A stretch of 32,792 nucleotides of DNA, taken from contig JAAYOP010000097.1 of assembly GCA_012520295.1 (NCBI GenBank), positions 1-32,792 on the forward strand, in the 5' to 3' direction. The notes below the pieces were generated by a model. The model was not told where the DNA came from, ran no database searches, and saw only the letters and a list, made by a program, of their open reading frames with translations. How positions within the stretch are numbered: position 1 is the stretch's first letter; each line of letters opens with the position of its first letter. Below, piece by piece: positions 1-32,792 of this stretch. The stretch is from Clostridiales bacterium. GTDB lineage: Bacteria > Bacillota > Clostridia > Oscillospirales > Oscillospiraceae. Both the position numbers and the translations under genes were made by a program.

Positions 1-369
1 GGCAGATTAAAGAATAATTATGGGGATTACTGTTCCTTTCATTTGTTAACATCATTAATTTCAGCAAGCTTTTCTGAACAATTTCCCTTGTTATGAAACT
101 TGCCAACGTTTACTTGACACATACATGCAGAACTCCGGGTTTGCAGCAATTAAAACCAGTGCTCAAACTTCCGTTTTTGCGGCTGTGACAATATAGTTGC
201 AGTTTGGGGTTGACAGTAGTCAGCAGAGGAAGGAAAGGGAAGCAGGAGAGAGCAGCGTTTGCCCGTGACTGTCTTTTTTTCATAGGCATGCCGATTATCT
301 ATTGAATCGGCAGGAATTAGGTGATATACTAGTGATCAGTAAAATCTTACTAAAGTAAGGAGCAATAAA
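1..369. other. intergenic leader, no gene seen
   Basis: No convincing coding region lies before the first SDR gene. The stretch is AT-rich, with a purine-rich segment around 226-255. Its only clear content is the promoter and inverted repeat listed next. Confidence 0.6.
289..330 (+). promoter_or_regulatory. sigma-A promoter with overlapping palindrome, upstream of first SDR
   Basis: A -35 TTGAAT (302-307) and a -10 TATACT (325-330) are separated by exactly 17 bp, so transcription should start near 337. An inverted repeat with perfect arms TGCCGATT (289-296) and AATCGGCA (305-312) covers the -35 box. It could be a repressor operator. The promoter is seen; regulation through the palindrome is inference. 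Confidence 0.7.
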
Positions 370-1389
370 ATGAAAGACTTTGCAGGAAAAATATGTTTTA
401 TCACAGGAGGCGCATCAGGCGCTGGTTTCGGACAAGCCCAGATATTTTCTGAGGCCGGCATGAAGGTTGTTATAGCCGATGTTCGCCAGGATCATCTGGA
501 CGAGGCTATGGCATATTTTAAAGAAAAGGGAGCACCGGCCCACGCAATTAAGCTGGATGTAACTGACAGGGAAGGCTTTGCCGCAGCGGCAGACGAGGTG
601 GAAAAGGTTTTCGGCTCAACTCCCGACCTGTTGGTTCTGACAGCCGGTGTCAATGTTTTCGGCCCTGCCGAGGCATCCACCTATGACGACTATGACTGGG
701 TTGTGGGTGTATGCTTTGGCGGCGTTGTAAACGGACTTGTTACCTTTGTACCCCGTATGATAAAGGCAGGCAAGGGCGGTCATATAGCTGCCACCGTTTC
801 CTGGGGCGCTTTCGGCGCAGGTCCGACAACAGCTCCCTACTCCGCGGCAAAGGCAGCGGTTCTCAACCTGCTGGAAAGCTACTTTGTAGCTCTTAAGCCC
901 TATGGTATTGGCGTATCCGCTCTCTGCCCCGCTAATATCAGGTCGAAGATATATGAAGCGGCAATAAAGGGACGCCCTGAAAAGTATAAGAATACAGGTT
1001 ACCATGTGACTGAAGATACGCAGAAGTTCCTGGCCTCCATTCATGAAAAAGGAATGGATCCGCGTGTTCTGGCCGATTGGCTTAAAAAAGGCATTGAAAA
1101 CGAGCAGTTCCTCATCGTGCCCTATCCCAGCGGACCTAGAATGGTTGAGCTCGCCCTTTCACGCTTTGTCGATTATGCAAGCCCCGAGGGTATGAAGCGC
1201 CTTGAGGAAAAGCAGAAGCAGCCTCCCACAGAGGAAGAGCTGAAGCACATGGCTGAGAGAGAGGGCTACAGTGTCAATGAAATGCGTAAGCCCGGAGCAG
1301 CTCCGATTATGCCCGATTTTAAGGATGTGGGCTTCGGTAAGGCCAAAAAGGATGTAGACTGGGTTGACCCCAACAAGAAAGTAAACTGA
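370..1389 (+). CDS. SDR-family NAD(P)-dependent oxidoreductase, non-canonical active site
   Basis: This 339-residue short-chain dehydrogenase has a Rossmann fold, with the nucleotide-binding motif TGGASGAGFG at 12-21 and Asp37 at the end of beta-2, which favours NAD(H). Ser144, Tyr157 and Lys161 of the catalytic set are present (YSAAK). The usual NNAG motif reads LTAG (90-93), and the catalytic Asn expected at 115 is Cys (TGC at 712-714). It aligns without gaps through residue 161 with the SDR at 3410-4348, which keeps both features, so the two are paralogs. A C-terminal extension of about 90 residues, rich in charge and proline, exceeds the usual 250-residue family length. The start follows AAGGAG at a good distance. 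The substrate is unknown. It may be a weakly active or structural partner of the second SDR, but that is inference. Confidence 0.9.
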   Translation: MKDFAGKICFITGGASGAGFGQAQIFSEAGMKVVIADVRQDHLDEAMAYFKEKGAPAHAIKLDVTDREGFAAAADEVEKVFGSTPDLLVLTAGVNVFGPAEASTYDDYDWVVGVCFGGVVNGLVTFVPRMIKAGKGGHIAATVSWGAFGAGPTTAPYSAAKAAVLNLLESYFVALKPYGIGVSALCPANIRSKIYEAAIKGRPEKYKNTGYHVTEDTQKFLASIHEKGMDPRVLADWLKKGIENEQFLIVPYPSGPRMVELALSRFVDYASPEGMKRLEEKQKQPPTEEELKHMAEREGYSVNEMRKPGAAPIMPDFKDVGFGKAKKDVDWVDPNKKVN

Positions 1390-1404
1390 ATAAACAAACA
1401 AAAT

Positions 1405-1425
1405 AGCCGCGTCAGCGGCTTTTTT
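1405..1425 (+). terminator. intrinsic terminator after first SDR
   Basis: A 6-bp stem AGCCGC/GCGGCT (1405-1410, 1415-1420) with a 4-nt loop is followed by five or more T. It separates the first SDR from the glycosidase-like gene. Confidence 0.85.
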
Positions 1426-1489
1426 GTTGCCCCGGCAGGGCAATCGTGGTATTATTTATTAAAATAATCCATATGAAGGGAGACAAGCG

Positions 1490-3289
1490 ATGAATACAAC
1501 CGGTAAAATCGGTAACCTGGAATCCGAGGATTATAAAAAAGATCCCTATTTTCGCAATGTCCGGCAGTTTTACAGAATAGACGGAAACGTATTTAAGCGG
1601 CGTGGCGCATGGTTTGCCCTGTTTTGTACTGCCAACGGATATGGGATGGCCGAGCTACACCTGGGTACCTTCCGGGGCGCAAGCGTACGGTCTAAGGACA
1701 AGAATAAGCTGATTGATATTTTCCCCACATATGAGGGGCGCAAGGTGCCATTTGTCGTAAAGGCGGATGCTGCGGAGCTGACCCTTCTGACCCGCTATGG
1801 CAATGTGCGCTTTACATATGCGTCACCAACCATGCTTGTGGCTGAAGGCGACAGGGGGATGGGGCTTCACTTTGAGAAGATAATGGATCAGCACGAAGCA
1901 GTGAAAAAGCGGCGGAACGGGGCCTGGGAAGCGGCATTCAGATGGACCTGTTCCTTTGTGTTCAAAGGTCTGAAGGGCTCCTCCTTCGACTTTGACTGCC
2001 AGTGGGATTGGGAAAAACTTTCCAGCTTTGAAATTAAGGGCAACACCCACCCGGGAGCTGACGGTACCTTCACGCTGGTCATGGAGGAATTTACCCACTC
2101 CGGTTGGGTGCGGGAGGCATATCCAAGCTATGAGGAGGCAAAGGCGGATATGCAGGCCGACTGGGATAAGTTCTACGAAAAAATGCCGAAATTCATCGAG
2201 CCCTTCGAGGAAGGGCGCAGGGAGGCCGAATATACCCTGTGGTCATACATTATGAATCCAACCTTTAATGTGGACCACACCCTTATGCTCATGATAGGCA
2301 CGGAGATAGCCTCCCAATGGCAGATGTGCCAGAACGCGGTTGCTCTGCAGGAGCATATGGATATTGCAATTGACCTTTTACTGGGGCCCATGGAGAGAGC
2401 CAGTCCAGTGGGGCAGTATTCCGACTTGTATAACGATGCCATCACAGTCACCCAGTTTGTAAAGCCGCCCATGCACGGCTGGGCGATAAAGCAGATTATG
2501 AAGCACCACAACCTGCTGGAGGAAGTACCCAGGGAGAAGATTGAGCAGCTTTATGAGAGCGTGGGACGCTGGGGAGACTGGTTTATGAACTACCGGGATG
2601 AGGACGGGGACGGTATACCGGCCTACGAGCACGGAGACGAGACAGGTTTTGACGATTCGACCCTGTTCCGGGAGCATATGCAGGTTGCCTCGCCGGATCT
2701 TTGCGCATACCTGGTGCTGCTTTTTGAAGCGGTGGGCGACCTGGCTGTTTTACTGGAGAAGCCGAAAGAGGAGTCCGGGGCCTGGTACGGGAAGTCTGCC
2801 GACCTCCTTGACAGACTGGTGAAAAAAATGTGGGACGGTGAGCGCTTTGTGGGCTTGGTCCCGTATACCCACGAACGCCTTTATTCAGATTCCTATGTCC
2901 ACTATATGCCTATTATTCTGGGAAATCGCCTGCCTGAAAACATAGTCAATAAGATTGCCGATGACCTGTCTGTGGAGGGAGAGTTCCTCAGTCCATACGG
3001 GATTGCCGGGGAGCGTATTACCAGTGACTATTTTGACGCGTCAGGCAGATCCATAGGCCGGGGCAATATTGTTCCGCCGGGCAATATCTACATCTGCACA
3101 GGGCTTTTTGAGTCCTGCAGAAAGGATGTGGGCAAGCTTATCGCCCACCGTTACTGTACCGCCCTTAAGGAACAAGGCTTTCCGTTTCTCATTCACCCCA
3201 TTCTGGGCAATGTGATGAGCTATCACGGAGGAAGCTGGCCTGCCTGCGCATATACAATCATATGTCGCCTGCTTACCGAAGAGGCATAG
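1490..3289 (+). CDS. glycoside-hydrolase-like protein, (alpha/alpha)6-barrel type (GH63/MGH1-like)
   Basis: A 599-residue protein with no signal peptide or membrane segment, so probably cytoplasmic. Residues 1 to about 230 look beta-rich (a sandwich-like N-terminal domain); the rest is helical. Around 370-392 it carries an acidic DEDGDG run followed by ETGFDDS (Glu384, Asp388, Asp389). That resembles the DGDG...SGWDNS region which holds the general acid in GH63 and related mannosylglycerate-hydrolase-like enzymes. The C-terminal YHGGSWP (578-584) resembles their WRGPVWP motif, but the chain ends 15 residues later. The segment that normally carries the catalytic base after this motif is therefore missing or placed elsewhere. 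The start follows GGGAG. It lies between two paralogous SDRs, which suggests a shared glycoside or cyclitol substrate. The fold call is moderately sure; the substrate is unknown. Confidence 0.6.
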   Translation: MNTTGKIGNLESEDYKKDPYFRNVRQFYRIDGNVFKRRGAWFALFCTANGYGMAELHLGTFRGASVRSKDKNKLIDIFPTYEGRKVPFVVKADAAELTLLTRYGNVRFTYASPTMLVAEGDRGMGLHFEKIMDQHEAVKKRRNGAWEAAFRWTCSFVFKGLKGSSFDFDCQWDWEKLSSFEIKGNTHPGADGTFTLVMEEFTHSGWVREAYPSYEEAKADMQADWDKFYEKMPKFIEPFEEGRREAEYTLWSYIMNPTFNVDHTLMLMIGTEIASQWQMCQNAVALQEHMDIAIDLLLGPMERASPVGQYSDLYNDAITVTQFVKPPMHGWAIKQIMKHHNLLEEVPREKIEQLYESVGRWGDWFMNYRDEDGDGIPAYEHGDETGFDDSTLFREHMQVASPDLCAYLVLLFEAVGDLAVLLEKPKEESGAWYGKSADLLDRLVKKMWDGERFVGLVPYTHERLYSDSYVHYMPIILGNRLPENIVNKIADDLSVEGEFLSPYGIAGERITSDYFDASGRSIGRGNIVPPGNIYICTGLFESCRKDVGKLIAHRYCTALKEQGFPFLIHPILGNVMSYHGGSWPACAYTIICRLLTEEA

Positions 3290-3313
3290 AGGAGCTTACA
3301 CCTGCTAGATTTA

Positions 3314-3378
3314 TTGAAAATATTCGTTGGATAGCATATAATAACTGGTAGTATTTTAACTGATGCAATCAGTTAAAA
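3314..3378 (+). promoter_or_regulatory. strong sigma-A promoter plus 25-bp perfect palindrome, upstream of second SDR
   Basis: A -35 TTGAAA (3314-3319) and a consensus -10 TATAAT (3337-3342) have 17-bp spacing. Just past the predicted start (about 3349) lies a perfect inverted repeat: arm TTTTAACTGAT at 3354-3364, a 3-bp centre, and its complement at 3368-3378. The position, about +5 to +29, suits a repressor operator. A smaller GCGC-TTT-GCGC hairpin follows at 3380-3390. Confidence 0.75.
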
Positions 3379-3409
3379 AGCGCTTTGCGCAGATGGAGGT
3401 ATAAAAACT

Positions 3410-4348
3410 ATGGAAGATTTAAAAGGAAAAGTAGCATTCATTACGGGTGCCGCCAGCGGTATCGGGCTCGGTATCGCAAAGGCCTGCGGAAGAGCGGGTA
3501 TGAAGGTAATAATCGCCGATGTGAGGCAAAACGCCATCGATGAGGTTCTGCCGTTTTTTAAAGAGAGAGACTGGCCGGTTCACGGCATAAAGTTGGACGT
3601 GACTGACCGTGAAGACTATGTAAGGGCTGCAGACGAGGCGGAGTCCGTTTTCGGAAAAATTCACGTACTGATAAATAATGCCGGTGTGGAGGCTCCCATG
3701 GGCCCCCTATGGAAGTCCAGCTTAAAGGACTGCGACTTTATAGTCGGAGTAAACATCATGGGCGTACTCAACGGCATCATCACAATTCTCCCGCGAATCC
3801 TCGCCCACGGAGAGGGAGGCCATATTGTCAGCACATCCTCTCAGTCCGGGCTGTCCGTTGTTCCCGGCGCTTCCCTTTATTGCATGACAAAAGCCGCGGT
3901 AATGGGCTTGATGGAAACTCTCGCTTCAGACCTGAAGGGAACGAATGTAGGTGCCTCCGTGTTCTGCCCGGGACCGGTTATGGGAAATCTCAGCGCCACC
4001 TCAAAGGAGGTTCGTCCGGAGCATCTGAGGGACAGGGAAGAGTCTGAGCAGGCGCCACCGCCTCCCCCGCCGGCGGATGGGAGTAATCGGCCCAAATTTG
4101 ACTTCAGCAATCTGTTCATGCCCGCTGAGGAAGCCGGGGAGCGTGTTGTTCGCGGTATCCGCAGAGGGGATCTGTATATTCTGACCCATACCGAGTTCAA
4201 GGAGGGAGTGCGCGCAAAGGCCGATGCAATACTTCGCGCGTTCCCGGACCAGCCAATAAATGAAGATTTCAAAAGGATGTTCAGCTTCCTGACATATAAC
4301 CCCATTTATGATACGCAAACAACCCCGGGAGCTCCGGACTGGGATTGA
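3410..4348 (+). CDS. SDR-family NAD-dependent oxidoreductase
   Basis: This 312-residue classical-type SDR has the nucleotide-binding motif TGAASGIGLG (12-21), Asp37 for NAD preference, NNAG (89-92) and a complete tetrad Asn115, Ser144, Tyr157, Lys161. It should reduce or oxidise a carbonyl/alcohol substrate that cannot be named from sequence. A run of six prolines in an acidic, Gln-rich insert (around 217-224) interrupts the substrate-loop region and may need elongation factor P for translation. It is the paralog of the gene at 370-1389, with identical numbering over the first 161 residues. The start follows GGAGGT and lies beneath a strong promoter with a palindromic operator candidate, so it can be expressed separately from the upstream glycosidase-like gene. 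Confidence 0.92.
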   Translation: MEDLKGKVAFITGAASGIGLGIAKACGRAGMKVIIADVRQNAIDEVLPFFKERDWPVHGIKLDVTDREDYVRAADEAESVFGKIHVLINNAGVEAPMGPLWKSSLKDCDFIVGVNIMGVLNGIITILPRILAHGEGGHIVSTSSQSGLSVVPGASLYCMTKAAVMGLMETLASDLKGTNVGASVFCPGPVMGNLSATSKEVRPEHLRDREESEQAPPPPPPADGSNRPKFDFSNLFMPAEEAGERVVRGIRRGDLYILTHTEFKEGVRAKADAILRAFPDQPINEDFKRMFSFLTYNPIYDTQTTPGAPDWD

Positions 4349-4350
4349 CA

Positions 4351-4455
4351 AAAAATAATATCCAATGAACAAATGCTTTTCCATTATGCATTTGATTGAC
4401 TGCCTGAATTGATTTGCTGTCATATGCCGCAAATCGCTTTGTTGCAAACGGGCAT
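4351..4455 (+). repeat. dispersed intergenic repeat, copy A (partial)
   Basis: It starts with AATAATATCCAATGAACAAA, nearly the same as the left end of the copy at 21438. It includes TTGATTGACTGCCTG near the middle and ends at GGGCATTAAA, the same right boundary as copies at 13399 and 21438. The internal part is shorter and diverged. It sits directly after the second SDR gene. Confidence 0.6.
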
Positions 4456-4473
4456 TAAACAGCCAGAATACGG

Positions 4474-4511
4474 AAAAGACGGTGGACGGTGATAACCTGA
4501 AGCCGTCTTTT
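4474..4511 (+). terminator. probable intrinsic terminator downstream of second SDR
   Basis: A 9-bp stem AAAAGACGG/CCGTCTTTT (4474-4482, 4503-4511) encloses a smaller GGT/ACC pairing and ends in four T. Further along, 4576-4595 holds a tandem 10-bp repeat ATTGACACAT twice. The rest of the gap up to 4700 shows no gene. Confidence 0.6.
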
Positions 4512-4703
4512 GCATATAAACCTTTGATGAGTGTGAGTGATTACTGGTCTTTGTCTGTGAAATGAGAGTCGGACTATTGACACATATTGACACATAAAGT
4601 AAGATGAGCTATATAGCACAACAAATGACAAGATATGGCAAGCCATGTAATTTAAAGGGACAGATGAAATGTTCTGACTTTTTAACGATATGTTAAAAAT
4701 CAT

Positions 4704-4732
4704 TTGATTTTTTTGGTTATTTTGATTATATT
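4704..4732 (+). promoter_or_regulatory. sigma-A promoter of the PAS-GGDEF gene
   Basis: TTGATT (4704-4709), 17 bp, TATATT (4727-4732). The predicted transcription start near 4739 leaves almost no leader for an ATG at 4747, but a normal one for the GTG at 4762. Confidence 0.6.
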
Positions 4733-4761
4733 GTATATAAAGCTAAATGGGGGTAATAGAG

Positions 4762-6069
4762 GTGAAGGAATCCGACAGGGCAGGCAGTGTAACCGATAAT
4801 AGCAGGGAAAACTCCGAGCTGTATACGGCGGAGCATTACCGCCGACTGGAGGCTTTGATAAATTCTGCCAAGCTGGGAATGGTCATTATAGACCAGTCCC
4901 ATCGCGCAATTCATTCCAATCAAAGATTTGCGGATATGCTGGGATATACAATAGAAGAGGTTTTAGAGCTTTACACATGGGATTGGGAGGTAATAACGCC
5001 CAGGGAGGAAATTGAAGCTGACTTCAGTGATTTGGCAAAAATTGATTTTACTATTGAGACAAAACATCGCCGGAAGGACGGGAGCACCTTTGATGTGGAG
5101 GTAAACGGCACAGGAATCAATTTTGGAAGCTCTCCCGATGACAACGCGATTTTGTGCTTTTGTCAGGATATAAGTGCTAGAAAAGAAGCTGAAAGACTGT
5201 TGATAGAGAGCGAAAGAAAATTCAAGAGCTTTGTGGAAAATGCTGCTGATATGATTTTTACGGTGAATATTTACGGTCATGTGGACTATATCTCTCCAAA
5301 CTGTGAAAGAGTGCTTGGATATCCGCCGGAAAACCTTATGGGACCAAAGCTGCTGGAGCATTTTGAGACAGATGACAGGTTTATGTTTCTCAGGGACATC
5401 AAGATGGCGTTTGACGGAGATTTTCGCACCAGCTATGAATATCGGATTTATAACGGCGAAAGACGTCTGCAATGGTATAGTTTCAAGCTCTCGGAGATTG
5501 AAACTACGAGCGGTCAGCCGCTTATGATATGCAATGCCAGAAATATAACGGAGAAAAAGGAATACGAGAAAATTCTTGAATATGTCAGTATGCACGATCA
5601 GCTGACAGGCGTGTATAACAGGGTGTATTTCAACGAGGAAATAAAACGCAGAGACGAGCAGAACGCTTATCCCTTATCAGTTATTATTTTTGATCTGGAT
5701 GATTTTAAGAGCGTCAATGATAATTGGGGACATGCGGTTGGAGACAGGGTTCTTGTGGAGTGCACAAAGATTGTCGGCCTCAATCTTAGGAAAGATGATG
5801 TGTTGGCACGTACGGGCGGAGATGAGTTTTCGATTTTACTGCCTGCCACATCTGAAAAAGATGCCGGTGTCCTTGCTGAGAGGATAACCAGAAACATTGA
5901 AAAGCACAATGAAAAATCCGGTCTGCCGCCGATTAAGATGTCACTGGGTATCGCATCGAAGGAGAATACATCAACCCCGATTGAAACGATTCTCAGGATA
6001 GCAGATGACAATATGTACATGGAAAAAAAGGAAAAAAAGCGCCTGAGGGAAGCTGGTGAATTGGAATAA
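4762..6069 (+). CDS. PAS-PAS-GGDEF diguanylate cyclase
   Basis: A soluble signalling enzyme that should make cyclic di-GMP from two GTP. Two PAS sensor domains (roughly 30-145 and 150-265) precede a GGDEF domain (roughly 275-435). The catalytic motif GGDEF is intact at 352-356, and the product-inhibition site RxxD (Arg343, Asp346) is present five residues before it. The first metal site in DLDDFKSVND is also intact. No membrane segment is seen, so it senses a cytoplasmic cue. An ATG exists at 4747 but has no ribosome binding site and abuts the transcription start. The GTG at 4762 follows GGGGGT at good spacing and is preferred (435 residues). The gene is monocistronic between its own promoter and a terminator at 6104. 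A second, degenerate GGDEF protein at 29313 could be a reader of its product. Confidence 0.93.
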   Translation: MKESDRAGSVTDNSRENSELYTAEHYRRLEALINSAKLGMVIIDQSHRAIHSNQRFADMLGYTIEEVLELYTWDWEVITPREEIEADFSDLAKIDFTIETKHRRKDGSTFDVEVNGTGINFGSSPDDNAILCFCQDISARKEAERLLIESERKFKSFVENAADMIFTVNIYGHVDYISPNCERVLGYPPENLMGPKLLEHFETDDRFMFLRDIKMAFDGDFRTSYEYRIYNGERRLQWYSFKLSEIETTSGQPLMICNARNITEKKEYEKILEYVSMHDQLTGVYNRVYFNEEIKRRDEQNAYPLSVIIFDLDDFKSVNDNWGHAVGDRVLVECTKIVGLNLRKDDVLARTGGDEFSILLPATSEKDAGVLAERITRNIEKHNEKSGLPPIKMSLGIASKENTSTPIETILRIADDNMYMEKKEKKRLREAGELE

Positions 6070-6103
6070 CAGAACAGAGGCTGTTTCGGCTATACATAAA
6101 AAC

Positions 6104-6126
6104 CCGACTTATCCAGTCGGATTTTT
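6104..6126 (+). terminator. intrinsic terminator after the diguanylate cyclase
   Basis: A 6-bp stem CCGACT/AGTCGG (6104-6109, 6115-6120) with a 5-nt loop is followed by ATTTTTGTG. It lies between convergent genes. Confidence 0.8.
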
Positions 6127-6230
6127 GTGTTTATGGAGCAGATTTTCTTCCGGAGTATGTTTTGACGGGCGCCACAGGATTTATTGCTCAAACCCGGCGG
6201 CGCGTTTTATCATCCTGCCTGCGGTTTTTG

Positions 6231-7217
6231 CTATGTATACAGGGTCAGACTCTCCCGGCAGAACCCGGTGAACTCATCAACAAGGCTCTCGGGTGATAGT
6301 ATCCTGACCTTCCTTCCAAAGCCGAAAAGCCAGCCTAAAAAAGTGGGGCTTATATATGCGTGTACATTGATTATAAAGCTGTTTTCATCGGCCGGGATTA
6401 TGGAAATATCCTGGCCGAACCTGTCCAGAGCCACACCAATCAGGGAATTATCGAATTGTAAGCTGATTTTCTCCTCCCGGCCCGCATACATCCCAAAAAC
6501 TCTTTTTGAATACTCCGCCGGGTCGAATTCTTTGTCGTCGGGAAGCTTCTGCCGTTTTTGCTCTAGGATTTTGACGTTTTCCATCTTGTCTATCCTGAAA
6601 TTTGAAAGGCTGCCGTATTTCTCATAAAAGGCGGTCATATAGTAGTTCTCATCGTCCCAGGAGAGGGCATAGGGTGAGGCGAAATATTTCTCCCCTCCCT
6701 GTCTGTATTGCTTTTCCTTTTTCAAATTGTACTCAAAATATTTGAAGGATATCTGTCTGTCAAGGGCTATTGCCTGATGGATTTTATCCACGTTATAGTA
6801 AATCTTTTCATTCATGGTCTTAGCTCTGCCCATAACATAGACCTGGCGCCGCAATTGCCTGGCCTCATGCTTGCTGCAAAGGCTCTCAATCTTTTTAATG
6901 AGCTGTCTGGATTTCCTCTCGGTTATGAATTTTGAGGAGGCTACCGCGTCTGCAAGAAGTTTCAGTTCCGGCAGCTCGAAGATTCTGCTGGCCACATAAT
7001 ACTCGTGCTTTTTAGCTTTCCTGTAAATAATATCTGCGCCAAAGCTTCTGAGTTCTTCAAGATCATCATATATGGATTTTCTCTCGGCAGTTATGCCATA
7101 GCGGGAGAGCTCTTCAATCATCTGAGCCACCGTCATGGGATGCTCTTCATCGGTGTTCTCCATTAGTATTCTATACAGGTATAGGAGCTTCAGCTTCTGA
7201 TTTTTTTGCCTGGACAA
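6231..7217 (-). CDS. HTH-WYL domain transcriptional regulator
   Basis: A 328-residue regulator with an N-terminal winged helix-turn-helix (about 5-70), a central WYL domain and a C-terminal WCX-type extension. The WYL strand reads YYMTAF, followed by NFRIDKM with the conserved Arg of the family's ligand pocket. The C-terminal YISPTFLGWLFGFGRKVRIL segment is typical. The start is TTG at 7217, preceded by AAGGGAG about nine bases away. It lies 21 bp downstream of the SRAP gene on the same strand, so the two are probably cotranscribed from the promoter at 7855-7883. Several WYL proteins (PafBC, DriD) activate DNA-damage responses, and DriD is known to bind single-stranded DNA. The SRAP neighbour fits such a role, but the target genes are unknown. 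Confidence 0.88.
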   Translation of the reverse strand: MSRQKNQKLKLLYLYRILMENTDEEHPMTVAQMIEELSRYGITAERKSIYDDLEELRSFGADIIYRKAKKHEYYVASRIFELPELKLLADAVASSKFITERKSRQLIKKIESLCSKHEARQLRRQVYVMGRAKTMNEKIYYNVDKIHQAIALDRQISFKYFEYNLKKEKQYRQGGEKYFASPYALSWDDENYYMTAFYEKYGSLSNFRIDKMENVKILEQKRQKLPDDKEFDPAEYSKRVFGMYAGREEKISLQFDNSLIGVALDRFGQDISIIPADENSFIINVHAYISPTFLGWLFGFGRKVRILSPESLVDEFTGFCRESLTLYT

Positions 7218-7238
7218 ATTAACCGTCTCCCTTCTGGG

Positions 7239-7814
7239 TTAAGCATCTTTATAATGCAGCTCTGCCTCCGGCATTTCCAGGATATCTCTGCTGTCTATGC
7301 GGCCCTTCAGCCAATCCTCGCGGATTTCCGCAGAAAGGAGTACAGGCATTCTGTCGTGAATAAAGCTGATTTGCGGCCAGGCGGCCATAGTCAGTATAAC
7401 AAAAACCGGAAGGGGGGAATCCTTTTCAAAGCGGTATAGCCCCGCCATGTATAGGGGAGAGCCCGCCCCTATCTCCATTTTTTGCTTTTTGCCATCCCTC
7501 TTTTCCCACTCAAAATAGCAGCTGGCCGGAAGAATACAGCGCCTTTCCTCCATGGACCGTTTGAACATGTTTTTTTCATGGGCAGTTTCAAGACGTGCGT
7601 TTATCACATGACCCTTGCCGTCAAATCGGGAAAACCCCCATTTCATCGGCATAGGGGAGTCTTTTGTTATCACGGGAGCGATATTTGTGGGGAAAACCTC
7701 GCCTGTCCTGAGGGAGCTTATTTCAGGCGTATCTTTGAATTTATCCTTTATCTTGTCGATTATCAGCTGGATTTCCATATCGTCATCAGGGTCGATATAG
7801 TAGCGTCCGCACAT
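7239..7814 (-). CDS. SRAP-domain (YedK/HMCES-like) abasic-site DNA-crosslink protein
   Basis: A 191-residue SOS-response-associated peptidase family protein. Family members shield abasic sites in single-stranded DNA through a thiazolidine link to Cys2, which must be exposed by removal of Met1. Here the chain starts MCGRYY, which fixes the start at 7814 even though the frame is open 23 codons further upstream. The other active-site residues are visible: Asn72 in INARLETA, Glu102 in CYFEWE and His153 in FIHDRMP. The length is slightly below the usual 200-230. The ribosome binding site is weak (AGTGGTG). A good promoter lies at 7855-7883 and no LexA-like box was recognised. The downstream gene 21 bp away is a WYL regulator. 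Confidence 0.93.
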   Translation of the reverse strand: MCGRYYIDPDDDMEIQLIIDKIKDKFKDTPEISSLRTGEVFPTNIAPVITKDSPMPMKWGFSRFDGKGHVINARLETAHEKNMFKRSMEERRCILPASCYFEWEKRDGKKQKMEIGAGSPLYMAGLYRFEKDSPLPVFVILTMAAWPQISFIHDRMPVLLSAEIREDWLKGRIDSRDILEMPEAELHYKDA

Positions 7815-7854
7815 ATAATCACCACTTTCACAATTATCCTTTATTGTGTTCCGG

Positions 7855-7883
7855 ATTATACCACAAGTGCTTGGATATAACAA
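7855..7883 (-). promoter_or_regulatory. sigma-A promoter of the SRAP-WYL pair
   Basis: On the minus strand, TTGTTA (complement of 7878-7883), 17 bp, then a consensus TATAAT (complement of 7855-7860). The predicted start is near 7848, giving a leader of about 33 nt before the ATG at 7814. Confidence 0.7.
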
Positions 7884-7909
7884 TTAATATACATAATAAT
7901 CCGTATATA

Positions 7910-7938
7910 TTGGACGCAAGTATATACAATAATCTATT
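7910..7938 (+). promoter_or_regulatory. possible promoter of the pyruvate:ferredoxin oxidoreductase gene
   Basis: TTGGAC (7910-7915), 17 bp, TCTATT (7933-7938). The -10 box is imperfect. The region is AT-rich with alternating TATATA tracts and is shared with the divergent SRAP promoter, so the exact site is uncertain. Confidence 0.4.
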
Positions 7939-7975
7939 GAAGCATAAACGATAAATCACCTGATTGGAGATAAAA

Positions 7976-10900
7976 ATGTCCAGAAAAATAACGGTTGACG
8001 GAAATCAGGCCGCGGCGAGTTCCGCATATGCCTTCACTGAGGTGGCGGCCATATATCCCATAACACCCTCGTCGCCAATGGCGGAAGCGGTGGACGAGTG
8101 GTCATCGAAGGGAAAGACCAATATATTCGGGCAGAGAGTGAGGCTTGCCGAAATGCAGTCCGAGGCGGGAGCGGCAGGAGCTATGCATGGTGCCCTTCAA
8201 GCCGGGGCACTGGCCACCACCTTTACTGCCTCTCAGGGCCTGCTTTTGATGATCCCAAATCTCTATAAGATGGCGGGAGAGCTTTTACCTGGCGTACTGC
8301 ATGTTTCCGCCCGGGCCATAGCCACCCACGCCCTGTCTATATTCGGAGATCATCAGGATGTGATGGCCTGCAGGCAGACGGGAGCGGCCCTTCTGGCATC
8401 CGCAAATGCCCAGGAGGCCATGGATTTGGGAGCAATTGCCCATCTGTCGGCGATCTCATCCCGGCTACCTTTCATACACTTTTTCGACGGCTTCCGCACA
8501 TCCCACGAATACAGAAGCATCGAAGAGATTGAATATGGGGACCTGTCGAGGCTTATAGACAGGCAGGCTCTTGCCGATTTCAGAAACAGGGCACTTAGTC
8601 CAAACCATCCCGTAGCAAGGGGAACAGCCCAGAATCCGGATATATATTTCCAGGGCAGAGAAGCGCAAAACAGGTTTTATGATGCCGCGCCCGATATTGT
8701 GGCAGGATATATGGAAAAGCTGGGCGAAATGACAGGCAGAACGTATGGACTCTTTGACTATTACGGCTCGCCCGACGCGGAAAACATCATAATAGCCATG
8801 GGCTCGGTCTGCGATACGATTAAGGATACCATAGATTTCATAATTTCAAGAGGGGAGAAGGCCGGACTTCTGCAGGTTCGCCTTTACAGACCTTTTTCTG
8901 AAAAGCACTTTTTTAAGGCGCTGCCCGTAACTGTAAGAAGAATTGCAGTATTGGAGAGAACCAAGGAGCCGGGGGCACCGGGGGAGCCCCTTTTGAACGA
9001 TATATGCAAAGTTTTCACCGGAGTGGCGGATTCTCCGGAGGTCATTATTGGCGGACGCTTCGGACTGGGCTCAAAGGACACCACGCCACAGCAGATACTG
9101 GCCGTATTTAATAACCTGGCTTCCCAGCAGCCGGCAGGCGGTTTTACCATAGGCATAGTGGATGACGTGACGGGAAAGTCCCTGGCACCCAACAATTCCT
9201 ATGTTTACCCGGAAAACGGAACGATTGCATGCAAGTTCTGGGGGCTGGGCTCGGACGGGACTGTGGGGGCCAATAAGTCGGCCTGTAAAATAATAGGCGA
9301 GAACACGGATTTGAATGTGCAGGCGTATTTTTCATATGACAGCAAGAAATCAGGGGGCACGACCATATCCCATCTCAGATTCGGCAAGGTGCCCATCAGA
9401 GCGCCCTATCTGGTATATGAGGCGGATTATATAGCATGTCATAATAAGTCCTTTCTCAATCAATATAATCTGGTGGAGGGTCTCAAGGAGGGAGGAATAT
9501 TTGTTCTCAACTGTGATTTTGAGCCCACCTCGATTGGACAGCGGCTTCCTGCCGGGCTAAAGCGCTATCTGGCCCAGAAAAAAATCCGCTTCTATATTAT
9601 AGACGCGGAGAAAATCGCCTCCGAAATTGGCCTGGGCAACCGCATTAACATGATAATGCAGTCAGCCTTCTTCAAGCTCATTGGCGTCCTTCCGGAGGAG
9701 CAGGCCGTATTTCTTCTCAAGGAGTCCATTCATAAGGCCTATGGCCGGAAGGGACGGCATATTGAGGAGATGAATTACAGGGCGGTCGATATGGGAATAA
9801 ACTCACTTGTTAAGGTAGAGGTGCCGGAGGAATGGGCGGACGCGATTGATGAGCCCGGTGAGCCTGACACCGTCCCGGATTTTGTGCGAAAAATCCAGAG
9901 GGTCATGGCACGTAACGAGGGGGATATGCTCCCGGTGAGCGCCTTTTCAGGAATGGAGGACGGGACCTTCCCCTTAGGCACGACAGCGTATGAAAAGCGG
10001 GGTATCGCGCCCTCCATACCCCAATGGCAGATGGAAAACTGTATACAGTGCGGTTTCTGCTCCTATATCTGTCCCCATGCCACAATCCGTCTTTTCCTTC
10101 TTGACAGCCAGGAGGAAAAAGACGCTCCCGACGGATTTAGGACAATAAAGGCGACAGGTAAAGGCCTTGAGGGGCTTCATTTCCGTGTTCAGGTAAGTCC
10201 GCTGGACTGCACGGGCTGCGGAAACTGCGCTGACATATGCCCACCGAAGGAAAAGGCTCTGGTTATGAAGCCGGCCCGGCAGGAGATGGAAAACGAGTAT
10301 TTGAACTGGGAATATGCAATGAAGCTGAGGGAAAAACCCGACCTTATGGACAGGTTTACGGTAAAGGGCAGCCAGTTTGTCCGGCCTCTGCTGGAATTCA
10401 GCGGAGCCTGTCCGGGCTGTGGAGAGACTCCATATATAAGGCTTTTGACCCAGCTTTTCGGAGAGCGCATGATGATTGCAAATGCCACAGGTTGTTCGTC
10501 AATCTGGGGCGCCAGCGCTCCCTCCATTGCCTATACCACAAATCACAATGGGAAAGGCCCGGCCTGGGCTAATTCTCTGTTTGAGGACAATGCCGAATAC
10601 GGATACGGAATGTATCTGGGTGTCAGGCAGATACGGGAGAGGCTGGGAGAGCTCATCAGAAAGGCGGCAGAGCTGCAGGGTCTGGATGAGAAGCTCAGGC
10701 GTAGCTTTATAAGCTGGCTTGACAACATGGACGACGGCCCAAAATCCAAGATTATTGCCGGAGAAATCAGAAGGATACTCAATGCCACGGAGGTCTCGGA
10801 CAATGAGATACTGCGCGAGATTTCCGAAAAGTCAGATTATCTTGAAAAAAGGTCTGTCTGGCTCATAGGGGGTGATGGCTGGGCATATGATATAGGCTAC

Positions 10901-11494
10901 GGAGGAGTGGACCATGTGCTCTCCACTGGGGACGATGTGAACATTTTCGTGATGGACACGGAGGTATACTCCAACACCGGGGGGCAGGCCTCCAAGTCCA
11001 CGCCTGCCGGTGCCGTCGCAAAATTTGCCTATAACGGCAAACCGGTTGGTAAAAAGGATCTGGGTCTGATGGCCATAACCTATGGGAATGTATATGTTGC
11101 CCAGATAGCCATGGGGGCCGACCTTAACCATGCAGTTAAAGCCATTAAAGAAGCGGAGAGCTATCCGGGGCCTTCGCTGATTATCGCATACGCGCCCTGT
11201 ATAAGCCACGGCATCAAAACGGGAATGTCCACAAGTATATACGAGGAGAAAAAGGCCGTGGACGCAGGCTACTGGCACCTGTACCGCTATGATCCCAGGC
11301 TCTTGGAGAAGGGTAAAAACCCATTCCGGCTGGATTCAAAGAAGCCCTCCCGGCCTTACAGGGATTTTTTAAACGGCGAGGTGAGATATACCCAGCTTCT
11401 GAATTCTGATCCGGAAAGAGGGGAGGAGCTGTTCAGCCTTTCCCAGAAAAACGCGGAACAAAGATTCGAGGCCTATAAAAAGCTGGCCGAATAG
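7976..11494 (+). CDS. nifJ: pyruvate:ferredoxin (flavodoxin) oxidoreductase, single-chain
   Basis: A 1172-residue homodimeric-type enzyme that converts pyruvate and CoA to acetyl-CoA and CO2 while reducing ferredoxin, a central step of anaerobic metabolism. The N-terminal pyruvate-binding domain holds YPITPSSPMAE. A gamma-type domain (about 415-600) contains the GLGSDGTVGANK loop. The inserted ferredoxin domain has two 4Fe-4S motifs (Cys689, 692, 695, 699 and Cys745, 748, 751, 755). The thiamine-diphosphate domain starts at the CPGC pair Cys812/Cys815 and contains GDGWAYDIG and MDTEVYSNTGGQ. All four cofactor sites look intact and the length is typical. A TTG at 7964 lies in frame inside the GGAG ribosome binding site; the ATG at 7976 is the better start. 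The gene is monocistronic. Confidence 0.97.
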   Translation: MSRKITVDGNQAAASSAYAFTEVAAIYPITPSSPMAEAVDEWSSKGKTNIFGQRVRLAEMQSEAGAAGAMHGALQAGALATTFTASQGLLLMIPNLYKMAGELLPGVLHVSARAIATHALSIFGDHQDVMACRQTGAALLASANAQEAMDLGAIAHLSAISSRLPFIHFFDGFRTSHEYRSIEEIEYGDLSRLIDRQALADFRNRALSPNHPVARGTAQNPDIYFQGREAQNRFYDAAPDIVAGYMEKLGEMTGRTYGLFDYYGSPDAENIIIAMGSVCDTIKDTIDFIISRGEKAGLLQVRLYRPFSEKHFFKALPVTVRRIAVLERTKEPGAPGEPLLNDICKVFTGVADSPEVIIGGRFGLGSKDTTPQQILAVFNNLASQQPAGGFTIGIVDDVTGKSLAPNNSYVYPENGTIACKFWGLGSDGTVGANKSACKIIGENTDLNVQAYFSYDSKKSGGTTISHLRFGKVPIRAPYLVYEADYIACHNKSFLNQYNLVEGLKEGGIFVLNCDFEPTSIGQRLPAGLKRYLAQKKIRFYIIDAEKIASEIGLGNRINMIMQSAFFKLIGVLPEEQAVFLLKESIHKAYGRKGRHIEEMNYRAVDMGINSLVKVEVPEEWADAIDEPGEPDTVPDFVRKIQRVMARNEGDMLPVSAFSGMEDGTFPLGTTAYEKRGIAPSIPQWQMENCIQCGFCSYICPHATIRLFLLDSQEEKDAPDGFRTIKATGKGLEGLHFRVQVSPLDCTGCGNCADICPPKEKALVMKPARQEMENEYLNWEYAMKLREKPDLMDRFTVKGSQFVRPLLEFSGACPGCGETPYIRLLTQLFGERMMIANATGCSSIWGASAPSIAYTTNHNGKGPAWANSLFEDNAEYGYGMYLGVRQIRERLGELIRKAAELQGLDEKLRRSFISWLDNMDDGPKSKIIAGEIRRILNATEVSDNEILREISEKSDYLEKRSVWLIGGDGWAYDIGYGGVDHVLSTGDDVNIFVMDTEVYSNTGGQASKSTPAGAVAKFAYNGKPVGKKDLGLMAITYGNVYVAQIAMGADLNHAVKAIKEAESYPGPSLIIAYAPCISHGIKTGMSTSIYEEKKAVDAGYWHLYRYDPRLLEKGKNPFRLDSKKPSRPYRDFLNGEVRYTQLLNSDPERGEELFSLSQKNAEQRFEAYKKLAE

Positions 11495-11516
11495 GAGCCA
11501 GACGCGTCCGCGGCTT

Positions 11517-11542
11517 CACGGGGGGACCTGTCCCCCCCCGTG
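11517..11542. terminator. GC-rich hairpin downstream of pyruvate:ferredoxin oxidoreductase
   Basis: A strong stem pairs CACGGGGGGA (11517-11526) with a C8-containing complement (11531-11542). No T tract follows, so it may act as a weak or Rho-assisted terminator, or only protect the 3' end. Nothing else is evident up to 11770. Confidence 0.4.
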
Positions 11543-11770
11543 ATTATCCCCTGCTCACCAGCGGGCTTATTTTTGGCAATCAGCTATCTGCAGGTATCGG
11601 GGAAACACAATACACCCCTGTTGCCTCTCTCCTGTTATGTGTAAAGACATGACTTGCCATACAGATATCAGTAAATATATAAGGACAGCAGATAGCTTCC
11701 TGCTATTGAGGTTTCTTGGCCCCCGTTTTTGTATGCTTTCTGCTGTATGCTCTGAACTGTCTAATAAAAA

Positions 11771-11923
11771 CTACTTTTCGTTTTCGTCCACATATTCCTT
11801 GGCGTTGACAGTCTGGGAGATGTCCGGCATGGATATTCCGGAGCTTTTTTCCCGCTTCTCCTTATTGGCCCAGGGGGCGGTTTTGTGGCTCTCCACCTGC
11901 TTTTTCAAATTCCTTTTGAGCAT
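11771..11923 (-). CDS. small spore-surface-type protein (DUF3787-like, CDIF630_02480 family)
   Basis: A 50-residue gene missed by size filters. The product begins MLKRNLKKQVESHKTAPWAN, is highly charged, and ends NAKEYVDENEK. This layout (His-x-Thr-Ala-x-Trp-Ala near the N-terminus, NAKE-x-VDENEK at the end) matches my recollection of a small Clostridia family annotated as a spore surface protein. It has an excellent ribosome binding site (TTTGGAGG, six bases before ATG). Upstream at 11944-11971 is a pattern that fits a late mother-cell sigma-K-type promoter. The overlapping plus-strand frame (11637-12002) has no such signals. That the gene is real is well supported; the family name is from memory and less certain. 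Confidence 0.8.
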   Translation of the reverse strand: MLKRNLKKQVESHKTAPWANKEKREKSSGISMPDISQTVNAKEYVDENEK

Positions 11924-11943
11924 GTTAGTCCTCCAAAGATACA

Positions 11944-11971
11944 TAGTTTATGTTATTTTGCAATCCGTGGT
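11944..11971 (-). promoter_or_regulatory. possible sigma-K/sigma-E-type promoter of the small spore gene
   Basis: On the minus strand, CATAAACTA (complement of 11944-11952) matches the sigma-K -10 pattern CATANNNTA, with an AC dinucleotide 17 bp upstream (11970-11971). Expected transcripts would begin shortly before the ribosome binding site. The match is short, so this is tentative. From here to 12222 I see no gene. Confidence 0.4.
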
Positions 11972-12222
11972 GATAATTATTCTGCTTTTGTTGAAAATAT
12001 AACATGAAATTATCAGGGGATGCGTAAGACGGCCGGGGAGTATAGAACAGTGTTTTCCGGTAACCCGGGATATTGATATCCGTGGCTGCATAGGGAGGAC
12101 GACGGAAGAATAAGATATAAGAAAAGCTGTGTCCGGACAAACTGGTTTTGATTAGCGGGCGGATGCAGGCGCAGGGCTATAGCTTTTTACAGATTATTGT
12201 ATATTTCAAAGGGCAGGTGCTC

Positions 12223-12251
12223 TTGTTTTTAATTGGGGAATATGCTACTCT
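12223..12251 (+). promoter_or_regulatory. possible promoter of the phosphate permease gene
   Basis: TTGTTT (12223-12228), 17 bp, TACTCT (12246-12251). This is a moderate match placed about 50-80 bp before the candidate start codons. Confidence 0.4.
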
Positions 12252-12330
12252 GAAAGAAAGATTGGAAAAAATATCTCTATAAAACTCGGTAGATTGGAAT
12301 GATGGGGCTACGACAGTTGTTCTTTTTTTT

Positions 12331-13323
12331 GTGGTTTTATTGATATGTGCATCAATATTTGTAAATGGATGGACTGATTCTCCCAATGCGATTGCAACAG
12401 TTATTTCCACCCGGGTGCTCAGTCCGAAAATAGCCGTTATTCTGGGGGCGGTCTTCAATTTCCTGGGCGTTATTTTTATGGGCACAGCTGTGGCGGCCAC
12501 AACTGCAAGTATTGTGGAAATCAGCACCGGTATGGAGGCGCTCATAACGCTGGGAGCCGCCCAGCTGTCAATTGTAATATGGGCGGTTTCGGCCTGGAGA
12601 TACGGAATACCCACAAGCGAGAGCCATGCCTTAATCGCCGGCCTTATGGGGGCGGGTATATCCCTCAACGGCCCGGAAGCCTTCAACTGGGCTTCCTTTC
12701 AGAAGGTTCTTTACGGTCTTGTCATATCCACATTGGTTGGCTTTGTGCTGGGCTTTCTGGCAACCAGGCTCATTGAAATAATATGCAGAAATATTAACCG
12801 GCGAAAAACAGAAGGTTTTTTTTCCGTGGGTCAGGTGATAAGCGCCTCGCTGATGGCTTTCAGCCACGGGGCCCAGGACGGGCAGAAGTTTATGGGCATT
12901 TTTTACCTTGCCCTCACGGTGGGCGGCGTTTACACATTGGGTGAAGGCGGAGGAATGGACATACCTGTGTGGATTATGCTGCTTTGCTCTCTTTTGATGG
13001 CTGTCGGCACGTCCGTGGGCGGATACAGGATAATCAAGTCCATGGGTATAGATATGGTCAGGCTGGAGAAATACCAGGGATTTGCCGCCGAGGTGGTGGC
13101 CTCGGGAAGTATGATAGCCGCCACCCTGTTTGGAATTCCTCTGAGCACCACAAATACAAAAGCAACTGCCATGATGGGTTCCGGAGCTTCCAAAGGCATA
13201 GGCTCGGTCAACTGGTCCATAGCAAAGGATATGATTATTGCCTGGATATTGACGTTTCCGGCCTGCCTGATACTGGGATATTCATTTGCGGCCTTTTTCA
13301 GGTTTATATATAAGCTGTTTTAG
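12331..13323 (+). CDS. pit: inorganic phosphate transporter, PiT family (start uncertain)
   Basis: A multi-span membrane permease that imports phosphate, usually by cation symport. Both PiT signature repeats are visible: NGWTDSPNAIATVIS near the N-terminus and PLSTTNTKATAMMGSGASKG near the C-terminus. So are the central SESHALIAGLMGAG and SHGAQDGQKFMG motifs. About ten hydrophobic segments fit the family. The open frame allows only a GTG at 12331 with no ribosome binding site, leaving a very short lead into the first membrane helix. Two ATGs at 12299 and 12302 lie one base out of frame, separated by a run of eight T (12323-12330). A nine-T run would restore a normal start. This could be a sequencing error, a null allele or slippage control. 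The following DUF47 gene is the usual PiT partner. Confidence 0.88.
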   Translation: MVLLICASIFVNGWTDSPNAIATVISTRVLSPKIAVILGAVFNFLGVIFMGTAVAATTASIVEISTGMEALITLGAAQLSIVIWAVSAWRYGIPTSESHALIAGLMGAGISLNGPEAFNWASFQKVLYGLVISTLVGFVLGFLATRLIEIICRNINRRKTEGFFSVGQVISASLMAFSHGAQDGQKFMGIFYLALTVGGVYTLGEGGGMDIPVWIMLLCSLLMAVGTSVGGYRIIKSMGIDMVRLEKYQGFAAEVVASGSMIAATLFGIPLSTTNTKATAMMGSGASKGIGSVNWSIAKDMIIAWILTFPACLILGYSFAAFFRFIYKLF

Positions 13324-13398
13324 GCGCCAGAACGGTTGACGCAGCTTACATCCTGAAAGGCAGTGGTGGCCGTCAACTGTCCTTTGATTTTCATCGTT

Positions 13399-13520
13399 AT
13401 TTAATGCCTGCTGAACAAGTCAGGCAATCAGTGTATCTGAAATGGGTAAAACAGGTTTGTTTTGCCCGTCAAATTGCAAATGGGTTTGGCAAAACCCATT
13501 TGTTCAGTGGACGTTATTTA
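13399..13520 (-). repeat. dispersed intergenic repeat, copy B (full length)
   Basis: In reverse orientation it begins AAATAACGTCCACTGAACAA and ends TCAGCAGGCATTAAAT, aligning end to end with the copy at 21438. It contains a perfect hairpin, arm AAATGGGTTT and complement, around 13478-13501. The copy lies between the phosphate permease and its DUF47 partner and may contribute the 5' end of the DUF47 transcript. Confidence 0.75.
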
Positions 13521-13527
13521 GGAATGG

Positions 13528-14163
13528 ATGGTTACTATGGGTAAAATCAGCAGAAAAAAAGTGGACTATTATGAAATGTTCGAAAAGGGTATGCAGATTG
13601 CATATAATGCGGCGGTGAAGCTCAAATCTGCATTTGCCGACGGTGTAATAAATGAATTTGAGCTAAAGGAGATAAAGGATATCGAGCACGAGGGGGATTT
13701 ACATGTTCATCAGTGCCTCAGAGCGATTGATATAGCCTTCATAACTCCCATAGACCGGACGGATATGGTGGAGATAATAAAGGCAATTGAAAACCTGACA
13801 GACAGCATCGACTACATTGCGACCCATATTAATATACTGCAAATACGTGACGCCAATAAATACCTGGTCAGCTTTGTGGACTCCATTGTAAGCGCCTGCG
13901 ACATATTGAATAAGCTTATGAGGGCTCTCAAGCAGTATAAGAAAAACCAGAAAAAAATAAATGAATATATTATAGAAGTAAACAGAATTGAAGAGGAGGG
14001 CGATCGCATCTACGCGGAGAGCATGCGCAGGCTATTTCAGGATGAGACCAATGCCATAAAGATAATTAAACAAAAAGAGTTATACCAGCTCCTGGAGGAT
14101 TCCATAGACCGCTGTGAGGATGTTGCCGACTTGGTGGAAAAGGTTATGGTGGCTAAAACATAA
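13528..14163 (+). CDS. DUF47 / PhoU-like Pit accessory protein
   Basis: A 211-residue all-helical cytoplasmic protein of the DUF47 family, homologous to PhoU and commonly encoded beside PiT permeases, where it is thought to modulate phosphate uptake. The sequence shows repeated acidic helices with EHEGD and EEEGDRIYAE motifs, the E(x)3D-type metal-binding pattern of the family. The length is typical. Two ATGs compete: 13528 lies only four bases from AGGA, while 13537 (MGKISRKK) has GGATGG five bases upstream. The second may be the true start. It follows the permease gene after a 200-bp gap holding repeat copy B, an unusual spacing for this pair. Confidence 0.9.
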   Translation: MVTMGKISRKKVDYYEMFEKGMQIAYNAAVKLKSAFADGVINEFELKEIKDIEHEGDLHVHQCLRAIDIAFITPIDRTDMVEIIKAIENLTDSIDYIATHINILQIRDANKYLVSFVDSIVSACDILNKLMRALKQYKKNQKKINEYIIEVNRIEEEGDRIYAESMRRLFQDETNAIKIIKQKELYQLLEDSIDRCEDVADLVEKVMVAKT

Positions 14164-14196
14164 TTATATAAATGGCATATGGATAATTTAGGAAAC

Positions 14197-14310
14197 AAAT
14201 GTATCTGAATCGGGAAAAGCAGGTTTGTTTTCCTGTCAAAAAGAGCTAATTTGCTCTTTTTGCAAGTGGGTTTTGCAAAACCCATTAGTTCAGTGAACAT
14301 TATATTATGA
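14197..14310 (-). repeat. dispersed intergenic repeat, copy C with terminator-like hairpin
   Basis: It shares the GTATCTGAAT-GGGAAAA-CAGGTTTGTTTT core and the ACTGAAC boundary with copy B, but lacks the distal GCAGGCATTAAAT end. It carries a private perfect hairpin AAAAAGAGC/GCTCTTTTT (14238-14246, 14253-14261) with T tracts on both strands. That hairpin could terminate transcription after the DUF47 gene. Confidence 0.7.
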
Positions 14311-14370
14311 TTTGTATAGTATTTATAAAATTTGACGTTTATTTTGTTAGAAATTATAATTAGTGTATGC

Positions 14371-14398
14371 TTGACAGGGCATTATCATGTGCTAGACT
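14371..14398 (+). promoter_or_regulatory. sigma-A promoter of the amino acid ABC operon
   Basis: A consensus -35 TTGACA (14371-14376), 16 bp, then TAGACT (14393-14398). The predicted start near 14405 gives a leader of about 125 nt. Confidence 0.65.
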
Positions 14399-14427
14399 AA
14401 AAGTATATTCTCTAAAGTTGTCAATTA

Positions 14428-14474
14428 ATAAAGATTGTGAGGTGGAGGAAACCACCACAGTGGACAATCTTTAT
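14428..14474 (+). promoter_or_regulatory. structured 5' leader hairpin of the ABC operon
   Basis: A perfect 11-bp outer stem ATAAAGATTGT/ACAATCTTTAT (14428-14438, 14464-14474) encloses an inner GGTGG/CCACC stem (14441-14445, 14452-14456). It lies within the predicted untranslated leader and has no T tract directly after it. I do not recognise it as a known riboswitch class. It could bind a protein or stabilise the transcript. Confidence 0.5.
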
Positions 14475-14528
14475 ATAAAATTTTCAAATAATTTTAGTCG
14501 TCGCGAACGCGGCGGGATGGAGGTAAAA

Positions 14529-15374
14529 ATGAAGAGATTTTTTTCGCTGCTGTTTGTGGCTCTGATGGTATTTACCATGGTTGTGACAATGGCTGCCTGC
14601 TCGAACAAAAAAGGCGATAAGGACAAGCCCGTGCTTCGTGTGGGAATGGAGTGCGCATATGCGCCGTATAACTGGGCTCAGAGCGATGATTCAAACGGAG
14701 CAATCCCCATCAAGGACAGTAATGATTACGCCTATGGATATGATGTTATGATAGCAAAATACCTGGCCGACAAGATGGGATACGAGGTGGAAATATATAA
14801 GATTGACTGGGACAGCCTGCCGATGGCTCTCCAGGCCGGTACTGTGGATTGTGTTATCGCGGGACAGTCCATAACTGCCGAGCGCCTTGAAACAGTTGAC
14901 TTTACAACCCCCTATTACTATGCCTCAATCGTAGCGCTGACAATGAAGGACAGTCAGTATGCAGACGCAAAGGGACTGTCGGACCTTGCGGGCGCCACTT
15001 GTACATCCCAACTTAATACTGTGTGGTATGATGTTTGCCTTCCTCAGATCAAAGATGCAAACATTCTGCCGGCAATGGAATCTGCTCCCCTTATGCTTGT
15101 TTCCCTTTCCTCCGGAGCCTGTGATCTGGTGGTAACCGATGAGCCCACCGCAATGGGGGCCTGCGTGGCATATCCGGATATGGTCATGCTTGATTTCACC
15201 GGCTCTGAGGACAACTTCATAGTGTCCGAGGAGGAGATAAACATAGGAATATCTGTGAAAAAGGGAAATAAGGAGCTCCTGGATAAGCTGAACGAAGCTC
15301 TTGCCACCCTGACAGATGAAGATTTTGTCAAGATGATGAACGAGGCCATTAAGGTTCAGCCTCTCTCCGAGTAG
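14529..15374 (+). CDS. polar amino acid ABC transporter substrate-binding lipoprotein
   Basis: A 281-residue extracellular solute-binding protein of family 3. The N-terminal signal peptide MKRFFSLLFVALMVFTMVV ends in a lipobox TMAAC, so it should be anchored to the membrane by a lipidated Cys. The mature domain has the type-II periplasmic binding fold with typical motifs: LRVGMECAYAPYNW, GYDVMIAKYLADKMG, and the VDFTTPYYYASI strand. The frame is open upstream to 14367, but GGAGGT followed by AAAA-ATG fixes the start at 14529. The ligand is likely a polar or charged amino acid and cannot be specified. It is first in the operon and followed by a terminator hairpin that would favour more of this subunit than of the permease and ATPase. 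Confidence 0.92.
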   Translation: MKRFFSLLFVALMVFTMVVTMAACSNKKGDKDKPVLRVGMECAYAPYNWAQSDDSNGAIPIKDSNDYAYGYDVMIAKYLADKMGYEVEIYKIDWDSLPMALQAGTVDCVIAGQSITAERLETVDFTTPYYYASIVALTMKDSQYADAKGLSDLAGATCTSQLNTVWYDVCLPQIKDANILPAMESAPLMLVSLSSGACDLVVTDEPTAMGACVAYPDMVMLDFTGSEDNFIVSEEEINIGISVKKGNKELLDKLNEALATLTDEDFVKMMNEAIKVQPLSE

Positions 15375-15407
15375 GTTAAACAATCAACCAAATTAGTATC
15401 CCGAATT

Positions 15408-15435
15408 AAAGGGCGGGGAAGTTCCCCGCCCTTTT
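15408..15435 (+). terminator. intrinsic (probably partial) terminator between binding protein and permease
   Basis: A GC-rich stem AAGGGCGGGG/CCCCGCCCTT (about 15409-15418, 15424-15433) with a 5-nt loop ends in TTTT. Its place inside an ABC operon is typical for raising the binding-protein ratio. Confidence 0.8.
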
Positions 15436-15555
15436 CAAAGCATGTGCGTGGCCATGATGGTCATACATGATATAGAATAACACTATGCATGTCCGGACAA
15501 ATGGGATATGCTTTTGCCTGCTAATACTGCCGATTGAGGCGAAATGGAGGTTAAC

Positions 15556-16362
15556 ATGTCTTTACCCGATAATTTCTTTGGGAGAATAATTTTCCTGCTG
15601 GAGAGATACGGCGGATCTCTATTGAGGGGGGCCGGCTCCACCATTTTGATTGCCATCGTTTCAACGGCAATAGGCTGCTTAATAGGTTTTATTGTAGGTG
15701 TAATACAAACAATACCGGTCAGACAAAGCGACAATATTTTCAAGAAGATAATCCTAAAGATTATAAATTTCATTTTATACATATATGTAGAGGTGTTCAG
15801 GGGCACACCGATGATGGTGCAGGCCATGTTCATATACTATGGCAGCGCAACGGTGTTCAACATCCATATGGGAAAATGGTTTGCCGCTTTTTTCATAGTT
15901 TCCATCAACACGGGGGCCTATATGGCAGAGACCGTGCGCGGAGGAATACTGTCAATTGACCCGGGACAGACGGAGGGGGCAATGGCAATCGGCATGAACC
16001 ATTTCCAGACCATGACATCGGTTATACTGCCCCAGGCGCTTCGAAATATCATGCCCCAGATAGGCAACAACCTGATAATAAATATAAAGGATACCTGCGT
16101 TCTGTCGGCGATAAGCATCGTAGAGCTGTTTTTTGCCACAAAATCCGTTGCCGGCACATATTATACCTATTTTGAAGCAAATTCGATAGCCATGGCCATG
16201 TACCTGATAATGACAGTGTTCTTCTCCCGTCTGCTGCGCTGGATGGAGGGTAAGATGGACGGCTCGGACAGTTTTGATATGGCAACCACGGACACCCTTG
16301 CCCATACCAGCGGAATGCTCAGCTATCGCGGAAAAAAGAAAAACAACGGTCGGCTTCGGTGA
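15556..16362 (+). CDS. amino acid ABC transporter permease (HisM/GlnP type)
   Basis: A 268-residue inner-membrane permease of the polar amino acid family, with about five hydrophobic segments. The EAA loop that docks on the ATPase is visible as EGAMAIGMNHFQTMTSVILP. EVFRGTPMMVQAMFIYYG in the middle is another family hallmark. The C-terminus extends about 35 hydrophilic residues beyond the last membrane segment. An in-frame ATG at 15544 is part of the TGGAGG ribosome binding site; the ATG at 15556 is the probable start. It lies between the binding protein (180 bp upstream, past a terminator) and the ATPase. Confidence 0.92.
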   Translation: MSLPDNFFGRIIFLLERYGGSLLRGAGSTILIAIVSTAIGCLIGFIVGVIQTIPVRQSDNIFKKIILKIINFILYIYVEVFRGTPMMVQAMFIYYGSATVFNIHMGKWFAAFFIVSINTGAYMAETVRGGILSIDPGQTEGAMAIGMNHFQTMTSVILPQALRNIMPQIGNNLIINIKDTCVLSAISIVELFFATKSVAGTYYTYFEANSIAMAMYLIMTVFFSRLLRWMEGKMDGSDSFDMATTDTLAHTSGMLSYRGKKKNNGRLR

Positions 16363-16426
16363 TGGTAAATCCGCGTTATAAACATGGGCTGGTACATGTC
16401 CTCAAAATACTGTGGGAGGTTGACGG

Positions 16427-17167
16427 ATGGGTCAGACAATTCTCGAAGTGAGTCATTTGGGAAAGAAGTTCGGAGACAATGTGGTTTTGCGGGACATCAA
16501 TATATCTGTTTGCTCCGGAGATGTGACAAGTATAATCGGTTCGTCGGGCTCAGGGAAATCAACCCTCCTGAGATGCGTGAATTTGCTTGAAACTCCAACC
16601 TCCGGACAGATCCTGTATTACGAAAGAGATATAATGGACAAAGGCTTCGATGTTCCTGCCTATAGGGCAAAGGTCGGCATGGTTTTTCAGAGCTTCAATC
16701 TGTTTTCAAATATGTCAGTTCTTGAAAACTGTGTAGTTGGTCAGGTTAAGGTCCTCAAAAGGCATAGAAAGGAAGCGGTGGAAAAGGCCAGATTTTATCT
16801 TGAAAAGGTTGGAATGGGAGCCTTTATAAATGCCAAGCCCCGGCAGATATCCGGCGGCCAGAAGCAGAGGGTAGCCATAGCCAGGGCCCTGGCCATGGAG
16901 CCGGAGGTTCTCCTTTTCGACGAGCCTACCAGCGCTCTGGATCCCCAGATGGTGGGAGAGGTGCTCGGCGTAATGCGCACTCTTGCCGGAGAGGGCATGA
17001 CCATGATAGTTGTTACCCATGAAATGGCTTTTGCCAGAGATGTGTCGAGCCATGTTGTGTTTATGAAGGATGGGGTTATCTGCGAGGAGGGCACGCCGGA
17101 GCAGATTTTTGGCAGTCCCGAAAAACAGGAGACAAGGGACTTTCTCTCAAGGTTTTTTGACCGATGA
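16427..17167 (+). CDS. amino acid ABC transporter ATP-binding protein (GlnQ type)
   Basis: A 246-residue cytoplasmic ATPase that drives the importer. Walker A is GSSGSGKST, the signature is [15 protein letters not shown], Walker B is [13 protein letters not shown], and the switch His lies in [12 protein letters not shown]. All are intact and the length is standard. A GGGAGG ribosome binding site precedes the ATG. It is the last gene of the operon; no clear intrinsic terminator follows before the next promoter at 17208. Confidence 0.95.
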
Positions 17168-17207
17168 ACTTTTATACTGTTTTATGCGTTTGTGCCACGT
17201 CATTGTA

Positions 17208-17236
17208 TTGACATAAAAATACATATGTTGTATATT
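17208..17236 (+). promoter_or_regulatory. sigma-A promoter of the riboswitch-moeA transcript
   Basis: A consensus TTGACA (17208-17213), exactly 17 bp, TATATT (17231-17236). The start is expected near 17243, about 14 nt before the structured RNA. Confidence 0.8.
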
Positions 17237-17256
17237 AAAAGCAGAAAAATTTAATA

Positions 17257-17352
17257 GTTTCCGAGCCTTTCGGCCTAAGGGCTTATCATTAAAGCCTATG
17301 GCCGTCTGGCCCGAGAAAAGCTTTCTTTTCTCGCGGGGCCGATGTTGGAAAC
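17257..17352 (+). ncRNA. Moco/Tuco-type riboswitch upstream of moeA
   Basis: A compact three-helix RNA. The closing stem pairs GTTTCC (17257-17262) with GGAAAC (17347-17352). A second hairpin spans 17272-17303 (GGCC ends, AGGGCTT/AAGCCT inside). A third, very stable hairpin pairs GGCCCGAGAAAAG (17308-17320) with CTTTTCTCGCGGGGCC (17325-17340). The junction sequences CCGAGCC and GATGTTGGAAAC, and the place directly before moeA, agree with the molybdenum/tungsten cofactor (MOCO) RNA motif as I remember it. In that class, cofactor binding lowers expression of cofactor-synthesis genes. A terminator 76 nt downstream is the likely expression platform. The structure is seen; the class assignment needs a covariance search. 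Confidence 0.75.
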
Positions 17353-17385
17353 GACACGACCTTCACGTTTTGAGAAGGAGACAAA

Positions 17386-17418
17386 ATGCCGCATTACTTA
17401 TGTAATATGGTTTTATAA
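17386..17418 (+). CDS. possible 10-codon leader peptide between riboswitch and terminator
   Basis: AGAAGGAG lies six bases before an ATG that opens a 10-residue frame (MPHYLCNMVL) ending in TAA, 10 nt before the terminator stem. The ribosome binding site is as good as that of any gene here. Ribosomes on it could influence the terminator. It may also be a chance occurrence. Confidence 0.35.
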   Translation: MPHYLCNMVL

Positions 17419-17428
17419 AAGTATTTGC

Positions 17429-17463
17429 AGCCTGTTTTGTTCTACTCAAAACAGGCTGTTTTT
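17429..17463 (+). terminator. intrinsic terminator / attenuator before moeA
   Basis: A perfect 11-bp stem AGCCTGTTTTG/CAAAACAGGCT (17429-17439, 17447-17457) with a 7-nt loop is followed by GTTTTT. It lies between the riboswitch and moeA on the same transcript, so it must be bypassed for moeA expression. Confidence 0.88.
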
Positions 17464-17500
17464 AACCATATTTCATAATACGTTTAGAAGGATGATTTTG

Positions 17501-18727
17501 ATGCAAAATAACATAAGCGCCGACAGGGCCAGGGATATGCTTCTTGAGCTTCCGGTCCTTTTAAAAACGGAAAAGGTAAAGCTGGAAGCTTCCCATGGCC
17601 GGATTTTGGCCTCAGATGTTTATGCGGAAATCCCTGTTCCCCCCTTTGACAGAAGTCCCTATGACGGGTATGCCTTCAGGGGTGAGGACACTGTATCCGC
17701 CACGAAGGAGAAGCCCGCAATACTTGAGATTACCGAGGAGATTCCGGCGGGAGAGATGCCGGAGGTTGAGATCACTCCCGGCAAAGCGGCAAAAATACTC
17801 ACCGGAGCCCCCATGCCCAAGGGAGCAAATGCCACAGTCAAATATGAGATTACCGAGTATACGGATAAATGGGTAAAGATTTTTGAGCCTGTATCCCCAG
17901 ATACGGATATAGTATATGCGGGCGAGGATATAAAAAAGGGAGAGCTCATAGCCAGTGGGGGGACCGTCATAGACCCGCCACTGGCAGGTCTGCTGGCATG
18001 CCAGGGTGTTTGTGATATTCAGGTATATAAAAAGCCCACAGCCATCATAATCAATACGGGCTCGGAACTGGTGGAAGCAGGTAATCCACTGCCTCCCGCG
18101 AAGATATATAACAGCAATGTGTATACCTTAATGGGCTATTTGCGCAATATGGGAATGCTGGCCCATAACGGGGGGACTGTGGATGATGACCCGGAGCTGA
18201 TTGCTTCCGCAATAACCCAGGCGCTGGAAAAATCCGATGTGGTTATAACAACAGGAGGCTCCTCCGTGGGGGACTATGACTGGTCCCTGAAGGCCTTCGG
18301 TCTGACAGGGGCCCGGGTACTCTTTTGGAAGGTGGCTGTGAAGCCCGGAGGGGCTATGCTGGCTGCCGTAAAAGACAATAAACTGATATTGGGACTTTCA
18401 GGCAATCCCGGGGCGGCTGTTCTGGGTCTATTCAGAGTGGCCATGCCCTATCTTCGCAAGCTGTGCGGGAGGACTGATATACTGCCGGAGACAGTGGAGC
18501 TCTTCCTGGAAAAGTCCTTTAACAAGGCTTCAAAGCCCGCAAGACTCATCAGAGGAAGACTTGTTATAAAGGACGGGAAGGCCTTTTTTTCCGAGAATGA
18601 GCAGCAGGGAAACGGCAGCGTATCCTCCCTGAGTGGCTGCGACCTTATCGCCGAGCTGCCCGCCGGTAGCCCACCCCAGCCGGCAGGCGCTGTTGTGAAG
18701 GCCTATGTGGTGAAAGGCTATATTTGA
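17501..18727 (+). CDS. moeA: molybdopterin molybdotransferase MoeA
   Basis: A 408-residue enzyme of the last cofactor step, which inserts molybdate (or tungstate) into adenylylated molybdopterin. The N-terminal [14 protein letters not shown] loop, the INTGSEL motif, [15 protein letters not shown] and LSGNPGAA of the molybdopterin-binding domain, and the C-terminal beta domain are all visible. The length is typical. The frame is open back into the riboswitch, but AAGGA eight bases before ATG fixes the start at 17501. It is expressed behind a riboswitch and terminator. Its stop codon overlaps the ATG of a moaA remnant, showing that it once headed a longer operon; mogA follows downstream. Confidence 0.95.
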
Positions 18728-18831
18728 TGACTGACCGGTTTGGCAGAAAAATAACATATATCAGGCTCCCGGTGACCGGCCTGTGCAACCTCAGATGCGT
18801 CTACTGGATGCCTGAGACAGGAGTTAAAAAA
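18727..18831 (+). pseudogene. moaA: moaA remnant (N-terminal 35 codons only)
   Basis: The sequence begins [20 protein letters not shown] and continues [15 protein letters not shown], which is unmistakably the N-terminus of MoaA, the radical SAM GTP 3',8-cyclase of cofactor synthesis. Homology then stops; MoaA is normally over 300 residues. In the 4Fe-4S motif CxxxCxxC the third Cys is replaced by Trp (codon TGG, 18805-18807), so even the remnant could not bind the cluster. The ATG overlaps the moeA stop codon. The frame continues to 18906 without further similarity. It is a deletion relic. Confidence 0.88.
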
Positions 18832-18859
18832 ACACGGGGACTGTGTAATGCCCAGGTAG

Positions 18860-18937
18860 GGCATATTCGCGATAGTTCTTGGGGAAGGGAAAATATGTGC
18901 CGGTGATAAGATTGTCGTGTTGAATGGGGCTACATAA
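18860..18937 (+). pseudogene. remnant of a MOSC-domain protein (C-terminal 25 codons)
   Basis: In a frame different from the moaA remnant, codons 18860-18937 read [20 protein letters not shown] then LNGAT and stop. This resembles the end of MOSC domains (GIFARVL...G.I..GDKI), which are often encoded in molybdenum cofactor operons of anaerobes. It has no start codon or ribosome binding site. With the moaA head 30 bp upstream, it marks the far side of a deletion. The assignment rests on a short match. Confidence 0.6.
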
Positions 18938-18980
18938 AAAAACGGCTCTGGAGAGCCAAAGCTGAAAACGGAGGCAGAAT

Positions 18981-19478
18981 ATGTACAGGGCAGCTGTGAT
19001 TACAGTGAGTGACAAGGGCTTTTCAGGTGAGCGGGAAGATATCGGTGGCCCCCTTGTCTGCCAGCTTTTGAGGGAGGCGGGCTTCGATATAGCCTACACC
19101 TCAGTCGTGCCCGATGAGCGGGAGTCTATTGAAAAGGAGCTTATCCACACAGCGGATAACCTGGATATGGCCCTCACGGTCACCACCGGGGGTACAGGAT
19201 TTTCCCCCAGGGATGTGACACCGGAGGCCACAGTGGCGGTCTGTCACCGCCTTACGCCGGGAATACCTGAGGCCATGCGACACGAAAGCCTGAAGGTGAC
19301 AAAGCGGGCCATGCTTACCAGAGCCCAGGCCGGTATACGGGGAAAAACCCTCATAATAAACCTGCCGGGAAGCCCGAAGGCCATTAAGGAAAACCTGGGG
19401 GCAATACTGCCCGCTCTGGAGCACGGGCTTGAGATGCTGCGTGGCAAAAAATGCGACTGTGCCGGAGACGGTGCTTAG
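18981..19478 (+). CDS. mogA: MogA/MoaB-family molybdopterin adenylyltransferase
   Basis: A 165-residue enzyme that adenylylates molybdopterin before metal insertion by MoeA. The start ITVSDKGFSGEREDIGGP and the binding loop TVTTGGTGFSPRDVTPEA are family hallmarks; INLPGSPKA near the end closes the ligand site. The length is typical and a GGAGG ribosome binding site precedes the ATG. A short GGCTCT/AGAGCC hairpin lies just upstream (18944-18957). It belongs to the eroded moeA operon and ends 5 bp from the convergent hydrolase gene, with no terminator between them. Confidence 0.94.
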   Translation: MYRAAVITVSDKGFSGEREDIGGPLVCQLLREAGFDIAYTSVVPDERESIEKELIHTADNLDMALTVTTGGTGFSPRDVTPEATVAVCHRLTPGIPEAMRHESLKVTKRAMLTRAQAGIRGKTLIINLPGSPKAIKENLGAILPALEHGLEMLRGKKCDCAGDGA

Positions 19479-19483
19479 CGGTA

Positions 19484-20389
19484 TTACAGCCCGAAGGTAT
19501 CGTTGATTGCCTCATAATACCGGGGGGAGTCAGAGCAGTTCTGATGCCCCGCTCCGTCAATGAGAAGCAATCGGCAGTTCTTGTTTGCCGAGTGGTTTCT
19601 CAGCGCGCATCTGACAGGAACCTGCCTGTCCTGCTTGCCGTGTATGAGCAGGACGGGGCAGGTTATTCTTTTTAGATTTTTGAAGGTATTGAACCTGCCG
19701 CTTTTCAGCCTTGCCATGTTCAGATATGCAAAGGGAAAGAAAAGCTTCGTTTTTTTGAGTGTGCCTCCTATCAAATCATTCAATGTGGCCAGGCCAGATT
19801 CAATGATAAGCCCCTTGACATTGAGACCGGACACCAGCTCGGCGGCAATGGAAGCGCCCTGAGACCGACCGTGAATAATAATATCCTCGGGGGTGATGTG
19901 GCGATGCCGCTTTATGTGGGACACTGTCTTGATTAAATCCGGTATGACCTTTTTAAAGGAGAGCTTACCGCCGCTTTTCCCGTATCCCCGAAGGGATACT
20001 GCACACAGGTTGGCCCTTACGTTTCGGTGCATTTTTCTGAAAAAATCACTGAAATAGGTAATATTTCTGGCGTTTCCGTGAATGAATATAATCGTGTTTT
20101 TTGTGGGCACCCAGGAGCCTATCCACCAGCTCTGAAGTTTTACGCCCTCCTGGACCTGTATGAACTCCTCTTCAATTTCCAGGTCTTTTGGGTATTCCAA
20201 AATAGTGCTCTTGGCCTTTCTGCCCCTGACGCGGAGCAGAAACTCCATATTGAGGACGAGAACAACGGGTACAGCCACATAAATGCATATAATTATAATC
20301 AGTGCTGTCAGCATTGCCGTATAAACCCTTTCTGTAAATTTGATAAAAGGAGCGTCAAAAGGCGGGCTTCGCTGCTGCCTTTTCTTCAC
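19484..20389 (-). CDS. membrane-anchored alpha/beta hydrolase
   Basis: A 301-residue hydrolase with one N-terminal membrane segment (about 26-48), then a serine-hydrolase domain. The oxyanion-hole region is FIHGNARN (HG at 104-105), the nucleophile elbow GRSQG places Ser at 176, Asp254 lies in HGKQDRQVP, and His282 in GAGHQN, so the triad is complete. It resembles the ABHD13/BEM46-like family whose substrates are usually unknown. The assigned start is GTG at 20389, inside the end of the upstream DUF1848 gene (35-bp overlap), with no good ribosome binding site. An ATG at 20314, just before the membrane segment, is an alternative. Probably translationally coupled to the DUF1848 gene. Confidence 0.85.
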   Translation of the reverse strand: MKKRQQRSPPFDAPFIKFTERVYTAMLTALIIIICIYVAVPVVLVLNMEFLLRVRGRKAKSTILEYPKDLEIEEEFIQVQEGVKLQSWWIGSWVPTKNTIIFIHGNARNITYFSDFFRKMHRNVRANLCAVSLRGYGKSGGKLSFKKVIPDLIKTVSHIKRHRHITPEDIIIHGRSQGASIAAELVSGLNVKGLIIESGLATLNDLIGGTLKKTKLFFPFAYLNMARLKSGRFNTFKNLKRITCPVLLIHGKQDRQVPVRCALRNHSANKNCRLLLIDGAGHQNCSDSPRYYEAINDTFGL

Positions 20390-21251
20390 TGGTCAGGCAG
20401 CCGGCGAGGATTTCACTGCCGGGTCTGTGACGCTCCATATTCTTCTGTACAGCTTTTTCCGAGTGGTTTGCATAGCAGTATATACAGCCGCCAGCGCAGG
20501 TATTATATGCACCTATGTCCGTGCTTGTCATGCAGCCGCAGCCATTTCGCTGATTTTTGTCGGGCTTTAAATCCAGAGTTCTTCCGCATATGCGCTCAAT
20601 CAGGCTTTTATCCACGCAACTGGATTTTTTAATACCAAAAGAGGAGAGCTCAATGTTTTCGCAGCAGGCCGCCGCCTCAAGTCCCAGTTCCCTTGCCGTC
20701 TTTCCGAAAAACTCCGCCAGCCCGGCAGCGACCTCTTCTTCCACGGGCTTTATAATGGCCGTTTTAAGCTTGGGGTATATATCCACAAAGCTTATTATTA
20801 CCTTTTTTGTATACCTGCAGAGCTTTTGAGCCAGCTGGGAAAAATGCCTTTTGTGATACTCCATATCAATAAAGTCATTTATTATAATCGGATCATAGCG
20901 CCATATGACTTTTTCGCTGCCTATCATGCGGGAGAGCTCTATAAAGGTGCTTACAATGTCCCGCTTATTACGCAGGTTTTTTTCAATTCTGCCGTCATAG
21001 GGCGTCAGGGTAAAGAGAAAGTAGTATTTAAAGCCCATATGGTCAATCTCTTGCAGATGGGGCATAATACCTTCCGGGTCTTTGGTCCAGAACACTATGC
21101 AGTCCACCGACTGCGCTGTCAGTGGCACGGGTTTTACCTGAGAGTGGTTGAAGGGATTTCGCGTATAGACAAAGCCCTCCCTGAGCCTGCCTAAAAGCCA
21201 CTCCGGGTAGTAGCAGGGAATGTCCGTGCGTCTTGAGGCCGAAATTATCAT
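20355..21251 (-). CDS. DUF1848 family protein with C-terminal cysteine cluster
   Basis: A 298-residue protein starting MIISASRRTDIP and containing VDCIVFWTKDPEG and VIWRYDPII, all typical of DUF1848. The C-terminal third holds a Cys-rich segment, CGCM...CAGGCIYCYAN. Its CxxxCxxC spacing resembles the cluster-binding motif of radical SAM enzymes, although placed at the C-terminus. The function is not established. AGGAG lies 11 bases before the ATG. The leader contains a hairpin (CCGCCGG/CCGGCGG, about 21271-21298). It is the first gene of a two-gene minus-strand unit with the alpha/beta hydrolase. Confidence 0.85.
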   Translation of the reverse strand: MIISASRRTDIPCYYPEWLLGRLREGFVYTRNPFNHSQVKPVPLTAQSVDCIVFWTKDPEGIMPHLQEIDHMGFKYYFLFTLTPYDGRIEKNLRNKRDIVSTFIELSRMIGSEKVIWRYDPIIINDFIDMEYHKRHFSQLAQKLCRYTKKVIISFVDIYPKLKTAIIKPVEEEVAAGLAEFFGKTARELGLEAAACCENIELSSFGIKKSSCVDKSLIERICGRTLDLKPDKNQRNGCGCMTSTDIGAYNTCAGGCIYCYANHSEKAVQKNMERHRPGSEILAGCLTSEEKAAAKPAF

Positions 21252-21437
21252 CTTTAGATACGCTCCTGTCCGCCGGGCTTATCCCTTTTCCGGCGGGGTA
21301 TATTAATAACCATTATATGGCTGTATCCGGCAAATATCAAATGGTTTTCGATGTTTTCCCGATTTTAGCTTAAACAGTAAGATGCTATAGGCATATCTTT
21401 CCGGTAGCAAAAAGGGAGATTTTCGGATAAATTATAT

Positions 21438-21594
21438 ATAAATAATATCTGATGAACAAATGTGTTCTGTGTAACGTATTTGTAATTTGGCGTGGCAAAA
21501 CGAAATTTTTGCCCCTTCAGATACATTGATTGACTGCTAAGTGCAAGGCTATTTACCGATTACGATAAAAACCTTGATCAGCAGGCATTAAATA
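21438..21594 (+). repeat. dispersed intergenic repeat, copy D (longest)
   Basis: It runs from AATAATATCTGATGAACAAA to ATCAGCAGGCATTAAAT and matches copy B over its whole length, apart from about 30 extra bp near 21537-21570. It lies between the DUF1848 gene and the GH18-SLH gene and ends 20 bp before the latter's start. The remaining gap 21252-21437 shows no gene. Confidence 0.75.
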
Positions 21595-21613
21595 TGAAAA
21601 GCAGGGGTCCGGA

Positions 21614-23190
21614 ATGAAAAGAATACTACATATATGCCTTCTTATGGTGGTCCTGTTCAGCCTTATGAAGAACTCACAGGCATATGAATACAGGCACAGC
21701 ATGTCATATATCTATTTCGGCAACACATCACAGTATACATATTATGTGGACAGGTCTAAAAACTCGATAAATGAAATCTCTCCCAGCTATTTCGACTTAA
21801 ACGAAGACGGCAGCCTGAGGCTTACCGCTACAGTCAGTGAAGAATTCATCAGGGATATGCACAGCAGAGGAATAGCTGTGGTGCCTTTCTTAAGCAACCA
21901 CTGGAATCGGAAAGTTGGCGTGGCCGCTTTGGAAAACAGGCATCTACTTTCAGACCAGATAGTTTCGGCAATCGAAAAGTATAATCTTGACGGGGTAAAC
22001 ATTGACATTGAAAATGTTACAGAATCAGAGCGAGGCTTATGTGGATTTTATAAGGCTGCTTCGGGAGAAGCTGCCTGGAGATAAAATCCTGGCCGTAGCG
22101 GTTTACCGCAAATCCCTATTATACAAATTCCGGCTGGCAGGGCTCCTATGACTATGCCGAGCTGGCAAAGTACAGCGATTATCTGATGATAATGGCATAT
22201 GACGAGAGCTACGAGACCGGACCGGCGGGACCGGTGGCAGGCCTTCCTTTTGTTGAAAAGTCCATACTGTATGCACTGAATCTGGTCCCGGGGGAGAAGA
22301 TAGTGCTGGGGTTGCCGTTCTACGGACGGATATGGTCAAACTCTGGGGGATATCCCCAGGGGTACGGCATCAGCAACGAGAGAATAGAGCAGTTTATATC
22401 AACCTACGGAGGAAGGGTTGTTTTTGACAAAGCCTCTCAATCGCCAAAAGCCACTGTAACCATAAAGCCATGGGATACGAAACCCCTGGTAGGCGGAAAG
22501 GCCCTTGCCCCAGGTACATACACCATATGGTTTGAAAACGAGTTTTCCCTGAAGGGAAAGCTCTCTCTTGTGGAAAAATATAATTTAAAGGGAACAGGCA
22601 GCTGGAGCCTCGGGCAGGAGCAGGCGGAAACCTGGGATTATTATAAATACTGGCTCAACGGCTGCGCTTTTGAGGATATAAGGCACAGCTGGGCAAAGGA
22701 GCAGATATTGCAGGCCTATGTGAAGGGCTGGATTACCGGCTTTTCAAAGGAAAGCTTCATGCCCGAAAAAACTCTGACCCGGGCCCAGGCAGCCGCAATG
22801 CTGGTGCGCATCATGAACCTGGATGTGAGAAAACACAGTGAATATGCCTTTGATGACAGTAAGGGATGCTGGGCGGAGGAATATATTAATACCGCCAGAA
22901 AGCATGGCCTTGTTTCCGGTGTGGAAAATAATCTCTTTAAGCCCGACAGTCCCATATCACGCCAGGAGGTGGCTGTGATGCTCAACAACATCCTGGGCTA
23001 CAGTGCCCAGGGCAGTGTCCCGGCCTTTTCGGACGTATCGCAGACAGGTAATTCATGGTCATATGAGGCTATATGCGCCCTGTCTCAAAAGGGCCTGATT
23101 ACCGGCTATCCGGACATGACCTTCCGCCCGGAATACCACATAACAAGAGCCGAGATGACAGCTTTGCTGACAAGAGTATACGGTGCGTAA
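21614..23190 (+). pseudogene. secreted GH18 glycosidase with three SLH domains, two frameshifts
   Basis: The first frame (21614-22084) encodes a signal peptide and the first half of a GH18 barrel, up to the active-site strand DGVNIDIENV (catalytic Glu). At about 22031 the frame shifts; codons from 22032 read EAYVDFIRLLREKLPGDKIL, the expected continuation. Between 22101 and 22107 it shifts again, and from 22108 the barrel continues ([19 protein letters not shown]) into [10 protein letters not shown] and the rest. Three S-layer-homology domains follow (about 22660-22830, 22845-23010, 23025-23187), which would hold the enzyme to the cell wall. Both shifts are in the same direction and lie within about 75 bp. 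Intact, it would be a peptidoglycan- or chitin-active surface enzyme. Sequencing error is possible. Confidence 0.82.
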
Positions 23191-23209
23191 TGCAGAAATA
23201 TAGTGCATC

Positions 23210-23249
23210 CCCTCGGAGAGAAGTTTCCACAGCTCTTCGAGGGTTTTTT
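23210..23249 (+). terminator. intrinsic terminator after GH18-SLH gene
   Basis: An 11-bp stem CCCTCGGAGAG/CTCTTCGAGGG (23210-23220, 23233-23243, one G-T pair) is followed by six T. The left arm is identical to that of the terminator at 26244. Confidence 0.85.
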
Positions 23250-23340
23250 GCAGAGTTTGCATAACCCCCGCAGGGACATGACTTGTCATGTCCGTCAGAT
23301 ATGATGATACGGCGAAAAAGAAGGAAGTGCGTCGACGGAC

Positions 23341-23448
23341 TACTCCCTCAGTCGCAAAGCTTGCTCCCATGGAACCAATGGTTCCTTTTAGAGGGAGCTG
23401 TAAAAGCCTCCCTCTTGAGGGAGGTGTTGCGCAGCAACGGAGGGAGTA
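23341..23448. repeat. GGAGG-bounded palindromic repeat (MITE-like)
   Basis: A 108-bp element bounded by TACTCCCTC (23341-23349) and its complement (23440-23448). Inside are a perfect 8-bp hairpin CCTCCCTC/GAGGGAGG (23407-23424) and the palindrome GGAACCAATGGTTCC (23371-23385). It has no coding capacity. Similar elements are, to my knowledge, common between genes of Oscillospiraceae-type Clostridia. A related half-copy lies at 26126. Confidence 0.75.
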
Positions 23449-23552
23449 ACAGCGCGTAGCATTTAGATATAATGGCAAGAGGACAGATCACAAAAATGGC
23501 ACCGCGGATATTGGTTTTATGGTGTCCATACTCTTTTGCCGCTCATAATTAC

Positions 23553-23581
23553 TATTGACTGAAAAATTTATACATTTTATA
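23553..23581 (+). promoter_or_regulatory. sigma-A promoter of the BlaR1-tail-like gene
   Basis: TTGACT (23553-23558), 17 bp, TATACT (23576-23581). The predicted start near 23588 leaves a leader of about 90 nt. Confidence 0.7.
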
Positions 23582-23676
23582 CTGAGCATAGGCCTGACTA
23601 AATTGTGGAAAATGCGTCAGACCTGATTGGTAATCCACATCAAAAGGTTTTGCAGTTTATTTGTGGGGGAATGAGC

Positions 23677-24306
23677 ATGGGAGATGTTTTCAGCTATAAA
23701 AAGCCTGCCCTTTGGATTGCTATAGCGGTAATTGCCGTCTGCGCAGTGGTCGTACTGTGTCTTCTTATAAATCCCAAAGCCGGGGATAAGCCGGAGGAGC
23801 AGTATGCGCCTCCTCTTAATAGGATGCCGGAGGACTACAGCCTGTCAGATGCCAAAAATGACGGATGCGTTGTCTTTGAAGACGGGGACATCACCTCCGG
23901 GCAATCCGTCTGGGCTTCCTTTTCTAAAAAGGTTAATTCAAAAGAGACGGCACAGGTTCGGCTTGTATATTATTATACACTTGGAGATTCCTCGAGATAC
24001 GCTCCGGAGCTCTATGAGGAGATAAAGGACGACTATCCTGTAATGTATATAAAAGACCTGGTTTACGACGGCGAGGGCTTCAACATCGAAGGCTATGAGG
24101 ATGGAGAGTGGGTTTCCCGCCGATACAGGTATCTGATGAAATATGAGGGAGAGCCCCGCAGCAAATGGGCAGTATTTTCCGAATATTTATACTATGTTCT
24201 GACAAACGATGAAAGTGTTACCTGGGAGGATATTGAGGACGGTATGTTTAGCTCTCTGATGGGCGACCAGATTGACCATTACCGTGTATATACCGATTTG
24301 AGCTGA
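23677..24306 (+). CDS. single-pass membrane protein resembling the C-terminal part of BlaR1/M56 sensors
   Basis: A 209-residue protein with one membrane segment near its start (KKPALWIAIAVIAVCAVVVL) and a domain outside the membrane. The YKKPALW...INPK stretch resembles the last helix of BlaR1-type M56 metallopeptidase sensors of Clostridia. The following domain (SLSDAKNDGCVVFEDGDITS, then an acidic, Tyr-rich region) is what I associate with the tails of those proteins. The peptidase domain with HExxH is absent, and none of it is found upstream. GGGGGA six bases before ATG supports a start at 23677; a GTG at 23605 is also in frame. A near-consensus promoter suggests it is expressed rather than debris. 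The function is unknown. Confidence 0.65.
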   Translation: MGDVFSYKKPALWIAIAVIAVCAVVVLCLLINPKAGDKPEEQYAPPLNRMPEDYSLSDAKNDGCVVFEDGDITSGQSVWASFSKKVNSKETAQVRLVYYYTLGDSSRYAPELYEEIKDDYPVMYIKDLVYDGEGFNIEGYEDGEWVSRRYRYLMKYEGEPRSKWAVFSEYLYYVLTNDESVTWEDIEDGMFSSLMGDQIDHYRVYTDLS

Positions 24307-24348
24307 GGATTACATGTAATATCGCATCACGGCAGAAAGGAGGTTATT

Positions 24349-24570
24349 ATGGCAGATATCAAGTATGATATAAAAGAGGAAATCGGAATACTATCCGAGG
24401 GAACAAGGGGATGGAGAAAAGAAATCAATCTTGTCAGCTGGAATGGCCGGGAGCCAAAATATGATATTCGTGACTGGTCCCCACAGCGCGAAAAAATGGG
24501 CAAAGGAATTACTTTGACAGCAGAAGAGATTAAAAAGCTGTGTGATATTCTCAAGGATTTGGAGTTGTAA
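24349..24570 (+). CDS. YdbC/PC4-family single-stranded DNA-binding protein
   Basis: A 73-residue protein of the bacterial PC4-like family (YdbC of Lactococcus), whose members bind single-stranded DNA as dimers. The family pattern is clear: INLVSWNGREPKYDIRDW followed by KMGKGITLTAEE. The length is typical and an AAAGGAGG ribosome binding site precedes the ATG. It follows the membrane protein by 42 bp, possibly on the same transcript, and converges on the spore GH18 gene. Confidence 0.9.
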   Translation: MADIKYDIKEEIGILSEGTRGWRKEINLVSWNGREPKYDIRDWSPQREKMGKGITLTAEEIKKLCDILKDLEL

Positions 24571-24593
24571 GGACAAGCTGTGTTTAATAAAAT

Positions 24594-24639
24594 TTTAGGA
24601 GTATCCGGCTTTACGATAGTCTGGCGGGCTACTCCTAAA
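24594..24639. terminator. possible bidirectional terminator between convergent genes
   Basis: Perfect 10-bp arms TTTAGGAGTA/TACTCCTAAA (24594-24603, 24630-24639) enclose a long 26-nt loop with little internal pairing. T-rich sequence follows on the plus strand. It lies between the convergent YdbC and LysM-GH18 genes. Confidence 0.5.
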
Positions 24640-24670
24640 TTGCATTTTATTGTTCAGATCAGCCGGCTTG

Positions 24671-25957
24671 TCAAATAACCTTTCTCACATTGTACATGGA
24701 GTCAAGCACCAGCCAGTTTTGGGGAGTGAAGCTGTTTATGGTCCAGTAGCTCACGCCGCCCAGGCCGTATATGTCCACGAGCCTGAGTCTTGCCTGTATG
24801 CTGCGGGCATCATCGAACCACACCTCATGGCGGCGCCCCTGAGCATCGTAATAGTTATAAAAGGGTGCCTGGGATCTGGCATCAAACTGTATCTCCGCTC
24901 CCACTCTGAAAGCCTGCTCCACGGCGGCCCTGTTTGTCAGGGTTCTTGCGGCAGAGCCCCGGACAAAGGGCAGGGTCCAGTCATAACCGTAGTTGGGCAT
25001 CCCCATCAGTATTTTTTCTCGAGGTATGGCAGTCACTGCGTAGCTAAGCACCCTTCTCACCTGGTCAACAGGGGAGACAGCCATGGCCGGGCCATAGGTG
25101 TAGCCCCATTCGTAGGTCATGAGAATTACATGGTCCACCAGCGCTCCCATGACAGGGTAATCATGGGCCTCATAGAGAAGCCCCGGCTGGTCGGCGCTTA
25201 TTTTCGGTGCCAGTGCAACGGACAGGGAAAATCCCAGGGGCCTGAGCCTGGCGTTCAGAGCTCTCATAAAATTGTTGTATTTCTCTCTGTCTTCAGAATA
25301 TATGTATTCAAAATCCACATCCAGTCCATAATAGTTTTTCTGCTGAAGGACTTCCACCACATTGTTTATCAGGTTTTCCTGTGCCTCCTGATTGTCGAAA
25401 ATCGCCCTGGCCAGGTCGCTGGAAAAGCTGGCGCCCTCCTCTATATTTGTTATGACCATCAGGGGCGCTACCCCGGCAGCGCGGGCTGTTTGAATCAAAG
25501 GGGTATCGTTAATTTCCGGCAGGCTGCCGTCTGGCCTGACCTGATAGCTGAAAACACTCAGATATGTAAGATAGGGCAGGGTGCTTCGCAGCACATCCAT
25601 ACTGATGTTGGGGAAAGCGTAACCATTGACATAAATTGTACCCAGAGGTTGGGAAGGTACCGGGATTGTGATTGTCTGGCCGATCTGAAGCCTGGCAGGG
25701 TTTATTCCGGGATTGGCGGCTATGAGAGAATTCAGAGACACTCCGTAATTTCTTGCTATGGTAAACAGGGATTCTCCCGCCGAAACCGTGTGGGTGCTGA
25801 TATCTCCGGGTATAACAATAGCCTGGCCTACAGCCAGCTGGGAAGGATCAGACAGCCTGTTGGCGTCGATAATTGAGGCAGAGCTGACACCGTATCTGCG
25901 GGCTATGCTGAATATGCTCTCGCCCTGCCTGACCACATGTATTGTCAAGTCTTTCAC
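24671..25957 (-). CDS. sleL: spore cortex-lytic LysM-LysM-GH18 protein (SleL/YaaH family)
   Basis: A 428-residue protein without signal peptide. Two LysM domains (about 5-50 and 54-99) bind peptidoglycan, and a GH18 barrel (about 105-425) carries GLDVDFEY at 211-218 with catalytic Glu217. This layout matches the SleL/YaaH enzymes that degrade cortex fragments during germination, which are packaged in the spore without a secretion signal. The annotated GTG at 25957 has GGAG only one base away; a TTG three codons later (25948) has better spacing. A minus-strand CATATAAT (complement of 25996-26003) resembles a mother-cell sigma -10 box, but I cannot pair it with a -35. It strongly suggests a spore former. 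Confidence 0.9.
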   Translation of the reverse strand: MKDLTIHVVRQGESIFSIARRYGVSSASIIDANRLSDPSQLAVGQAIVIPGDISTHTVSAGESLFTIARNYGVSLNSLIAANPGINPARLQIGQTITIPVPSQPLGTIYVNGYAFPNISMDVLRSTLPYLTYLSVFSYQVRPDGSLPEINDTPLIQTARAAGVAPLMVITNIEEGASFSSDLARAIFDNQEAQENLINNVVEVLQQKNYYGLDVDFEYIYSEDREKYNNFMRALNARLRPLGFSLSVALAPKISADQPGLLYEAHDYPVMGALVDHVILMTYEWGYTYGPAMAVSPVDQVRRVLSYAVTAIPREKILMGMPNYGYDWTLPFVRGSAARTLTNRAAVEQAFRVGAEIQFDARSQAPFYNYYDAQGRRHEVWFDDARSIQARLRLVDIYGLGGVSYWTINSFTPQNWLVLDSMYNVRKVI

Positions 25958-26125
25958 ACTCCAATAATTGAATCAGTTGCATTTTGCGTCAAATCATTAT
26001 ATGTGCAATAGACCCATATCGTGATATGACAAGCCCAGGTAACAAACAGAGCTAAGCAGCCAGCATACGGGACGGGCCTCATCACGCCAGCTCTGGAATT
26101 ATATGCCATACATCTCATGTTATCT

Positions 26126-26192
26126 TTGGCTCCCTCTGAACTGTTGGCTTAGTAAACAGGGGGAGCTGTCAGTGGAGCAGACTGAGGGAGTA
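26126..26192. repeat. half copy of the GGAGG-bounded palindromic repeat
   Basis: It includes GGCTCCCTCTG...CAGGGGGAGCTG, an imperfect hairpin, and ends GACTGAGGGAGTAG, matching the complement of one end of the element at 23341. The other terminal inverted repeat is missing. The rest of 25958-26243 shows no gene. Confidence 0.6.
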
Positions 26193-26243
26193 GATTTTCT
26201 CTGATTGGCTACGGGTTGATACGAAAGTTTTGCAAAAACAACA

Positions 26244-26286
26244 AAACCCTCGGAGAGCAAAGGTTCCCTCTGCTCTCCGAGGGTTT
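26244..26286 (-). terminator. intrinsic terminator of the copper ATPase gene
   Basis: A perfect 16-bp stem, 26244-26259 with 26271-26286, has an 11-nt loop. On the minus strand it is followed by a T-rich tract (complement of ACAACAA and A runs at 26234-26243). The CCCTCGGAGAG core is shared with the terminator at 23210. Confidence 0.8.
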
Positions 26287-26307
26287 GTGCGTTATATTTC
26301 TGCGGGA

Positions 26308-26520
26308 CTATGTGCCTATAACTTCATAGCCCTGTTCTTCAATGGCGGTTTTAAAATTCCCCTCCGTTGCCATGCCCGGATCAAATTCCACCGTGACGGT
26401 TTTCTTTTTTAAATCCACATCCACCGAACTTACGCCGGCCAGCTCTCCGACTGCCTTCTTAACCCTGTTTTCACAGTGTTGACAGGACATACCCTCCACA
26501 TTTAACGTTACTTTTTGCAT
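26308..26520 (-). CDS. copZ: possible internally initiated CopZ-like copper chaperone
   Basis: Within the 3' end of copA, ATG at 26520 is preceded six bases upstream by GGGAGGG, a strong ribosome binding site on the minus strand. From there a 70-residue heavy-metal-associated domain (MQKVTLNVEGMSCQHC...) runs to the shared stop. It could be made separately as a soluble chaperone in addition to being part of the ATPase. The signals are seen; internal translation is inference. Confidence 0.5.
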   Translation of the reverse strand: MQKVTLNVEGMSCQHCENRVKKAVGELAGVSSVDVDLKKKTVTVEFDPGMATEGNFKTAIEEQGYEVIGT

Positions 26521-29001
26521 TGACAACCCTCCCGGATTTTGTTTTATTTTAAAGCGTCTCAGACGCAGGGCGTTTGTAACAACGGATACGGACGAAAAGG
26601 CCATGGCGGCGCCGGCAAAAACAGGACTCAGAAGGGGACCGCCAAAGATATAAAAGACTCCCGCCGCAAAGGGAATACCGATGGTATTGTATATGAATGC
26701 CCAGAACAGGTTTTGCTTGATATTTCTGATGGTTGCCTTGCTCAGAGCAATGGCCGTGGCCACCTCGTTCAGGTCGCCTCCCATTAAGACCACATCGGCG
26801 GATTCCACAGCCACATCGGTGCCGGTGCCTATTGCCATGCCCACATCGGCCTGAACAAGAGCAGGGGCGTCGTTAATCCCGTCGCCCACCATGGCAACCC
26901 TTTTGCCGGAATCCTGCAGCCTCTTAATTTCCCGGGCCTTGTCAGCAGGAAGCACGTCGGAAAGGATGTGCTGAATCCCCACTTCTTTTGCAATGGCCTG
27001 GGCAGTGTTCCGGTTGTCGCCGGTTATCATATATATATCCAGCCCCATGGAACGCAGCCTGAAAATTGCTTCCGCGCTGGATTGCTTCACCGTGTCCGAG
27101 GCGGCCATAAGCGCGTGGAGCTTTCCGTCTGCCGCCACATATAGGAGGGTTCTGCCGGAAGCGGCCAGAGCTCCGGCATCGGCAGTTGCTATCTGCGTAT
27201 CAATATCATTCTCATTCATGAGCTTCAGATTACCTACCAGTACCCTTTGGCCGGATATAACCGCGTCAATTCCCCGACCGGGAACAGCCGTGAATGAGGA
27301 CGGATTATCAGGCTTCATACCCCTGTTTTCAGCCTCCTGAACAACGGCCTTTGCGATGGGATGCTCCGAGCCCCGTTCCGCTGAGGCGCAGAGAAAGAGC
27401 GCCTGCTCCTCGGTGATGTCTCCATACAGCCTGATATCCGTCAGCCTGGGCTTACCCTCGGTGATGGTTCCGGTCTTATCCAGCACCACGGCATCTATCT
27501 TATGGGAGGCCTCAAGAGCCTCACCGCCTTTTATCAGAATGCCCAGCTCGGCTCCCTTTCCTGTGCCTACCATAATTGCCGTAGGCGTGGCAAGTCCCAG
27601 GGCGCAGGGGCAGGCGATTACCAGGACGGAAACGAATATGGAGAGGACAAACTTGAAGTCATAACCCGCTGCTGCCCAGCCAATGGCGGATACAATTGCT
27701 ATTAGCAGAACAACCGGGACAAACCATCCCGAAACCACATCGGCAAGCAGCGCGATGGGTGCTTTTTTCCCTTGGGCTTCTTCCACCAGTTTTATTATTT
27801 TGGACAAGGCCGTGTCTTCGCCCACATGGGTTGCTTTAAATTTGATGAGGCCCTCTCCATTTATGCTGCCCCCTGTTACCCGGGAGCCCGGAGACTTTTC
27901 AACAGGCAGGCTCTCCCCGGTGAGCATGGATTCGTCCGCAGTGGAAATGCCCTCATATACCTGGCCGTCAACAGGGAAGGAGGAGCCGGGTTTAACGATG
28001 ATTATATCCCCGACAGCCACCTCATCCAGAGGTACCTCCAACTCCTTGCCGTCCTTTTCGATGATTGCGGTTGTGGGTCTTAGCTGCATAAGCTTTTTTA
28101 TAGCCTCCGAAGTCTTCCCCTTGCTTCTGGCTTCCAGATATTTACCCACCATAACCAGAGTTATAACCACGGATGCAGATTCAAAATATAGGGACTGGGT
28201 GTAGGCGTGATCGCCCATATAGATTCTGACGGTGGCGAAAATACTGTATAAAAACGCGCTCCCTGTCCCTATGGCAACAAGAGTGTCCATGTTAGGCGCG
28301 CCCTTGAAAAGAGTTTTGAAGCCCCGTGTGTAGAACCTGCTTCCGGCCACCAGAACGGGGATGGTCAGCGCAAACTGAACAAGGGCGAATGTGAGGGGAT
28401 ATCTGTGGTGGTCCAGAAAGCCGGGCATTGGGAGTTTGAGAAAACCAAACATATGCCCCATGGCGATATAAAAAATGGGCACAGAGAATACGATTGCCGT
28501 TATAAGTCTTATGCGCATATTCCGGGCCTGTTTTCTCTCACGTTCCCTCTCAGGGTCCGCCGCGGCTTCGGCTGCAATGTCCCGGGGCGTATAGCCTGCC
28601 TTTTCTATGGCCGCCTTTATTTCCGACAGCTTTATTCGAGAAGGGTCGTATATGAAAGTGCCCCGGTTGGTCATAAGGTTAACCTGGGCGGATTGAACTC
28701 CCTCCAGTTTCCTTGTGGCCCGTTCTACCGCACCGGAACATGCCGCGCAGGTCATACCGTCTATTAAAAGCTCAACCGTTTTTGTGCTTTGTTCACCGAT
28801 GAGCCCGTATCCGGCATCTTCCACAGCCTTCTTAATTGTGTCAAAATCAGTTTTAGTACTGTCAAATTTAACATAGAGCTTTTCTGAGGCTATATTCACA
28901 TTGGCTTGATGAACACCATCCAGCCCGGCCACTGCTTTTTGAACGCTGGCTGCACAGGCTGAGCAGGTCATTCCCGTTACCCTGTAGTTTTTTTCTGTCA
29001 T
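26308..29001 (-). CDS. copA: copper-translocating P1B-type ATPase with C-terminal CopZ-like domain
   Basis: An 897-residue copper exporter of the P1B-1 class. Two N-terminal heavy-metal domains carry CxxC at 13/16 and 85/88 (GMTCSAC, GMTCAAC). The membrane metal site CPC is at 464-466, followed by the phosphorylation motif DKTGTITEGKP and the hinge GDGINDAPAL. After the last helix and the usual ending NALRLRRFK, the frame runs on through a ten-residue linker into a third heavy-metal domain (828-897, GMSCQHC with Cys840/843). That domain is of the size and type of the free chaperone CopZ. The frame is open to 29166, but GGGAGGT before ATG fixes the start at 29001. No copper-sensing regulator is encoded in the window. 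Confidence 0.95.
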   Translation of the reverse strand: MTEKNYRVTGMTCSACAASVQKAVAGLDGVHQANVNIASEKLYVKFDSTKTDFDTIKKAVEDAGYGLIGEQSTKTVELLIDGMTCAACSGAVERATRKLEGVQSAQVNLMTNRGTFIYDPSRIKLSEIKAAIEKAGYTPRDIAAEAAADPERERERKQARNMRIRLITAIVFSVPIFYIAMGHMFGFLKLPMPGFLDHHRYPLTFALVQFALTIPVLVAGSRFYTRGFKTLFKGAPNMDTLVAIGTGSAFLYSIFATVRIYMGDHAYTQSLYFESASVVITLVMVGKYLEARSKGKTSEAIKKLMQLRPTTAIIEKDGKELEVPLDEVAVGDIIIVKPGSSFPVDGQVYEGISTADESMLTGESLPVEKSPGSRVTGGSINGEGLIKFKATHVGEDTALSKIIKLVEEAQGKKAPIALLADVVSGWFVPVVLLIAIVSAIGWAAAGYDFKFVLSIFVSVLVIACPCALGLATPTAIMVGTGKGAELGILIKGGEALEASHKIDAVVLDKTGTITEGKPRLTDIRLYGDITEEQALFLCASAERGSEHPIAKAVVQEAENRGMKPDNPSSFTAVPGRGIDAVISGQRVLVGNLKLMNENDIDTQIATADAGALAASGRTLLYVAADGKLHALMAASDTVKQSSAEAIFRLRSMGLDIYMITGDNRNTAQAIAKEVGIQHILSDVLPADKAREIKRLQDSGKRVAMVGDGINDAPALVQADVGMAIGTGTDVAVESADVVLMGGDLNEVATAIALSKATIRNIKQNLFWAFIYNTIGIPFAAGVFYIFGGPLLSPVFAGAAMAFSSVSVVTNALRLRRFKIKQNPGGLSMQKVTLNVEGMSCQHCENRVKKAVGELAGVSSVDVDLKKKTVTVEFDPGMATEGNFKTAIEEQGYEVIGT

Positions 29002-29312
29002 CTTTACCTCCCATAAGAAAAGGGATTTGAGGAGTCCTTTATATATTCTATATGATATCACAAGTTTACTATATTCAACTGATTTTTTCTGTGTTTTTGT
29101 TACATATAGAAATATTTGTACATTATTCTCGTATGAATGAACATCAAACAATACATATTTCGACAATTTGCACCATATAAAGTCTGATAAAGTTAATTTG
29201 AATAAAATTTAAAAAAATACTATAGAATTTGTAAAAAATTACGATAGATTTATTGTGGGTTATCTATAAATGAATCAAGCCTTAAGGGCAGGCCGATAAG
29301 GTGGAGGTAAAA
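29002..29312. other. AT-rich divergent intergenic region
   Basis: No gene is visible between the divergent copper ATPase and receiver-GGDEF genes. Apart from the plus-strand promoter at 29198-29226, I found no copper-operator-like palindrome and no clear minus-strand promoter. Confidence 0.5.
29198..29226 (+). promoter_or_regulatory. probable promoter of the receiver-GGDEF gene
   Basis: TTGAAT (29198-29203), 17 bp, TATAGA (29221-29226), in a very AT-rich region. The leader would be about 80 nt. Confidence 0.5.
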
Positions 29313-30257
29313 ATGTTCGAAGTGGGAGATAGGAAAATTCGCATCCTTATGGTGGACAGTGACACGGAAAACCTTGAAACCGGAAGAATAATACTGGAGA
29401 GCGAGGGCTATGACATATATATTGCCCATAATGGCGAGACTGCCCTTGAGTTGATTTGCAGTATTAACTTCGACATGGTACTTATTGGCATATCTTTGCC
29501 TGATATGGATGGATTTGAAGCTTTGAACATACTTAAAAACAATGAACACAGCAAAGATATTCCTGTTATATTTCTCACAGACAGGCTGGATGTGGAAACT
29601 GTAGTCAAAGGGTTTATGTCGGGTGCTGTAGATTACATCAGAAAGCCGTTTGTAGAGGTTGAGCTGAAGGCCAGGGTAAAAAACCATGTAAAAATGAAAA
29701 AGATATCCGAGGAGCTTGCCCAAAAAACCACTGACCTGCGCGAAGCATACAGCCTTATTGAGTTTATCAATACAACCGACCCTCTCACAAACCTTTGTAA
29801 CCGGAGAGAGATTATTAACCGTCTTGAGGCTGAAAAGGTGAGGTTTGAGAGGTATAGCCGCCCGTTTTCCCTTATAGCCGCAGATATAGACAATTTTGAG
29901 AGGATAAACGAAACCTATGGTCGGAGATTTGGCGATTATGTTATTACCTGCGTGGCGGATATTTTAAATGGCGGTTCAAGAAAGCAGGACAGTATTGCAA
30001 GGCTGGAGGGCGGGCAATTTTTAATTCTGCTACCTGAAACCGGAAGAGTCGGGGCAATAAACTATGCTGAAAAGAACAGAATCAGAATAGAAGAACATGA
30101 GTTTATAAAAGAAGACAGCAGAGCAAGAATAACCATGACCTTCGGCATCAGTGCCTATGACGGGAAACAGGAGATTGAGGAGCTGGTGGAAAGGGCAGAA
30201 AAAGCGCTGTATGACGGGAAGAAGAAAGCGAAAAACTGTGTATACGCCAATCAATAG
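29313..30257 (+). CDS. degenerate receiver-GGDEF protein, probable c-di-GMP receptor
   Basis: A 314-residue soluble protein: receiver domain (about 8-125), short coiled linker, GGDEF-fold domain (about 150-312). In the receiver the acidic pair (Asp15, Asp17), Thr89 and Lys111 remain, but the phospho-acceptor Asp is Gly59 (codon GGC, 29487-29489). In the second domain GGDEF reads EGGQF (232-236), losing the catalytic Glu, so no cyclase activity is expected. The inhibitory site RxxD is kept (Arg223, Asp226) five residues before it. Proteins such as PopA of Caulobacter keep only this site and act as c-di-GMP receptors. An in-frame GTG at 29301 is part of the GGAGGT ribosome binding site; ATG at 29313 is preferred. 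Monocistronic. Confidence 0.92.
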   Translation: MFEVGDRKIRILMVDSDTENLETGRIILESEGYDIYIAHNGETALELICSINFDMVLIGISLPDMDGFEALNILKNNEHSKDIPVIFLTDRLDVETVVKGFMSGAVDYIRKPFVEVELKARVKNHVKMKKISEELAQKTTDLREAYSLIEFINTTDPLTNLCNRREIINRLEAEKVRFERYSRPFSLIAADIDNFERINETYGRRFGDYVITCVADILNGGSRKQDSIARLEGGQFLILLPETGRVGAINYAEKNRIRIEEHEFIKEDSRARITMTFGISAYDGKQEIEELVERAEKALYDGKKKAKNCVYANQ

Positions 30258-30282
30258 CCGTTTAATCTTATAGAATAAGCAG

Positions 30283-30305
30283 CCGGGCCAAAGGCCCGGT
30301 TTTTT
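30283..30305 (+). terminator. intrinsic terminator after receiver-GGDEF gene
   Basis: A 7-bp GC stem CCGGGCC/GGCCCGG (30283-30289, 30293-30299) with an AAA loop is followed by six T. Confidence 0.9.
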
Positions 30306-30331
30306 GCGCTGTCATGCGCTGTTATAATAAC

Positions 30332-30360
30332 TTGCGGATTTTTGGAAAATATTCTATTAT
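30332..30360 (+). promoter_or_regulatory. probable promoter of the AmmeMemoRadiSam genes
   Basis: TTGCGG (30332-30337), 17 bp, TATTAT (30355-30360). The start near 30367 gives a leader of about 70 nt. Confidence 0.5.
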
Positions 30361-30435
30361 ATTATAAGTGTGTGATAATCGGGCTGAGAGATTAAATATA
30401 TTAGCAAGTGTTACCTGACTGAAAGGAGCATAGAT

Positions 30436-31821
30436 ATGCCGATAACAGGAGCTTTTATACTGCCCCATCCTCCCATCATAATGCCCCAGGTCGGGCGCGG
30501 TGAGGAGAAAAAAATCAGCAAAACCATAAGCTCATTTGAAGAGATAGCCAGAAGAGTAGCGGCGCTAAAGCCGGATACGATAGTTCTCACATCTCCCCAC
30601 AGCATAATGTACAGTGATTATTTTCACATATCGCCGGGCGTATCGGCACAAGGGGATTTGGGCAGCTTCGGGGCGCCCCAGGTAGCAGTAAGCGCCCGAT
30701 ATGACACATGGTTTATCGGTGAGCTGGAAAAAGAGGCAAAATCCAAAGGGATACCGGCCGGAACCCTTGGTGAACGGGATAAGACCCTAGACCATGGCAC
30801 GGTGATTCCCCTGGCATTTGTAAACAAGGTTTACTCTGATTACTCCCTTGTCCGCATCGGACTGTCGGGACTGCCCCTTGCCGACCACTACAGGCTGGGT
30901 ATGTGTATCGCCCGGGTAGCGGAGCGCTCCGGGAAGAATGTGGTTTTCATTGCCAGCGGAGATCTGTCCCATAAGGTATCAGCCAGCGGCCCCTATGGCT
31001 TTGCTCCCGAGGGGCCGGAGTTTGACAGGCAGATAACAGGGGCGATGGCGGAGGGCGATTTCCTCAAGTTCCTGTCATTTCCTCCTGAGTTCACCGAAAA
31101 AGCCGCCGAGTGCGGCCTCAGGTCCTGTGTAATCATGGCCGGAGCCCTGGACGGGAAAAGGGTCCAGGCGGAGCTGCTGTCATATGAGGGAACATTTGGT
31201 GTTGGCTATGGAACTGCATCCTTTTTTCCCGGCGGAGAAGATGGCAGCCGCAGGTTTCTGGAGATATATTTGGAGCGGGAACGCAGTAGAATAGAGGAAA
31301 TTAAAAAGAATGAGGATGAATATGTAAAGCTGGCCAGGCACTGCGTTGAGCATTTCATAAAAACCGGAAAACTAGCCCCTGTTCCCCAAGGGCTCTCTGA
31401 TGAAATGCTCAAGTCGAAGGCGGGAGTATTTGTGACAATAAAAAAACACGGCGAGCTTCGCGGCTGTATTGGCACAATTTCTCCGGTCACAAATAGTATA
31501 GCCGAGGAGATTTGCAGAAACGCCGTAAGCTCCTGCGCCGGGGACCCCCGTTTTGACCCTGTCCGCCCGGAGGAGCTTCCGGACCTACAGTACAGTGTGG
31601 ATGTGCTCTCACCTCCGGAGAACATTTCCTCTCCGGACATGCTGGACGTTAAGCGCTATGGTGTTATAGTTTCCCGCGGCGCCCGAAGAGGTCTCCTGCT
31701 TCCCAATCTGGACGGAGTGGACACGGTGGAACAACAGATAGACATTGCCATGAAAAAGGCAGGCATCAGGCCGGGAGAGGACTATAAGCTGCAGAGATTT
31801 GAGGTGATCAGGCATCAATGA
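30436..31821 (+). CDS. AmmeMemoRadiSam system protein: Memo-like and AMMECR1 domain fusion
   Basis: A 461-residue two-domain protein. Residues 1 to about 265 belong to the Memo/LigB-like (extradiol dioxygenase fold) superfamily: FILPHPPIIMP at the start, TSPHS, LDHGTVIPLAF and FIASGDLSHK contain the His/Asp residues of the metal-site region. Residues about 285-461 are an AMMECR1 domain with the hallmark LRGCIGTI and an RRGLLLPNLDGV segment. The two families, together with a radical SAM enzyme, form the conserved AmmeMemoRadiSam trio; here two are fused and the third overlaps downstream by four bases. I know of no settled biochemical role. The ATG follows AAAGGAG. Confidence 0.93.
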   Translation: MPITGAFILPHPPIIMPQVGRGEEKKISKTISSFEEIARRVAALKPDTIVLTSPHSIMYSDYFHISPGVSAQGDLGSFGAPQVAVSARYDTWFIGELEKEAKSKGIPAGTLGERDKTLDHGTVIPLAFVNKVYSDYSLVRIGLSGLPLADHYRLGMCIARVAERSGKNVVFIASGDLSHKVSASGPYGFAPEGPEFDRQITGAMAEGDFLKFLSFPPEFTEKAAECGLRSCVIMAGALDGKRVQAELLSYEGTFGVGYGTASFFPGGEDGSRRFLEIYLERERSRIEEIKKNEDEYVKLARHCVEHFIKTGKLAPVPQGLSDEMLKSKAGVFVTIKKHGELRGCIGTISPVTNSIAEEICRNAVSSCAGDPRFDPVRPEELPDLQYSVDVLSPPENISSPDMLDVKRYGVIVSRGARRGLLLPNLDGVDTVEQQIDIAMKKAGIRPGEDYKLQRFEVIRHQ

Positions 31822-32645
31822 GAGCGGTGTGTGATATATGCCCCCATCACTGCGGATTGAAGGAAGGGGAAACGGGGTTTTGTAAAGCAAGAACAAATAT
31901 AAACGGCAGTATAACCTGCATAAACTACGGAAAGCTCACCTCGTTGGCCCTGGATCCTATAGAAAAAAAGCCTCTGAACCGCTTTCTTCCCGGAAGTAAA
32001 ATTCTGTCGGCCGGCAGCTTCGGATGCAATCTGAGATGTCCCTTCTGTCAGAACCACTGCATATCCATGGCCGGCGAGGAGGAGATTGAATCGGTATTCC
32101 TGTCGCCGGAGGAGCTTGTGGAAAAAGCGCTGGAGCTTGTTCCGAGGGGTAACATAGGTATTGCCTATACGTATAATGAGCCCCTTGTGGGCTATGAATA
32201 TGTGGCCGACTGCGGAAGGCTGGCCCGTGAAAAAAAGCTAAAAAACGTGCTTGTTACAAACGGCTATATATGCCCCGGACCCCTGACTGATCTTCTGCCC
32301 TTGATTGATGCCATGAATATTGACCTGAAGAGCTTTGATATGAAGTTCTATAAGCGTATTGGCGGCAAGTTGGAAACAGTTAAGCAGACAATTCGTCTTG
32401 CGGCCGCAAGCTGCCATGTGGAAATCACCTTTCTGGTTATACCGAACGAAAACGACAGTGCCGATGAAATAAAAGCCATGTCGGAATGGATTTCTTGGAT
32501 AGACCCGGACATACCCCTTCATATATCCCGTTTCTTTCCCATGTACAGGTATGACATGAGAAAGCCCACACCCGTATCAAAGGTGTATGAACTTGCTGAA
32601 ATCGCCAAAAAGAGCCTCAGATATGTGTATACAGGTAACTGCTGA
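31818..32645 (+). CDS. amrS: AmmeMemoRadiSam system radical SAM enzyme
   Basis: A 275-residue radical SAM protein related to pyruvate formate-lyase-activating enzymes. The N-terminal Cys-rich CDICPHHCGL...GFCKAR segment is typical of this system. The SAM 4Fe-4S motif is CNLRCPFC (CxxxCxxC), followed by AYTYNEP and MNIDLKSFD of the barrel. The chain ends YVYTGNC, shorter than family members with an additional C-terminal cysteine-rich stretch; I read this as the short form, not a truncation. The start ATG overlaps the stop codon of the Memo-AMMECR1 gene (ATGA), implying translational coupling. No terminator or gene follows to the window end. Confidence 0.93.
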   Translation: MRAVCDICPHHCGLKEGETGFCKARTNINGSITCINYGKLTSLALDPIEKKPLNRFLPGSKILSAGSFGCNLRCPFCQNHCISMAGEEEIESVFLSPEELVEKALELVPRGNIGIAYTYNEPLVGYEYVADCGRLAREKKLKNVLVTNGYICPGPLTDLLPLIDAMNIDLKSFDMKFYKRIGGKLETVKQTIRLAAASCHVEITFLVIPNENDSADEIKAMSEWISWIDPDIPLHISRFFPMYRYDMRKPTPVSKVYELAEIAKKSLRYVYTGNC

Positions 32646-32792
32646 AGCATAAAAAACTCTAATTGAAGATGGCTGAACTTAAAAACATGGAATGTTCAAT
32701 TCGACCTGCAGAGATGCGGTAGCAGGAAGCCGCTGTCAAAACACGGCACATAGCACAAAGATATTTAACAAAATTGCATTATTTGCACAAAA

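Follow-up and report, generated by a model that had tools for sequence, protein, structure and literature searches.

A probably non-catalytic REC-GGDEF protein from a Clostridiales bacterium as a proposed I-site receptor of c-di-GMP

The gene and its surroundings

The window, as the whole stretch of 32,792 nucleotides analysed here is called, comes from a draft assembly of 157 contigs and holds towards its 3' end a gene for a protein with a receiver (REC) domain and a GGDEF domain. By direct reading, its frame is intact from the ATG at 29313 to the stop codon at 30255–30257, and it is flanked by signals for both translation and termination:

29313..30257, + strand: REC-GGDEF protein, predicted to be non-catalytic, proposed I-site c-di-GMP receptor (ORF, Pfam, alignments, AlphaFold2, Foldseek)
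29299..29307, + strand: ribosome-binding site region AGGTGGAGG, shortly 5' of the ATG at 29313 (direct reading)
30283..30305, + strand: intrinsic terminator CCGGGCC-AAA-GGCCCGG-TTTTTT, 3' of the REC-GGDEF gene (direct reading)
30436..32645, + strand: AmmeMemoRadiSam B/A fusion and radical SAM enzyme, syntenic in both congeners (orthology marker)

The terminator folds with -20.5 kcal/mol (z -3.0); in the terminator scan, its stem was listed on the opposite strand alone. Being closed by this element, the REC-GGDEF gene is probably a single-gene transcription unit. An operon with the AmmeMemoRadiSam genes was ruled out by the strong terminator in between, despite the gene order being kept in the congener (the genus consists of two genomes, that of the window and G001), where the ortholog is likewise trailed by a terminator-like stem.

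AmmeMemoRadiSam B and A form one fused gene, next to which lies the radical SAM enzyme gene; these neighbors were used for establishing orthology and play no part in the mechanism proposed below. On the other side, a gene for a CopA-type copper ATPase (26308–29166) adjoins the REC-GGDEF gene and diverges from it, while in the congener formate-tetrahydrofolate ligase-like and peptidase-like genes separate the two. We know of no link between these conserved neighbors and c-di-GMP.

Elsewhere in the window, a molybdenum/tungsten cofactor riboswitch (RF01055, 75 bits) occupies positions 17247–17396, directly 5' of a moeA-type gene, the ORF of which (17342–18727) probably has its true start further downstream. 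A gene with GH18 and S-layer-homology (SLH) domains is split into an N-terminal half (21614–22084) and a C-terminal half (22099–23190) that lie in different frames, and is therefore frameshifted or mis-assembled.

A GGDEF domain without its catalytic residues

The C-terminal half of the protein is recognized by Pfam as a GGDEF domain (6e-33), the signature motif of which is replaced:

29772..30236, + strand: degenerate GGDEF domain PF00990, residues 154–308 (Pfam)
30006..30020, + strand: EGGQF, residues 232–236, replacing GG(D/E)EF (direct reading, alignment; GAAEF in the ortholog)

The alignment of EGGQF with GG(D/E)EF is free of gaps, and the degeneration extends beyond the motif, with the substitutions K196E (PleD K332), H204R, and R307K (PleD R446). 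The metal-binding acid and the phosphate lysine of active REC-GGDEF cyclases are both absent (E234G and K196E). Both congeners have lost E234, replaced by Gly or Ala, as well as K196 and H204, but their remaining losses differ: G232E, E235Q, and R307K in the window protein, and D191E, N199S, G207S, and G233A in the ortholog. The window protein retains D191, F195, N199, D208, and K303.

This degeneration was assessed on the columns that are at least 85% conserved among 41 homologs from outside the genus. The GGDEF domain has 37 of them, and one or both congeners deviate in 12: 7 of the 11 catalytic columns versus 5 of the 26 others (Fisher P=0.018). The clustering of the losses in catalytic columns thus exceeds chance. 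Each congener has lost five catalytic columns, compared with none or one in the other homologs (43 homologs in all). Taken together, the sequences indicate that the lineage of the genus lost catalysis, and that the active sites then drifted separately while the rest of the protein was maintained. The statement of the initial annotation that no synthesis is to be expected is supported, and the catalytic loss is common to the genus. The residues are read from the sequence, and the inactivity that their absence predicts follows from what is known of the family.

Residual synthesis of c-di-GMP, or of another dinucleotide, by an unusual active site is highly unlikely. Enzymes with the motifs AGDEF (VCA0965) and SGDEF (ECA3270) are active (PMC3974145), and CbrR, with the motif SAEKI, synthesizes weakly (PMC8779298). 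However, those active enzymes that begin the motif with Ala or Ser still have its acid at position 3. In the window protein, Gly has taken the place of this metal-binding acid (Ala in the ortholog), Gln is found at position 4, and the phosphate lysine has become Glu; furthermore, Gly and Val at motif positions 3 and 4 inactivate WspR (PMC3509222). The degenerate active site could also be imagined as still binding nucleotides, making the protein a sensor of GTP (or ATP) like CC3396 from Caulobacter (PMC7288161), in line with the five residues retained in the window protein. This is extremely doubtful, since the ortholog lacks N199, the base-binding Asn, and has D191 changed, K196 is lost in both congeners, Glu232 would be expected to crowd the phosphate loop, and the window protein has no EAL domain to regulate.

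A receiver domain that has lost its phosphorylation site

The N-terminal domain is matched by Response_reg from Pfam at residues 11–123 (5e-23):

29334..29684, + strand: pseudo-receiver domain, residues 8–124 (alignments, conserved-column analysis)
29487..29489, + strand: Gly59 codon GGC, at the position of the phospho-Asp (direct reading, alignments)

D15, T89, and K111 are kept, while D16 is replaced by Ser and D59 by Gly. The set required in a phosphorylatable receiver (a DD pair, the phosphorylated Asp, Thr/Ser, and Lys) is incomplete in both congeners, although not to the same extent, since the ortholog carries D16N but retains D59. Asp is found at position 59 in 38 of 38 homologs from outside the genus and also in the ortholog, so that Gly59 is specific to the species of the window. 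On the other hand, Asp16, the second Mg-binding acid of the receiver, has been lost from both proteins (Ser in one, Asn in the other), and the chemistry of the receiver was probably already damaged in their common ancestor. D107 and R121 are retained in both, at positions that presumably match the salt bridge of OmpR-type receiver dimers.

The protein had been described as doubly degenerate, which is correct for the species of the window (Gly59 and EGGQF) but does not extend to the genus. The conservation of both features in orthologs, proposed as a check, accordingly gives a divided answer: the ortholog has Asp59 in place, and its GGDEF motif, GAAEF, is nevertheless dead.

A retained I-site

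In contrast to the catalytic residues, those of the inhibitory site have been kept:

29979..29990, + strand: RKQD I-site, Arg223–Asp226 (direct reading, alignment; identical in the ortholog)
29841..29843, + strand: Arg177, corresponding to R313 of the secondary I-site of PleD (ungapped PleD alignment)
30072..30074, + strand: Lys254, at the position of PleD R390, the third residue of the primary I-site (alignments)

R223 and D226 lie 9 and 6 residues ahead of the motif's first residue, like R359 and D362 in PleD, and the alignment around the I-site and the motif has no gaps. The coordinates of the gene, Gly59, EGGQF, and the spacing of the RxxD residues had all been given exactly by the initial annotation, as confirmed on the sequence, the alignments, and the Pfam matches. 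Position 177 is Arg in the ortholog too, and also in the closest homolog from outside the genus (genome G764), while the position of PleD R390 is Lys in both congeners. A GGDEF domain with dead catalysis and a kept I-site is the accepted signature of I-site c-di-GMP receptors.

The combination of a degenerate motif and RxxD is not rare in general, since RxxD is present in about 53% of GGDEF domains and the motif is degenerate in about 24% of DGCs (PMC3974145). In this genus it recurs in the single ortholog (GAAEF and RKQD), so that the conservation of the I-site is read from two sequences. A statistical proof of selection on the I-site was attempted on the conserved columns: columns 223, 226, and 256 of the I-site region are intact in both congeners, a retention with a probability of 0.30 by chance, which is not significant alone.

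This last result bears on a rather unlikely alternative, in which the protein would be a pseudo-enzyme scaffold that binds no c-di-GMP, its dead GGDEF domain serving as a dimerization or docking module, for example to damp an active cyclase, and RxxD being a leftover. Such a role would agree with the fact that cyclases act as dimers and with the retention of D107/R121 and the coiled coil, and it has a precedent in TmoK from Myxococcus xanthus, whose GGDEF domain is capable of neither synthesis nor binding of c-di-GMP (PMC4877007). TmoK illustrates that a lack of synthesis does not always mean binding of c-di-GMP, which counts against a receptor, as does the Lys at the position of PleD R390. 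Against a mere scaffold, R223, D226, R177, and Lys254 are common to both congeners, while the catalytic residues drifted separately.

Predicted structure

The AlphaFold2 model, computed from 37 sequences, has a mean pLDDT of 96.1 and joins the two domains by a continuous helix:

29685..29777, + strand: coiled-coil linker helix, within helix residues 115–154 (DSSP of the model, alignments)

Full-length WspR, DgcR, and PleD are the top matches in Foldseek, and the model superposes at about 1.3 Å on single GGDEF domains that have c-di-GMP bound. From the KP of the receiver to DxLT there are 45 residues, i.e., the 31 of DgcR plus 14 (two heptads), which fits the heptad-spaced coiled-coil rule of WspR/DgcR-type cyclases; linker lengths spaced by heptads have been described for this class (PMC8041772).

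Relatives and the course of the losses

Across 1255 genome searches, only one other ortholog was found, that of the congener; the family (400 genomes), the order (394), and the class (391) yielded no further one, their next matches being canonical cyclases. A scan of contigs with the single sequence gave distant receivers only. The ortholog is 54% identical to the window protein and has the same neighbors, with the genes for the AmmeMemoRadiSam B/A fusion and the radical SAM enzyme 3' of it and the CopA-type ATPase on its opposite side; besides Asp59, Asn16, GAAEF, and RKQD, it holds EID instead of DID and Ser at the base-binding Asn.

The closest protein from outside the genus (L033, from a genome of the same class, G764) shares 43% identity over 303 residues with no gap and is canonical throughout, with VDD, Asp59, GGEEF, and REQD. 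In the maximum-likelihood tree of 43 proteins, the congeners are joined with 100/100 support and L033 is their sister with 100/94, so catalysis was lost inside the lineage of the genus. The gene for L033 lies directly 3' of the gene for an 865-residue histidine kinase, a Cache-HAMP kinase that precedes it with zero intergenic gap (the pair is at L063, 6018–9587). This kinase has no strong match in the genome of the window, in keeping with a loss of phospho-input, and in the congener only its core is matched. The pairing of kinase and REC-GGDEF protein is probably ancestral and was lost by the genus of the window.

Both congeners have open reading frames of full length. Their genes differ by 0.32, 0.26, and 0.62 at the first, second, and third codon positions, respectively, and the protein sequence is therefore constrained in both domains; dN/dS was set aside because synonymous sites are saturated, and the differences by codon position are reported instead. 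These data also bear on the idea that the gene is decaying, with both domains losing function, and that the species-specific Gly59 is a further step or an error of sequencing or binning in a metagenome-type assembly. Gly59 (GGC) is indeed one transition away from Asp (GAC) and is not found in the ortholog, the catalytic residues lost differ in part between the two species, and the window holds another broken gene, that of the GH18-SLH protein. Even so, decay is improbable: third positions change about twice as frequently as first and second ones, the frames are full-length in both species, the window gene has its ribosome-binding site and terminator, the predicted fold is intact, and the gene order is kept.

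The c-di-GMP network of the genome

Above the curated cut-offs, the genome has 14 matches to GGDEF, 5 to EAL, 5 to HD_5, and 2 to PilZ; it also carries two tandem c-di-GMP-I riboswitches. With such a full network, both the ligand and its signaling are expected in this genome. The PAS-GGDEF protein of the window, placed at 4762 by the initial annotation and here at 4747–6069, is intact, as was claimed (DLDDFK, RKDD, and GGDEF). As the suggested source of the ligand it has no privileged position, and a special link to it was rejected, since the genome encodes several intact GGDEF proteins and this one lies 23 kb away. In this genome, most of the remaining degenerate GGDEF domains are fused to EAL or HD domains.

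The tandem riboswitches (L090, positions 973–1242, in contig C54 of G000) are located 5' of a gene for a small secreted protein that by eye resembles CAP/SCP-domain proteins, and which is a candidate direct target of c-di-GMP in this genome.

Comparison with characterized proteins

A counterpart in layout is ActA from M. xanthus, which comprises REC and GGDEF with a degenerate A-site and an intact I-site (PMC3509222). Compared by description, it shares with the window protein the two-domain layout, the lack of an output domain, the dead active site, and the kept RxxD, but it belongs to a different phylum. Development is unaffected by its clean deletion (PMC4877007).

The window protein had also been likened to PopA from Caulobacter, a c-di-GMP receptor through RxxD (PMC10333796, PMC12564702). 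The likeness holds for the mode of action, since PopA combines a degenerate GGDEF domain bearing RxxD with the lack of an enzymatic output domain, and recruits partners. It does not hold for the architecture, because PopA is a REC-REC-GGDEF protein of the alphaproteobacterial PleD/PopA branch, whereas there is a single receiver in the window protein, for which membership in the PopA family was ruled out on its architecture. Among the proteins found, the one closest to it, in a tree without PopA sequences, is a canonical cyclase with a single REC from the same class.

CdgA (Bd3125) from Bdellovibrio holds GVNEF and RxxD, does not synthesize c-di-GMP but binds it with a Kd of about 2 uM, and is localized at the cell pole (PMC3271064). 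It resembles the window protein in its dead motif and in the RxxD at the I-site position, with no orthology claimed. In SgmT from M. xanthus (GGGVF and RHPD), c-di-GMP is bound by the I-site, and binding is abolished by exchanging Arg for Ala (PMC3509222). SgmT also has Gly in motif position 3 and an intact RxxD, but in this hybrid histidine kinase, which also contains GAF and REC domains, GGDEF is an accessory for clustering. A degenerate REC and GGDEF are followed by an EAL domain in FimX (PMC12564702); it likewise pairs a receiver lacking the phosphorylation site with a dead GGDEF domain, but binds c-di-GMP through EAL, which the window protein lacks. WspR, DgcR, and PleD are the closest solved structures, with the same domain folds and I-site, and with a coiled-coil linker in WspR and DgcR. 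Unlike the window protein, these are active cyclases (REC-GGDEF or REC-REC-GGDEF) with intact catalytic motifs, inhibited through their I-site.

Proposed mechanism

The reading preferred here, with a probability of roughly 0.6, is that a phospho-regulated cyclase was converted across the genus into a non-catalytic I-site receptor of c-di-GMP, which would act through a rearrangement of its dimer and contact with a partner. First, no c-di-GMP synthesis would be expected from a protein that lacks the Mg-binding acid and the phosphate-binding lysine along with further catalytic residues. Second, the receiver, which in this species has no phosphorylatable Asp, is probably now a module for dimerization or partner binding, possibly offering a docking face. 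Third, c-di-GMP from other sources in the cell, probably in the form of an intercalated dimer, would bind to Arg223 and Asp226 (and Lys254) of one GGDEF domain, while the same ligand would contact Arg177 of the other protomer, cross-linking both GGDEF domains. Such a cross-link between the primary site and an arginine of the other protomer by a c-di-GMP dimer is known from PleD, WspR, and DgcR (PMC8041772, PMC2270323, PMC7288161). Finally, the cross-link would fix one arrangement of the coiled-coil dimer, to be recognized by a partner or a site in the cell, on the model of PopA, CdgA, and SgmT (PMC10333796, PMC3271064, PMC3509222). Protein–protein contact, already suggested as the output by the initial annotation, is indeed the likeliest one, since there is no output domain.

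More tentatively, the input and output chemistries may have been stripped in steps in this uncultured genus until only the feedback site was left, turning product inhibition into ligand sensing, with the two congeners as successive stages in which Asp59 is first kept and then lost. The conversion of an enzyme into a receptor, recognized in turn by a partner, would then be laid out as a clear evolutionary series.

Implications

The automatic label of diguanylate cyclase would be wrong for this REC-GGDEF gene. Receptors built on a degenerate GGDEF domain and its I-site are already an established kind, and what is plausibly special here, judged from the sequences, is the stepwise series within one genus. 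If binding is confirmed, an I-site receptor would be added beyond the proteobacterial and myxobacterial examples, and a close series would become available, from the canonical sister encoded next to a histidine kinase, through the ortholog with a partly damaged receiver, to the window protein, which has lost both chemistries; the conversion of a cyclase into a receptor would be testable in this series through a few residue changes.
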